Below are positions 1 to 64,000 of a stretch of 64,000 nucleotides of DNA, in pieces. How positions within the stretch are numbered: the first letter of the stretch is position 1; every line of letters begins with the position of its first letter. This DNA is from Gemmatimonadota bacterium (lineage in GTDB: Bacteria; Gemmatimonadota; Gemmatimonadetes; Gemmatimonadales; GWC2-71-9), in assembly GCA_003222055.1 (NCBI GenBank), contig QHUT01000055.1, forward strand, positions 1 through 64,000, in the 5' to 3' direction. Position numbers and translations under genes: made by a program. The notes below the pieces were generated by a model. That model saw only the letters and a list, made by a program, of their open reading frames with translations. It was not told the origin of the DNA and did not search any database.

Positions 1-2
1 TC

Positions 3-317
3 TCGGGGGGCTCGTACGCCGGCGTGTTCCTGCTCGGGGCGACCTCGGGAATTGTGGCGGCGCCGTGCGGGGCCCCGGCGTTCGCCGCCGTGCTGACGTG
101 GGTGGCCACCACGCGCAGCGGAGTGCTGGGGTTCACGTACCTGTTCGTGTTCTCGCTCGGCATGACCGCCCTGCTGGTCGTCGTCGGGTTGTTTTCGGGA
201 ACGCTGGCGGCGCTGCCGCGGGCGGGCGCGTGGATGGTGTGGATCAAGAAGGCCGCGGGCGTGATCCTGCTGGGCATGGCGGAGTACTACTTCATTCAAG
301 CGGGGATGGTGTGGTGA
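3..317 (+). CDS. CcdA/DsbD-like cytochrome c biogenesis transmembrane protein, C-terminal part (truncated by window start)
   Basis: Hydrophobic ORF open to window start: LLGATSGIVAAPCGAPAFAAVLTWVATT...; stop overlaps the ATG of a TlpA-like gene. Confidence 0.7.
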   Translation, partial: SGGSYAGVFLLGATSGIVAAPCGAPAFAAVLTWVATTRSGVLGFTYLFVFSLGMTALLVVVGLFSGTLAALPRAGAWMVWIKKAAGVILLGMAEYYFIQAGMVW

Positions 318-814
318 TGCGATACATGTTGCGTGTCGGGGCCACGTTGGCACTGGCCGCGGCGTCGCCGCTGGGCGCGCAGGACGTCGGCCTGGCGGTC
401 GGCACGAAGGCGCCGGTCGTGGCCGTGGAGGACCTCGATGGCAAGTCCGTGGACCTGGGCCAGTACATCGGCCGCCAACCGGTGGTGCTCGAGTTCTGGG
501 CGACGTGGTGTCCGCTGTGCAAGGCGCTCGAGCCGTCGCTCAAGGCGGCCCACGCGCGCTACGGCCGCACAGTGCGGTTCCTCGCCATCGGCGTCGGGGT
601 GAACCAGTCGCCGGCTTCGATCAAGCGTCATCTCGCGGAGCACCCGCTGCCGTTCCCCGTACTGTTCGACGCGAGGGGCGCGGCGGTGCGGGGCTACGAG
701 GCGCCCACGACCTCGTACATCGTCGTGGTCGACAAGACCGGCACGGTGACCTACACGGGCACCGGAGCCGAGCAGGACATCGCGGCGGTGTTGCAGCGGG
801 TCGCGAGCGACTGA
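317..814 (+). CDS. TlpA-like thiol-disulfide oxidoreductase (thioredoxin fold)
   Basis: Signal peptide then VVLEFWATWCPLCKALEPSLKAAHARYG; ATG overlaps the upstream TGA. Confidence 0.85.
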   Translation: MRYMLRVGATLALAAASPLGAQDVGLAVGTKAPVVAVEDLDGKSVDLGQYIGRQPVVLEFWATWCPLCKALEPSLKAAHARYGRTVRFLAIGVGVNQSPASIKRHLAEHPLPFPVLFDARGAAVRGYEAPTTSYIVVVDKTGTVTYTGTGAEQDIAAVLQRVASD

Positions 815-815
815 G

Positions 816-1400
816 CTACTCCCCCGTCTTCGGCGTGACGCGGTCGATCGCGCCCGCCAGCTCCTTGTACGCCTGCGGGTCGATCTCCCGGAACGGCGCC
901 ATCACGTGCGCGATCTTCCCGTCCGGTCCCACCACGAACAGGTTGCGGTTGTCGAGCCCGTACTTGGGGTTGATGGCGCCGTACGTCTTACCGATCAGGC
1001 TCCCGCTGTCGCTCGCGAACAGATACGGGAACTCGTCGTCGCGGGCCCATGCGGCGAGCGTGTCCGCGGGATCCACGCTGATGGCGATGAGGATCACGTT
1101 GCGACCGTCGTGAAACAGCTGTGCGTACTGATCACGGTACGCATGCATTTGAATCGTTCACCCTTTGGTGCGCGCCTTGTAGAAGAACGCCAGCACGACG
1201 GTCTTGCCTTTGAAATCGCTGAGATGGATCGGAGCCCGGAGCACGCCGTAGCGGGTGGCGCCGGGGAGCGTAAAGTCGGGCGCGGCGACGCCGACTTGCA
1301 GCGGCTCGGGCGGCTTCGCCTCCTGCGCCGGGGCAGGACTTGGGGATGCGACGAGTGCCGCCGCGAGCGGCACGAGCAGCGCGAGTGACGGACGTGACAT
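816..1400 (-). CDS. Peroxiredoxin (AhpC/TSA-like), candidate selenoprotein with in-frame TGA at 1158-1160
   Basis: ORF-track ORFs 1158..1400(-) and 816..1148(-) are in the same frame and join as ...KTVVLAFFYKARTKG[TGA]TIQMHAYRDQYAQLF...; TGA replaces the peroxidatic Cys. Confidence 0.75.
1122..1143 (-). promoter_or_regulatory. Candidate bacterial SECIS hairpin downstream of the in-frame UGA
   Basis: mRNA UGA-N14-UGCGUAC-CGUGAUCA-GUACGCA: 7-bp perfect stem, 8-nt loop with G at loop position 2, loop starting 21 nt after the UGA. Confidence 0.55.
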
Positions 1401-1443
1401 CGCTGTTCCTCTCAGTTCGACGGGTTCGTTGAAATTTACACCG

Positions 1444-3084
1444 CTAGCGCGATGGGCGTGTGTCAGAAACGGGTGGCGTCGCTCCGATGCTGGGCGCGCG
1501 ATAATTCACGTCCAGCACCGCGAGCCGCGCGAGGTGGGTGGCGAGCCGGCGCGTGAAGTCGGCGTAGTCCCGCTCGTCGCGCGGTGTCCACAGCACTTCC
1601 GCGAGCGCGCAGGCCCGCGGGAACGCCATGTACTCCACCCGCTTCGGGTCCGGGATGTACTCGGTCCACACCTGGCCCTGTGCTCCCAGCACGTGGCGGG
1701 CTTCGTCCGCCGTGAGCTCCGCGGGCACGGGCTCGAACGCGTACACCGTGTCGAGCGGCAGAAACCCGCCGATCGCCAGCGGCTCCCGCGTCGTGTCGGT
1801 GGACTGATAGTAGTCGAAGTAGGTGTGCGATCCGGGCGCCATCACCACGTCGTGCCCTGCCCGCGCCGCCGCGATGCCGCCCTCGATGCCGCGCCACGAC
1901 ATCACGGTAGCATTGGGCGCGAGCCCGCCCTGGAGAATCTCGTCCCAGCCGATGAGCGAGCGGCCATGGGCGGTGAGAAACTCGTCCATGCGGCGTGTGA
2001 ACCAGCTCTGCAGCTCGTCTTCGTCTTTCAGGCCGAGCTCGCGGATGCGCTCCTGGGCCAGCGGGCTCGCCTTCCACTGGGCCTTGGGGGCCTCATCGCC
2101 GCCGATGTGGATCCAATGGCCCGGAAACAACGCCATCACTTCCGTGAGCACGTTTTGGTAGAACCGGATCGTCTGTTCGCCGGGGTTGAGGATGTTCTCG
2201 TCCACGCCCCACCTGGTCCAGGGGGAGAGCGTGTCGCCCTTGTTCCCCAGCTCGGGATAAGCGGCGATCGCGGCCTGCGAATGCCCCGGCATCTCGATCT
2301 CGGGGACGATCGTGACGAACCGCGACTGGGCGTACGCCACGATCTCGCGGATGTCGTCCTGCGTGTAGAAGCCGCCGTGCGGCTGCCCGTCGAAGCGCCA
2401 CGAGGTCGAGTCCCGTCGGTCCGGCCGTCCCACGATCGTCTCCCGGCGCCACGCACCCACCAGCGTGAGCCGCGGGTACTGCTTGATCTCGATGCGCCAT
2501 CCCTGATCCTCGGTGAGGTGCCAGTGGAAGCGATTCATCTTATGGAACGCCAGGAGATCGATGTACTTCTTCACGAACTCCTTCGGCATGAAATGGCGCC
2601 CCACGTCCAGGTGCATCCCGCGCCAGCTGAAGCGCGGGTAGTCCTCGATCGACACCGCCGGTATCGTCCAGGCGGTGCCGGCCACCTTCGCCTCCCGCAG
2701 GATGGTGGGGGGAAAAAGCTGACGGAGTGTCTGGATGGCATAGAAAGCGCCCGCGGGGCGGGCGGCGCGGATCGTGACCCGACTGCGGCTCACGTCCAAG
2801 CGGTACCCCTCGTCGCTCACCGTCCGTAGAGTGCTGTCGAGACCGAGCGAGATCACCGGGACGCCGCGGGGAGGCGCCGACGAGCGCACGACCAGACGAT
2901 AGCCCGTCGCGGGGAACAGGTAATCGGCGAGCATGAAGCCGAGCGCGCGGCTCGCCGCGTCCGTCGTGATCACCGTCGCGCCGGTGAGCGTGAAGGTCCC
3001 GGCCTTGGGCGTGAGATGCACAGGGCGGGGGATGACGGCGAACCCGGAGTCGAGCGTGAGCGCCAGCGCCAGCGCGGCCAGCAT
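1444..3084 (-). CDS. Beta-N-acetylhexosaminidase (GH20)
   Basis: FSWRGMHLDVGRHFMPKEFVKKYIDLLAFHKMNRFHWHLTEDQGWRIEIKQYP and HIGGDEAPK motifs; start inferred at ATG 3084 overlapping upstream TGA. Confidence 0.92.
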   Translation of the reverse strand: MLAALALALTLDSGFAVIPRPVHLTPKAGTFTLTGATVITTDAASRALGFMLADYLFPATGYRLVVRSSAPPRGVPVISLGLDSTLRTVSDEGYRLDVSRSRVTIRAARPAGAFYAIQTLRQLFPPTILREAKVAGTAWTIPAVSIEDYPRFSWRGMHLDVGRHFMPKEFVKKYIDLLAFHKMNRFHWHLTEDQGWRIEIKQYPRLTLVGAWRRETIVGRPDRRDSTSWRFDGQPHGGFYTQDDIREIVAYAQSRFVTIVPEIEMPGHSQAAIAAYPELGNKGDTLSPWTRWGVDENILNPGEQTIRFYQNVLTEVMALFPGHWIHIGGDEAPKAQWKASPLAQERIRELGLKDEDELQSWFTRRMDEFLTAHGRSLIGWDEILQGGLAPNATVMSWRGIEGGIAAARAGHDVVMAPGSHTYFDYYQSTDTTREPLAIGGFLPLDTVYAFEPVPAELTADEARHVLGAQGQVWTEYIPDPKRVEYMAFPRACALAEVLWTPRDERDYADFTRRLATHLARLAVLDVNYRAPSIGATPPVSDTRPSR

Positions 3085-5360
3085 CAGACGCCCCTCCCGT
3101 CCCGCGTGCGCGGCCCGGCCGGCAGATGCTCCAGCAGGTAGCGCGTCAGGAGGGAGAACACGTGCAGCGTGGTGCCACGGCCCTCGCAGATGCAATGGCT
3201 GCGATTGGGATACTCCATGAAGTCGACCGGCTTCCCGAGAGCGATCAGCCGATTCAGCAGCCGCTCGGTGCCCTGATAGTGGACGTTGTCGTCGCCGGAG
3301 CCGTGCACCACGAGCAGGCGACCGCGCAGCCCCTCCGCGTGGTTGATGGCCGACGCCGTCTCGTACCCCGCCGCGTTCTCCTGCGGCAAGCCCATGTAGC
3401 GCTCCTGATAGATCGTGTCGTACAGCCGCTCGTCGGGCACCGGAGCCACGCTCATGCCCACCTGGTACACATCGGGGTAGCGGAACATCGCCTGCAGCGT
3501 GCTCGAGCCGCCGCCGCTCCACCCCCAGATGCCCACCCGGGTCGAATCGAGGTAACGCCGGGACCGTGTCAGAGCGCGCACGGCGTCCGCTTGCTCGCGA
3601 CTCGACAGCACCCCGATCGCGCCGTGCACCACCTTGCGCCACGCCCGGCCGCGCGGCGCCGGCGTGCCGCGATTGTCGACGCTCGCGACGACGTAGCCCT
3701 GGTCCGCGAGCATCCGATGCCACAACCCCGTTCTGCCCGCCCACCGATCGAGCACGGTCTGCCCGGCGGGCTCACCGTACACGTGCATCAGGAGCGGGTA
3801 CGTCTTGGTGGAATCGAAGTCGCGTGGCCGAATCATCCAGCCGTCGAGGGTCGCGCTGTCCGGAAGCGTCACGCGAAAGAACTCCGCGGGGCGCGCCGTG
3901 AGCGGCGCGACCGCCGCATGCAGCCGGTCGTTCGCCGCGAGCGTGCGGACGGTGGCATGGGACGGCAGGCGCACGAGATCGGTCAGGGAGGGTGTGTCGA
4001 ACGTCGAGTACGTGTGCCACGCCCAGCGCGCGTCCGGCGAGATGTCGTAGTCGTGGGTGCCCGGTCGCTCCCCGGGCGAGACGCGCTCGGGCGTTCCGCG
4101 CCCGTCGAGACGGGCGCGGTACAAGTAGCGCTGCGTGGCGTTATCGGGGGACGCGACGAAGTAGAGCCAGCCGCCCGGCTCGTCCACCGCGGCCACTTCG
4201 ATTACGTCGAACGCGCCCGGCGTCACCAGGCGTACCGTCTTGCCGTCGCGGCTGACGCGATACACGTGTCGCCAGCCGTCGCGCTCGCTGAGCCAGGTGA
4301 ACTCCTTCCCGCCCCCGCCCCCGAGCCAGCGCAGGTCGTCCACCACGTCGAGCCACGCGCTGTCTTGCTCGACGAGCACGGTCCGGACCGCGCCGGTCGC
4401 CGCATCGGCGAGCATCACGCGATCGACGGTCTGGGCGCGGTTGATGCGCTGCAACACGACTTCGCGGGGCCCCGCCCACTCCATCCGGGGGATGTAGTTC
4501 TGGCGGGGATCGTCGGGCACCTGCAGCCAGGTGGTGGGACCGCCGTCCGCGCTCACCACGCCGGCGGTCACGCTGGAGTTCGCGGTTCCGGCCTTGGGGT
4601 ACTGGACGGGAACGACGAAGGGGTAGAGGGAGTCGGTGTCGTTGGTGAGCAGGAACGTGCCCACGCCGGTCATGTCGAAGCGCCAGTAGGCGAGGCGGGA
4701 TCCGTCCGGCGACCAGCGGAAACCGTCGCGCAGGTCGAACTCCTCTTCGTAGACCCAGTCGGTCATGCCGTTCACGTGCAGCGAGTCGGCGTCGGCGGTG
4801 AGACGCGTGATGCGGCCGTCGGACAGGCGCTCGACGTACAGATCTCCTTGCCGCACGTACGCGACGCGGTCCCCCGTGGGGGAGAACTTGGCGTACATGA
4901 GTGACGACGCCGGCGCGTCGCCGCCCAGCTTCTTGAGCGCCCCGCTGCCGCGCTCGAGCACCCAGTAATCCCCGCGCGTATTCTGGCGCCACACCCGCCG
5001 CGTGTTGGTGAACACGAGGAGCTTCGTGGCGTCGCTCGACCAGGCGTACTCGTCGACGTCGAGCGGCGCGGTGTCACCCGGGGGGACGAGCTGCCGCGCG
5101 GCAACGGCGATGCTGCGCGCCCCCGTCGCCGTCTCGTAGCGCACGATCTCCGATGCGCCGCTTCGGCCGGCGGCCGGCTCGACCGTCGTGTAGGCCGTAC
5201 CGCCGGCGATCCAACGGGCCGGACCGAAGCGCTCCGGCGCGAAGTCGCCCGAGGCGAACACACGCCGCAGCATGTCGCCGACGGGGGCCGGAAGCTGCCC
5301 CGCCAGGGGCGTCGCCGCGACCCCGCTCGCCGCGGCGAGGACGATCATGACTCGACGCAT
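3084..5360 (-). CDS. Dipeptidyl-peptidase IV-like prolyl oligopeptidase (S9B)
   Basis: C-terminal VGIWGWSGGGSSTLQAMFRYPDVYQVGMSVAPV and VHGSGDDNVHYQ; beta-propeller N-terminus. Confidence 0.9.
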   Translation of the reverse strand: MRRVMIVLAAASGVAATPLAGQLPAPVGDMLRRVFASGDFAPERFGPARWIAGGTAYTTVEPAAGRSGASEIVRYETATGARSIAVAARQLVPPGDTAPLDVDEYAWSSDATKLLVFTNTRRVWRQNTRGDYWVLERGSGALKKLGGDAPASSLMYAKFSPTGDRVAYVRQGDLYVERLSDGRITRLTADADSLHVNGMTDWVYEEEFDLRDGFRWSPDGSRLAYWRFDMTGVGTFLLTNDTDSLYPFVVPVQYPKAGTANSSVTAGVVSADGGPTTWLQVPDDPRQNYIPRMEWAGPREVVLQRINRAQTVDRVMLADAATGAVRTVLVEQDSAWLDVVDDLRWLGGGGGKEFTWLSERDGWRHVYRVSRDGKTVRLVTPGAFDVIEVAAVDEPGGWLYFVASPDNATQRYLYRARLDGRGTPERVSPGERPGTHDYDISPDARWAWHTYSTFDTPSLTDLVRLPSHATVRTLAANDRLHAAVAPLTARPAEFFRVTLPDSATLDGWMIRPRDFDSTKTYPLLMHVYGEPAGQTVLDRWAGRTGLWHRMLADQGYVVASVDNRGTPAPRGRAWRKVVHGAIGVLSSREQADAVRALTRSRRYLDSTRVGIWGWSGGGSSTLQAMFRYPDVYQVGMSVAPVPDERLYDTIYQERYMGLPQENAAGYETASAINHAEGLRGRLLVVHGSGDDNVHYQGTERLLNRLIALGKPVDFMEYPNRSHCICEGRGTTLHVFSLLTRYLLEHLPAGPRTRDGRGV

Positions 5361-5367
5361 CGGGCGC

Positions 5368-6195
5368 TCACTTGTGCTCGGACAGCTCTCTGATCCAGAT
5401 ATCGCGGTAGCGGACGGGGTGGCCGTGATCCTGCAGCAGCAACGGCAGCCGATCCGCGTGCGGCTGGTAATGGGCGACCCGCCCGTGCACGGTCCAGCCG
5501 GTGATGATCGTGTTGTCCTGCACGAGCACCCCGTTGTGCAGCACGGTGACCCGCGCCGAGTCGCGCACCGCGCCGTCCGGCGCGAAGCGGGGCCGGTGAA
5601 ACACGATATCGTAGGTCTGCCATTGGCCCGGCGGGCGGCTCGCGTTGACAAGCGGCGGGGTCTGTCCGTACACGGCGGCGGCCTGGCCGTCGGCATACGT
5701 GTCGCTGTGATAGGAATCGAGCACCTGCACTTCGTAATGCGTCATCAGGAAGACGCCGCTGTTGCCGCGATCCTGGCCCTCTCCCGTGGCGGGGACCGGC
5801 GTCGCCCATTCGAGGTGCAGCTGCACGTCCCCGAAGCGGCGCTTCGTCACGATCGCCCCCGTGTGCGGCGCCACCTCCAGGTAGCCGTCCCGCACGACCC
5901 ACTTCGCCGGCGTGCTGTCCTCGGACTGCCACTGCGCCAGGCTCTTCCCATCGAACAGCACGATCGCATCCGACGGCGGCGCCACGGGTGGCCGCTCCGG
6001 GCCGGGGTCGACGACCGGAGGGCGGGGGCGGTCCATCGAGTGGACCGGCCATTGCTGCGCCGGCGAGCGTACGGGACTGCAAACGAGCGCCAGGAGCGCC
6101 AGCGAGCCGATTGCGGATTGCGGATTTCGGATTGCGGATTCGATGGCCGCTCTCCAAATCCGCAATCCGTAATCCACAATCCGCAATTGGTTCAT
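5368..6195 (-). CDS. DUF1080 (3-keto-disaccharide hydrolase-like) protein
   Basis: IVLFDGKSLAQWQSEDSTPAKWVVRDGYLEVAPHTGAIVTKRRFGDVQLHLEWATP; N-terminus encoded by an interspersed repeat, so the start is uncertain. Confidence 0.85.
   Translation of the reverse strand: MNQLRIVDYGLRIWRAAIESAIRNPQSAIGSLALLALVCSPVRSPAQQWPVHSMDRPRPPVVDPGPERPPVAPPSDAIVLFDGKSLAQWQSEDSTPAKWVVRDGYLEVAPHTGAIVTKRRFGDVQLHLEWATPVPATGEGQDRGNSGVFLMTHYEVQVLDSYHSDTYADGQAAAVYGQTPPLVNASRPPGQWQTYDIVFHRPRFAPDGAVRDSARVTVLHNGVLVQDNTIITGWTVHGRVAHYQPHADRLPLLLQDHGHPVRYRDIWIRELSEHK
6109..6187 (+). repeat. GGATTGC-arm palindromic repeat, copy A
   Basis: GATTGCGGATTGCGGATTTCGGATTGCGGATT-N16-AATCCGCAATCCGTAATCCACAATCCGCAAT. Confidence 0.9.
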
Positions 6196-7436
6196 GGTTT
6201 CCAGGTCCCCTTGGCGACGGCAGGCACGAACGTCTCCACTCCTTTGGGGGGGAATTCCAGCGTCTTCCCCTGCTCGGCGCTCATGTACGCCGTCATGAGA
6301 ACCTTCACGACCTCGACGCCGTCGTCGAATGTGAGCTGCGGCGCCTCGCGCCCGAGGAACACGCGCACGAAATGGCGGTCCTCGGCCTCGTAGCCGTATA
6401 CCGCCGCCTCACCCGAGATGACCGGCATGAGGCCCATCTCCGCGTTCTGCTTCTCCACCAGATCCTCGCCGGACTGACCCTTCACCTCGCGGCTGAAGAA
6501 CAGTCTGAGCGGGCTGTCGAGCGAGTTCCACGACATCGAGTATTCGGGGCCGAGTAGCTCGGCGGAGAGGCGCAGCCCGGCTCCCACGAAGCTCCACGAG
6601 GTCGTCGCCTCGCCCAGCACCGGGGCGCCGTCCTCGGCCGCGAATTCGATCATCACGCTCGCGAAGTCTTCCGAGGGCCGCTTGGTATAGTCCACTTCCT
6701 TGCCCATGCGCTGCTGCAGCTGCTTCGCGTACGTCGGCTGGCTCCACTTGAGGCTGGCAATGTGCCCCGTCACGCGCACCGGCCGCACCGTCGAGAGCGG
6801 GGCGCCGGGTTTGGTGAGCAGGTGCCGCACCACGAGGGACGAGTGGCACATCATGTCGTTCAACACGCCGCCGCCCTGAAGGTCGCCCCGCCAAAACCAC
6901 GGCATGTGCGGCCCGCTGTGTTCTTCCGCCGCGCGCGCCAGATACGGCCGGCCGGTGAGGGATGCGCCCCGTGCCCAGATGATCGCCCGGCCCTGCGCCA
7001 CGGCGGGCGCGAACAGCTGGTTCTCCAGGTAGCCGTGCGCCAGCCCCGCCTTTTTCACCAGCTCGGTGACCCGCATGGCTTCGGTGACGTTGCGCGCCAG
7101 CGGCTTCTCGCACGCGATGCCCTTGAGCGCTCCCTTGCCGCGCGTGACGGCGTCCACGATCTCCTCGACGTTCTCGATCCGGGCCTGGTTCGGTCCGCAC
7201 AACCACAGCGCGTCGATCCCCGGGTCCGCCACCATTTCGGCGATCGAGCGATGGGCTTTGGCGGGCCCGAGATCGAGTTTGCGGGCCATCGCGGCCATGT
7301 CTTCGGCGTGCTTGACGTTCGGGCTCCACACGCCGAGCACGTCGGCATCGCGCACGGTCTGGAGTCCCTGCAAGTGGAACCGCGCGTTGAATCCGCTGCC
7401 CACGAACCCGATTCCCAGGCGCTTGTTGCCCGTCAC
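6192..7436 (-). CDS. Gfo/Idh/MocA family oxidoreductase
   Basis: GIGFVGSGFNARFHLQGLQTVRDADVLGVWSP; ACEKPLARNVTEA. Confidence 0.88.
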   Translation of the reverse strand: MTGNKRLGIGFVGSGFNARFHLQGLQTVRDADVLGVWSPNVKHAEDMAAMARKLDLGPAKAHRSIAEMVADPGIDALWLCGPNQARIENVEEIVDAVTRGKGALKGIACEKPLARNVTEAMRVTELVKKAGLAHGYLENQLFAPAVAQGRAIIWARGASLTGRPYLARAAEEHSGPHMPWFWRGDLQGGGVLNDMMCHSSLVVRHLLTKPGAPLSTVRPVRVTGHIASLKWSQPTYAKQLQQRMGKEVDYTKRPSEDFASVMIEFAAEDGAPVLGEATTSWSFVGAGLRLSAELLGPEYSMSWNSLDSPLRLFFSREVKGQSGEDLVEKQNAEMGLMPVISGEAAVYGYEAEDRHFVRVFLGREAPQLTFDDGVEVVKVLMTAYMSAEQGKTLEFPPKGVETFVPAVAKGTWKP

Positions 7437-7466
7437 GCTTTCCCTTTTTCCCTTTCCCGTTTCGCG

Positions 7467-8057
7467 TCAGTCCGCGTAGCGTACGCCGAGCTTGTCCAGC
7501 GCTTCCGGCGGGCAGCCCTTCCATTCGGCCACGAAGGTGTTGCCCAGGTAGCGCAGGTCCTGCACGCCCAGCTTGCTCGAGAAGAAGCCCGAGGCCGTGA
7601 GGTCCCGGAAGCTGTTGAAGAAGGCGACGCCGGCGGCGTGCTGTGGCTTGGCCTTCTTCGGCCACGCGATATCGTCCAACAGGGCGATCCGTTCGGCGTC
7701 GCTGCACGCGACGAACGTCTTGCTCCAGCGATCGTCGCATTCGTGGTCCAGCCACGCCAGTCCGCCGCGAATCGGCGTCTCGAGGTCGGGATCGTCCCCC
7801 AGCATGAAGTCCATGAACTCGGGGACGCCGGCATCCGTGGCGCTTCCGGAGCGGTCGTCTTTTGGAATGATCAGGTCGACGAGCAGCCGGACCGTGTCCC
7901 ATTCGTGGGCGGTGAAGCGCTTCGGCTCGTAGCGGGCGCCGCCCGTGAGCGCCAGCCGCGCCTGCGCCGCGGCCTCGCGCACTGATTCCGGCGCCCAGCG
8001 GAACGCCGTGGCAACCGGTGCCATTGCGAGCATACGCATAGCCGAGCGTCTATCCAT
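7467..8057 (-). CDS. Gluconate 2-dehydrogenase subunit 3-like protein
   Basis: MDRRSAMRMLAMAPVATAF then FTAHEWDTVRLLVDLIIPKDDRSGSATDAGVPEFMDFML; adjacent to GMC oxidoreductase. Confidence 0.82.
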   Translation of the reverse strand: MDRRSAMRMLAMAPVATAFRWAPESVREAAAQARLALTGGARYEPKRFTAHEWDTVRLLVDLIIPKDDRSGSATDAGVPEFMDFMLGDDPDLETPIRGGLAWLDHECDDRWSKTFVACSDAERIALLDDIAWPKKAKPQHAAGVAFFNSFRDLTASGFFSSKLGVQDLRYLGNTFVAEWKGCPPEALDKLGVRYAD

Positions 8058-8069
8058 CGCTTCCCCCAT

Positions 8070-8154
8070 TTCGGATTGCGGATTTCGGATTGCGGATTTG
8101 ACGTACGGGACCCGGCCGTGACAATCCGCAATCCACAATCCGCATTCCGCAATC
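8070..8154 (+). repeat. GGATTGC-arm palindromic repeat, copy B
   Basis: TTTCGGATTGCGGATTTCGGATTGCGGATT...AATCCGCAATCCACAATCCGCATTCCGCAATC. Confidence 0.9.
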
Positions 8155-8156
8155 GC

Positions 8157-9842
8157 TCACAGTTCGCCCCGCTTGATCAGTTCCGTGATATGCTCACTGG
8201 TCCGGAGCGACAGCGCGAGAATCGTCCACGTCGGGTTCTTGTCCGCCTGCGACACGAACGGCGCGCCGTCGGTCACGAACAGGTTCTTGCACTCGTGCGC
8301 CTGGCACCAGCGGTTCGTCACCGACGTTTTGGGGTCGTCGCCCATGCGCGCGCCACCCAGCTCGTGAATGATGACGCCGCCCGCCGCGATGCCGTATCCG
8401 CGCTCGGGCCCCGGCATCGGGGAGAACACCTCGCCGCCCATGTCGGCGATGAGCGCTCGAAACGTCTCCTGCATGTGCTTCACCTGCTTGTACTCGTGGT
8501 CCGACCACTTCCAGTGAAAGCGCAACACCGGAATGCCCCAGCGGTCCACCGTGCGCGAGTCGATCTCGCAGTAGGTGTCGTCGTTGGGAATCATCTCCCC
8601 GCGGCCCGAGAACCCGACGGTGGCGCCGTAGTAGCGACGGTAGTCGTCCTTGAGCTGTTTGCCGTAGCCGCCACCCGCCGGATAGCGTTGCATCCCGCCC
8701 ATGAAGCCGTAGCTCGGAACGTGCGTCCCGCCCCACACCTCGATATGGTACCCGCGCGGGAAGTCGAGCTTCTGGTCCTCGAGCCACCATGGCATGTACA
8801 GGTGCATCCCGCCTACGCCGTCGTGGTTGTGCGGGACGTGGTCCATCATCTTGGGGATGAACCCCGCGACGTCCGTCCCGGTGGTATCGGTGATGTACTT
8901 GCCCACCGTGCCGCTGCCGTTCGCCAGGCCGTTCGGGAACGCCGGCGACTTCGAGTTGAGGAGCAGGCGGGCGGTCTCGAGCGCGCTCGCGGCGAGCACC
9001 ACGACCTTGGCGCGGACATGCTGGTCTGCGCCGGTGGTCTTGTCGACGTAGGCCACCCCCGAGGCGCGGCCGGCCTTGTCAACCGTCACCTCGCGGGCCA
9101 TCGCGTTGGTGACGAGCGTGAGCCGGCCGGTGGTGAGAGCGGGGCCGATCAGCACGTTGGTGGAGGTGAAGTTCGCGTTGACGCGGCAGCCGCGATTGCA
9201 CTGGCCGCAGTAGTGGCACGGCGCCCGGCCGTTGAGCGGTCGCGTCAGGATCGAGAGCCGAGACGGAATGCAAGTGATGTGGAGCCGGTCCGCCGCCTGC
9301 TTGACCAGCAGCTCGTGGCAGCGCGGGCGCGGCGGCGGCTGGAACACGCCGTCCGGCTCGTTGGGAAGGTTCTCCTTGCTGCCGAAGACGCCGATCAGGC
9401 GGTCGATTTTATCGTAAAACGGCGCGACATCTTCGTACGAGATGGGCCAGTCGTCGCCCAGGCCGTCCCTGCTCTTGCGCTTGAAGTCGTACGGGCCGAA
9501 GCGCAGCGAAATCCGGCCCCAGTGGTTGGTGCGGCCCCCGACCATGCGGGCGCGCCACCAGTTGAACTCGGTTCCCGACGCGCGCGTGTAGGGCTCGCCC
9601 TCGATCTCCCAGCCGCCGATGCAGGCGTCGAATTCGCCGAATGGATGGTCCTTGGTCGAGCGGCCGCGGCGCGGCGACTCGTACGGCCAGGTGAGCATGG
9701 CCGAGTCCTTGAGGTTGTCCCACGGCACGCCCGCCTCGAGGACGATCACGTCGGCGCCCGCGCGGGTGAGGGCGTGGGCCGCCATGCCCCCGCCGGCGCC
9801 CGAGCCGACGATGCACACGTCGTAGGTCTTGCCCTGGCTCAC
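8157..9842 (-). CDS. GMC family oxidoreductase
   Basis: YDVCIVGSGAGGGMAAHALTRAGADVIVLEAG; C-terminal NPTWTILALSLRTSEHI; GTG start inferred. Confidence 0.88.
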   Translation of the reverse strand: MSQGKTYDVCIVGSGAGGGMAAHALTRAGADVIVLEAGVPWDNLKDSAMLTWPYESPRRGRSTKDHPFGEFDACIGGWEIEGEPYTRASGTEFNWWRARMVGGRTNHWGRISLRFGPYDFKRKSRDGLGDDWPISYEDVAPFYDKIDRLIGVFGSKENLPNEPDGVFQPPPRPRCHELLVKQAADRLHITCIPSRLSILTRPLNGRAPCHYCGQCNRGCRVNANFTSTNVLIGPALTTGRLTLVTNAMAREVTVDKAGRASGVAYVDKTTGADQHVRAKVVVLAASALETARLLLNSKSPAFPNGLANGSGTVGKYITDTTGTDVAGFIPKMMDHVPHNHDGVGGMHLYMPWWLEDQKLDFPRGYHIEVWGGTHVPSYGFMGGMQRYPAGGGYGKQLKDDYRRYYGATVGFSGRGEMIPNDDTYCEIDSRTVDRWGIPVLRFHWKWSDHEYKQVKHMQETFRALIADMGGEVFSPMPGPERGYGIAAGGVIIHELGGARMGDDPKTSVTNRWCQAHECKNLFVTDGAPFVSQADKNPTWTILALSLRTSEHITELIKRGEL

Positions 9843-9855
9843 GGTCGTCGTCCCC

Positions 9856-10715
<860 letters not shown>

Positions 10716-10716
<1 letters not shown>

Positions 10717-11549
10717 CAGAACTCCAACCGCTTCAGGTAGTCACAGCTCGCCTTGATGGACGCGAACGAGTCCGCCGGCTGGTCGTGCTCCACGAAGAAG
10801 TGCTTGATCCCCGCCTGCTGCTGCTTGGCGAAGATGCGCTTCCAGTCGATCGTGCCGGCCCCCACGTCGGCCATCTTGTTGTCGGGCGGTCCCATCGAGT
10901 CCTTCACGTGGACCAGCGGGAACCGGCCGGGCCAGCGCGCGAAGTACGCCAACGGGTCCTGGCCCCCTTTGGTGATCCAGTACAAGTCCATCTCCATCTG
11001 TACCAGCTTGGGATCCGTCTCGGCGAGCAGCACGTCGTAGGGCAGCTTTCCTTCCACCGGGGCGAACTCGAAGTCGTGGTTGTGGTAGGCGAACTGCAGC
11101 CCCGCCGCGCGAGCCTGTTCCGCCGCCTGGTTGAAATGGGCGGCGATCTTCTTGTAGCCGTCGACCCCCGTGCGCTGCTCCACGGGGATCCAGGGGACCA
11201 CGACGTACTGGTGACCGATCACGTGCGCCGCCTCGAGCGCTTCGTGCCAGGCGTCGGGCCCGCCCGCCGAGATGTGCGCCGACGGCGCGGTGAGGGCGTT
11301 GCGGTCGAGCATGGCGCGCACCTCCGCGGGCGTCTTCTTGAAGTAGCCCGCGAACTCGACCTCCTTGTACCCGCTCGCGGCCACCCGCGCGATCGTGCCT
11401 TCGACGTCCTTCTCCATCTCATGACGCACGGTGTAGAGCTGCAGGCCGACGCGCTCGATATGCGCGCGCGCCAGGCGCGGCAGACGGGGCAGCCCGGCCG
11501 CCACGGCCGCGCCGCCGAGTACCTGGAGAAAACTGCGGCGATCGCTCAC
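10716..11549 (-). CDS. Sugar phosphate isomerase/epimerase with signal peptide
   Basis: DRRSFLQVLGGAAVAAGLPRL; VGLQLYTVRHEMEKDVEGTIARVAASGYKEVEFAGYF; GTG start inferred, ORF open to 11582. Confidence 0.82.
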
Positions 11550-11632
11550 GGTCAGGGCTCCTCGGGGTGGGGGAGGGAACAAGATCCACGCGCGCCGGCC
11601 CTCCCGCCAGGAGGCCCCGCGGGCACGGGGCG

Positions 11633-11660
11633 TTGACAGGGGCCGCCGCTGATGTATGTT
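11633..11660 (+). promoter_or_regulatory. Sigma70-like promoter of argG
   Basis: TTGACA (11633-11638), 16-bp spacer, TATGTT (11655-11660). Confidence 0.65.
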
Positions 11661-11682
11661 TATGCATCTTCCTGCATAAACA
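11657..11682 (+). promoter_or_regulatory. Operator-like perfect inverted repeat overlapping the argG -10, possibly ArgR-type
   Basis: TGTTTATGCA-TCTTCC-TGCATAAACA, 10-bp perfect arms. Confidence 0.65.
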
Positions 11683-11697
11683 GTGAGGCGGGTACCT

Positions 11698-12930
11698 ATG
11701 GGGCCGTTGGTCGTCCTCGCTTACTCGGGCGGACTCGACACCTCGGCGATCGTGCCGTGGCTGCGCGAGAAATACGGCGCGCGCGTGCTGTGTTTCGCGG
11801 CGGACGTGGGACAGGGCGCGGGGGAGCTCGGCGGCCTGGTGGACAAGGCCAAGCGGTCCGGCGCCGTCGATTGCGTCGTCGAGGACCTGCGCGAGGAATT
11901 CGTGCGCGACTTCGTGTTCCCCACGCTGCGCGCCGGCGCCGTCTACGCCCGCACCTACCTGCTCGGCACCGGCATGGCCCGCCCCGTCATGGCGGCGCAT
12001 CAGGTGGCGCTCGCCCAGCGCGCCGGTGCGCGGGCGGTGGCGCACGGCTGTACGGGCAAGGGCAACGATCAGGTGCGCTTCGAGCTCACCTACGCGGCGC
12101 TCGCACCGGAGCTGCAAGTGATCGCGCCGTGGCGCGAATGGGAGTTTCAGGGCCGGGAGGACTTGATCGCGTACGTGAAGGCGAAAGGCATTCCGGTGCA
12201 GGCCACACTCGAAAAGCCGTATTCTACCGACCGCAACTTGTGGCACTGCTCCCATGAAGGCGGCATCCTGGAAGACCCCTCCAAACAACCCCCCGAGCAC
12301 ATCTTCGTCATGACACGCGACCCGCTCGAGGCGCCGGAGTTGCCCGCGGTCGTCGAAATCGGGTTCGAGGAGGGGACGCCGGTCACCGTGGACCGCGTGC
12401 CGCTTGGTCCCGTCGAGCTGCTCGAGACGCTCAACGCGGTTGCCGGGGAGCACGGCGTCGGCCGCGCGGACGTGGTCGAGGACCGTCTGGTCGGCATGAA
12501 GTCCCGTGGCGTGTACGAGACACCGGGCGGGACCCTGCTGCACGCCGCGCACCGCGAGCTCGAGCAGCTGGTGCTCGATCGCCGGACGCTGCGCCTCAAG
12601 GACGAGCTGGCGCTGCGCTACGCCGACCTGGTGTACGACGGGCGTTGGTGGACCCCGGAGCGGGAGGCGCTCGACGCCGCCGTCCTGAGCACCCAGAAGC
12701 GCGTGACCGGTACGGTGCGGCTCAAACTGTACAAGGGCGGCCTCGCGGTGGCCGGGCGCGAGAGCCCGTACGCGCTGTATCAGCCGTCGTACGCCACGTT
12801 CGGCAAGGACAACGTGTACGACCAGCACCACGCCGAGGGATTCATCCACCTGTACGGCCTCTCGCTGCGGATCGGTGCGGGCCTCGACGCGGCACGTCAG
12901 CAGCGCGAAGTCGGCGCGGCGGCGGACTGA
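11698..12930 (+). CDS. argG: Argininosuccinate synthase
   Basis: VVLAYSGGLDTSAIVPWL; HGCTGKGNDQVRFE; SSxx-like YSTDRNLWHCSHEGG. Confidence 0.96.
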   Translation: MGPLVVLAYSGGLDTSAIVPWLREKYGARVLCFAADVGQGAGELGGLVDKAKRSGAVDCVVEDLREEFVRDFVFPTLRAGAVYARTYLLGTGMARPVMAAHQVALAQRAGARAVAHGCTGKGNDQVRFELTYAALAPELQVIAPWREWEFQGREDLIAYVKAKGIPVQATLEKPYSTDRNLWHCSHEGGILEDPSKQPPEHIFVMTRDPLEAPELPAVVEIGFEEGTPVTVDRVPLGPVELLETLNAVAGEHGVGRADVVEDRLVGMKSRGVYETPGGTLLHAAHRELEQLVLDRRTLRLKDELALRYADLVYDGRWWTPEREALDAAVLSTQKRVTGTVRLKLYKGGLAVAGRESPYALYQPSYATFGKDNVYDQHHAEGFIHLYGLSLRIGAGLDAARQQREVGAAAD

Positions 12931-14357
12931 TGGCCGCCCGGCCGACGGAGCCCGCGCCGCCGCCTCCTGCCGCCCCGCATCAGATGTGGGGCGGTCGTTT
13001 CAGCGTCGGTCCCAGTGAAGCGCTCGACGCGCTCAACCGCAGTCTTCCCGTCGATCACCGTCTCTGGCCCCAGGACGTCACGGCGAGCAAGGCCTGGGTG
13101 CATGCGCTGGGCCGCGTCGGCGTCGTGACCCCCATCGAGGAGACGCAGCTGCTCGAAGGTCTCGACCGCGTCGCCGAGCGGCTGGCCGATGGCGCGGCCG
13201 TCGGCGCGGCGGACGAAGACGTCCACACCCTCGTCGAGCGGCTGCTGTACGCCGAAGTCGGCGCGGTGGCGGGCAAGCTCCACACCGGCCGCTCGCGCAA
13301 CGACCAGGTGGCGACCGACCTGCGGCTCTGGACCCTCCAGGCGATCGACCAGGTCGACGGCGACATCGCCGCACTCGGGCGCACGCTCGTCGCGCGGGCG
13401 CAGGACGGCGTCGACGCCCTCCTCCCCGGTTACACGCACGGCCAGCGCGCCCAGCCGGTGCGCTGGGCGTACGTGCTGCTGGCGCACGCCTGGCCGCTGG
13501 TGCGCGATCGCCAGCGCCTCGCGGATGCGCGCCGCCGCGTGGCCGAGCTGCCGCTCGGCTCGGGGGCGCTCGCCGGCTCGGGATTTCCCGTGGACCGCGT
13601 GCTCTTGAAAGAAGCGCTGGGGTTCCGCGCCGTCTGTGCCAACGCGCTCGACGCCACCGGGGACCGCGACTTCGTCGCCGAAGTGCTGTTCGCGCTGTCG
13701 CTCGTGGGCACGCACCTGTCGCGCCTCGCCGCCGAGCTGGTGCTGTACTCGAGCGCCGAGTTCGGTTTCGTGCGGCTGTCGGATGATTTCAGCACCGGCT
13801 CGAGCCTGCTGCCGCAAAAACGCAACCCGGACGTGCTCGAGCTGGCGAGGGCCAAGTCGGGCCGCGTGCTGGGTGATCTGGTGGCCCTGCTCACGACGCT
13901 CAAGGGCCTGCCGGCCGGCTACAGCAAGGATCTGCAGGAGGACAAGCCTCTGCTGTTCGACGCGTTCGATACGCTCGGCCTGGTCCTGCCCGCCGTGTCC
14001 GGGGCGGTCGCGGCGCTCACGGTGGATGCGGAGCGCATGCACGCCGCGCTCGACGCCTCGCTGCGCGCCACCGACCTGGCCGACCTGCTCGTCGAGTCGG
14101 GCGTTCCGTTCCGGGAGAGCCACGGCCTGGTGGGCCGGCTGGTGCGCGAGGCGGAGCGCTCCGGTGTGCCGCTCGACCACGTGCCGATCGCCGCGGCGGC
14201 AGCCCTCCACCCGGCGTTGGGTGCGGCGCTGGCCCAGCTGGGCACGTGGGAAGATTCGATCGAAGGGCGCGCAACGCCGGGCGGCGCCTCTCGGGCCTCA
14301 GTGGACGAGCAGCTTGCGGCGCTACAACTTGCGTTCGCCGCGACGGGAAGCACTTAA
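12930..14357 (+). CDS. argH: Argininosuccinate lyase
   Basis: HQMWGGRFSVGPSEALDALNRS; HTGRSRNDQVATDLRLW; GSSLLPQKRNPDVLELARAKSGR. Confidence 0.96.
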   Translation: MAARPTEPAPPPPAAPHQMWGGRFSVGPSEALDALNRSLPVDHRLWPQDVTASKAWVHALGRVGVVTPIEETQLLEGLDRVAERLADGAAVGAADEDVHTLVERLLYAEVGAVAGKLHTGRSRNDQVATDLRLWTLQAIDQVDGDIAALGRTLVARAQDGVDALLPGYTHGQRAQPVRWAYVLLAHAWPLVRDRQRLADARRRVAELPLGSGALAGSGFPVDRVLLKEALGFRAVCANALDATGDRDFVAEVLFALSLVGTHLSRLAAELVLYSSAEFGFVRLSDDFSTGSSLLPQKRNPDVLELARAKSGRVLGDLVALLTTLKGLPAGYSKDLQEDKPLLFDAFDTLGLVLPAVSGAVAALTVDAERMHAALDASLRATDLADLLVESGVPFRESHGLVGRLVREAERSGVPLDHVPIAAAAALHPALGAALAQLGTWEDSIEGRATPGGASRASVDEQLAALQLAFAATGST

Positions 14358-14452
14358 CCCAAGGTCTTGCCGAGCGTTAGCCGGTTGTGTAGCATACGAG
14401 GCCGTCTCGCTCGTTCCGGGCGGACGGCCACTTTTTTCCCCCGGGGAGATCC

Positions 14453-15001
14453 GTGCGCTGCCTGGCGCTCAACGCGTCATTCGAGCCGCTCACCATGGTG
14501 CCCGTGCGGCGGGCCCTGCGGCTCGTAATCGACCGCAAAGCGGAGATCGTCGAAGCAGACGGCTCCGTCATGCGGAGCGAGCGCCTGGCCATCCCGCGGC
14601 CCGCTGTGATTCGCCTGGTCAAGTTCGTGCACGTGCCGCGCCGCTTCCGCCGCCAGGTCACCAACACGTTTCTGTTTGCCCGCGACAACTACCGCTGCCA
14701 GTTCTGCGGGCGCAGCCAGCCGGAGCTGCGCCACCGCGAGTGCCTGACGCGGGATCACCTGGTCCCGCTGTCGCGCGGCGGCACCAACGCGTGGACCAAC
14801 GTGCTGACCGCGTGCAGCTCCTGCAACACCCGCAAGGGCAATCTCCTGCCGGAAGAGGCCGGAATGCATCCGCTGCGGCCGCCGGTGGAGCCGCACTTCG
14901 TGCACCTCGCCTGGGCGGTCCGCCGCCTCACGTCGATCCAGTCCAAGTATATCCGGCTGTTCTACGGCGGCGAGGTCCTCGCGGCGCTCGAGGCGCTCTG
15001 A
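14453..15001 (+). CDS. HNH endonuclease
   Basis: NYRCQFCGRSQPELRHRECLTRDHLVPLSRGGTNAWTNVLTACSSCNTRKGN. Confidence 0.9.
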   Translation: MRCLALNASFEPLTMVPVRRALRLVIDRKAEIVEADGSVMRSERLAIPRPAVIRLVKFVHVPRRFRRQVTNTFLFARDNYRCQFCGRSQPELRHRECLTRDHLVPLSRGGTNAWTNVLTACSSCNTRKGNLLPEEAGMHPLRPPVEPHFVHLAWAVRRLTSIQSKYIRLFYGGEVLAALEAL

Positions 15002-15609
15002 GTTAGTGTTTCCGACCGCGCCTCGAGCGTGAGGTGCGGCAGGCCCGCGATCCGGACCAGCAGCCGCTGCGCGCCGCGTGCCAGCGCCCCCCCTACATCG
15101 CCGCCGCCCGACACGGCCGGGCTCACGTCGCCCTTGAGCCAGCGCGTCAACTGCTCCAGATCGGTGTCGTTCAGGGTGGTCACTTCGAGGTGGCATACGA
15201 AGTAGAAGTTCCCCGAGCCGTTAGGCTTCAGCGTCACGCGGTAGGGAATCTCAATCGCGCGCTCGAGATCGTCTGCAGTGCCGTATCGGGCGACGCGCCG
15301 GCTCTCGCTCCGGATCAGGACGAAGTCATCGGCGAGCGGGTCGTGGCGCGCTACGGCGTCCCACGGGAAATCCGTCACGAACTGATCGAACCATCCCGAG
15401 CGCGAGCGCCACAGCTCCAGGCGGTAGTGCAGCCGCAGCGGGAACCCGGAGCGCATCAGGCCGACGAACTTGCCGTCGGCGAGCAGGGCGGTGGCCTGGA
15501 CGCGCGGGACCCCGCTCTGGAGGATGACCGTCAACGCGGGCGACTGCGCGCCCGCCGGGGTGACGGCCGCGACACCGAGCAGGGCGAGGACCGCCAGGCC
15601 CGACCTCAC
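14962..15609 (-). CDS. DUF4390-like exported protein
   Basis: Signal peptide, FPLRLHYRLELWRSRSGWFDQ; converges on and overlaps the HNH gene. Confidence 0.6.
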   Translation of the reverse strand: MRSGLAVLALLGVAAVTPAGAQSPALTVILQSGVPRVQATALLADGKFVGLMRSGFPLRLHYRLELWRSRSGWFDQFVTDFPWDAVARHDPLADDFVLIRSESRRVARYGTADDLERAIEIPYRVTLKPNGSGNFYFVCHLEVTTLNDTDLEQLTRWLKGDVSPAVSGGGDVGGALARGAQRLLVRIAGLPHLTLEARSETLTQSASSAARTSPP

Positions 15610-15610
15610 C

Positions 15611-17356
15611 TCAGAAGCGGTGGTCGAGTCGCAGCGTAAATCGCAGCGGCTCGCCGGCGGTCACCGCCTTGGCCACGTACAATCCCAATCCGCCCCAATC
15701 GACGCCGAGGCCCAGGTCGGCCAGCCAGCTTCCGAGCGTCGGCAGCCGGTCGGCGGGCAGCCGGCCCGGCCCGCCGCCGACGAGCCATGCCTGCCCGGCG
15801 TCTCCCAGCACCACGAGATCGGGCCCTTGCAGCGTGAACAGCGACTTCACCGCTTCGTCCTCGGGCGTCGACGAGCCGTACGACCAATGCAGGGAGATGT
15901 GACCGCGGTATTCGGCCTGCGCCAGGATCACCCGGTCGCATGCCGCCACCAGCGTGCCGGCGAACGCCGGGTCGACGATGTCGCGATTGCACGCGCTGTG
16001 TCGGAAGCCGTATCCGGCCAGCGGGTCGGGCCCGCCCATGGAGAGCCGCTGTTGCAGGGGGAGTGCATCCCCCCCGACCCATCCCCCCGCGAGCAGCCGG
16101 AGGTTGACGCGCCCCGACGGGCTCACGCGCATGTAACGACGGAAGTCCAGGAACAGGCGGCTGAAAGCGTAGGTGCCGTCTGTGGCGATCGGGCTCCGCA
16201 CGGCGGCGGGGACGCCCGCCTGCGGCGCGACGTCCCGGGAGTGGGAGTGCTCGAGCCGGGCGCGCAGCCACCACCCGGCCGTGGGGTCCGCGCGGTCGTT
16301 GCGGGTATCGAAGCTCACATTGCCGCTGAGTGCCGTGTAGTGCCCATCGTCGATCGGCGGGTTGGGACGCCACGCCTGGTCGTTCCGGAACACGGTCCAG
16401 GGGTCGCGCGCCCCGACGCTCGTCTGCCAGTCGTGCCGGAGCTCGAGCTCCAGCTGCAGCGCCCGCTCGGGCTGCACGAACACGCGGCCGGCCACGCCCT
16501 TGCTGAGGTAGTAATCGCGATAATCGCGCTGGAACAGAAACGCCGACCACCCCACTTCGCCGTTGCGCAGTCCCCAATCTTCCACCGGGACCACGGTGTC
16601 GAACGCGCGGAACTGGACGCCGTAGGCCGGCACCTCGCCGGAGCGCAGCTCGGCGCGAAAGATGTAGCCCAGATCGCTGCGCTTGTCGGTGAATTGCCCG
16701 GCGGTGCGGAATACGCCCAGCGCATCCACTCGCAGCCGCAGGTTGCGGTGCAGCTTCCAGTCGAACAGCGGCCCGAACACCACGGGCAGTCCCTCCACCC
16801 GGTTGAACGTGCCGCCCGTGGCCAGCGTGAGCGATGAGCGCGAGTCCTGCGTGCCCCAGGACTTTTCCACGCCGAGGTTGCGGAACCAGCGCCGCAGGTC
16901 GGGGGGGACGAGGGCGATCTCGTCGCCTTTGGCGCGGAAGGCGAGGGGCTCCTGGTAGACGCGCACCTCGCCCGACACCGCGGCTCCGGCGGCGCGGGCC
17001 ACCGTGCCGCCGACCACGATGAGGTCGCCCGCGATCACCGCGCCCGGCTCGAGCACGGCGTCGCCATTGATCACGAGCAGCGTGCCTTCGACCCGGCCGC
17101 CCAGGGTCACCGGTCCGCTCCGCACCGCGACGTCGCCGCGCCAGGCGTTGCCGGCCGGGAGCCACGAGCGCCCCACCAGCCGGGTGGTCGTCGCGGCGTT
17201 GTAGCGGTGGACCACTTCTTCGGCCACCGCGCGCGGCAGCTCCGGCGGCTGAACGATGGCGCTCGCGCTTTCCGGCTGGATCACGATGGCCGTGTCTTGC
17301 GCCGCGGCGACCGCGCAGCCGAGCAGGCACAGGGCGCCGAGCGCCACGCTGCGCAC
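15611..17356 (-). CDS. Outer-membrane surface-antigen (BamA/TamA-like) barrel with bactofilin/polymer-forming-like N-terminal segment
   Basis: GRVEGTLLVINGDAVLEPGAVIAGDLIVVGG then barrel ending ...LRFTLRLDHRF; GTG start inferred. Confidence 0.65.
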   Translation of the reverse strand: MRSVALGALCLLGCAVAAAQDTAIVIQPESASAIVQPPELPRAVAEEVVHRYNAATTTRLVGRSWLPAGNAWRGDVAVRSGPVTLGGRVEGTLLVINGDAVLEPGAVIAGDLIVVGGTVARAAGAAVSGEVRVYQEPLAFRAKGDEIALVPPDLRRWFRNLGVEKSWGTQDSRSSLTLATGGTFNRVEGLPVVFGPLFDWKLHRNLRLRVDALGVFRTAGQFTDKRSDLGYIFRAELRSGEVPAYGVQFRAFDTVVPVEDWGLRNGEVGWSAFLFQRDYRDYYLSKGVAGRVFVQPERALQLELELRHDWQTSVGARDPWTVFRNDQAWRPNPPIDDGHYTALSGNVSFDTRNDRADPTAGWWLRARLEHSHSRDVAPQAGVPAAVRSPIATDGTYAFSRLFLDFRRYMRVSPSGRVNLRLLAGGWVGGDALPLQQRLSMGGPDPLAGYGFRHSACNRDIVDPAFAGTLVAACDRVILAQAEYRGHISLHWSYGSSTPEDEAVKSLFTLQGPDLVVLGDAGQAWLVGGGPGRLPADRLPTLGSWLADLGLGVDWGGLGLYVAKAVTAGEPLRFTLRLDHRF

Positions 17357-17358
17357 GG

Positions 17359-18732
17359 TCAGCCCGCCCCGGTACGGGGCGGCTCGAGGCCGAGCCGGCG
17401 CATACGGCGATACAGGTTGGCGCGGTCGGTGGCGAGGCGGCGCGCCGCCTCCGCCACATTGCCACGGGCGGCCGATAGCGCCCGCGCGATGAGCGTGCGC
17501 TCGAACCCGTCGAGCGCCTCCGACAGCGCCACGTCGCTCCAAGCCTCGGACGTCGCGGCCGGCGCGCCGTCTTGCGGCACGACCCGCGCCACGTCGTCGG
17601 CGGTCACCGTATCGCCGGTCGCCAGAATCGCGAGCCGCTCCACGATGTTCGCCAGCTCGCGCACGTTCCCGGGCCAGGCATAGGCGGCGAGCAGTTGGAC
17701 GGCGCCCGCGTCGAAGCGCACGGGCCGGCCGAGGCGCGCCACCTGCCGGGTCGCAAAATGCTGCACCAGTGGCGCGACGTCGTCCGCCCGCTCGCGCAAC
17801 GGGGGGATGCGGATCGGGAGCACGTTGAGGCGGAACAGCAGGTCCTCGCGGAACTGCCCCTGTTGCGACGCCTTCCCCAGGTCCTTGTTGGTCGCGGCGA
17901 TTACGCGCACGTCCACCATGATCGGTTTCTCGCCGCCCAGCCGCTCGATGACGCCGCTCTCCAGTACGCGCAACAGCTTCGCCTGCGCCTCGAGTCCCAG
18001 ATCGCCCACTTCGTCGAGAAACAGCGTCCCTCCGTCCGCCAGCTCGAAGCGCCCGACCCGCCGCTCCGTCGCGCCGGTGAACGCGCCGCGCTCGTGCCCG
18101 AACATCTCCGACTCTACCAGGTCCTTCGGAATCGCGGCGCTGTTGACGCACACGAACGGCCGGCCCGCTCGTGTGCTTTGGCGGTGGATCGCCGAGGCCA
18201 CGAGCTCCTTGCCCGTGCCCGACTCGCCCGTGATCAGCACGCGCACCTCGGTGGGTGCGACCCGCGCGATCAGGTCCCGCAGGTCCTGCATCGCGCCGCT
18301 CACGCCCACCAGGGGATCCGCGTGCCCCAGCGCCTCGTGCAGCCGGCGGTTCTCGGCCCGCGTGCGCGACAGCTCCAGGGCGGCGCGCAGCGTGGTCAGC
18401 ACCCCCTCGGGCGTGAGCGGCTTTTCCAGGAACTGAAACGCGCCGAGCTTGGTCGCGCGCACCGCGTCGGTGAGGCTCGCCTTGCCGCTCATCATCACGA
18501 CCGGCACGTCGGGCGCGAGGCGCTTCAGCTGCTCGAGCGTGGCCAGCCCGTCCGGCCCGCCGGGCATCATGAGGTCCAGCAGCACGGCGTCGGGCGCGGC
18601 GCGCTCGACCGCGGCGAGCGCGGCGCCGCCGTTCGCGGCCTCCGCCGTCTCGAATCCCTCGGACTCGAGCAGCGCCCCTACCATCTTGCGGATGTTGGTC
18701 TCGTCGTCGACCAGCAGGATGCGCGGGCTCAT
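17359..18732 (-). CDS. Sigma54-dependent response regulator (NtrC/NtrX family)
   Basis: [56 protein letters not shown]; Fis-type HTH. Confidence 0.95.
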
Positions 18733-19922
18733 CTGGCGGAGAGCACGATGGAAAACGTGGCGCCGCCGCCCGGCGTGTCCGCGACGCTGATGGTCCCGCT
18801 GTGCGCCTCGATCGTCTGCCGCACCAGCGCGAGCCCCAGCCCGGTGCCGTCCTGCTTGGTGGTGAAGTAGGGCTCGAACACCCGCTGACGCAGCTCGTCC
18901 GGGACTCCGGGGCCGTGATCGGCGATCGTCACGACGAGGCCGCTCCCGTCTCTTGTGACGGCTACGTCTATCGCGCCCCGGCCCTGCATCGCCTCCGCCG
19001 CGTTGCGCAGCAGGTTGGCGAAGGCGCGCCGCAACGGGTCGTAGTGCCCCAGCACCTTGCAGGGCTCGCCGTTGGCCCGTACCCGCACGACCACCTCGGG
19101 GGGTACGGCGCTCTTGCCCAGATCCATCAGCAGGTCCACGAGGTCCACCTCGCTCTTGGGCCCCTCCGGGAGCCGGCCGAAGTCGGCGAACTCCTTCGCC
19201 AGCTGGTCCAGCCGTTGCGTCTCGGCACCCAGCACTTCCACGGCGGTCACCGTCCGGCGGTCCGCCTGTCCCACCGTTCGCCCCAGCTGGTCCACCGCGA
19301 TCCGCATCGACGTGAGCGGATTCTTGATCTCGTGCGCGACGCGCCGCGCCACCTCGCGGAACGCCCGCAGCCGCTCGGCCTCGAGCTCCCGCTCGCGGGC
19401 GGCGTCGAGCGCGGTCGCGAGCTCGCGCAACGCCTGGCGCAGCGCGTCGAACTCGGGCGCCCCGCGACTGGCGGGACCCGCGGGGAGTGGCACGCGCCTC
19501 CGGATCAGCCGGGTCCAGCCCACCAGCTCGTCGATTGGCCGCGACAACTGGCGCGACAGATGTCCCGCCAGCCGTATTGCGGCCGTCAGGGCCAGCCCGC
19601 CGAAGACGATCACCACCAGCGCGAACCCGCCCGCGTAGTAGCGCAGGTACGTCTCGGCCCGCCGCGCGAGGGTGACCGAAGTGGACAGGCGCTCCAAGTG
19701 GTCCCGCACGGCGGCCCGCTCGCGCAGAGCGAGGTGCGTGGTGTCGATGCGGTCCACCATCTGGCGCGCCGACGCCGCCATTTCCTCGAGCGCCACGCGC
19801 GCGCCGGCCGACGGGCCCACTGTTCGGACCGCGAGCGCCCAGCCCACCACCGCCAGGGCAGTCGGCACGGCGGTCAGCGCCACAAGGACGACGAAGATCC
19901 GCTGGCGGAACGGGAGGGCCAT
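18729..19922 (-). CDS. NtrY-like sensor histidine kinase
   Basis: [24 protein letters not shown]; HATPase [32 protein letters not shown]. Confidence 0.93.
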
Positions 19923-19934
19923 ATTTGTGGGGGC

Positions 19935-19963
19935 AATCTAGACATTTCGTGTGCGTGTGACAA
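19935..19963 (-). promoter_or_regulatory. Candidate sigma70 promoter for the histidine kinase/response regulator pair
   Basis: Minus strand TTGTCA - 17 bp - TAGATT, ending 13 bp before ATG 19922. Confidence 0.4.
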
Positions 19964-19978
19964 TTCGACACACAGAGA

Positions 19979-20055
19979 TTTCGGATTGGCGATTGCGGAT
20001 TGCGGATTGGAAGCACGCCCGTCAAATCCGCAATCCACAATCCGAAATCCGCAAT
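19979..20055 (+). repeat. GGATTGC-arm palindromic repeat, copy C
   Basis: GATTTCGGATTGGCGATTGCGGATTGCGGATT...AATCCGCAATCCACAATCCGAAATCCGCAAT. Confidence 0.9.
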
Positions 20056-20069
20056 TTTCAGGGGGTCAG

Positions 20070-20489
20070 ATGAAGGCCCATACGCACTATCTCTGGTTCA
20101 ACACCAAATCGCGCCAGGAAATCATCGACGTCACCGAGCAGGTCGCGCAGCAGGTGGCGGAGAGCGGCGTGCAGGAAGGCTTCGCGCTGGTGAGCGCCAT
20201 GCATATCACGGCGTCGGTATTCGTGAACGATCACGAGTCGGGGCTGTGGGCGGACATCTTGAAGTGGCTGGAGACGAGCGTCGCGCCCTGGGACCCCAAA
20301 CGCTACCGCCACAACGAGACGGGAGAGGACAACGCCGCGGCCCACCTGCGCAGCCTCACGATCGGACACGAGGTGATCGTGCCGATCACAGCGGGGAAGC
20401 TCGACCTAGGCCCGTGGCAGCGGGTGTTCTACGGGGAGTGGGACGGGCAGCGCAAAAAGCGCGTGATCGTCAAGGTGCTGGGGGAGTGA
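20070..20489 (+). CDS. YjbQ family (UPF0047) protein
   Basis: [64 protein letters not shown]. Confidence 0.93.
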
Positions 20490-20916
20490 TGACCGCGATG
20501 CCGTAACGGCATGGATTCATCTGGCACGCCTCCATGACGACTCTCACACGGTAGGATGCAGTCTCGAGGGGCGTCAGGCGAAGGACCGGCGCATGGTCGC
20601 TCGCGTCGTCGACCGCAAGCTCGTGACTCCTCAGATCGGAAAGGCGGAGGCTCAGCCTAGAGCAATCCTCGTCGCACGCCGCGACGACGACGTACGCGTT
20701 CCCGGCGTGCAGCGTCAGGGTCACGGAGTCCGACTCCGGCGCGTTCAGCGAGCCGATCCGAATCGTGACAGGCTTGCGCCGCGTCCCTGGATCGAGCGAC
20801 TCGGCCGCGCGACCGAGCTGCGTGCGGACCTCCCGCACCCATCGATCACCCTGAGCGCGAGCGACGGTCGTCACCAGCGCCAGCATCGCGAACCCGAGCC
20901 CCAAGGCTGCGCGCAT
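20470..20916 (-). CDS. Hypothetical exported protein
   Basis: Signal peptide [22 protein letters not shown]; overlaps yjbQ-like 3' end. Confidence 0.55.
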
Positions 20917-20918
20917 CG

Positions 20919-22109
20919 TCAGCGGACCTGACGGCGCCCTGCGCCGCGGGCGACCAGGACAACGGCTACGGCGGCGAGCAGGATGCCGAGCACGGCGGCG
21001 CTCACTGGCGCGGCCGCCCCGAGGGGAAGCCGCGGCGCGAAACGCCGCTCCCAGCGCTCGGTCCATTCCCCGACCGGCATCTTCAGAGCGGTGGCGAGGG
21101 CCGTATCGACCGGCTCGGGCGAATTCCAGAAACGTAGGAACCGGTCGTGACCGACCTCGCGGGCAACGTCTCCGAGATACCGGTTGCCAAGCACGAGGCG
21201 TTCATTTCTCACCCACCACCCCCGGTCGCCGGGCAGGACGCGCGGCACGGAGTCACTGAGGACGGCGGTGCGGCAGCTTGCGGCTCGGCCGGCGAGGCAC
21301 CCGATGGCCGCGATCGGATGTCCGTAAACCGCAGGCCACCACCAGGTCGGAGCCGCCTTCGCGTCCGTGGCAAACCGCACCGACATCCATTGAGATTGAG
21401 ATTGCATCGACCAGTCTCGGTCCCAGCTCGGAAAGGCGGCGAGGTCGTAGCTTCGCCTGGCCAGCCAGCGCCGCACGTCCGATCCCGGCACGCCCCAAGC
21501 GGCGAGGAACGCGCACGGTCCGAGGCCGGCCTGCAACCAGTCTTCGACCTGCTGCCTCCGCCCGGGCCCGCTGGACGTGCGGAGCGTGGCCGTCCGGTAC
21601 CAGGCAGGAATGAGCGCAACGCACGTCGTGCGATCGGTCGAATCGGGCAGGAGGTGACTGGCTGAGCCGGCCACCACCTTGGGGGTCTGGCCCGTACCAG
21701 CCGGCCGGGTCCGCCATAAATCGACCACGACGCCGACCCCCACCTTGCTCACGCCGAGGCCCAGCTCGCGCCAAACCGTGTCGAGGGCCGATCGCACCAC
21801 TTCCCCAGCGTAGGCCGCGAGCGAATCCGGCGCCTCGACGACCACGGCGGGCCCCGCCTGATCGGCCTCGCGCCGCCGTGCGAGCTCCGGCTCGAGTTGC
21901 CGTCGATACCGCGCCAGACGCAGCGCCAGGTCGGCGTCACGCCACGCCTCCGCGAGCGCCTGGGCGCGGAGGCGTGCCGCGGTCGGCTGGGGTGGTCGCG
22001 GGCGCGCGGTGGCGACCGGCGCCACGCCCCTCGGCGGAACGTAGCCGATGACGATGACGCCCCAGGCGGCGAGCGCCGCGGCGAGCCACCGCTTCAGTTC
22101 CCGCGCCAT
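20919..22109 (-). CDS. Hypothetical membrane-anchored protein
   Basis: ORF with N- and C-terminal TM segments; part of minus-strand run with the GntR-ABC cassette. Confidence 0.6.
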   Translation of the reverse strand: MARELKRWLAAALAAWGVIVIGYVPPRGVAPVATARPRPPQPTAARLRAQALAEAWRDADLALRLARYRRQLEPELARRREADQAGPAVVVEAPDSLAAYAGEVVRSALDTVWRELGLGVSKVGVGVVVDLWRTRPAGTGQTPKVVAGSASHLLPDSTDRTTCVALIPAWYRTATLRTSSGPGRRQQVEDWLQAGLGPCAFLAAWGVPGSDVRRWLARRSYDLAAFPSWDRDWSMQSQSQWMSVRFATDAKAAPTWWWPAVYGHPIAAIGCLAGRAASCRTAVLSDSVPRVLPGDRGWWVRNERLVLGNRYLGDVAREVGHDRFLRFWNSPEPVDTALATALKMPVGEWTERWERRFAPRLPLGAAAPVSAAVLGILLAAVAVVLVARGAGRRQVR

Positions 22110-23182
22110 CTCGAGCTCCACAGGCCGCACGCGGCGAACAGGGCTGCCCAGCCGAGGGCGATCCAGATGCCCAGGGGAGGCAGCGCACCAGGCGCGGGGC
22201 GCGCCGCGAGAATCCGGGCCCGCCAGAGCGACAGGAGGGAGTCGACCGTTACTGGTCCGGTCAGCGCGAGTCGGTCGGCGATGGACAGGCCCGCGCTCGT
22301 CACAAGGCGGTGGTACGCCGCTCGGCCGCCCCGTTGCAATGCCACGTGGATCAGCGTCGCGCGGGCATCGTAGGTCAGGGGGCGTGGCAGGCCGCCTGGC
22401 GGGAGCGATCGCAGCAGCCGGGTGCATGCGGAATCGCTACCGTGGGCGCATGTTTGCAGCGTCGCCAGCTGCGCGCCGCGATCGAAATAGGCGCTGGACT
22501 TGAGCACCACGGCTTGCCGCTCGGGGGGACTCGGATACCAGCGCAGCAGCGCATCGCCGTGCTCAGCGAGGTCGAGGGCATCGCGACAACCCCCGATGTC
22601 ACCGATCAGGCAGCGGCGCGATGCGTGGGAGGGCGCAGTCACCAGCTCTATGTAGACCCGCGCCCACTGAGCATCTGGGTCGGCCAGGGGCCGCAGCGGT
22701 CCGCCCAACCAGCTTTGCAGAGCGGTATCGGCCGGTGCAACCGGCACGCTGGAGAGGAGCAGCTGCGTCAGAGACGCGACGCCCTGGTCCCACGGGACCT
22801 CGATTCCACTGTGTCTCGGCGGTCGCTCGACGGTAGTGTCTGGGTCGACGGCGACGATGGCGTAGGGACGGTGCGCGAGCTGCCGGGCGTCGTCGCCGTA
22901 CACGCTGTCGATCACCGGCCAGGCACGTCCTGCGGCCTCGCGCAGTGGGAGGGGCGACGGATTGGTCACGATCGTGAGCGCGCCCACTCGGATCGTGTCT
23001 CGTCCGGCCAGCGCGCGCGTACGCTCCAGGCTGTCAATCGCATTGGCCACGGCGTTGGCGCGACGCCACTCGCGCGCCAGGCTGTCGGCCCGGGCCTTGA
23101 GCCGCGGGAGATCGCTCTGATCCTGGCCGTACAGCGCCCGCGTGCACGCGAGGAACGGCAGCAGCCAGCGGGTCCTAGACAT
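22094..23182 (-). CDS. Hypothetical membrane-anchored protein
   Basis: Signal peptide and C-terminal TM LGIWIALGWAALFAACGLW; overlaps its neighbours. Confidence 0.6.
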   Translation of the reverse strand: MSRTRWLLPFLACTRALYGQDQSDLPRLKARADSLAREWRRANAVANAIDSLERTRALAGRDTIRVGALTIVTNPSPLPLREAAGRAWPVIDSVYGDDARQLAHRPYAIVAVDPDTTVERPPRHSGIEVPWDQGVASLTQLLLSSVPVAPADTALQSWLGGPLRPLADPDAQWARVYIELVTAPSHASRRCLIGDIGGCRDALDLAEHGDALLRWYPSPPERQAVVLKSSAYFDRGAQLATLQTCAHGSDSACTRLLRSLPPGGLPRPLTYDARATLIHVALQRGGRAAYHRLVTSAGLSIADRLALTGPVTVDSLLSLWRARILAARPAPGALPPLGIWIALGWAALFAACGLWSSRWRGN

Positions 23183-23831
23183 CGATCAGCATCCAGCGCC
23201 CGGCAAAGATCGCCAGCGGGCCGGGCCAGTTGAGGATCACGATCTGGAGTTTTCCCAGAAGGTCCAAGTCGACGCTCGCGACGTGCGCGATGATCTGGAC
23301 GACGATTACGGCACCGATCAGCGCGAGGATGATCCCGGCGGTCCGCGCGGTGCCCGCGGCGACGGCGAAGAACACCGAGAACGCCACGAGCACGGCGAGC
23401 GCGAACCGAACCGCCAGTGTCGCTGGATATCCCTGTAGCCCGGCGGGAATCGTGGCACTCCAGGTGGCGAGCAGCGCGCCGGCTGTCACGGCGAGGATCG
23501 GGGCCGCCAGCAGCGTCGCGCCGGCCCCGAATCGCAGAAGCACGTAGCGCCAGCGGGGCACGGGGAGCAGGAGCGCATGGACGTGCCGCCCGCGGTGGTC
23601 CGGCGTCCACGTCGCTATCGCGACCAGCAGCCCTAGAGTGGCCGCGAGTACGGGATAGAGCACCCCCCACGATTGCACGGTGCGCAGGAGCTCAGCGGGC
23701 ACGAGCGGGCTGGCGTCGGCGCGAGCGGCACCCTGCACCGAGACGATCGGAAGGGCGAAGCCGGCCACGCTGCCGAGCAGCACAATCAGCCGGGACCACT
23801 TCCACTGGTTGTACAGCATGACACGGAACAC
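23175..23831 (-). CDS. ABC transporter permease
   Basis: Six-TM-like hydrophobic ORF immediately after the ABC ATPase. Confidence 0.8.
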   Translation of the reverse strand: MFRVMLYNQWKWSRLIVLLGSVAGFALPIVSVQGAARADASPLVPAELLRTVQSWGVLYPVLAATLGLLVAIATWTPDHRGRHVHALLLPVPRWRYVLLRFGAGATLLAAPILAVTAGALLATWSATIPAGLQGYPATLAVRFALAVLVAFSVFFAVAAGTARTAGIILALIGAVIVVQIIAHVASVDLDLLGKLQIVILNWPGPLAIFAGRWMLIDV

Positions 23832-23840
23832 GGTGACCTC

Positions 23841-24737
23841 CTAGGCGCGCGGGCCGCGAAACGTGCGAAGCAGCTCCACGAACCCTTCTTCGAGATCGAG
23901 GTCGATCACCTGGTGGAGCGGTACTCCGCAGGCGTCGAAGAACGCCGCCATCTGCGGCTCCCATTCGCGCACAAGCCACGTCTCGCCGGTCCCGTTGGCC
24001 GGCTCGCGCGCGAGCAGGACAAAGGGAGGGTTGTCCGGCGTCGCCGGTGTCCCGCCGACGCGGAGGCGCTTGATCCCGTTCTTGAAGCGTTCCATCGGCA
24101 GTTCGATGATCAGCCGCCCGTCGTCCATCACGCCGATCCAATCGCAGAACCGCTCGAGCTCGTGGACGAGGTGACTGGAGATGAAAACGGTCGCTTGTCG
24201 CTGGGACACGTACTCGAGCAGGGCCGACAGGACGTCGCGTCGCACCACGGGGTCGAGACCGTCGGTCGGCTCGTCGAGCACGAGCAGCTCCGGCCGCTGC
24301 GCCAGGGCCAGCAGCATCATGAGCTTGCCCTTCTGTCCCTTGGAGAGCCGGCCGAACGGCTGGTCGTCCCGCAGCTCGAACTTGGCGCGCAGCCGCTCCG
24401 CCCAGGGCCAATCCCAGGTCGGGAAAAATGCCGCGTGAAACCCGAGCGTTTCGCGAACGGTGAGGAGCGGATCGAGGTGGGGTTGCTCGGGAACGCATCC
24501 CACCCGCGCCAGGACGCGGGCGACGTCGCGCGGCACGGCCTCGCCCAACAGGGTGATGCCGCCGGCGAGCGGCCGCAGCAGTCCCAGCATGAGCCGGATC
24601 GTCGTGGTCTTGCCGCAGCCGTTCGGGCCAAGAAAGCCGTAAATGGCGCCAGGCGGGACGTGCAGGTCCAGATCTTTGATCTCGAACGTCCTGCCGGCGC
24701 GATAGCACAATCGCTGGATCTCGATGGCGTTGGTCAT
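23841..24737 (-). CDS. ABC transporter ATP-binding protein
   Basis: GFLGPNGCGKTTTIRLMLGLLRP; LSKGQKGKLMMLLALAQRPELLVLDEPTDGLDP. Confidence 0.95.
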   Translation of the reverse strand: MTNAIEIQRLCYRAGRTFEIKDLDLHVPPGAIYGFLGPNGCGKTTTIRLMLGLLRPLAGGITLLGEAVPRDVARVLARVGCVPEQPHLDPLLTVRETLGFHAAFFPTWDWPWAERLRAKFELRDDQPFGRLSKGQKGKLMMLLALAQRPELLVLDEPTDGLDPVVRRDVLSALLEYVSQRQATVFISSHLVHELERFCDWIGVMDDGRLIIELPMERFKNGIKRLRVGGTPATPDNPPFVLLAREPANGTGETWLVREWEPQMAAFFDACGVPLHQVIDLDLEEGFVELLRTFRGPRA

Positions 24738-25114
24738 GGGGCTCCCACTCCGATCTCCTCTGCGACAGCGGTCTGCAGTTCCTGTCGGGACACGCCGAGG
24801 CGTCCCGCTTGAGCGAGCATCTCGCGGACCAGTGCCCCCGCCTGCCGCGCCCGCTCGCGCGCGCGCGCCTGGGGCGCGACCTCTCTCACAAACGTCCCCG
24901 CGCCCTGTCGCATCTCCACGAATCCCTCGCTCTCGAGGTCGCGATAGGCCTGCACGACCGTCGCCGGGTTCACGCGCAGCTCGGTCGCCAGCTGGCGCAC
25001 CGAGGGCAGGGCCGTGGCCGGACGCAGCTCGCCGGACGCGATCGCTAGCCTCACGCGGTTGGCTATCTGCTCGTACAGCGGGATCGGACTGCGGGGGTTG
25101 AGGTGCTCAAACAC
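24734..25114 (-). CDS. GntR family (YtrA-like) transcriptional regulator
   Basis: PIPLYEQIANRVRLAIASGELRPATALPSVRQLATELRVNPATVVQAYRDLESEG. Confidence 0.94.
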   Translation of the reverse strand: MFEHLNPRSPIPLYEQIANRVRLAIASGELRPATALPSVRQLATELRVNPATVVQAYRDLESEGFVEMRQGAGTFVREVAPQARARERARQAGALVREMLAQAGRLGVSRQELQTAVAEEIGVGAP

Positions 25115-25126
25115 CGTTACAGCGTC

Positions 25127-25154
25127 TGTATCATTGTAGCGATACAGTGATACA
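25127..25154 (-). promoter_or_regulatory. Candidate GntR autoregulatory operator
   Basis: Plus strand TGTATCA-N14-TGATACA, with a further GATACA inside; 13 bp upstream of the gntR start. Confidence 0.6.
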
Positions 25155-25607
25155 ACGACGGGTTCCTGTCAAGGGGGAAGGGACCACCAACGCCTGCTCC
25201 CACACGCTAGAGCGGTAATGTCTCGGGCTGGCACGGACCAGCGCGGGCGGCCGGCCTGTCCCTTTTCGCGCAAGTTGTTTATTTTCAAGCCACTGATGTT
25301 GCGGTAGGGGCGGGGACGGCGTCGGTCAATCCGGCAGCGCCTGGCCAGCCCGGCGGATCCGCCGGAGCTCGCAGCAGGCGCGCCGAGATGCACTGGCGAC
25401 CCTCCCTTGAACGATTCCCGCCGCGCACGACCTTGACCGGCGACGCACAAACACGACTCTGCTACGCACAGCTGTCGCCTCCCTTGAGGCGCCCGCGCTC
25501 GGGCGCCCGACATCTCATCGTCCTCGCCACGCACGCCGCGCGTCCGGCCGCTTGACGGCCCGGCACCGCGCGCCTGGGCGGCGAGGGCACCTGGAGCAAG
25601 ACACCAC

Positions 25608-27517
25608 ATGATGACACAGCCGCATGCCCATCTCGCACGACCGCACAAAGAACCGCCCGCCCACGCGCCCAATGCCGCGCTGCTGATCGACTTCGACAAC
25701 GTCACGATGGGGATCCGCTCGGATCTCCAGTCGGAGCTGAAGCGGCTGCTGCAATCGGAGATCATCCGCGGGAAGGTGGCCGTGCAGCGTGCCTACGCCG
25801 ATTGGCGTCGCTATCCGCAGTACATCGTCCCACTCTCCGAATCGTCCATCGATCTGATTTTCGCGCCGGCGTACGGCTCGAACAAGAAAAACGCGACCGA
25901 CATCCGGCTCGCCATCGACGCGCTGGAACTGGTGTTCACGCGCCCCGAGATCGGGACCTTCATCCTGCTCTCGGGCGATTCCGACTTCTCCTCGCTGGTG
26001 CTCAAGCTCAAAGAGTATGGCAAGTACGTGATCGGCGTGGGGATTCGCGAGTCGTCCAGCGATCTGCTGATCCAGAATTGCGACGAGTACTACTCCTACA
26101 ACGAGCTGGCCGGGTTCACCAAGGAGTCCGACGTCACGCACGAGCGCCACGATCCCTGGGAGCTCGTGGTCGAAGCCGTGAAGCAGATGACGGCGCACAA
26201 CGACGTGATGCGCTCCGATCGCCTCAAGCAGGTGATGCAGGAGATCGACCCGACCTTCAACGAGAAAGACGTGGGATTCTCACGCTTCTCGAAGTTCGTG
26301 GTCGAGGCCGCCCACAAGGGCTTGATCAACCTCAACAAGCTCGACAACGGCCAGTACGAGATCGCCCTCGGCCCGGGCGTGCCAGGCGCCGCGGCGCAGC
26401 CGGCAGGCGTGGCTGCCCCAGATCGGCCAGATCGGATAGATCGGGCCGACCGAGGAGGTGATCGGGCACGGGAGCGGGGAGAGGGCCGCGGCCGCGGCCG
26501 GGGCCGGCGAGGGGGCGGGGGGGGCCGCGACGAGCCGCAACCTCACGCGGAGCCCACGCCGGCGGACGAGCCAGCTCCCGACGTCGCTCCCGAGCAGCGT
26601 CGCAGCGCGTTCTCGCTGGACGGCGCCGTCGGCGTGATCAAGCAGGCCCTGGGCCGCCTGGGGGGCGACTCCCGTCCGGTGAGCGCCGAAGAGCTCGGCG
26701 AAGCCATGGCCGAGATCAAGGGCGATGCCGAACCCGTAGAGCCCGCCCAGGTGCAGAAGCTGCTGCGCCAGGCTCACGACCGTGAGTTGATCGACCTCGC
26801 CAAGGAGGACGACGGCGCCTACACGGTCAAGGTCCGCGACGCGGCCACCGACGCCGACGAAGCGCTCGATCCGCCCATGCCCGAGTCGTCTGCGCCGCCG
26901 TCGATGCGGCCGGGCGCCTCGCCGGCGGGCGGCATTCCGTCACGCAGCGCGCGGTTCCGCCGCGGGTCGCGGGGTCCGCGTGTCAGTCCCCCGGACATTC
27001 CCAAGATCGGCGTGGTCGAAGTAGACCCCAATTTCAAGCCGCGCATCGAGCTGCTCCCGCCCAAGCACCCCGATATCGAGCCCCGCAGCGGGGACGCGAT
27101 TCCAGGCGGGTTCCCCTCGGGAGGAGATGAGGGCCGTGAGCGGGGAGGACGGGGAGGTGGGGGGGGCGGGGGGGGCGGGGGGAGCCGCGGTGGGCGGGGC
27201 CGCGGGGGCGATGCGGGCGCTCGCGGGGGCGAGCACATCGAGGCGGGTGAGCGCCCCGAGCGGGGGGAGCGGGGAGAGCGCGGCGGCCGCGGCCGTCGTG
27301 GTGGTCGAGGACGCGGTGGCCGGGGTCGGGGCGCGGGGGGAGCGAACGCTGGCGAGCGCGCGCAGCCCCGCGACATCGAACAGTCGCGGGCGTCGTTGCC
27401 CGAGCCGGCGCCGCCGCCACCTCCTCCGCCCTCGCCCAAGCCACCGGCGCACGAGCCGGACGATGGGGGGGGCGAGTCGTTCTGGTCGAAGGTGAAGCGC
27501 GGGCTCACCGGCGGTCC

Positions 27518-27521
<4 letters not shown>
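25608..27521 (+). CDS. NYN-domain/OST-HTH (LOTUS) protein with long Gly/Arg-rich tail
   Basis: AALLIDFDNVTMGIRSDL; GTFILLSGDSDFSSLVLKLKEYGKYVIGVGIRESSSDLL; LOTUS-like SDRLKQVMQEIDPTFNEKDVGFSRFSKFVVEA; GGRGGGGGGGGGGSRGGRGRGG tail. Confidence 0.88.
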
Positions 27522-28086
<565 letters not shown>

Positions 28087-28102
<16 letters not shown>

Positions 28103-29199
28103 GACTGCTGCTCGTGCTCCAGCAACCCATCGTCGTGGACGGCCACATCGACACGCCGCAGCGCATGCTCGACATGAAAACCGACATTACGGCGCGGCTC
28201 TCCGATGGCCACGTCGACGTGCCACGCATGAAGGAGGGGGGGCTTACGGCGGCGTTCTTCTCGATCTGGGTGGACGCGCGCTACGGTCCCGGGACCGCGT
28301 TCCGGCGGGCGCTGAACCTGATCGGCGCGGTGCGGGCCCTCGCGGACACGAACCCCGAGGTGGAGCTAGCGACCTCGGCGGACCAGGTGCGGGCTGCGGC
28401 GGGCCGGGGGCATGTCGCGGCGCTGTTGGGAGTGGAGGGCGGGCACGCGATCGAGAATTCGCTGAAGAAGCTCGATTCGTTGTACCGGCTCGGCGTGCGC
28501 TACATGACGCTCACATGGAACAACGGGAACGACTGGGCGGGCTCGTCCACCGACCCGCAGCGGGACGGAGGACTGACCCCGCTCGGCCGGCGCGTGGTGC
28601 GACGCATGAACGAGCTGGGGATGCTGGTGGACGTGTCGCACGTTTCCGACCGGACGTTCTGGGACGTCATCGCCACGAGCACGCGGCCGGTGATCGCCTC
28701 GCACTCCTCCTGCCGTGCGCTCGCGCACCATCCGCGCAATCTCTCGGACGATCAGCTGCGGGCCATCGCCAAGAACGGCGGCGTAGTGGGCATCAACTTC
28801 TACCCCGTGTTCCTGGACGAGCACTTCCGGCATCAGTACGAGGAGCTCCGCCGGCGGCTCAGGCCCGAGACGGACGCGATCCGGACCCGCTACCGCGGCC
28901 GACCGGGCGAGTCGGCGTTCGCGGTCGACAAGTTCGTGGGCGAGCAGGCCGAGAGTCTCGATGTGCCGACGATCGATCGCCTCGTGGACCACATCGAGCA
29001 CGCGGTGCAGGTCATGGGGATCGACCACGTGGGCCTGGGCAGCGATTTCGACGGGATCAGCGTGCTGCCGCGGCCGCTGAAAGACGCGACATCCTTGCCC
29101 GACCTGGTGCGCGCCCTGGAGGCGCGCGGCTACGCGGACGAGGGGCTGCGCAAGATCCTGGGCGAGAACTTCCTCCGGGTGCTTACTGCCGCTCCGTGA
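28087..29199 (+). CDS. Membrane dipeptidase (M19 family)
   Basis: VVDGHIDTPQRMLD; VEGGHAIENSLKKLDSLYRLGVRYMTLTWNNGNDWAGSS; GSDFDGIS; GTG start inferred. Confidence 0.92.
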
Positions 29200-30412
29200 T
29201 GCCCTCCTTGGAGCTGCCGAGGGAGTAGCGGACACCGCCCTGGAAGGTGTGGGTGGTGCCCTGGATCAGGAAGCTCGCCGCCGATGAGGTCAGAATGTAG
29301 TGACCGAACAGCGCGAGCCGCCCCTGCTTGATATCGATTCCGCCCATCCACCAGAAGAACGCCTTCGTGGCCGCGTTGTCCGCGTCGTCCTGCAACTGGG
29401 CGGCCACGGAGGGCGTACAGCCGGAGCAGCTGGTCTCCACGTTCAGCGCTTCCACGATCGCGAACCCACCGCCCGCGAACGGCTCCACGCGGAGCTGCGC
29501 CGGGAAGGCGAGGACGCCGACCATGATGCGTCGCAGGTTGTTGAACTGCACGTTGCCCGGACTCACCCCGCCGTCGGCCTGGACGAACGTCACGTGCCGG
29601 GGCGAGATGAACAAGGACTGTTCGTACGACGCGTACAGCGCCGTCCGCTTGCCGGTGATCAACCAGTGCCCCCCGAACGTCGGTTCGAAGGAGTAGCTGT
29701 CGTAGTTGGTCCGGAAGACGAGGAGCCCAGCCTGGCCGCCCCAGTACCACTTGTGTTGCCAATCGCTGCTGCGCCGCTCGTACGTGGGGCCGCCGCGCGC
29801 GCGCGTCTCGGGCACCTTGCCGCCGGCCGCGACGATCGAATCGCGTCGTTCCTTGGGAATCTCCGGGTAGATCTTCTCGCGACGGCTGGGCCCGAGAAAA
29901 AAGGACAGCCCCGCGGATCCGACCAACTGGCCGGCCCACTTGCTGCCGGGCAGTTGCGTCGTGGCGGCGTAGTAGGCGCGCCCCTCGAGGCGCAGCGCGG
30001 CCCGATCGCTGATGTAGATCCGGTCGCCCAGGGCCGCGTGCGCCCCCGCGTCCCGGAACCCGCCCGTGGTGCCGCTGTTGAAGTCCATGGCCGAGTAGCC
30101 GCCCAGCAGGTAGAAGCTCTTTTCCGAGCCGAAGTTCAGCACCAGGCTTCCGGAGGCGAACCACACCGGCACGTCCGTGCCGCCGCCCGTGGGATGCGGC
30201 CGCATGTATATGCCGTCCCCCTCGATCCCCAGCCCATCCGTGATCCAGAAGCCAAGCCGGCCCCCGCCCCCGATCTGGTTGTCGAGCAGGAAGGCGCGAT
30301 CGAACCGGGTAAACGTCCCGAACCCGCCGATCTCGAACTGGTGGGCGTGCTGGGCGCTCAAGGTCGCGGCCCCGCCGAGCAGCAGAACCCCCATCACCGT
30401 GGCTACCCGCAT
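29183..30412 (-). CDS. Outer-membrane beta-barrel protein (paralog 1)
   Basis: LSAQHAHQFEIGGFGTFTRFDRAFLLDNQIGGGGRLGFW; shares motif with next two genes. Confidence 0.75.
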   Translation of the reverse strand: MRVATVMGVLLLGGAATLSAQHAHQFEIGGFGTFTRFDRAFLLDNQIGGGGRLGFWITDGLGIEGDGIYMRPHPTGGGTDVPVWFASGSLVLNFGSEKSFYLLGGYSAMDFNSGTTGGFRDAGAHAALGDRIYISDRAALRLEGRAYYAATTQLPGSKWAGQLVGSAGLSFFLGPSRREKIYPEIPKERRDSIVAAGGKVPETRARGGPTYERRSSDWQHKWYWGGQAGLLVFRTNYDSYSFEPTFGGHWLITGKRTALYASYEQSLFISPRHVTFVQADGGVSPGNVQFNNLRRIMVGVLAFPAQLRVEPFAGGGFAIVEALNVETSCSGCTPSVAAQLQDDADNAATKAFFWWMGGIDIKQGRLALFGHYILTSSAASFLIQGTTHTFQGGVRYSLGSSKEGITERQ

Positions 30413-30590
30413 GGAGACGACTCCTCTGAGGCGGCGTTCGTACCGGAAAAGGCGACCCCCAAAATAGGGAGTTCTGGCGGAAAACGCGATACCCCTTCGG
30501 CTTAAGCCTCTGAACCTTGAAAGTACTTGAAGGTTGGGCTGGAGCCGGAGCCGTCTGACACCGAAGTTTTCCCGAAGTAGACGTCGCCGA

Positions 30591-31142
30591 CTAGTAACGG
30601 CGGCTCTTCTGCCCCCCAGGCCCGACGAAGAACGTCATCCCCACCATGCCTGTGACGTGCACCACTTCGTCTTTGCTGCTGAAGCCAGCGCCAGGGCCTC
30701 GGTAATAGGCTCGGGCTTCCAGACGCACGGCCGCATGGCCGGGGGCGAAGAATATCCGTTCGCCCAGCCCCGCGTGGACGGCGTTCAGGTCGGAGGTGTA
30801 GGGTGCGCCCGGCCCCATATGGAGGCGCGAATAGCCGCCCAGGATGTAGAAGCCGCCCGAGCTCATCACGAGGCTGGCGCTGGCGAACGCGGACGTGGTC
30901 CCGCCCACGCCGCTGAATGTCGAGCGCGGCTGGGCTACGGTGCCGTCGACCTCGAGTGCGAAGTGGTCGCCGAGGAAGTAACCGAGCCAGCCACCTGCGC
31001 CGAACTGGTTGTCGAGCTGGAAGCGGCTATCGTACCGCGTGTAGCTGCCGAACCCACCGATCTCGAGCTGGCCGCCATGTTGTGCACAGAGGGACCGTGC
31101 CCCGCTGGCCAGCAGCACCGCAACGACAGTGAGCGCCCGCAT
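30591..31142 (-). CDS. Outer-membrane beta-barrel protein (paralog 2)
   Basis: LCAQHGGQLEIGGFGSYTRYDSRFQLDNQFGAGGWLGYFLGDHFALEVDGTVAQP. Confidence 0.75.
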   Translation of the reverse strand: MRALTVVAVLLASGARSLCAQHGGQLEIGGFGSYTRYDSRFQLDNQFGAGGWLGYFLGDHFALEVDGTVAQPRSTFSGVGGTTSAFASASLVMSSGGFYILGGYSRLHMGPGAPYTSDLNAVHAGLGERIFFAPGHAAVRLEARAYYRGPGAGFSSKDEVVHVTGMVGMTFFVGPGGQKSRRY

Positions 31143-31420
31143 GGGAAGAGCTCCTTGTGGGGATGTGAGGTGGGCGCACCGCAACATAGGCGCTTCCCTC
31201 TAATGCGGGTGAGGCGTAGCACACGGCGCGGCGGGTCAGGTCGTCGTAAGGCTCGCTACCTGCTTACAGGCTATGGCCTTGGGACACGACGGCGTATCCG
31301 ACGCGACATCGCAAGTACTTGAAAGTGAGAACGAGCCGGACGCAGAATACCGAAGATATACCGAATGCTGTGTAACGGCAGCGCGTACGGGTACGGCCTC
31401 CCGAGCTAGCGGCCGGTCGT

Positions 31421-31957
31421 CTACTTCGCGCCGCTATGGCCCAAGAGGAACGACACGCCCGCGATGCCAGCGAAGTGACCGACCCAGTGAGGGCTGTCCT
31501 GGACGCCGCCGGGCCCGCGATAATACCCTCGCGCCTCCAACCGGAGTGCCACGCGGTCGCCGACGAAGATCCGCTCGCCGAGCCCCCCATGCAGGGCGTT
31601 CAGATCGGAATGGTAGGGTGGATTGGGTCCCATGTAGAGCCGGGAATACCCGCCCAGCACGTACGCGCTCCCCGAGCTGACGACCAGGCTCGCGCTGCCG
31701 AACACGGCGGTCGTCTTCCCCACGCCGCTGAGCTGCGAGAGCGGCTGCGCTACGTTTGCGTCAACCTCGAGACTCAAGTGGTTGCCGAAAAAGTAACCGA
31801 GACGAGCACCGCCACCGAACTCGTTGTCGAGCTGGAGACCGCCGTCATACCGCGTGTAGCTGCCGAATACGCCGATCTCGAATTGGCCGGCGTGCTGCGC
31901 GCCGAGCGGCGCAGTGCCGCCCGCCAGCAGCAGCCCGATAAGCGTGAGCACGCGCAT
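31421..31957 (-). CDS. Outer-membrane beta-barrel protein (paralog 3)
   Basis: LGAQHAGQFEIGVFGSYTRYDGGLQLDNEFGGGARLGYFFGNHLSLEVDANVAQP. Confidence 0.75.
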   Translation of the reverse strand: MRVLTLIGLLLAGGTAPLGAQHAGQFEIGVFGSYTRYDGGLQLDNEFGGGARLGYFFGNHLSLEVDANVAQPLSQLSGVGKTTAVFGSASLVVSSGSAYVLGGYSRLYMGPNPPYHSDLNALHGGLGERIFVGDRVALRLEARGYYRGPGGVQDSPHWVGHFAGIAGVSFLLGHSGAK

Positions 31958-32089
31958 GGGAGGACTCCTTGCGGAATTGGAGATGGGCGCCACCCAAAAT
32001 AGGAGCTTCCGCCAGAATACGCGATATGCCCTGAATCCCTTGAATGTAGTCGACGCGACAAACACCGAACCAACTCCGAAGATGTCGCA

Positions 32090-33289
32090 TCAGATGAGTC
32101 CTAGGTTCCTCCCCACGTGCTTGAATGCCGACAGTGCGAAGTCCAGGTCGTCCCGTGTGTGCGCCGCGGAGAGCTGGCAGCGGATCCGGGCGTGCCCTTG
32201 GGGCACCACGGGGTAGCCGAACCCGGTGACGAATACGCCCTGGGCGAGGAGCAGCTCGCTCATCTGGATGGCCTTGGCCGTCTCGCCCAGAATAACTGGC
32301 ACGATAGGTGTGTTGCCCGGGAGCGGCTTGAACCCCAGCGCGCGGAGCTGCTCGCGGAAATAGCGGGCGTTCTCGTGCAGCCGGGTCACGAGCTCGGGGT
32401 GTCGCTCGAGGTGGCGCACCGCGGCGAGCGCGCTCCCGGCGACCGTGGGAGGGAGGGCGTTGGAAAAGAGCTGGGGCCGCGAGCGCTGGGTGAGATAGTC
32501 GGCGAGCGGACCCGGGCCCGCGGTGAAGCCGCCCGCCGCGCCCCCCAGCGCCTTGCCGAGGGTCGAGGTGATGATGTCGACCTGGCCCAGCATGCCGTAG
32601 TGCTCCGCCGTGCCGCGGCCCGAGCGGCCGAGCACGCCGCTCGCATGCGAGTCGTCCATGGCCACCACGGCGCCGTACCGGCGCGCCAGCGCGACGATGT
32701 CCGGCAGGTTGGCGATGTCGCCTTCCATCGAGAACACGCCGTCCGTGAAGACCAGCTTCAGGCGGGCGTTCATTGCTTGAGCGCCGCGCAGTTTCTCCTC
32801 GAGGTCCGCCATGTCGGAGTGCCGGTACACCGCCGTCTGGCATTTCGTGATGGTCTTCGCGAGGCGGATCGCGTCGATGATGGACGCGTGATTCAGCTGG
32901 TCGGAGATGACGATGTCCTGCTCGCCCAGGAGCGTGGGGACGAGGCCCTCGTTCGCGTTCCAGCAGCTCACGTAGGTGAGTGACGACTCGCAGCCCACAA
33001 AGCGCGCGAGCGCTTGCTCGAGCTCGCGGTGGATCGTGAAGGTGCCGCAAATAAAGCGCACCGAGCCGGTCCCGGCGCCGAACTGGTCGAGCGCGCGCTT
33101 GCCGGCGGCCACGACCTCCGGCTCGTCACACAAACCGAGGTAGTTGTTGGAGGAGAGGATCACGACCTCGCCGCGCCCTTCCATTTTGGTTCTTGCGGCT
33201 TGCGGCTCTTCGAGGTGGTTGAGGCGCTTGTAGACGCCTTCCTGCTTGAACTGCTCGAGCTCGGCCTCGAGCCGGGCGGCGAAGCTCAT
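32090..33289 (-). CDS. kbl: Glycine C-acetyltransferase (2-amino-3-ketobutyrate CoA ligase)
   Basis: SSNNYLGLCDEPEVVAAGKRALDQFGAGTGSVRFICGTFTIHRELE; adjacent to tdh. Confidence 0.94.
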   Translation of the reverse strand: MSFAARLEAELEQFKQEGVYKRLNHLEEPQAARTKMEGRGEVVILSSNNYLGLCDEPEVVAAGKRALDQFGAGTGSVRFICGTFTIHRELEQALARFVGCESSLTYVSCWNANEGLVPTLLGEQDIVISDQLNHASIIDAIRLAKTITKCQTAVYRHSDMADLEEKLRGAQAMNARLKLVFTDGVFSMEGDIANLPDIVALARRYGAVVAMDDSHASGVLGRSGRGTAEHYGMLGQVDIITSTLGKALGGAAGGFTAGPGPLADYLTQRSRPQLFSNALPPTVAGSALAAVRHLERHPELVTRLHENARYFREQLRALGFKPLPGNTPIVPVILGETAKAIQMSELLLAQGVFVTGFGYPVVPQGHARIRCQLSAAHTRDDLDFALSAFKHVGRNLGLI

Positions 33290-34314
33290 GCGATCTCCAG
33301 GATGATCTTGCCCGCATCGCCCGAGCGGATGGCGTTGAGAGCGTCGTCGATTTTGGCGAGCGGGAACTGATGGGTGATCACCGGGCGCGGGTCGACCAGT
33401 CCCGCCGCGAGATAGCGGCGCATCTGGTGCCACGTCTCGTACATCTTGCGTCCGATCACACCGTACACGGTGATGCCCTTGAAGATGATCTCGCTGGCGA
33501 AGTCGACCGGCACCTCGCCGTTGGGGATGCCGAGCAGCTGCACCCGCCCGCCGAGACGCACCGCGGCGAACGCCTGGTGCAGGGCCGACGGCACGCCCGA
33601 CATCTCGCACACCACGTCGGCGCCTTCGCCCCCGGTCTCGGCCAGCACGACGCGGACCACGTCGTCGCGCGTCGCGTCGATCGTCAGGTGGGCACCCATC
33701 CGCTGCGCCAGCGCCAACCGCTTGGCATTCACGTCGGAGGCGATCACCTTGGCCGCGCCCGCGGCCCGGGCGATGCCGACGGCGAAGCACCCGATGGGAC
33801 CGCACCCCACCACGAAGACGGTGCTGCCGGAAATGTCCGCGGTCAGCACCGTATGAAACGCGTTGCCCATCGGATCCATGACCGCGCCGACGGTGGTGGG
33901 AATGCCGTCCAGCGGCAGCACGTTGGTGGCGGGCATGGCGATGTATTCGGCGAAGGCGCCGTCGCGGTCCACGCCGATGATGCGCGTGTTCTTGCAGATG
34001 TGGCTGTTGCCGGTGCGGCACTGGAGACAGTGTCCGCACACGATGTGCCCCTCGGCGGTGACGAGCTGGCCGGGCCGGAGCTCTGCCACCGCGCCACCCA
34101 CCGCGACGATCTCCCCGGCGAACTCGTGTCCCACCACGAGGGGCGGCCGGAGGCGGCCTTCCGCCCACGCATTCCAGTCGGCGATGTGCAGATCGGTGCC
34201 GCACACGCCAGCATGCCGCACGGCGATCAGCACCTCGCCCGGGCCGGGGGACGGCTTGGGCACCGTCGTGACCTTGAGGCCGGGGGCGCGGTTCTCTTTG
34301 ACAATCGCCTGCAT
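33286..34314 (-). CDS. tdh: L-threonine 3-dehydrogenase
   Basis: GHEFAGEIVAVGG; GHCLQCRTGNSHICKNTRIIGVDRDGAFAEYIAMP. Confidence 0.94.
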   Translation of the reverse strand: MQAIVKENRAPGLKVTTVPKPSPGPGEVLIAVRHAGVCGTDLHIADWNAWAEGRLRPPLVVGHEFAGEIVAVGGAVAELRPGQLVTAEGHIVCGHCLQCRTGNSHICKNTRIIGVDRDGAFAEYIAMPATNVLPLDGIPTTVGAVMDPMGNAFHTVLTADISGSTVFVVGCGPIGCFAVGIARAAGAAKVIASDVNAKRLALAQRMGAHLTIDATRDDVVRVVLAETGGEGADVVCEMSGVPSALHQAFAAVRLGGRVQLLGIPNGEVPVDFASEIIFKGITVYGVIGRKMYETWHQMRRYLAAGLVDPRPVITHQFPLAKIDDALNAIRSGDAGKIILEIA

Positions 34315-34357
34315 CGGGTCGCGGGTCGGGGAAGAGGGACGCGGGAAGAGGGACGGG

Positions 34358-35149
34358 TCAAAAAATCGATCGCGTAAATCCCCCGTCCACCTGCAGCGCG
34401 GCGCCGGTAATATAACTGGCGCGCTCCGACACGAGGAACGCGACGGCCGCCGCCAACTCCTCGGTGCGGCCCATGCGCGCCATCGGAATGCCCGCGATCA
34501 TCTCCCGCATCACCTCCTGGGACGCCCGCTGCTCGCGCTTGGCGCGCGTTTCCGTCAGCTCCGCGATGCGCTCCGTCGCGATGAAGCCGGGACAGACGAC
34601 GTTCACGGTGATGCCCTCGGTAGCCACCTCGTCCGCCAGCGCCTTCGCGAAGCCCAGCACGCCCGCGCGGGCCGTGGTCGACAGGATCAGGCCGGGCAGC
34701 GGCTGCTTGGCGGCGACCGAGGCCAGGCACACGATGCGCCCCCACTGCAGCTTGCGCATGAGCGGCACCGCCGCGCGGCAGAGATGAACCACGGAAAGCA
34801 GGTTGAGCTCCACGGCGCGGTGGAACGCCTCGGCGCTCTGGTGGCTGAACGGAGCGGCGGGAGGCCCGCTCGCGTTGCAGAACAACACGTCGAGCCGACC
34901 GAGCTCGTGGTGCACACGCTCCACCAGCCCCTCGGCCTGGGCAGGGACGCCGACGTCCGCCGCAAACGGTGTGACCCGCTGGCCCGTTTCCGACGTGAGC
35001 TGGTCGGCTGCGCGCTGGACCACGTCGGCGTGACGGCCGTTGACCGCCACGCGAGCCCCCTCGTGCGCCAGGGTCTTCGCGACGGCGCGACCCAGGCCCT
35101 GGGTGCTGCCGCACACCAACGCCACGCGGCCCGCGAGGCCCAAATCCAT
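34358..35149 (-). CDS. SDR family oxidoreductase
   Basis: GRVALVCGSTQGLGRAVAKTLAHEGARVAVNGR; GAALQVDGGFTRSIF; catalytic Tyr position appears as LSTTARAGVLGFAKALA (atypical). Confidence 0.9.
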   Translation of the reverse strand: MDLGLAGRVALVCGSTQGLGRAVAKTLAHEGARVAVNGRHADVVQRAADQLTSETGQRVTPFAADVGVPAQAEGLVERVHHELGRLDVLFCNASGPPAAPFSHQSAEAFHRAVELNLLSVVHLCRAAVPLMRKLQWGRIVCLASVAAKQPLPGLILSTTARAGVLGFAKALADEVATEGITVNVVCPGFIATERIAELTETRAKREQRASQEVMREMIAGIPMARMGRTEELAAAVAFLVSERASYITGAALQVDGGFTRSIF

Positions 35150-35187
35150 GGGCCGAATTTACGGGAAAGGGGCTACCCCGGTTAGAA

Positions 35188-35215
35188 GTAGGGGCGCAGC
35201 ATGCTGCGCCCCTAC
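35188..35215. repeat. 28-bp perfect palindrome
   Basis: GTAGGGGCGCAGCATGCTGCGCCCCTAC is self-complementary over its whole length; intergenic. Confidence 0.9.
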
Positions 35216-35222
35216 ACGTCGG

Positions 35223-38177
35223 TCAGTCCGCCACCGCGACGTGAGCCGGCTCGAGCCGCACGGCGCAGCACTTGAGCTCGGCCATCTTGGCGTAGGGATC
35301 GAGCACGGGGTTGGTGAGGAGGTTCGCCGCCGCTTCGCGGAAGTGGAAGGGGACGAACACCTGCCCCCGCGCGACGCGCTCCGAGATGCGGCAGGAGCTC
35401 ACCATCGCATTGCGGCGCGACGTGAGCCGCACGAGATCCCCGTCCTCCAGGCCCAGCTGCGCCGCGTCGTCCGGGTGAATCTCGACGACGGGCGTGGGCT
35501 CCCGCTGATCGAGCCCCGAGGCGCGCCGGGTCATGGTGCCGGTGTGCCAGTGGTACAGCTGCCGGCCGGTGTTCATGACGAACGGGTACTGGTCGTCGGG
35601 GAGCTCGACCGGCGGCGCGTACTCGACCGGCACGAACGTCCCCTTCCCGTCGGCGGTCGGGAAGCGCTCGTCGAACAGGAACGCGGTGCCCGCGTGCCCG
35701 GGCGTCGGCACCGGATACTGCAGACCCGCCCCCTCCAGCCGCGGGTAGGTCACCCCTCTCCAGGACGGGGTCACCGTGACGATTTCGCCCATGACGGCCT
35801 CCGCCGTGGCGAAGTGGGTGCGCAGGCCCAGACGGTTGGACAAATCGATCAGGATGTCCAGATCGCGGCGCGCGTCGCCCGGCGGGTCCACGGCCCGCTG
35901 CGCGAGCTGGATCCGCCGCTCCGTGTTCACGAACGTGCCGCTCTTCTCGGCGAAGCTCGAGCCGGGGAGCACCACGTCGGCGTATCGCGCGGTCTCGGTG
36001 AGGAACAAATCGTGCACCACGAGGAACTCGAGCTCCCGGAACCAGTGCTCGGCATGCGCGATGTCGGGATCGGAGATGATGGGGTTCTCCCCCATGATGT
36101 ACATCCCGCGAACCCCGCTCTCCTCTTTCACGATCTCCGTCACCATGAGCCCCTCCTTGAGCGAGAGAGACTCCGCCGGCACGTCCCACGCCTTGGCGTA
36201 TTCGGCGCGGACCTTGGGGTCCTTCACGGAGCGGTAGTCCGTGTAGACGAAGGGGATCGCGCCGACGTCCGAGGCGCCCTGCACGTTGTTCTGGCCGCGC
36301 ACGGGCATCATCGCCGCGCCCCAACGGCCGATCATGCCACACGCGAGCATCAGGTTGAGGAGCGACGTGACAAGGTCGGTGCCGTTGGCGTGCTGCGTGA
36401 GGCCCATCGCCCACAGCGTGCTGGTGTTCGGCCCGCGCGCGTAGATCTCCGCCGCCTCGCGGATTCGCTCGGCCGGGACGCCGGTGATCTTCGCCGCCAC
36501 CTCGGGCGTCATGGCCCGCACCGACTCGCGCAGCTTGTCGAACGCGTGCGTCCGCCGGGCGACAAAGTCTTTGGCTTCGAGCCCGCTCGTGATGACGTGG
36601 TTGAGCATCGCGTTGAACAGCGCCACGTCGGTGCCGGGCTGCATCTGGAGGTGGACGTCGGCCCGCGCGGCGAGCTCGGTCTTGCGGGGGTCGGCCACGA
36701 TGAGCGTCGCGCCCCGCTCGTGGGCGCGCTTGATCGCGGCCCCGAAGACGGGATGGGACTCGGTCGTGTTCGCGCCCGCGATGAAGATGACGTCCGCCGC
36801 GTGCTCGACCTCGCGCATCGAGCCCGAAGCCGCGGAGGTGTTCAGCGCCCGCTGCATCGCGGCCACCGAGGTCGAATGGCACAGGCGCGTGCAGTGGTCG
36901 ATGTTGTTGGTCCCGAGCGCGCCGCGGAACATCCGCATCATGACGTAGTTCTCCTCGTTCGTGCACTTGGCCGAGGAGAAGCACGCGAGGGCGTCGCCGC
37001 CGCGCTCACGTTTGATGCGCAACAGCTCCTGCGCCGTGAGCTCCATCGCCTCGTCCCAGGAGGCCTCGCGGAAGGGCTCGTACCAGGCCGCAGGCGTCGC
37101 CACCCGGTCGCGGATGTCCATGTCCAGCCGCTCGAGCAGCGGCAGATCGCGCACCGCCTTGCCGACCGCCCGCGGCGGTCCCGCCGGTTTCACCGTCTGG
37201 CCCTCCGCCTCGATGGACTGCCACGGGCCGCCGCGGCGCTCCGCGCCCGTCGGCCCGCGCCATACCCAATGACCGCCCTGCTTGAGCCAGCCCCGCCTGA
37301 TCAGCGGCTTGGTGAGGCGGTCGTGATGTTGGGGGAAGTCGTAGCCGAACCGGCCCTTCACGCAGGTCGAGCCTTGGTTGGGCGTGTCGAGCTCGATGTC
37401 GGGCGACGTGACCCGCATGATCCTGTCGTCCGCGACGTGCAGGTCGACCTGACACCCGACGCCACAGTAGGGGCACACCGAGCGAACGGTGCGCTGCGGC
37501 TGGCGGATCTGCTCCGGGGCGAACCGCTCCTGCGGCATCACCTCGAAAATGGCGCCGGTGGGGCACACCCGAACGCACTCGCCACACCAGGTGCATCCCG
37601 CCTTGTCGGGATCGCCGTCCGCGCCCACGATGATCTCGGCGTGCTCGCCTCGCTGCGCCACGTCCAGCACGCCCACCACCTGGATGTCCTCGCACGCGCG
37701 GACACAGCGGGTGCAGAGGATGCAGGTGCTCATATCGTGTCGGATCATCGGGTCACCGGGGCGCTCGTCGCCGTGACGCAGCGCCAGGTCCCGCGCCCCG
37801 AGCGGTGTGGGCGCTACGCCGTACCGCACCACGTAGCGCTCGAACTCGTTGCGCGGCGCGGCCCGGCCACCGTTCCGCAGGTGGTCCCCGGGATAGCGCT
37901 CGAGCAGCAGCCGGAGCACGCCCTTGCGGTTCTCGACCGCGGCATGGGATTCGGTCTGCACGACCATCCCGTCGGCCACCTTAGTCGCGCACGCCGGCAC
38001 GAGCTTCGCCTGGCCCTCGACCGACACGAGGCAGATGCGGCAGTTGCCGACGATGGGCAGCTTGGGATACCAGCAGAGGGTGGGGATGTCGGCGATCCCC
38101 GCGGCGCGGGCGGCGTCGAGGATCGTCTGCTCGGCGTCGGCCGTGACCCGGCGACCGTTGACCGTCAGCGTGACCAT
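35223..38177 (-). CDS. Molybdopterin formate dehydrogenase-like large subunit with NuoG-like [2Fe-2S]/[4Fe-4S] N-terminus (Cys type)
   Basis: VTLTVNGRRVTADAEQTILDAARAAGI; CILCTRCVRACEDIQ; CTWCGECVRVCPTGAI; LGTNNIDHCTRLCHSTSVAAMQ. Confidence 0.92.
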   Translation of the reverse strand: MVTLTVNGRRVTADAEQTILDAARAAGIADIPTLCWYPKLPIVGNCRICLVSVEGQAKLVPACATKVADGMVVQTESHAAVENRKGVLRLLLERYPGDHLRNGGRAAPRNEFERYVVRYGVAPTPLGARDLALRHGDERPGDPMIRHDMSTCILCTRCVRACEDIQVVGVLDVAQRGEHAEIIVGADGDPDKAGCTWCGECVRVCPTGAIFEVMPQERFAPEQIRQPQRTVRSVCPYCGVGCQVDLHVADDRIMRVTSPDIELDTPNQGSTCVKGRFGYDFPQHHDRLTKPLIRRGWLKQGGHWVWRGPTGAERRGGPWQSIEAEGQTVKPAGPPRAVGKAVRDLPLLERLDMDIRDRVATPAAWYEPFREASWDEAMELTAQELLRIKRERGGDALACFSSAKCTNEENYVMMRMFRGALGTNNIDHCTRLCHSTSVAAMQRALNTSAASGSMREVEHAADVIFIAGANTTESHPVFGAAIKRAHERGATLIVADPRKTELAARADVHLQMQPGTDVALFNAMLNHVITSGLEAKDFVARRTHAFDKLRESVRAMTPEVAAKITGVPAERIREAAEIYARGPNTSTLWAMGLTQHANGTDLVTSLLNLMLACGMIGRWGAAMMPVRGQNNVQGASDVGAIPFVYTDYRSVKDPKVRAEYAKAWDVPAESLSLKEGLMVTEIVKEESGVRGMYIMGENPIISDPDIAHAEHWFRELEFLVVHDLFLTETARYADVVLPGSSFAEKSGTFVNTERRIQLAQRAVDPPGDARRDLDILIDLSNRLGLRTHFATAEAVMGEIVTVTPSWRGVTYPRLEGAGLQYPVPTPGHAGTAFLFDERFPTADGKGTFVPVEYAPPVELPDDQYPFVMNTGRQLYHWHTGTMTRRASGLDQREPTPVVEIHPDDAAQLGLEDGDLVRLTSRRNAMVSSCRISERVARGQVFVPFHFREAAANLLTNPVLDPYAKMAELKCCAVRLEPAHVAVAD

Positions 38178-38245
38178 GACGGGGAAGATTAGCCGCCGCG
38201 GCCGCCGGCTACCAGCCGTCGAGCCCCGGAGCGATAAAAGCGGCA

Positions 38246-38269
38246 CGGGCCGGCTGGAGGGCCGGCCCG
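38246..38269 (-). terminator. GC-rich hairpin, candidate terminator
   Basis: CGGGCCGGC-TGGAGG-GCCGGCCCG, 9-bp perfect stem just after the stop of the 60-aa ORF. Confidence 0.45.
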
Positions 38270-38274
38270 GGTGC

Positions 38275-38457
38275 TCAGTCGAGATGTTCGGGGAGGTGGC
38301 GGTGCGTGTGGTCGCCCGCCTCGCCCTCGTCCGTGAACCAGCAGTAGGCCCAAATCTTGGCCGGGCGGAGCATTCGACGGCCCGCTTGCATGATGATGCC
38401 CAGGGGCTCGTCTTCTTCGAGGACTAGAGGGAGACTCGTCATTCCGCACATGTCCAC
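38275..38457 (-). CDS. Small hypothetical protein (60 aa)
   Basis: MDMCGMTSLPLVLEEDEPLGIIMQAGRRMLRPAKIWAYCWFTDEGEAGDHTHRHLPEHLD; non-shadow composition. Confidence 0.5.
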   Translation of the reverse strand: MDMCGMTSLPLVLEEDEPLGIIMQAGRRMLRPAKIWAYCWFTDEGEAGDHTHRHLPEHLD

Positions 38458-38531
38458 GTTGCAGGTTGCCCGCTGCTCGAGGCAAAGCCCTTGCCGTGGG
38501 CCGTATCGTGTAACTTGGCGTCCTGCAACGT
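38456..38531. repeat. Inverted repeat with short-period arms
   Basis: ACGTTGCAGG (38456-38465) and CCTGCAACGT (38522-38531), flanked by further GTTGC / CGTGTAAC units. Confidence 0.65.
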
Positions 38532-38559
38532 GTAACGTGTGGCGAGGCTGGCCGGGTGG

Positions 38560-39411
38560 TCACTCCGACACGTTCAGCGCCGTGTCGCGCTGACGCTCAG
38601 GCTTGGTCGCTGTGAAGCCGGCGCCCGCCTTGGTACGACGGCGCCGCACGATCTCCCAGTCGCCGTACTGCGTCTGGAGCGCCTCCGGGGCGAGTGGGAT
38701 GACCTCGCTGGCGGTGGGGCTGGGCAGGATCACGTGCACGCCGCCTGGGCGGGTGCGGGCCTGGAGCTCCGCCAAGAGCCCGTTGCGGTCGCGCGCCCGG
38801 GCAGGCGCGAGGGCGGCGGGATCGATCACCACGACGCTGGGCGACACGTCGGGAAACCAGCCGCCGAACGTGACCACGAGCGCCTGGAAGCGCCCCGCCA
38901 GCTGCTCGGTGACGGCCCGGCTCTCGGCGCCCTCGATGGCGGCCAGGTCCTGGTCGATCAGGAACACCTCCGCGTCGTGGGCGGCGATGAACAAGGCGGC
39001 GGGCAACGCCGCCGCGCCGATGACCACGCCGACGTCCCCGGGCTCGAGGCGGCGCACCGAGCTCACGAGCGCCCCGTCCGGCTCGAGGCCCCAGTGCGTG
39101 GGCGCGCGCTGCGCGGCCCGCAGCGCGCGGTGCTTCTGGCGCCAGCGCGGGAACGCGGGGAGCCGCAGCCGGCGCGCGATGATGCGGTCCACGTGCTCGA
39201 GCAGCAGCACCTCGGTGAGCAGATACTGCCCCGCCGCGCTCTCTTCCAGCTCGCGAACGGCCTCGTCCCCGATCTCGAGCAGCTCCTCGCGGGTGAGGGT
39301 GTTCTTGTATTCCTCGATGCGCTGCAGCAGGAACTCGTGGTACTCCTGCTTGAGCGAGCGCGGCGGCCGACGCGCCGTGCGGGAGTGGTGCTCTCCGGAC
39401 AGGCTCAGCAT
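38560..39411 (-). CDS. Hypothetical protein
   Basis: MLSLSGEHHSRTARRPPRSLKQEYHEFLLQRIEEYKNTLTREELLEIGDEAVRELE; overlaps downstream end of CDF gene. Confidence 0.65.
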   Translation of the reverse strand: MLSLSGEHHSRTARRPPRSLKQEYHEFLLQRIEEYKNTLTREELLEIGDEAVRELEESAAGQYLLTEVLLLEHVDRIIARRLRLPAFPRWRQKHRALRAAQRAPTHWGLEPDGALVSSVRRLEPGDVGVVIGAAALPAALFIAAHDAEVFLIDQDLAAIEGAESRAVTEQLAGRFQALVVTFGGWFPDVSPSVVVIDPAALAPARARDRNGLLAELQARTRPGGVHVILPSPTASEVIPLAPEALQTQYGDWEIVRRRRTKAGAGFTATKPERQRDTALNVSE

Positions 39412-40259
39412 GGCTCCACGTGCACGGTGACCTCGTGCAGCTGCAAGTCGCGCTTGAGCCGCTCTTCCACCTGGTCGGCGATCGCGTGGGCGGATTCGAC
39501 GTCGGCGTGGCGATCGACGCACACCGTGACCTCGGCGTAGCGCAGGTCGGAGGGCCCGCGGGACCGGATGCTGTAGGCGCTCTTCACGCCCGGCACCGCC
39601 TGGGCGGCGTCCTGGATGTCGCGCGTGGGAATGGCGCGCTCGTCCACCAGCACGGGGACGGTGCGCGCCAGGATACCGTAGGCCACGAACACGATCACCA
39701 GCGCCACGACGATCGCGACCGCCGAGTCCGCCCACCACCAGCCCTGGCGCATGAGCAGGACGCTCACCACGACGCCGACCGTGACGAAGACGTCGGCGCG
39801 TGTGTGCGCCGCGTCGGCCACCAGCAGCTCGCTGCCGAGGTCGGTGCCGCGGCGGTGCTCGTACCAGGTGATCAGCACGTTCACACCGAATGTGAGTACG
39901 AGCAGCGCCAGCTGCCAATCGCTGACGTTGACGCGATGGGTGCCGCTCACGAGGTGGTTGACCGCCCCCCGCACCAGCTCGAAGCAGCTGATCGACAGGA
40001 ATCCGACGATGGCGAGCGCGCCGAGCGTCTCGAACTTGCCGTGGCCATAGGGGTGGTCCTCATCGGGCTCCTTGGCTGCCACGCGAATCACGATCAGGGC
40101 GAGCACGTTGTTCAGCGCGTCCACGCAGGAATCGACCGCGCCGCCGAGGATGGCGAGCGACCCGGACGCGAATCCCACCCAGAGCTTCACCCCCACGACC
40201 GCCAGGTTGGCGACCAGGAGGCCGATGAACACTCGGCGGACGAGGGCGGACGCCGGCAT
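39405..40259 (-). CDS. Cation diffusion facilitator family transporter
   Basis: SLAILGGAVDSCVDALNNVLALIVIRVAAKEPDEDHPYGHGKFE; C-terminal HEVTVHVEPC. Confidence 0.94.
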   Translation of the reverse strand: MPASALVRRVFIGLLVANLAVVGVKLWVGFASGSLAILGGAVDSCVDALNNVLALIVIRVAAKEPDEDHPYGHGKFETLGALAIVGFLSISCFELVRGAVNHLVSGTHRVNVSDWQLALLVLTFGVNVLITWYEHRRGTDLGSELLVADAAHTRADVFVTVGVVVSVLLMRQGWWWADSAVAIVVALVIVFVAYGILARTVPVLVDERAIPTRDIQDAAQAVPGVKSAYSIRSRGPSDLRYAEVTVCVDRHADVESAHAIADQVEERLKRDLQLHEVTVHVEPC

Positions 40260-40315
40260 GGACAGGAATGCAAGGTTGTAAAGGACAGCGGTTTAGTCAA
40301 CGGGGACGTCGACCG

Positions 40316-41494
40316 CTACGGCACCGCTCGCAGGAGAGCCCCCTTCAAGTAGCCGGTCTCCGGTACGTTGACGAGCTCGGGGTGGTCGCGCCCCGCGCCC
40401 GTGACGGCGAGGAGCTGGAGGCGCCGGCCCGAGTCCCGGGCCGCGGCGGCGACCATGTCGAGGAAGACCGCGCGGTTCACGTGGTACGAGCACGAGCACG
40501 TGAACAGGACGCCCCGCGCCGCCAGTAGGCGCATGGCGCGCAGGTTGATCTCCTTGTAGCCAGCGAGGGCGCGGACCAGGCTCTGCTTGGATTTGGCGAA
40601 CGCGGGTGGATCGAGCACCACGGTGTCGAAGCGCTCCTCGCGGCGCTCGAGCTCGCGCAGCAGATCGAATGCGTTCGCCTCGCGCCAGCTGATGTTCGTG
40701 AGCCCGTTCAGAGTCGCGTTCTCCTGCCCCCGCGCCAGCGCCTCGGCGCTCGAGTCCACGGCCACCACCGCCGCCGCCCGGCGGGCCAGGTGGAGCGCGA
40801 ACGAGCCGTGGTAGGTGAACAAGTCGAGCGCCTGGCCCGGGCCGGTGTGCTCGCCCACGAGCACGCGGTTCTCGCGCTGATCGAGGAAAGCCCCGGTCTT
40901 CTGGCCCTCGTGGGGGGCGGCGCGATACCGGATCCCGTGCTCCTCCACCTCCACGGTTGCCGGCACGACGCCAGCGGCCGCGACGACCTCGAGAGGAAGT
41001 CCTTCGTGCCGCCGGATCGCGGAGTCGTTGCGCAGCAGGATCCCGTCGGGCGTGAGGGCCGCACTGATCCCCGCCAGCACGTCGTCCCTGACCTGCTCCA
41101 GTCCGGTCGAGAGCAGTTGGGCGACGACGTAAGGGCCGTAGCGGTCCACGACGAGGGACGGGAGGCCGTCCCCCTCGGCGTGGACCACGCGATACGCCGT
41201 GGCGGCGAGCCCTTCGCGCCGGGCGGCCGCCGCGCGGATGCGCTCGCCCCACCAGGCGGCGTCGACCGGCTCACGGCCGCGCGTGAGCAGGCGCAGGCGG
41301 ATCTCCGACTTGGGGGAGTACAGCGCCTGGCCGAGGTGGCGGCCGCGGCGGTCGGTGACGGCGACGATCCCGGGGGCATCGCCCGGCTCGTCGTACAGGT
41401 CGGTCCGATAGATCCAGGGGTGGCCGGCCTGCCAGCGGGCGGCGCCCTTTGCGCTCACGATGGCCGTTGCCACGCCGATCTGCGGTGCGTCCAT
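40316..41494 (-). CDS. Class I SAM-dependent rRNA methyltransferase (RlmI-like, PUA domain)
   Basis: ALDLFTYHGSFALHLARRAAAVVAVDSSAEAL; FDTVVLDPPAFAKSKQSLVRALAGYKEINLRAM; GVLFTCSCSYHV. Confidence 0.92.
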   Translation of the reverse strand: MDAPQIGVATAIVSAKGAARWQAGHPWIYRTDLYDEPGDAPGIVAVTDRRGRHLGQALYSPKSEIRLRLLTRGREPVDAAWWGERIRAAAARREGLAATAYRVVHAEGDGLPSLVVDRYGPYVVAQLLSTGLEQVRDDVLAGISAALTPDGILLRNDSAIRRHEGLPLEVVAAAGVVPATVEVEEHGIRYRAAPHEGQKTGAFLDQRENRVLVGEHTGPGQALDLFTYHGSFALHLARRAAAVVAVDSSAEALARGQENATLNGLTNISWREANAFDLLRELERREERFDTVVLDPPAFAKSKQSLVRALAGYKEINLRAMRLLAARGVLFTCSCSYHVNRAVFLDMVAAAARDSGRRLQLLAVTGAGRDHPELVNVPETGYLKGALLRAVP

Positions 41495-41865
41495 CAGTCT
41501 GTGCGCCGGTCGGGTCGCAGCTGGGCCGCGTCGCGCAGGTACATATGTTTCAGCTCACGCTGCGGCTTGGCCGTGTAGAAGTGGAGCAGGACGCGGATGC
41601 AGCGCGACAATCCGTCCGGGACGGCGACTTCCGCGGCTCCCAGGAGGGGCACGTCGCTCCAGCCGAGCAGCCGGGCGGCGCGCGCCGGGTACTCGGCGGT
41701 GAGGTCGGGAGACGACGTGAAGATCGCGCTCTCGACTTCCTCGGGCCGAAACCCGTTGGCCTCCTGAAGCGCGCGCAACAGCTCGGCCGTCGCGTTGAGG
41801 ATCGCTTCGCGCGAGTTCGCCGCCGCCGTGGTGGCGCCGCGCAGCCCACGCAGAGTCTTGGTCAT
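41494..41865 (-). CDS. aroH: Chorismate mutase, AroH type
   Basis: LRGLRGATTAAANSREAILNATAELLRALQEANGF; IRVLLHFYTAKPQRELKHMYLRDAAQLRPD. Confidence 0.93.
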   Translation of the reverse strand: MTKTLRGLRGATTAAANSREAILNATAELLRALQEANGFRPEEVESAIFTSSPDLTAEYPARAARLLGWSDVPLLGAAEVAVPDGLSRCIRVLLHFYTAKPQRELKHMYLRDAAQLRPDRRTD

Positions 41866-42493
41866 GGCGCTCGCCGATCAGTTGCGCTTGATGGTGCTCA
41901 CGGATGCCGCGCTCCTCAAGGGGCGCGACCCCGTGGCCGAGTGCCGCCAGGCGGCGCGTGGCGGGGCGACGATGATCCAGGTGCGCCTCAAGGACGCGCC
42001 GCCGCGTGACGTCGCGGCCCTCACGCGCTCCCTGGTGGGCGCCCTCGCCATCCCCGTGATCGTCAACGACCGGGTCGACGTGGCGCTCGCCGCCGGGGCG
42101 GCCGGCGCCCACCTCGGCCAGGACGACCTGCCGCTCGACCGCGTGCGGCCCCACGTCCCCCCGCCCCCGGCCTTCCTGCTCGGCGTCTCCGTCGGCACGC
42201 CCGCCGAGGCGGACCGGGTGCGCGGCTGGCGCGCCGACTACTGGAGCGTCGGCCCGTGCTTCGCCACGGAGAACAAGCCGGATGCCGGCCCGCCGCTCGG
42301 GACCGAGGGCTTCGCGCGACTCGCCCGGCTCGCCCCGACCGGGACGCCGGTGATCGCGATCGGCGGCATCAGCGCGGCCAACGCCGCCGCGGTCGCGCGC
42401 GCCGGCGCCGCCGGCATCGCCGTGATCGGCGCCGTGTGGAGCGCTACCGACCCGGCGGGTGCGGCGCGCGCGCTGCGCGTCGCATTTCCTTGA
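41864..42493 (+). CDS. thiE: Thiamine phosphate synthase
   Basis: GGATMIQVRLKDAPPRDV; VNDRVDVALAAGAAGAHLGQDDLPL; YWSVGPCFATENKPDAGPPLGTEGF; VIAIGGISAANA. Confidence 0.93.
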   Translation: MALADQLRLMVLTDAALLKGRDPVAECRQAARGGATMIQVRLKDAPPRDVAALTRSLVGALAIPVIVNDRVDVALAAGAAGAHLGQDDLPLDRVRPHVPPPPAFLLGVSVGTPAEADRVRGWRADYWSVGPCFATENKPDAGPPLGTEGFARLARLAPTGTPVIAIGGISAANAAAVARAGAAGIAVIGAVWSATDPAGAARALRVAFP

Positions 42494-43502
42494 CGCGCCG
42501 GATCGCGGCCAGATGCTCCGCGTACGTCGCGGAGAAGATGTGCTTCCCGTCGGCCTGCGCGACGAAGTACAGGAACGGTACGTCGGCGGGGTAGAGCGCC
42601 GCGGCGAGGCTGGCGCGCCCCGGCTGCGAAATGGGTCCGGGCGGCAGCCCGGCGTGGAGATACGTGTTGTAGGAGGAGCGCACGGCGAGGTTCTTCTCCC
42701 ACACGCGCCTCAGACGCCGGCCATAGGCGTAGCTCACGGTCGGATCGGCCTCCAGCCGCATTCCCCGCTTGAGCCGGTTCTGGTACACCGCGGAGATGAA
42801 CGGCCGATCGGGGTCGTAGCGGACTTCCGATTCGATGATCGAGGCCAGGGTGACGAGCTGATGCCGGGTGAAATGGACGGAGTCGAGCCGGGCCTGCCAC
42901 TCCGGGCTCCATTGCTGTATGAACTGATGGGTCATCACCCGCACCAGCTCGTGCGCGCCGATGTGCAGCGGCAGCAGGTACGTCGTCGGGAACAGGTATC
43001 CTTCGGCGCTCGCGGCCTGGTCGGGGAGCCCGAGCTGCGCGAGCAGCGCGGAATCCTGCGCCGCGTCCAGGAACGAGTCGCGCGGAATGCGGAGCCCCCG
43101 TTGCGCCAGGTCCGCGATCTCGCCGAGCCGCAGGCCCTCGCGCACCGTGAAGCGTTGCTCGACGCCGCGGCCCCGCTCGAGGGCCCCCACGACGTCCGAC
43201 CACGCCTCGTCCTGGCGCAGCAGGTAGACGCCGCTCTTGAGCGATCCGGCGAGGCCCCGCAGCCGGGCGTACCACCGGAACAGATCGGGATGGTCGATGA
43301 CGCGGCTGGCGGTGAGGGAGTCGACGGCGGTCTCGAGGGTGGCGCCGGGGGGGATCGTCACCGTGACGCGCGGCCCGTCGGGAGATCCGCAGGCGAAGAG
43401 GGCGAGCAGGAGACAATTGCGGATTGCGGATTTCGGATTGCGGATTCGAAGGGCGGGCGTCCAATCCGCAATCCACAATCCACAATCCGCAATCGTCTTC
43501 AC
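42444..43502 (-). CDS. mltG: Endolytic murein transglycosylase (MltG/YceG)
   Basis: FTRHQLVTLASIIESEVRYDPDRPFISAVYQNRLKRGMRLEADPTVSYAYG; GLPPGPISQPGRASLAAALYP; GTG start coupled to ruvX stop (GTGA). Confidence 0.9.
   Translation of the reverse strand: MKTIADCGLWIADWTPALRIRNPKSAIRNCLLLALFACGSPDGPRVTVTIPPGATLETAVDSLTASRVIDHPDLFRWYARLRGLAGSLKSGVYLLRQDEAWSDVVGALERGRGVEQRFTVREGLRLGEIADLAQRGLRIPRDSFLDAAQDSALLAQLGLPDQAASAEGYLFPTTYLLPLHIGAHELVRVMTHQFIQQWSPEWQARLDSVHFTRHQLVTLASIIESEVRYDPDRPFISAVYQNRLKRGMRLEADPTVSYAYGRRLRRVWEKNLAVRSSYNTYLHAGLPPGPISQPGRASLAAALYPADVPFLYFVAQADGKHIFSATYAEHLAAIRRVKEMRRAARAPHPPGR
43414..43494 (+). repeat. GGATTGC-arm palindromic repeat, copy D (inside mltG 5' coding region)
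   Basis: AATTGCGGATTGCGGATTTCGGATTGCGGATT...AATCCGCAATCCACAATCCACAATCCGCAAT. Confidence 0.9.
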
Positions 43503-43939
43503 AGCGCCGACCCCCGCCTTGCATCGAGATAGTGCTGGAGCAGGACCGTCGCCGCCAGCGCGTCCACGCCGTCCTTCCGACCTCGCGTCGTGCCCCCCAA
43601 GTCGCGCACCGCCTGGAGCGCGCGGGCCGTCGTCAGCCGCTCGTCCCACAGGGCCACCGGCTTGCCGGAGTGCTGGGCGATCGCCGCCGCCAGGGTGCGG
43701 GCGGCCGTGGCCGCGTCACCTTCCGCGCCGTGCTGGTCGAGCGGCAGGCCGACCACCACGCCCGTCACGGCGTGGCGGTCCAGCAGGGTGAGCAGCTGGC
43801 GCATGGGGAAGCGCTTGCCGGTACGGCGCGTGAGGGTGGTGAGGGGTTGGGCGAGCGTCTGGGTCTCGTCGGACAGGGCGAGGCCGATGCGCCGCTCGCC
43901 CCAGTCCACGCCGAGCAGCCGCCCCGACCCACCGGTCAT
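43499..43939 (-). CDS. ruvX: Holliday junction resolvase-like RuvX/YqgF
   Basis: [51 protein letters not shown]. Confidence 0.93.
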
Positions 43940-45195
43940 CCCTGTTGCATCGTCTGGAAGAACTCGACGTTGTTTTTCGTCCGCTTCATGCGCTCCAGCA
44001 GGAACTCGATGCCTTCGACGGGAGGCATGTCGGCCAGGAAGTTGCGGAGCAAGTAGACCTTGTTGAGCTCTTCCTTCGTGAGGAGCAGCTCTTCCTTGCG
44101 GGTGCCGGAGCGCTGCACATCGATGGACGGGAACGTGCGGCGCTCGGCGATCCGGCGGTCGAGAATCACTTCCATGTTGCCCGTGCCCTTGAACTCCTCG
44201 AAGATCACTTCGTCCATGCGGGAACCGGTGTCGATGAGCGCGGTGCCGACGATGGTGAGCGAGCCGCCGCCTTCGATCTTGCGCGCCGCTCCGAAAAACC
44301 GCTTGGGCTTCTGCAGCGCGTTCGCGTCCACACCGCCCGAGAGGATCTTGCCGGAGTGAGGCACCACCACGTTGTGCGCCCGGCCCATGCGCGTAATCGA
44401 ATCGAGCAGGATCACGACGTCCTTGCCGTGCTCCACGAGGCGCTTGGCCTTCTCGATCACCATATCGGCGACCTGGACGTGGCGGTCGGCCGGCTCGTCG
44501 AACGTGGACGAGATGACCTCGACGTTCGGTCCCTTGACGTTCTCCTCCATGTCCGTCACCTCCTCGGGCCGCTCGTCGATCAGCAGCACGATGAGGTAAA
44601 CCTCGGGGTGGTTCTCGATGATGGAGTTCGCGAGCTTCTGGAGCAGGATCGTCTTGCCGGCTTTGGGCGGCGAGACGATCAGGGCGCGCTGCCCCTTTCC
44701 GATGGGGCTCAGCAGGTCCAGCACCCGCATCGACAGATCGCCGTCCTTGCGCTCGAGCTTGATCCGCTCCTCGGGGTAGCGGGGCCGCAGGTTCTCGAAC
44801 GCGACCCGGTGCTTCGCCTTCTCCGGCTCGTCCCCGTTCACCACCTCGACCTTGAGCAGGGCGAGATAGCGCTCCCCCTCCTTGGGCGGCCGCACCTGTC
44901 CCATGATCGTGTCGCCGGTGCGCAGGTCGAACCGTTTGATCTGGCTGGGCGAGACATAGATGTCGTCGGGGCCGTACAGGTAGTTCCAGTCGGGGCTGCG
45001 CAGGAACCCGTAGCCTTCCGGAAGGATTTCCAGGACGCCCTCGCCTCGGAGCACCGTGTCCGAGTCGAGGAGCGACTGCTCGATACGAAAGATCAGATCT
45101 TGCTTGCGGAGCCCCGAGTAGTTGCTGATGTTCAGGGTTTCGGCCATCGCGTGCAGTTCCGCGACGGATTTCCTCTTCAGCTCAGCGATATCCAC
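43936..45195 (-). CDS. rho: Transcription termination factor Rho
   Basis: [79 protein letters not shown]. Confidence 0.97.
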
Positions 45196-45299
45196 GTGTG
45201 TGTTGCTCCATGCTACGGCGGGCGAAACCCCGAGGCGGGGGCGTGAGCGCGGTGATGTTGAAAATGGAATCTGGAAATTCGAAGGAGTGCGAAAGAGCT

Positions 45300-45328
45300 A
45301 TTTTAGACTACCCCGAAGCCCCAGTCAA
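45300..45328 (-). promoter_or_regulatory. Sigma70 promoter for rho
   Basis: Minus strand TTGACT (45323-45328), 17-bp spacer, TAAAAT (45300-45305). Confidence 0.7.
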
Positions 45329-45337
45329 GAGCGCCTC

Positions 45338-46447
45338 GTGAACCTCACGGACTTCCTGGTGGCGTGGCGCACCGTTTCCCTGCCGGACCGCGAAGTCGTT
45401 GACGCACTTGTACATCCGATGCACGCCGACGCATCCCCGGCGCTCGCACAAGTGCTCCGACAGTGGCCCGGGAGCTACTACTGGTCGAACGAGCCCGACG
45501 GACGCCACCTGGTGCTCACCCGCCCGCTCGCTCGTCGGAGCGAGCGGTGGGGGCTCCACCTGGCGTTGTTTCTCGCGACGCTCTACACGATCACCTTCGC
45601 CGGCGCCGTGCTGGCTAATGGCATCCCGTACACGGGCTACTCGGTGTTCTTCACGAGCGGATACCCCGGTTATCCGGGCTTTCTCGAGGCCTGGGCCAGC
45701 GGGCTTCCGTTTGCCGCGCCGCTGCTCGCTATTCTGCTGTGCCACGAGCTCGGGCACTACGTGGTGGCACGCCGCTATCAGTTGGACGTCTCGCCTCCGT
45801 ACTTCATCCCCGTGCCGATGTTCCCGACGTTGATCGGCACCATGGGTGCATTCATCCGGCTGCGCACGGTGCTGTCCGATCGCCGCCAGCTGTTCGACGT
45901 CGGCGTCGCTGGACCGATCGCCGGATTCCTGGTCGCGCTGCCGGTGCTCTCGGCTGGACTGGCGCTGAGTCACCCGGTCGCTCCCCAGGAGGGGTTTCGC
46001 GGGCTCGCCGTGTATTTCGCGGGCGGCCCGCAGATTCCGCTCGGCGACTCCCTGATCACGCTGCTGCTCCAACGGCTGGTGCTCGGTCGCGCGGCGGCGG
46101 TCAGCGTTCATCCCATCGCTTTCGCCGGATGGGTCGGGATGTTCGTCACGATGCTGAACCTGCTGCCGATCTCCCAGCTGGACGGCGGGCACATCCTGTA
46201 CGCAACGGTGCCGCGCTGGCACCAGCGGATCGCGTTCGGTTTCTGGTGTCTCATCATACTGCTCGGACGCTGGTGGTCGGGGTGGTACTTGTGGGGCCTG
46301 CTCGTGCTGCTGTTGTCGCGCGGGCGCCTCGGTCACCCGCCGGTGCTCGACGCGCAACGGCCGCTGCCCGCGTCGCGGCGCTGGGTCGCGTGGGTGGCGC
46401 TGGCGCTATTCGCGATCACGTTTGCGCCGGTTCCCTTCAGAATCTGA
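45338..46447 (+). CDS. Site-2 protease family (M50) membrane metalloprotease
   Basis: LLAILLCHELGHYVVARRYQLDVSPPYFIPVPMFPTLIGTMGAFI; LLPISQLDGGHILYA; GTG start inferred. Confidence 0.93.
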   Translation: MNLTDFLVAWRTVSLPDREVVDALVHPMHADASPALAQVLRQWPGSYYWSNEPDGRHLVLTRPLARRSERWGLHLALFLATLYTITFAGAVLANGIPYTGYSVFFTSGYPGYPGFLEAWASGLPFAAPLLAILLCHELGHYVVARRYQLDVSPPYFIPVPMFPTLIGTMGAFIRLRTVLSDRRQLFDVGVAGPIAGFLVALPVLSAGLALSHPVAPQEGFRGLAVYFAGGPQIPLGDSLITLLLQRLVLGRAAAVSVHPIAFAGWVGMFVTMLNLLPISQLDGGHILYATVPRWHQRIAFGFWCLIILLGRWWSGWYLWGLLVLLLSRGRLGHPPVLDAQRPLPASRRWVAWVALALFAITFAPVPFRI

Positions 46448-46520
46448 GGGAAGGGGACGAGGGACGAGGGAAGGGTCGGGTTACTCTTCCCGCGTCCCTC
46501 GTCCCGCTTCCCGGCCTCCC
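46446..46520. repeat. Purine/pyrimidine palindromic element
   Basis: GAGGGAAGGGGACGAGGGACGAGGGAAGGG ... CTTCCCGCGTCCCTCGTCCCGCTTCCC, starts at the M50 stop codon. Confidence 0.75.
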
Positions 46521-46577
46521 AAGTATTGCGTAAGTCCGCCCTTCTTATATCTTTACCCAAACCAGCCTACGAGGCGC

Positions 46578-46862
46578 ATGCCCGCACAGCCGGCACGCTT
46601 CAACGCACCTGACTCGGGCGACGCAGTCGTCCACGACCTCCCCCCCATTCGCTTCGACGGACAACTCATCCCCATTCGCCTCCAGGTGCGCCGCAGCGAG
46701 GACGGCGTATGGCGGGGCCGGGTGTTGTTCGGGGCTGCCGACACCGAGGCGGAGCGCGCGACGGCCGAGATCTTCTGCGCCGCGTCGGAGCCGGACTTGT
46801 GGCAGGCGGTGCGCGACCTGCGCGACCATCACCTGCGCGATCTGTATCGGTCCCTGCTCTAG
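46578..46862 (+). CDS. Hypothetical protein (94 aa)
   Basis: ATG preceded by GAGG; abuts the next small ORF. Confidence 0.6.
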   Translation: MPAQPARFNAPDSGDAVVHDLPPIRFDGQLIPIRLQVRRSEDGVWRGRVLFGAADTEAERATAEIFCAASEPDLWQAVRDLRDHHLRDLYRSLL

Positions 46863-47054
46863 ATGGCCGACGCCCTGGATCCGATCAGAAAGCTCCGGCA
46901 CGACCTTTCCAACCCGCTCGCAGCCATCCTTGCCGAGACGCAGCTGCTCCTCCTGGGAGCGGATAAGTACGATGGGGAGACGGTGGCGGGCCTGAAGCAG
47001 ATTGAAGCGTTGTCGCGCAAAATGCGCGGCATCCTCGAAGCCCTTGATCGATGA
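46863..47054 (+). CDS. Stand-alone histidine-kinase dimerisation (DHp/HisKA)-like mini-protein
   Basis: LRHDLSNPLAAILAETQLLLLGADKYDGETVAGLKQIEALSRKMRGILEALDR; 63 aa, no ATPase domain. Confidence 0.6.
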   Translation: MADALDPIRKLRHDLSNPLAAILAETQLLLLGADKYDGETVAGLKQIEALSRKMRGILEALDR

Positions 47055-47083
47055 ATCGGTGAATCGGTGAAGCGGTGAAGCGG
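47052..47083. repeat. 8-bp tandem repeat, four units
   Basis: TGAATCGG TGAATCGG TGAAGCGG TGAAGCGG. Confidence 0.9.
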
Positions 47084-47149
47084 ACCCGGTGAGTCGGCGC
47101 CACCGGCCGCGGTTCTGCCCTCCCGGGCGGTGGTGGTGGCCGCGCCGGC

Positions 47150-49003
47150 TCAGTGCGGGTCGGTGCCGCTGGCTGCGGTGGCCGCCCCCTCCCCGGACGG
47201 ACCCATGGCGTGCGTGTTGAGGTAGTGGCGCCCGCTCGCGAGGTAGAGGATCAGCAGGACGACGGTCGCGCCGCCGGTGGCGACCTTCAAAGGAGCGGGG
47301 GCGTCGCTTGCCGAGAGGAGGCCCTCGATCGTGCCCGCGAGCCCGAGCAGCAGGACGGAGGCTCCGACCAGACGAGCGGCCTGGCGGCCGGCGAGCACCA
47401 GCGCATCGCGCCGGGTCAGGTCGCCGGGCGCGAGCAAGGCCCGGGCCACGAGCAGCCCGGCGCCCCCCGCGATGAAGATCGCCGAAAGCTCCAGCACCCC
47501 GTGGCCGGCGACGAAGGTGAGCAGCCATCCGGCCAGTCCGTAGTTCGCGAACAGCCCCAGCACCGCGCCGAAGAACAGCCCGTTGAACACGAGGAGCAGC
47601 AACGTGCCGATGCCGGCGGTGATGCCGAACGCGAAGCCCAGGAACGCCACCTGCACGTTGTTCGTGATGATCCGCGAGGCGATGAACGGCAGGTACATCG
47701 AGGGCGCCTGCGCGTAGCCCACGCCCTGCGCGCGGCGCTCGGCTCCCGCGCGCGCGCGCGCCAGCATCTCGTCGGGGAGCACCTGCTCGGCGATCGCCGG
47801 GCGCTCGCGGATCAACACGTATCCGGTCGCGGCGGGAACGGCGAACACCAGCAGGGCCGTCACCACGTAGGCGCGCGCGGCCACCACGGCGGCCGGCAGC
47901 TCCCGGAGCACGAGGCGGCCCACGTGCACCCGGTGGCCGGTGTGCCGGCCGTACAGGGCATTGTGCCCCGCGCTCACCACGCGCTCCAGATACTCGAGCA
48001 CCCTGGGATCCACCCCATAGGTGCGCGCGCGCGCCAGATCGGCCGCTACCTCGCGATAGCGCGCGGCGAAGTCGGGAATCTCCGCCGCACCCAACTGCTT
48101 CAAGCCGACCCGCTCGGCCCGGGCGGCGAGGATGCGGAACGCCTCCCACGAGTCCCGCTTTCGCGTCACGAACCGCTCGGCCGTGACCGTGGTACGTCCG
48201 GCGCCCTCCGTCCGGCGCGCGGCGAGGCGGCCGCTCCGTTTCGCGAACTCGGCCGTATGCAGCCGAACCAGGAACGCCTCCGGGTCGGCGTCCCGCCGGG
48301 GAAAGCGCGGGGCGAACCGGGCCGCCAGGTCGGCGGTAAAGCGACGGCGCAGCGCGCCGTCCAGGCTCTCCAGCCGCTCGAGATACTGGTCGAGCAGGCG
48401 GAACTCCTCGTCGGTGAGCTCGGGCGGGCCGGTCTCGAGCGGCTCCGCCGCCGGCTGCCGATCCGCGGGGACGCCGGCCAGTTGCAGGTCCTCGGGCCGG
48501 TCGCGCGCCACCACCGTTCCGGCCACGATGTCGCCGAGCCGCTTGTTCTGCGGGTGGAACAGCACGAAGGCGAGGCCCACCAGGCCGAACGGGAGCGCGT
48601 CCACGACCCGGATCAGGTTCCGCACGGCGGCGGCCGCGAGGGTGATGGGGTGCCCCGTATCCATCACGACGCGAATGCCCATGAGGCGCTTACCCGGCGT
48701 CCGCCCGTGGTTGAGCGCTTCGAACAGCAGGAAATAACACCAGAATAGGAGAAAGAGGGCGAGCACCGTGAGCACGGCGACGAGCGTCGACCACGCACCG
48801 GCCGACTCGCGCCCCGTCTGCAGAGCGACGAGCCCCAGGCCGAGCCCGACGTAGAGCACGCCGAGCAGCACCGCGTCGCACGCGGCGGCGGCAATGCGAG
48901 AGCCCACGCCGGCGAGCTCGAGCTCGAGCACGAGGTGCTCCGGCGTCTCGATCGCGAGGCGCCGGGCGAACTGCGGGACGGTCGGGGCTCGCGGGGCGGG
49001 CAT
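47150..49003 (-). CDS. RDD domain - SpoIIM (stage II sporulation protein M-like) fusion membrane protein
   Basis: RDD: LELAGVGSRIAAAACDAVLLG...NHGRTPGKRLMGIRVV; SpoIIM: FGFAFGITAGIGTLLLLVFNGLFFGAVLGLF...GHGVLELSAIFIAGGAGL. Confidence 0.85.
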   Translation of the reverse strand: MPAPRAPTVPQFARRLAIETPEHLVLELELAGVGSRIAAAACDAVLLGVLYVGLGLGLVALQTGRESAGAWSTLVAVLTVLALFLLFWCYFLLFEALNHGRTPGKRLMGIRVVMDTGHPITLAAAAVRNLIRVVDALPFGLVGLAFVLFHPQNKRLGDIVAGTVVARDRPEDLQLAGVPADRQPAAEPLETGPPELTDEEFRLLDQYLERLESLDGALRRRFTADLAARFAPRFPRRDADPEAFLVRLHTAEFAKRSGRLAARRTEGAGRTTVTAERFVTRKRDSWEAFRILAARAERVGLKQLGAAEIPDFAARYREVAADLARARTYGVDPRVLEYLERVVSAGHNALYGRHTGHRVHVGRLVLRELPAAVVAARAYVVTALLVFAVPAATGYVLIRERPAIAEQVLPDEMLARARAGAERRAQGVGYAQAPSMYLPFIASRIITNNVQVAFLGFAFGITAGIGTLLLLVFNGLFFGAVLGLFANYGLAGWLLTFVAGHGVLELSAIFIAGGAGLLVARALLAPGDLTRRDALVLAGRQAARLVGASVLLLGLAGTIEGLLSASDAPAPLKVATGGATVVLLILYLASGRHYLNTHAMGPSGEGAATAASGTDPH

Positions 49004-49035
49004 CCGGGAGTCATCTTAATCACGAAGGAGGAGCC

Positions 49036-49800
49036 ATGGCTACCACACAGCTCCGGCCGCTGGCGCTGGGCGAGATCCTGGATGCGTCGTTCGCGCTGTT
49101 GCGCCGGCATGCCGGCGTTTTCTTCGGCATCGCGATCGTCTGCCAGGGCTTGCCCACCGCGCTGAGCCTGTTCGTCCAGTTGGGCGGCGGGCCGCAGCAG
49201 CATTTCGGGCTCTACGTCCTGTCGCAGGTGCTGACCTTCGTGGGGTACCTGCTCGTCACCGGCGCCTCCATCCGGGTGGTGTCCCAAGCATACCTCGGCC
49301 ACGAGCCCACCATGGGGGATGCGCTCGACTTCGCCCTATCGAAGATGGGCCGCAGCTTCAGCGCCGGCTTCGCCTCCGGCATCCTGATCGGCTTGGCGTG
49401 CCTCCTCATCGTTATTCCCGGAATCATCGTGGCCTGCGGCCTTGCCGTCGCGGTCCAGGCCGCCGTGCTCGAACCGCTGCCGGGGGGCACGGACGGCGTG
49501 GGCCGCTCGTGGAAGCTCACCAGCGGGTTCAAATGGAAAGCGTTCGGACTGTACTTCGTGGTCTTCGTGCTGTTCGGCCTCTTCCTGCTCGGGTTCGGCG
49601 TGATTGCCGGCGTCGCCGCGGCCATCCTGCCACCGTTGATGGTTCCGGCGCTGATCGGCCTGGGCCTGATCTCCCTCTTCCTGTATCCGTTCATCAGCTG
49701 CGTCTTCACCCTGTTCTATTACGACCTGCGGGTACGCAAGGAAGCGTTCGACCTGGAGCTCCTGAGCCAACACCTCGGGGTCGCGGCCGCGAGGGCGTGA
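49036..49800 (+). CDS. Multi-pass membrane protein
   Basis: TTQLRPLALGEILDASFALLRRHAGVFFGIA; several TM segments. Confidence 0.75.
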   Translation: MATTQLRPLALGEILDASFALLRRHAGVFFGIAIVCQGLPTALSLFVQLGGGPQQHFGLYVLSQVLTFVGYLLVTGASIRVVSQAYLGHEPTMGDALDFALSKMGRSFSAGFASGILIGLACLLIVIPGIIVACGLAVAVQAAVLEPLPGGTDGVGRSWKLTSGFKWKAFGLYFVVFVLFGLFLLGFGVIAGVAAAILPPLMVPALIGLGLISLFLYPFISCVFTLFYYDLRVRKEAFDLELLSQHLGVAAARA

Positions 49801-50417
49801 GCTTCGCGCCTCAGGCCGCCGATCCGGACTCGCTGCGCGCCGCGCTCCGCACCGTATTCTCGGCGCGCGAATACCACTGGACCGAGCCCAACAGCACCTG
49901 GGTGTGGCTGCTCACCCAATGGCACCGGGCGCTCGACTGGCTCGAGGGTCTGCGGCTCGTCTCCCCCGTTCGCTACTACATCGTGCTCGGCGTCCTGACC
50001 CTGGCGCTCGTCGCTTCCCTGATGCACCTCGGCTGGGTCGTGTGGCGATCGTTGCGACCGGGCGAGCCGGTCCGCCCGCCCATGCCTCCCGCCGCCCCGC
50101 CGCGCGACGCCGCCTGGTACGCCGCGGAAGCGCGCCGCTTGAGCGCCGCGGGCCGGTTCCTCGAGGCCCTCGGCGTTCGCTTCCTCGCCGCTGTGCTCGA
50201 CCTGGACGAGCGCCGCGTCGTGCAGTTCCATCCGTCCAAGACCCCTGCCGAGTACGCGCTCGAAGCCCGGCTCGACGCCGCCGGGCGCTCGGGGCTGACC
50301 GAGCTCGTGGCCACCTTGTACCGCCACGTGTTCGGGGGGACGCCGTGCGATGCCGAGCAGTGGCACCGCTTCGACGCGCTGGCCGCGGGGCTCGAGCTCC
50401 ATGCTGCGACGCGGTGA
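49797..50417 (+). CDS. DUF4129 domain membrane protein
   Basis: AAEARRLSAAGRFLEALGVRFLAAVLDLDERRVVQFHPSKTPAEYALEAR; GTG start overlapping upstream TGA. Confidence 0.75.
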   Translation: MSFAPQAADPDSLRAALRTVFSAREYHWTEPNSTWVWLLTQWHRALDWLEGLRLVSPVRYYIVLGVLTLALVASLMHLGWVVWRSLRPGEPVRPPMPPAAPPRDAAWYAAEARRLSAAGRFLEALGVRFLAAVLDLDERRVVQFHPSKTPAEYALEARLDAAGRSGLTELVATLYRHVFGGTPCDAEQWHRFDALAAGLELHAATR

Positions 50418-51630
50418 GCGGGCGGTGGTTCTCGGGGCGATCGCGGCCGTCGTACTCGCGGCGGTCGCCGGTGTGGTGACCGCACCCACTCGGGACCTGG
50501 ACGACCCCCGGCTCTCCACCTTTCTGGCCGGGCCGCACGGCGCGAAAGGGCTGGCGCAGACCCTCAGGCACCTCGGGATGACGGTGGAGCAGCGGCGACA
50601 CCCCTACTTCGACCTTGCGAGCGACAGCGTTCAGCCCCGGCGAGCGGTGCTGCTCGCGTTTCTCGACATCGACCGCCCCACGGCGCGTGAGCTCGTCGCG
50701 GTGCGCGACTATGTGACGCACGGGGGACGGGTGTTCGTCGCCGGCGTGACGGGGATCGAGATGTGCTTCGGCTACCACTCGCGGCGTCTGCGGCGCGGCG
50801 CGGAAGCGGATTCGAGCCCGGTCTTGAGCGGCGCCTGGCGCCTCCCCCGTGCCGGTCGCGCGCTGGTGCGGATGCCGGCCGAATCGCTCGCGGCCGCGAC
50901 GGCGGAACGTCTGGATGGCGATCAGTGCCCACCCCGTCCCGCGCTTCGCGTGGACACCCTGCTCGGCATCAGGGACGGTCGTCCCCTGGCCATCCGCCTG
51001 GGGTTTCGGTCCGGGGGTGAGGCGGTCTTGCTCGCCGACGGCGGGTTCCTGACCAACCGCTCGCTCAAGGAGACCGACGCCGGGCTCGCCGTGCTGCCCT
51101 GGTTTGCCGACGGGCGCACGCGTCGGGTGGTCGTGGACGAGTATCACCAGGGGTTCGGCGCCGGCGGCTCGCTGCTGGCGGCGTCGGCGGCCTGGCTGGT
51201 GGCCCATCCGCCGGGTTGGGCCATCCTCCAGCTGGTCGGCGTGGCGCTCGTGGCGATCGCCGTAATGGCCGTGCGGTTCGGGCCCCCGCGTGCAGGCGTC
51301 GAGCGGCGGCGGCGGTCACCCCTCGAGCATCTCGAGGCGCTCGCGGCCGGGCTCGAAGGAGCGGGGGGTGTGGACACGGCGGTGACGCTCACGGTGTCCG
51401 GGCTGCGGCGTCGCCTCGGTCGCGCCGGCGCCCTGTCCGCCGAGGGCCAGCGTTCCTGGCTCGCGGCGCTGGAGCTGGGGCTGCCGACGGCCACCGGGCG
51501 CAACGCGGTGCGCGAGCTGCAGCGCACGATCAACCAACCCGGCGGTCCCGAGCGTGCGCTCGCGGCCGCCCAAGCGGTGGAGGACGTGTGGGAGGAGCTT
51601 CGCCCGCGGACGACGCGCGCCGCATCCTAG
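50401..51630 (+). CDS. DUF4350 domain protein
   Basis: RLSTFLAGPHGAKGLAQTLRHLGMTVEQ; position in MoxR/DUF58 operon. Confidence 0.75.
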   Translation: MLRRGERAVVLGAIAAVVLAAVAGVVTAPTRDLDDPRLSTFLAGPHGAKGLAQTLRHLGMTVEQRRHPYFDLASDSVQPRRAVLLAFLDIDRPTARELVAVRDYVTHGGRVFVAGVTGIEMCFGYHSRRLRRGAEADSSPVLSGAWRLPRAGRALVRMPAESLAAATAERLDGDQCPPRPALRVDTLLGIRDGRPLAIRLGFRSGGEAVLLADGGFLTNRSLKETDAGLAVLPWFADGRTRRVVVDEYHQGFGAGGSLLAASAAWLVAHPPGWAILQLVGVALVAIAVMAVRFGPPRAGVERRRRSPLEHLEALAAGLEGAGGVDTAVTLTVSGLRRRLGRAGALSAEGQRSWLAALELGLPTATGRNAVRELQRTINQPGGPERALAAAQAVEDVWEELRPRTTRAAS

Positions 51631-52544
51631 AGGTGCTGGATGGGGTGATCCTGGGGCAGGCGGCCGCGACCCGCGAGGCCCTGGTGTGCCTGCTCGCCCG
51701 CGGCCACGTGCTGCTGGAGGGCGTGCCGGGCACCGCCAAGACCCTGCTGGTGCGGACCCTGGCGCTGGCGCTGGACGTGAAATTTCAGCGCATCCAGTTC
51801 ACCCCCGACCTGATGCCCGCCGACATCACCGGCGTCACGCTGCTCACCGGCGCGCGGGAGTTCACCTTCCGATCGGGTCCGATCTTCGCCGATCTGGTGC
51901 TGGCCGACGAGATCAACCGGGCGCCCGCGAAGACGCAGGCGGCCCTGCTCGAGGCGATGCAGGAGCGCACCGTCACCGTCGACGGTGTGGGGCACCCGCT
52001 GTCCGCCACGTTCACCGTGTTCGCGACGCAGAACCCCGTCGAATTCGAAGGGACCTACCCCCTGCCCGAGGCCGAGCTCGACCGCTTCATGGCCAAGGTG
52101 CTGGTGGGCTACCCCGACTCGGACGCCGAGCAGGGCATCCTCGAGCGCACGGTGCAGGGCTTCGAGGCGGACCGGCCGGCGACGTACGGCGTGAGCCAGG
52201 TGACCGACGCGACCGGCCTCGAGCGGTTGCGCGGCGCGGTCGAGGGCGTGCGCGTCGCGTCGCAGATCACCGCCTACATCGCGGGGGTCGTCCGGGCCAC
52301 GCGAGAGGCCGCGTCGTTCACGCTGGGCGCAAGCCCCCGGGCCGGCGTGGCGCTGCTCAAGGCGGCGCGTGCGGCGGCGCTGCTGGACGGGCGCGATTAC
52401 GTGATCCCCGACGATGTGAAGCGGCTCGCCTCCGCCGTGCTGCGCCATCGCGTGAGCGTCGCGCCGGAGCTCGAGCTCGAGGGTGTCACGCCGGACGCGG
52501 CGCTGAAGGCGATCCTGGACAAAACGGAGGTGCCGACGGCGTGA
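51588..52544 (+). CDS. MoxR family AAA+ ATPase
   Basis: VLLEGVPGTAKTLLVRTLALALDVKFQRIQFTPDLMPADITG; DEINRAPAKTQAALLEAMQERTVTVDG. Confidence 0.95.
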   Translation: MGGASPADDARRILEVLDGVILGQAAATREALVCLLARGHVLLEGVPGTAKTLLVRTLALALDVKFQRIQFTPDLMPADITGVTLLTGAREFTFRSGPIFADLVLADEINRAPAKTQAALLEAMQERTVTVDGVGHPLSATFTVFATQNPVEFEGTYPLPEAELDRFMAKVLVGYPDSDAEQGILERTVQGFEADRPATYGVSQVTDATGLERLRGAVEGVRVASQITAYIAGVVRATREAASFTLGASPRAGVALLKAARAAALLDGRDYVIPDDVKRLASAVLRHRVSVAPELELEGVTPDAALKAILDKTEVPTA

Positions 52545-53941
52545 CGCCGCTGGCGTGGCTCGCGTACCTCGCGATCATCGCGGGGTTCTGGGGCATCTGG
52601 TACTTCGTCGGCACGCGGGCGGGGGTGCTCTGGACCCGGCGCGCGCTCGGGGTGGGTGCGGCCGGAGCGCTGGCCGGTCTCGCGGCACTGTGGATCCCCT
52701 GGGGCCTCGACGCCATGCTCGCCGCCGACCTGGGGCTCGTCGCGCTGGTGTGGCTGGACGCCGTGCTCGCCGCTCGCCCGGGCAGCGCCGGGCTGGGCGT
52801 GTCGCGCGACGCGCCCCCGGCGTTTTCGGTGGGCCGCGAGGCCGACGTCTCCTACCGCTGGGTGAATGGCACCCGGCGCATCGCCCGCCTGCGGGTACGC
52901 GAGCTGCGGCCCGACGTGCTGGGGGGCTCGCAGCCGTCGCGCCGCATCGCCGTGCCGCCGCTCGGCACCGCGCGCGACCGCGTCACCGTGCGGCCGGCGC
53001 GGCGCGGCCGCGAACGGGGGGGTGGGTTCGCGGTGGACTCGATCGGCCCGCTCGGACTGGGAGCGCGGCGCGACCGCATCGACCTGCCGTGGGACGCGGC
53101 CGTGTATCCCCCGCTCGTCACCGCACGCCTCCAGGCGTCGGTGGCGCGGGCGCAGCGGCGTCGCGAGCAGGGCATCACCCCGCTGCGACAGCTGGGCGAG
53201 GGCCGTCTGTTCGAGTCGCTGCGCGACTGGGTGCCGGGCGACGATCTGCGGCACATCGACTGGAAGGCTACGGCGCGCCGCGGCAAGGTGATCACGCGGC
53301 AGTACGAGGCGGAGCGGCGCCAGCAGGTGCTGCTGGTGCTCGACACGGGCCGGCTGCTCACCGCGGAGATCGCCGGCCTGTCGCGGCTCGACTACGTGGT
53401 CCGTGCGGCGCTCGAGCTGGCGTACTCAGCGACGCAGCACGACGACAACGTCGGCGTGATGGCGTTCGCCGACGGGGTGCAGCATTTCGTCGCGCCGCAG
53501 CGCGGCCGGGCGGCGCTGAAGCGCGTGCTCGACGTGCTCGCGGTGATCCAGCCGACGCTCGTCGAGCCCGACTACCCGGGGGCGTTCCGCTACCTCGCGG
53601 CGCGCAACCGCAAGCGTGCGCTCACCGTACTGTTCACCGACGTGATCGACCGCTTCGCGTCGGACGCCCTGGTCGCGAACGTCGCCAGCCTGCGGCCGCG
53701 CCACCTGCCCCTCGCAGTCACTCTCAAGAATCCCGAAGTCGAGCAGGTCGCGGCGCTCCGGCCGGTCGCGGCGCACGACGCGTTTCGCAAGGCGGCGGCC
53801 GAGGAGCTGCTGCGGGCCCGGGAGGAGGCGCTGGGACACATGCGGCGCGCGGGGGTCCTGGTGCTGGACGTCGCGCCCCAGCGGGCTGCCGAGGCGGTCG
53901 TGGCGCGGTACCTCGAGCTGAAACGCCGGGGGCGGCTATAG
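52541..53941 (+). CDS. DUF58 domain protein
   Basis: EGRLFESLRDWVPGDDLRHIDWKATARRGKVITRQYEAERRQQVLLVLDTGRLL. Confidence 0.93.
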   Translation: MTPLAWLAYLAIIAGFWGIWYFVGTRAGVLWTRRALGVGAAGALAGLAALWIPWGLDAMLAADLGLVALVWLDAVLAARPGSAGLGVSRDAPPAFSVGREADVSYRWVNGTRRIARLRVRELRPDVLGGSQPSRRIAVPPLGTARDRVTVRPARRGRERGGGFAVDSIGPLGLGARRDRIDLPWDAAVYPPLVTARLQASVARAQRRREQGITPLRQLGEGRLFESLRDWVPGDDLRHIDWKATARRGKVITRQYEAERRQQVLLVLDTGRLLTAEIAGLSRLDYVVRAALELAYSATQHDDNVGVMAFADGVQHFVAPQRGRAALKRVLDVLAVIQPTLVEPDYPGAFRYLAARNRKRALTVLFTDVIDRFASDALVANVASLRPRHLPLAVTLKNPEVEQVAALRPVAAHDAFRKAAAEELLRAREEALGHMRRAGVLVLDVAPQRAAEAVVARYLELKRRGRL

Positions 53942-54013
53942 GTGCGCTGGATCACTTGGGTGTCCCGCCCGGCGGTTGTTACATTGACTCCCAACTCCGC
54001 CGGACTGGAGTGC

Positions 54014-55647
54014 ATGCGACGCAGTCGCAGTCGTGTCGCCCTGACGCTGGTGGTGATCAGTGCAACGGTCGCAATGTGCGTCTATCCCACCGAGCACGAC
54101 GCGTCGGTGCACGTCAGCGTGACACCGCTCAAGATCCTGATTCGCGGGAACGACACCAGCGCTGCGGCCACCGCATGGCAAATCCGCGGGCCGGGCGACT
54201 CCGCGCTCATCCCCAATGTCGTGTTCACGTGGTCGTCGAGCGATCCGAGGGTCGCGACTGTCGACGACGCCGGACACATCACCGGGGTCAAGTCGGGCGT
54301 CGTCACCATCCGTGCCGCTGCGGCCAACTTCGACAAGGCTGCGTTGCCCGGTGTGGACACGCTGCGGGTGACCGCGCCGCTCGAGATCGACAGCGTCGTT
54401 CCGGCCAGCGTGCGCTATGGTGGGCTCATCACCGCCTACGGTCCGGGCGCGGATGACGTTCTCGTGGCGAGCATGAAGGGCGTTCAGTTCCTGTTTCCAT
54501 ACCCTTTCTCGACCTTCCGCGACAGCGTGGGATACGGGCGGAGCGAGTTCTGGGTGCCGCCCCCCGCAGAGTCGGACTCGATCCTCTTCATCGGCAACGG
54601 CGTCCTCACGTTCAGCCACGACACGACGCACATCGTCAAACGGGACGTATTCGAGCCGAACGACACGACGCCCCACGATTTCGACCTCGACCTGACCGGA
54701 CCATTTCCCACCCAGGCGGCGACGCTCCTGGTGTTCAACCCCGCCCTCTTCTTCGAGCCGCTCAAACGCGGAGAGACGTTCGGAGCGGACTGGTACCGGC
54801 TGACGCAATCGACGGCGCGTCCCTTGACCATCATCCTCACGGCGCCTTCGGTGCCGGGGACGTTCCAGACGTTCATCGCCGACTCGCTTGCCTGGGACGG
54901 AGCGACGAAGCAGTACGTGATCGGGTCGGACTCGTGGACCGACGGGCCGAGCTCGCACGCTTGCCACGGTCGGGGCTTCTCGCCGTCGGAAGCGAACGGG
55001 GACTCGACCATCGTCGCGTTCAAGGGTGTCCAGCCGCCGGGGCTCGATGCCATCGCGATCTACGGCCAGTCCGCCCGCTACGGGCTCACCGTGCTGGATA
55101 CGTACGCAAGCGAGCTGCCGCCGGATGCGCACGAGGACGACAATTCCTGCAATGCCGCGGACTTGCGGGGCACCATGGTTGCGCCGTTCCGTGACACGTT
55201 GACGATCGAGAACCCGCATGACATCGACTGGATCAGATTCCACTACACGTCGGGGGGGCTCGGGACGACCGCACAATTCCGGTTGCATGCCTTCCCAGGG
55301 GTGCACCCGGATTCGCTGAAGGACCTGGACCTCTACGTCGCGAAGATCCCACAGGCCGGGGACACCGTCGTCCAGGTCCTGGCGGCCGATACGGCCGCCA
55401 GCTCGGACGTGGACCTGAGACCGTCTCTGGCCAGCGGAGACTACTACCTCGTGGTGCTGGACTTCGCAGGCACGACGACGAACTACGAGCTCTGCGTCGG
55501 CACCGTCCCCATCCTGGGCGGAGGGTTCTGCAGCACGGCCTTCCCGTTGCCGCCCGCCGCTTCATCCGGCTCGACTTCCCGACTCCGTACCACACGCCGA
55601 TCGCCCGCGCGTGCATCAATGCCGGCGTTGCGCGTCCCGAGTCACAG

Positions 55648-55651
<4 letters not shown>
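54014..55651 (+). CDS. Ig-like (BIG2-like) domain exported protein
   Basis: Signal sequence; VVFTWSSSDPRVATVDDAGHITGVKSGVVTIRAAA; ATGA overlap with kinase. Confidence 0.7.
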
Positions 55652-57177
<1,526 letters not shown>

Positions 57178-57182
57178 GTCCC

Positions 57183-58205
57183 ATGGCCCGCTACCTTGGC
57201 GCAGTGGTGTGCTTCGCAGCTCTGGCCGTCCCGGCGCTGGGAGCCGCACAGGTGGCGCAGAACGCCACCGTGCGACGGGCGCAGCAGGCGTACGACAACC
57301 TGGAGTATCGCCAGGTGCTGACGCTCGCGCGGGCCGCGCTGCGCGAGCGACTCACCGGTGCCGAGCGTGCCCGGGCGTACGAGCTGCTGGGATTCACCTA
57401 CGGCGCCATGGACTCGATCCTCAAGGCCGTGGACGCCTTCAAGCAGGTCGTGCTCATCGACCCGGAGCGACAGCTCGACCCCAACCGCGTGTCGCCCAAG
57501 GCGTATAGCGCGTTCGACGTGGCGCTGCGTCAGGTGCTGCTGGTGCGCCAGCTGCGGGTCGACAGCGTCAGTTTCGTGGGTGGGCAGGGGGCCGTGCCCG
57601 TGCGGTTCACGGTCACGCAGCCCGCCCGCGTGGTCGCGCGCGCCATCGGCACCGGGGGAACCGTCGTGATCGACTCGGGCGCGTGGAACGGGCAGGTGAA
57701 CTTGCGCTGGCCGGCGCGCCTCGCGGGGGGAGACCCCGTGCCGGCGGGCACCTACACCGTCGTGGTCGACGCGCGCCTGGGTCAGAACACGTTTTCCGCG
57801 TCGCAGCCGATCCGCGTGAGTCATGGCCGTGTGGACACGGTGCCGTCCGTCACGAGTCTGCCGGGCTACCAGTTCCTCCCCGAGACCGAGATTCCGCCCC
57901 AAAGCTGGCGTCCGGTGGGGCTTGCTTTCCTTTATACCGGCGGCGCGCTCGTCGGCACGCTCGGCCTCGAGAGCCCGACCCTCGGCTCGAGCTCCAAGCG
58001 GGAGCTCGGACTCGTGGGGGGAGCGGCGCTGGTGACGGGGTTCGTGATGATGCTCCGCAAGCCGGCGCCGCGCCCCGCCGAGGCCAATATCCTCTACAAC
58101 CGGCTGCTGCGCGATCAGATCGCGCGGCGCAATCAGGACATCGCCAAGGAGAACGTGGCCCGGCGCCAGCAGGTGCAGGTCACGGTGGCGCCAGTGCCCA
58201 AATGA
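57183..58205 (+). CDS. Hypothetical exported protein (TPR-like N-terminus)
   Basis: Signal peptide; RRAQQAYDNLEYRQVLTLARAALRERLTGAERARAYELLGFTYGAM; follows kinase. Confidence 0.65.
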   Translation: MARYLGAVVCFAALAVPALGAAQVAQNATVRRAQQAYDNLEYRQVLTLARAALRERLTGAERARAYELLGFTYGAMDSILKAVDAFKQVVLIDPERQLDPNRVSPKAYSAFDVALRQVLLVRQLRVDSVSFVGGQGAVPVRFTVTQPARVVARAIGTGGTVVIDSGAWNGQVNLRWPARLAGGDPVPAGTYTVVVDARLGQNTFSASQPIRVSHGRVDTVPSVTSLPGYQFLPETEIPPQSWRPVGLAFLYTGGALVGTLGLESPTLGSSSKRELGLVGGAALVTGFVMMLRKPAPRPAEANILYNRLLRDQIARRNQDIAKENVARRQQVQVTVAPVPK

Positions 58206-58212
58206 AGCCCAA

Positions 58213-58857
58213 GTGACGCGTTCGGCACTCGGCGCGCTGCTGCTGGCGCTCGCGCCGCGACCGGCGTCGGGCCAGCAGGTCACGGTCGGCCCGCAGGTCG
58301 TGCTGTCCGACTATCGCGAAGTCGCCGCGGGACTGCGGTATCGCGGCACCGGCCTCGGGGGCTCGCTGTGGGCGCGGCGGGACAGGCTCTCCGCCGAGGC
58401 GGCCGTGGTGCGCGTGAGCCTAGATCCCGCGGACGGCAGCGCCGCGACGGCGAGCTTCACGACCACGCAGGTGGACGTCTGGGTCGCGTACGACGTGGCC
58501 GCGTACGCGAGCGTCGAGGTGGGCGTGCTTCACCGCAGCGCCGACCCTGAGTTCGACGCCCAATCGGTGGGAGCGGTGCGGGTGGGGGCGCGCTCGTTCT
58601 ACGAGATCGGGCCGGGCGCGACGGTCGTGTTCCGCGCCAACTACCTCGCGGCGCCGAAATTCTCGGGAGGGGGCCGCGCGGCCGTCTCGCTCGATCTCGG
58701 TCTCGGCCTCGACGTCCGGCTGGCAGGCCGGCTTCACGGCACCGCGACCTACGCGTTCAACCGCATGAACCGCAAGACCAACCCGGGCGGGACGGGGGAG
58801 ATCGACGCGCCGATCCAGGAGACCCTGGCCCGCGTGGGCCTCGCCGTTCAATTCTGA
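58213..58857 (+). CDS. Hypothetical outer-membrane-like protein
   Basis: Signal peptide, alternating hydrophobic strands, C-terminal ...RVGLAVQF; GTG start. Confidence 0.6.
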   Translation: MTRSALGALLLALAPRPASGQQVTVGPQVVLSDYREVAAGLRYRGTGLGGSLWARRDRLSAEAAVVRVSLDPADGSAATASFTTTQVDVWVAYDVAAYASVEVGVLHRSADPEFDAQSVGAVRVGARSFYEIGPGATVVFRANYLAAPKFSGGGRAAVSLDLGLGLDVRLAGRLHGTATYAFNRMNRKTNPGGTGEIDAPIQETLARVGLAVQF

Positions 58858-58894
58858 AACTCTGACCTAAACCTCACAGGACCCACACGCGGTC

Positions 58895-58922
58895 TTGACA
58901 GTGCGGTGCGCGGGCGTAGTCT
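58895..58922 (+). promoter_or_regulatory. Candidate sigma70 promoter of the cytochrome operon
   Basis: TTGACA, 16-bp spacer, TAGTCT, about 110 bp upstream of the first gene. Confidence 0.45.
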
Positions 58923-59034
58923 CAGCACGCAACCTCGTTGCGCGGTCGTTTCGCACCAACATCGCTGACATGAGATACTGACCTTCCCCAGATCGCTTCC
59001 GTCGTCCGGGCCCGCACCAGACCAGGGGGGCACG

Positions 59035-60438
59035 ATGAGGGTACGCATCACGAGGCGTGGTGGCACTGCGCAGATGTCGTGGCTGTTAAGTGCGGCCGTA
59101 ACGAGTGGTTGTCTGGCGGCCGCGCTGGCGCTGAGCGGGGGCCGATCCAAAGCGTACACGGCATATTCGCTGGCCGTCCACAAGGCCTCGGCCATTCCCG
59201 CGTTCGCGCGGAAGTACGGACTGCGTTGCTCCGCCTGTCATACGGTGTGGCCCGAACTGAACGCCTTCGGTCAGCGGTTCAAAGACAACGGCTACCAGCT
59301 CGGCAACGAGCGGGACTCGCCGATGTGGCAGTCTCCTGCGTACTGGCCCATCGCCATGCGCACCACGCCGCAGTGGCACCTGGAGAGCACCACCCATCAG
59401 ATCACCGACGCCGCGCCGGCGGGGAAGACCCTGAGCCAGACCGGCTTCGATCTCTCCGGCGTCGATTTTCTGCTGCTCGGCACCCTGCACAAGAACATCA
59501 CGTTCGGCCTCGTGCCGACCCTGGACGCTGACGGCACCACGGGACTCGAGGCGGCCTTCGTGCGCTTCGACAATCTGGGCCAATCGCCCTGGGCGAATCT
59601 GAAAGTCGGCAAGTTCGAGCTCGACAATCTGCTCTCCGAGAAGCGGTTCACGTGGCTGTCGAACAACGGCGGGTTCCTCTACGCCTACCACTACCTGCCG
59701 AGCGGCAGCGCCAACAACTTCGGCTTCGGCGACAACCAGATCGGCGCCGAGTTCTCGGGCCATTCGTTCAACAGCTACACGCGCTACAGCGTGGCGCTGC
59801 TCACCACCGACGACGGGGAGCCGGGGTTGCCGGGCGGCAAGAGCATGGACGCCATGTTCACCTTGAGCCAGGCCTTCGCGCCGGGCGGCGGTCTAGGACC
59901 GCAGCGGGTCGGCGTGTTCGGCTATCTGGGACACCGTCCGACCACCTTCGAGACGGTCGTCGGCGCGCCGATTCCCGGCACAGGCGCGGGCAACAAGTCG
60001 TTCTACCGGATCGGGGCGACGGCACAGCTTTGGCTCGGCAACCTGGAGCTGCTCCCGCTCGTGTCCCATGCGCAGGATGACGCGGCGCTCGGTCCCGGCC
60101 CGGAGAAACCGACCTGGAACAACGCGCTGCTCGAGGCGCACTACGTGGCGACGCCCCGTTTCATGGTGCAGGGACGCTACGAGCTGACGCGCATGTCGAC
60201 GCAGGGTGATCCCGCCACGCCCCAGACGCTCGGCGACGCCGACGCCTTCGCCCTCGGCTTCCGCTACTATCCCTTCATGATCAGCCGCGACGGGATGGCC
60301 CTGCACGGTGAATTCGCGATGACGAGGACGACCGGGACGGCGCCCCTCAGCGGGGACGGCTCCGGCGTCGATCCCGCGGACCCTGCGACGAAGGTGTGGA
60401 GCCGCAGCTTGCTGCTCGCCTTCGATTTCGCCTTCTGA
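59035..60438 (+). CDS. Monoheme cytochrome c fused to outer-membrane beta-barrel (Cyc2-like porin-cytochrome)
   Basis: Signal peptide; AIPAFARKYGLRCSACHTVWPELNAFGQRFKDNGYQLG; barrel strands ending SLLLAFDFAF; single CXXCH. Confidence 0.72.
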   Translation: MRVRITRRGGTAQMSWLLSAAVTSGCLAAALALSGGRSKAYTAYSLAVHKASAIPAFARKYGLRCSACHTVWPELNAFGQRFKDNGYQLGNERDSPMWQSPAYWPIAMRTTPQWHLESTTHQITDAAPAGKTLSQTGFDLSGVDFLLLGTLHKNITFGLVPTLDADGTTGLEAAFVRFDNLGQSPWANLKVGKFELDNLLSEKRFTWLSNNGGFLYAYHYLPSGSANNFGFGDNQIGAEFSGHSFNSYTRYSVALLTTDDGEPGLPGGKSMDAMFTLSQAFAPGGGLGPQRVGVFGYLGHRPTTFETVVGAPIPGTGAGNKSFYRIGATAQLWLGNLELLPLVSHAQDDAALGPGPEKPTWNNALLEAHYVATPRFMVQGRYELTRMSTQGDPATPQTLGDADAFALGFRYYPFMISRDGMALHGEFAMTRTTGTAPLSGDGSGVDPADPATKVWSRSLLLAFDFAF

Positions 60439-60451
60439 AAGGGGGGCGCCG

Positions 60452-61306
60452 ATGAGATCACACACGCGATGGCTGGCCGTCGTCTCCGGGTGGGGCGTGC
60501 TCCTGTGCGCCGCCGGGGGAGGGGCAGCGCCCGCTCGGGCGCAGGAGTCCCACATCGGCGGCATGACGGGGCACGCCGCCGCAGCCAAGCCGCTGTACGA
60601 GCGCTATTGCGCCGGCTGTCACGGTGACGAAGGCGACGCCCGCGGCGAGAACGCGCAATGGATCGATCCCAAGCCGCGCGACTTCACCATGGCCGTCTTC
60701 AAGTGTCGCTCGACCCCCACCGGCACCCTGCCGACGGACGCGGACTTGTTCGATGCCGTGACCCGCGGGTTCGTGACGACGAACATGCCCCCCTGGGTGG
60801 CCCTCACCCCCGGGAACCGGGCGGATCTGGTCGCGTACATCAAAACGTTTTCGCCGAAATGGAAGACGGGCCACGCGGGAACGCCGATCACGATTCCTCC
60901 GGAGCCCGCGCTCTCGATCGAGAGCATGCGGCACGGCCGCGACCTGTTTCAGAAGATGGAATGCTGGAAGTGTCACGGCACGAGTGGGCACGGCGACGGG
61001 CCGTCCGCCGCGACGCTCACCGATAACAAGGACCTGCCGATTCACCCCTACGATTTCTCCAGCGGTTCGCGCTTCATGTGCGGCGTCACGAACCGCGACC
61101 TGTACAAGATCTTCATGACCGGGCTCGACGGCACGCCCATGCCGTCGTTCGCCGACGACATCAAGCCCGCGGACGGGTGGGATCTCGTGCACTTCCTGCG
61201 CACGTTGCAGCCGCTCGATACGCCGGAGGCGCGGATGTGGAAGGCGTGGCTCGCGACCCACGCCCAGGAGCTCAAGCCGATCGGTCCACCGGGGACAGGG
61301 CAGTGA
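60452..61306 (+). CDS. Diheme cytochrome c
   Basis: YCAGCHGDEGDARGENAQWIDPKPRDFT and ECWKCHGTSGHGDGPSA. Confidence 0.92.
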   Translation: MRSHTRWLAVVSGWGVLLCAAGGGAAPARAQESHIGGMTGHAAAAKPLYERYCAGCHGDEGDARGENAQWIDPKPRDFTMAVFKCRSTPTGTLPTDADLFDAVTRGFVTTNMPPWVALTPGNRADLVAYIKTFSPKWKTGHAGTPITIPPEPALSIESMRHGRDLFQKMECWKCHGTSGHGDGPSAATLTDNKDLPIHPYDFSSGSRFMCGVTNRDLYKIFMTGLDGTPMPSFADDIKPADGWDLVHFLRTLQPLDTPEARMWKAWLATHAQELKPIGPPGTGQ

Positions 61307-61325
61307 TGTAAAGGAGGCCGTTCGT

Positions 61326-62048
61326 ATGCGCGTCCGCGATCTGATGCTCGTCGGTGGTGTGGGGCTCGGGGGAACCGCGATGATGATCGGACGGGCTGCG
61401 ACGCCACCGGGCGCCACGATCAGCGGGAAGGTGACGTTCACCGGTACGCCCCCGAAGATGAAACCGATCGACATGGCCAAGGAGCCGTTTTGCGCCCGGC
61501 TCCACGCCGCGGCCCCGGTGCTGACCGAAAACGTGACTACGGGCCCGGGCGACGCGCTGCGCTGGGTGCTGGTGTACGTCTCCGCCGGCGACCAGGGCTC
61601 CGCACCGGCGACGGAGACGGTGCGGCTCGATCAGAAGGGCTGCCAGTACATCCCCCACGTGCTGGTCGTGCAGCCGAACCAGCCACTGGACATCTATAAC
61701 GACGATTCCACGTCCCATAACATCCACCCGCTCGCCAAGGTGAATGCCGAGTGGAACAAGTCGCAGCCGATCGGGGCGCCGCCGATTCACGCCAAGTGGG
61801 AGAGCCCCGAGTTCATTCCCGTGAAATGCAACGTGCATCCGTGGATGCACGGCTGGCATCTGGTGCTCACGACCTCCCATTACGCGGTGACCGGGGAGGA
61901 CGGAGCGTTCCGGCTGCAGGGGCTGCCGCCGGGCAAGTACACGATCACCGCGTGGCAGGAGCAGTTCGGCACGCAGAGCCAGGACGTGACCGTCACCGGG
62001 AGTGAGACCAAGTCGGTCAGCTTCGTCTTCAAAGCCACGCCGTACTGA
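61326..62048 (+). CDS. Cupredoxin-like/MauL-like exported protein with C-terminal carboxypeptidase-regulatory-like domain
   Basis: DIYNDDSTSHNIHPLAKVN...EFIPVKCNVHPWMHGWHLV; GAFRLQGLPPGKYTITAWQEQFG. Confidence 0.78.
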   Translation: MRVRDLMLVGGVGLGGTAMMIGRAATPPGATISGKVTFTGTPPKMKPIDMAKEPFCARLHAAAPVLTENVTTGPGDALRWVLVYVSAGDQGSAPATETVRLDQKGCQYIPHVLVVQPNQPLDIYNDDSTSHNIHPLAKVNAEWNKSQPIGAPPIHAKWESPEFIPVKCNVHPWMHGWHLVLTTSHYAVTGEDGAFRLQGLPPGKYTITAWQEQFGTQSQDVTVTGSETKSVSFVFKATPY

Positions 62049-62056
62049 GCGCCTCC

Positions 62057-62860
62057 GTGGGCAAACTGTTCGCTGTCGTGGTCACGATCATCACGGTCGT
62101 CTCGACCGCCATTTTCATCGCGCACACGTGGTGGCTGCCTCCTGACATCTCCGCCCACGGGCACGCGATCGATCGTCAGCTTTCGGAGACGATGATCTCG
62201 TCCGGCGTGCTCTTCGTGCTCTCCCAGCTGGCCCTCGCGCTGTTCGCGTGGCGCTTCGGCGACCGCGAGGACGGACGCCGGGTCAAGCCGTTTCCGGGCG
62301 GCGCCACTCCCATGGTCGTGTTCGCCGCGGTCCTGGTGGGTGCCGAGATCCTGACGCTCACGCTCGTCGGCGCGAAGGTCTGGGCCGGCGTCTTCCAGAC
62401 GCCGCCCGATCCGAACTCGCTGCAGATCGACGTGCAGGCCGAGCAATTCGCTTTTTATTTTCGATATCCGGGGCCCGATGGCCGGTTCGGGGCCACCCAC
62501 CCGGAGCTGATCAACGAAGCCAGTGAAAACTTTTTCGGACTGGATCCGGCGCGAGACACCTCGGCGCGCGACGACATCGTCGTCCCGACGCTGACGATCC
62601 CGCTCAATCGGCCCATCGCGCTGACCCTGCGGGCCAAGGACGTCAACCACGCGTTTTACGTGCCAGAACTGCGGATCCAGCAGGACTTCGTTCCCGGTCT
62701 CACCATCCCTCTGCATTTCACGGCGACCCAGACGGGGAGGTACGAAATCGTGTGCACGCAGTTGTGCGGCCTGGGGCACTACAACATGCGCGCGTACATC
62801 GAGGTGTTGCCCCAGGCGCAGTTCGACCAGTGGCTGAAGGACAAGGCGGCGCAACAATGA
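62057..62860 (+). CDS. coxB: Cytochrome c oxidase subunit II
   Basis: CuA motif CTQLCGLGHYNM; DVNHAFYVPELRIQQDFVPG; GTG start. Confidence 0.94.
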   Translation: MGKLFAVVVTIITVVSTAIFIAHTWWLPPDISAHGHAIDRQLSETMISSGVLFVLSQLALALFAWRFGDREDGRRVKPFPGGATPMVVFAAVLVGAEILTLTLVGAKVWAGVFQTPPDPNSLQIDVQAEQFAFYFRYPGPDGRFGATHPELINEASENFFGLDPARDTSARDDIVVPTLTIPLNRPIALTLRAKDVNHAFYVPELRIQQDFVPGLTIPLHFTATQTGRYEIVCTQLCGLGHYNMRAYIEVLPQAQFDQWLKDKAAQQ

Positions 62861-64000
62861 CGCACGCCACAGTCGCAGGCGCTCACCGCCACGCGCCTCC
62901 GCAGGGCTTTCTCCGGAAACATGTCTTCAGTCTCGATCACAAGGTGATCGGGAAGCAGTACCTGGATCTGGCGCTGGTCGCGGTCTGCACCGGGATGATC
63001 CTCTCCTGGTTGATGCGTTTCCACCTGGCCTGGCCCGAGACGCCGATTCCGGGCCTCGCGAAACTGTCGCCCAACGGGGCCGCCGGCGGCGTGATCACGC
63101 CCGAGTACTACCTCTCGCTGATGACGATGCACGGCACGATCATGGTGTTCTTCGTCCTGACGACGGCGCCGTTTGCGGGGTTCGGCAACTATTTCCTGCC
63201 CATTCAGGTCGGGGCGGAGGACATGGCGTTCCCGCGCATCAACATGATGTCCTTCTGGGTCACCCTCGTGGCGTTCCTGGTCCTGATCAGCGCCTTTGTC
63301 GTGGGGGACGGACCGCCCCTGTCGGGTTGGACCGCGTACGCGCCGCTCTCCGCCGTCGGCAAGGACGCCGGTCCCGGCCAAGGCGTCGGCCAGACGCTGT
63401 GGGCGGTCTCCATCACGCTGTTTTGCGTCGCGCAGCTGCTTGGCGCCCTGAACTTCGTCACGACGACGCTCGATCTGCGGACGAAAGGGATGTCGCTCGC
63501 CCGCATGCCCTACTCCACCTGGGCGTGGTTCATCACCTCGGTCATCGGCCTCATCGCGTTCGCGGTCCTCATGCCCGCCTGCATCTTGTTGATCCTGGAC
63601 CGCGTGGCGGGCACGAGCTTTTTCATTCCGGCGGGGCTGGTGATCAGCGATCGCCTGCAGCCGCATGCGGGGGGCTCGCCGCTCCTGTGGCAGCACCTTT
63701 TCTGGTTCTTCGGGCACCCGGAGGTGTACATCGCGATCCTGCCGGGGTTCGGCATCATTTCGCACATTCTCCCGGTCTTTGCCCGGAAGCCGCTGCTGGG
63801 ACCACGGGTCATGATCGCCTGTCTGGTCGCCATCGCCTTCCTGAGCTACACGGTGTGGGGCCACCACATGTTTTTGAGCGGCATGAACCCGTTCTCGGCG
63901 ACGCTGTTCTCCGTGCCGACGCTGGTCATCACGATCCCCGCCACGATCGTGACCCTCCTGTGGATCGGCACGATCTACGGCGCCCGGCTGCGGTTCACGA
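62857..64000 (+). CDS. coxA: Cytochrome c oxidase subunit I (truncated by window end)
   Basis: Not in ORF track because no stop in window; YYLSLMTMHGTIMVFFVLT...WQHLFWFFGHPEVYIAILPGFGIISHILPVF...TVWGHHMFLSGMNPF; ATGA overlap with coxB. Confidence 0.95.
   Translation, partial: MTHATVAGAHRHAPPQGFLRKHVFSLDHKVIGKQYLDLALVAVCTGMILSWLMRFHLAWPETPIPGLAKLSPNGAAGGVITPEYYLSLMTMHGTIMVFFVLTTAPFAGFGNYFLPIQVGAEDMAFPRINMMSFWVTLVAFLVLISAFVVGDGPPLSGWTAYAPLSAVGKDAGPGQGVGQTLWAVSITLFCVAQLLGALNFVTTTLDLRTKGMSLARMPYSTWAWFITSVIGLIAFAVLMPACILLILDRVAGTSFFIPAGLVISDRLQPHAGGSPLLWQHLFWFFGHPEVYIAILPGFGIISHILPVFARKPLLGPRVMIACLVAIAFLSYTVWGHHMFLSGMNPFSATLFSVPTLVITIPATIVTLLWIGTIYGARLRFT

Follow-up and report, generated by a model that had tools for sequence, protein, structure and literature searches.

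The minus-strand gene at positions 816–1400 of the window (the whole 64,000-nucleotide stretch of Gemmatimonadota DNA that was analyzed) very probably encodes a selenoprotein, a predicted exported peroxiredoxin whose apparent internal stop codon is almost certainly read as selenocysteine (Sec). Sequence data alone could not make the Sec reading any firmer. The TGA codon, an RNA hairpin downstream of it and the Sec machinery all recur across the Gemmatimonadota, which bears out the Sec candidate proposed in the initial annotation.

Only one TGA, at 1158–1160, interrupts what is otherwise a continuous frame formed by the minus-strand open reading frames 1158–1400 and 816–1148; re-reading the sequence confirmed both the coordinates and the peptide originally quoted for them. 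With TGA translated as Sec (U), the gene runs from an ATG at 1398–1400 to a TAG stop at 816–818 and codes for a protein of 194 amino acids. Direct reading of the sequence also identified a Shine-Dalgarno-like GAGAGGA (1407–1413, minus strand) 6 nt 5′ of the ATG. The read-through protein matches the Pfam AhpC-TSA family at 95.6 bits (cut-off, 26) and the match covers both sides of the TGA. Residue 81, the predicted Sec, aligns with the peroxidatic cysteine of solved peroxiredoxins such as AhpE of Mycobacterium tuberculosis. A second version of the locus, 90.6% identical to window positions 4–2155, is present in the same assembly (L028, G000:C95, 4026 bp) and has the TGA too. It probably comes from a second strain in the bin.

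The claim that the TGA falls on the catalytic cysteine of an AhpC/TSA peroxiredoxin held when homologues were aligned. The column contains TGA in 78 of 97 homologues and a Cys codon in the other 19 (18 TGC and 1 TGT), with no other codon represented. A scan of a genome collection retrieved 14 loci; among the 13 close ones, almost all titled Gemmatimonadetes, 12 have TGA and 1 has TGC. Furthermore, 309 of the 395 Gemmatimonadota genomes drawn have a peroxiredoxin match and, among the matches listed, nearly all contain one TGA. When 80 of these genomes with weaker matches were examined again, both TGA and Cys forms were present. Chance is ruled out by far, since dozens of independent assemblies share this TGA. 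Protein conservation runs past the TGA to the C-terminus, in agreement with the earlier argument that coding conservation on both sides speaks against a decayed pseudogene.

The SECIS-like hairpin that had been suspected at the right distance after the TGA was found there; its synonymous codons are frozen and one of its base pairs covaries. This putative SECIS element (UGCGUAC-CGUGAUCA-GUACGCA; 1122–1143, minus strand), identified from its fold, synonymous freezing and covariation, begins 15 nt after the UGA. Its 7-bp stem consists of GCGUAC/GUACGC plus a closing U-A pair and carries an 8-nt loop (CGUGAUCA), with 21 nt from the UGA to the loop. Bacterial SECIS elements have in common a small apical loop with a guanosine (PMC1088965). 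In keeping with this, the stem-loop lies directly downstream of the UGA and its small apical loop contains a G. Synonymous disagreement at codons +6 to +11 is only 0–0.03 in 58 TGA rows of the alignment, whereas the remaining codons average 0.44, and most of codons +6 to +11 drift freely in the Cys rows. The closing pair covaries among the 78 TGA rows (T-A in 33, G-C in 19 and C-G in 16), yielding 68 paired rows, a number that none of 20,000 shuffles reached (best, 49); control third-position codon pairs with the same spacing elsewhere had no comparable covariation. The six inner stem pairs are whole in all but one of the 78 TGA rows, and the 6-bp stem is intact in 69 of 70 distinct Sec rows versus 3 of 19 Cys rows. 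The SECIS constraint extends into the protein sequence, judging from residues Ala+6, Gln+10, Tyr+11 and Ala+12, which are fixed or almost fixed in the Sec forms and variable in the Cys forms.

The host genome (3.69 Mb in 173 contigs, 96% complete) encodes all four components of the Sec machinery that the initial annotation proposed to look for. SelB scores above its curated cut-off (G000:C86:6007), SelA and SelD match at 547 and 389 bits, respectively, and the tRNA-Sec, detected at 80.9 bits (RF01852), was also called by ARAGORN as tRNA-SeC with the anticodon UCA (TCA). The lack of SelB or tRNA-Sec, named at the outset as grounds for discarding the Sec reading, is therefore excluded. The SelB match sits in an open frame of 938 amino acids, compared to approximately 620–670 in many relatives, and its true start may be downstream (L001/L009). 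The SelD protein of this genome is itself a selenoprotein, with a TGA at the usual Sec site (SHGAG-U-ACKLGPAELAQVL) and a strong hairpin 3′ of it (L046, G000:C43, minus strand). We also identified a second Sec peroxiredoxin (L029, G000:C11; 2379–2819, plus strand), a PrxQ/Bcp-like protein of 146 amino acids with the motif NTPGUN and a Pfam AhpC-TSA match of 114.5 bits. A possible hairpin follows its TGA and no signal peptide is evident.

The machinery and the TGA form also occur together across the phylum. SelB (E < 1e-60) was detected in 132 of 144 TGA genomes and, when 51 SelB-negative genomes were examined again, just four (G390, G143, G352 and G301) had the TGA. With a clear tRNA-Sec defined as a match of at least 60 bits, and scattered matches of about 50 bits taken as other tRNAs, 28 of 32 TGA genomes carried one versus 2 of 48 Cys-only genomes (Fisher 5e-15, a value overstated by counting genomes as independent). 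Both of the Cys-only genomes with a tRNA-Sec also have SelB. The 28 positive TGA genomes comprise 15 of the 16 with SelB and 13 of the 16 seemingly without it. Because these 13 genomes carry a clear tRNA-Sec, the SelB gaps in TGA genomes (12 of the 144, and the four above) are likely gaps in draft assemblies. A clear tRNA-Sec was not found in 4 of the 32 TGA genomes tested, including the single-contig G157 (L084), which has SelB and perhaps a divergent tRNA-Sec.

Several other explanations for the interrupted frame were weighed against Sec insertion. TGA is one base away from TGC and TGT, and Cys homologues exist, as would be expected if a nonsense mutation or a sequencing error had affected an ordinary Cys peroxiredoxin and produced a pseudogene or an artefact. 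However, TGA occupies this column in the great majority of homologues, which derive from many different assemblies; the coding sequence is conserved on both flanks, and the conserved RNA hairpin is essentially limited to TGA genes. Conservation of the TGA across genera, families and orders excludes a point mutation or sequencing error, which the initial annotation had named as an outcome that could overturn its proposal; we rejected this explanation as extremely improbable. Reassignment of TGA to a sense codon throughout the lineage would similarly account for the readthrough in the peroxiredoxin gene, but the adjacent CcdA and TlpA genes stop at TGA and so do 19 of the 78 Sec peroxiredoxin genes. 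Only the hairpin-bearing TGA is passed, and the genome of the window has SelB and tRNA-Sec. Since TGA works as a normal stop, we also rejected an altered genetic code, whose probability we place close to nil.

The UGA could also be a point of programmed readthrough or termination, with a truncated product of 80 amino acids as the functional form. Some of this product is likely to be made because bacterial Sec insertion is usually incomplete; a passage in one report puts the efficiency at 30–40% in E. coli (PMC4513850). Yet the truncated protein would end just before the catalytic residue and lack most of the fold, and the conservation that continues to the C-terminus argues against it. We consider a functional truncated form very improbable and retain Sec insertion at the UGA as the preferred reading.

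The sequence and predicted structure are consistent with an exported peroxiredoxin that relies on a single Sec. Residues 1–26 (MSRPSLALLVPLAAALVASPSPAPAQ; 1323–1400, minus strand) were judged by eye to be an N-terminal signal peptide, and the confidence of the AlphaFold2 model is below 50 over most of residues 1–24. The model, in which Sec81 was folded as Cys, has a pLDDT of 82.6 and contains a helix (residues 81–95) that starts at U81. The best 50 PDB matches to the model are peroxiredoxin-family entries, including the 1-Cys peroxiredoxin AhpE at a target-normalised TM of 0.85. The mature protein has no cysteine and, therefore, no resolving cysteine in the chain of the kind that defines 2-Cys peroxiredoxins. 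From about 45 residues upstream of the Sec to the C-terminus, no other cysteine was found in any of the 97 homologues. Because no homologue has another cysteine in the region examined, the protein should be an exported 1-Sec peroxiredoxin.

The peroxiredoxin gene converges with two plus-strand genes predicted to function in thiol redox reactions. One encodes a CcdA-like membrane electron transporter that begins before the window and whose 3′ part (3–317) matches Pfam DsbD_TM at 75 bits; L028, from the same genome, contains the entire gene, and there the match reaches 137 bits. The CcdA-like gene precedes a gene (320–814) for a TlpA-like thioredoxin protein with a WCPLC motif, a signal peptide-like start and matches to Pfam Redoxin, AhpC-TSA and Thioredoxin. 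The stop codon of this second gene abuts that of the peroxiredoxin gene. The Pfam matches agree with the CcdA-like and TlpA-like neighbours noted initially, which lie on the opposite strand in convergent orientation. Counted by hand, the convergent CcdA-TlpA pair is present at 23 of the 28 Sec loci whose flanks are long enough versus 0 of 6 Cys loci (Fisher 3e-4, overstated because related genomes were treated as independent), and it is kept from the genus of the window to other families of the class. The pair is absent nearby in 5 of the 28 Sec loci.

DsbD/CcdA systems are known to transfer electrons to partner thiol proteins, and the conserved gene order suggests that the CcdA-TlpA pair is the probable electron source for the peroxiredoxin. 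The selenoprotein could instead receive electrons from elsewhere, such as a thiol of low molecular weight or a different thioredoxin of the envelope. The five Sec loci without a convergent pair nearby fit such a source, and gene order is not biochemistry; on the other hand, conservation of the pair beyond the genus and its absence beside all six Cys forms examined favour the CcdA-TlpA link. We regard a different electron source as possible, if somewhat doubtful.

With CcdA-TlpA as the electron source, the enzyme could operate as follows. SelB, carrying Sec-tRNA(Sec), would bind the hairpin that begins 15 nt after the UGA and allow the ribosome to read this codon (1158–1160) as Sec81, and the putative signal peptide would export the product. 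In the model, the protein adopts the peroxiredoxin fold and the first active-site helix begins at Sec81. Oxidation of the peroxidatic residue by peroxide is known peroxiredoxin chemistry, and peroxide is predicted to oxidise the Sec to selenenic acid. With no further Cys or Sec in its mature form, the protein would be unable to make an internal disulfide or selenylsulfide and would require an outside thiol for re-reduction. CcdA may pass electrons to TlpA, which could then re-reduce the oxidised Sec, as gene order suggests.

Sec and Cys have replaced each other repeatedly in this family. A midpoint-rooted maximum-likelihood tree, built from 89 distinct proteins, requires 8 Sec/Cys changes in one direction or the other, and well-supported branches force at least 7 of these. 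Tandem copies of the family combine Sec and Cys forms in G063 (L100, G063:C7) and two Sec forms in G263 (L109, G263:C18). The Cys homologues of the Gemmatimonadota belong to the same family, have the same conserved residues and also lack a second cysteine. However, they use TGC or TGT, their hairpin is mostly decayed, most are in genomes without SelB or tRNA-Sec, and none of the six loci examined converges with CcdA-TlpA genes. They also differ in the active-site motif PxxxT(S)xxC/U. Thr or Ser is present at position −3 in 57 of 58 Sec rows and the Arg at residue 152 is invariant. The motif Pro, at codon 7 before the TGA (window 1178–1180), is Tyr in this protein; among the 78 Sec forms the position holds Tyr or Phe in 62, Val in 1 and Pro in 15, whereas all 19 Cys forms have Pro. 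On the tree, this association involves two or three independent contrasts and is not significant (median p of 0.25), which makes it a lead rather than a result. As a lead, the change from Pro to an aromatic residue hints that the active site is adapted to Sec.

We tentatively propose, at slightly less than even chances, that a dedicated selenium-dependent pathway for peroxide reduction in the envelope, running from CcdA through TlpA to the exported 1-Sec peroxiredoxin, is ancestral in much of the Gemmatimonadota, that Sec let the otherwise near-universal active-site Pro turn aromatic, and that at least seven Sec/Cys switches accompanied the loss or retention of the Sec machinery. The repeated switching, tied to this machinery, offers naturally paired enzymes in which the benefit of selenium to an exported peroxidase can be examined. 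Furthermore, the highly uniform SECIS element across the whole phylum offers a clean system for studies of SelB recognition. Standard annotation, which reads the TGA as an end, splits the gene, and an enzyme common in an abundant soil phylum can thus easily be overlooked. The main text of selenoproteome papers PMC13188914, PMC5029168, PMC9312934, PMC5330540 and PMC12013277 makes no mention of Gemmatimonadota, and a search with the phylum name and selenoprotein terms returned nothing specific, although literature outside this search may differ. A phylum-wide lineage of exported peroxiredoxins with no resolving cysteine, usually an aromatic residue in place of the active-site Pro, repeated Sec/Cys switching and a usual link to CcdA-TlpA thus appears undescribed in the literature searched.

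Established families of bacterial selenoproteins include Sec peroxiredoxins with a TxxU motif, which were initially demonstrated in Eubacterium acidaminophilum (PMC13188914, PMC9312934). Like the PrxU protein of this bacterium (NF040737; “Prx, TxxU”), the Gemmatimonadota protein has the AhpC/TSA fold, a predicted Sec in TxxU at the peroxidatic position and UGA decoding. It differs from PrxU in its signal peptide (judged by eye), the lack of any other cysteine and the replacement of the motif Pro in 63 of the 78 Sec forms. The PrxU profile matches the protein at 61.3 bits; because this score is far under the cut-off of 270, the protein is not PrxU as the family is defined. M. tuberculosis AhpE (1-Cys; 1xxu and 4x0x) ranks by sequence among the nearest solved structures, resembles the model at the TM of 0.85 given above and also works with a single peroxidatic residue. 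The equivalent of AhpE R116 is conserved as the invariant R152 (LDNRNLFVV), but the Gemmatimonadota protein has a predicted Sec in place of Cys, a putative signal peptide and an aromatic residue in place of the motif Pro. A 2012 mBio paper by Cho et al., which PMC4491210 cites, reportedly described a Caulobacter pathway comprised of ScsB, a TlpA-like protein and an envelope peroxiredoxin. The arrangement proposed here is alike in pairing a transporter of the DsbD superfamily, which would pass electrons to a TlpA-like protein, with a peroxiredoxin of the cell envelope. It differs in that the electron link is proposed from gene order and in that a short CcdA would serve as the transporter and a selenoprotein as the peroxiredoxin.
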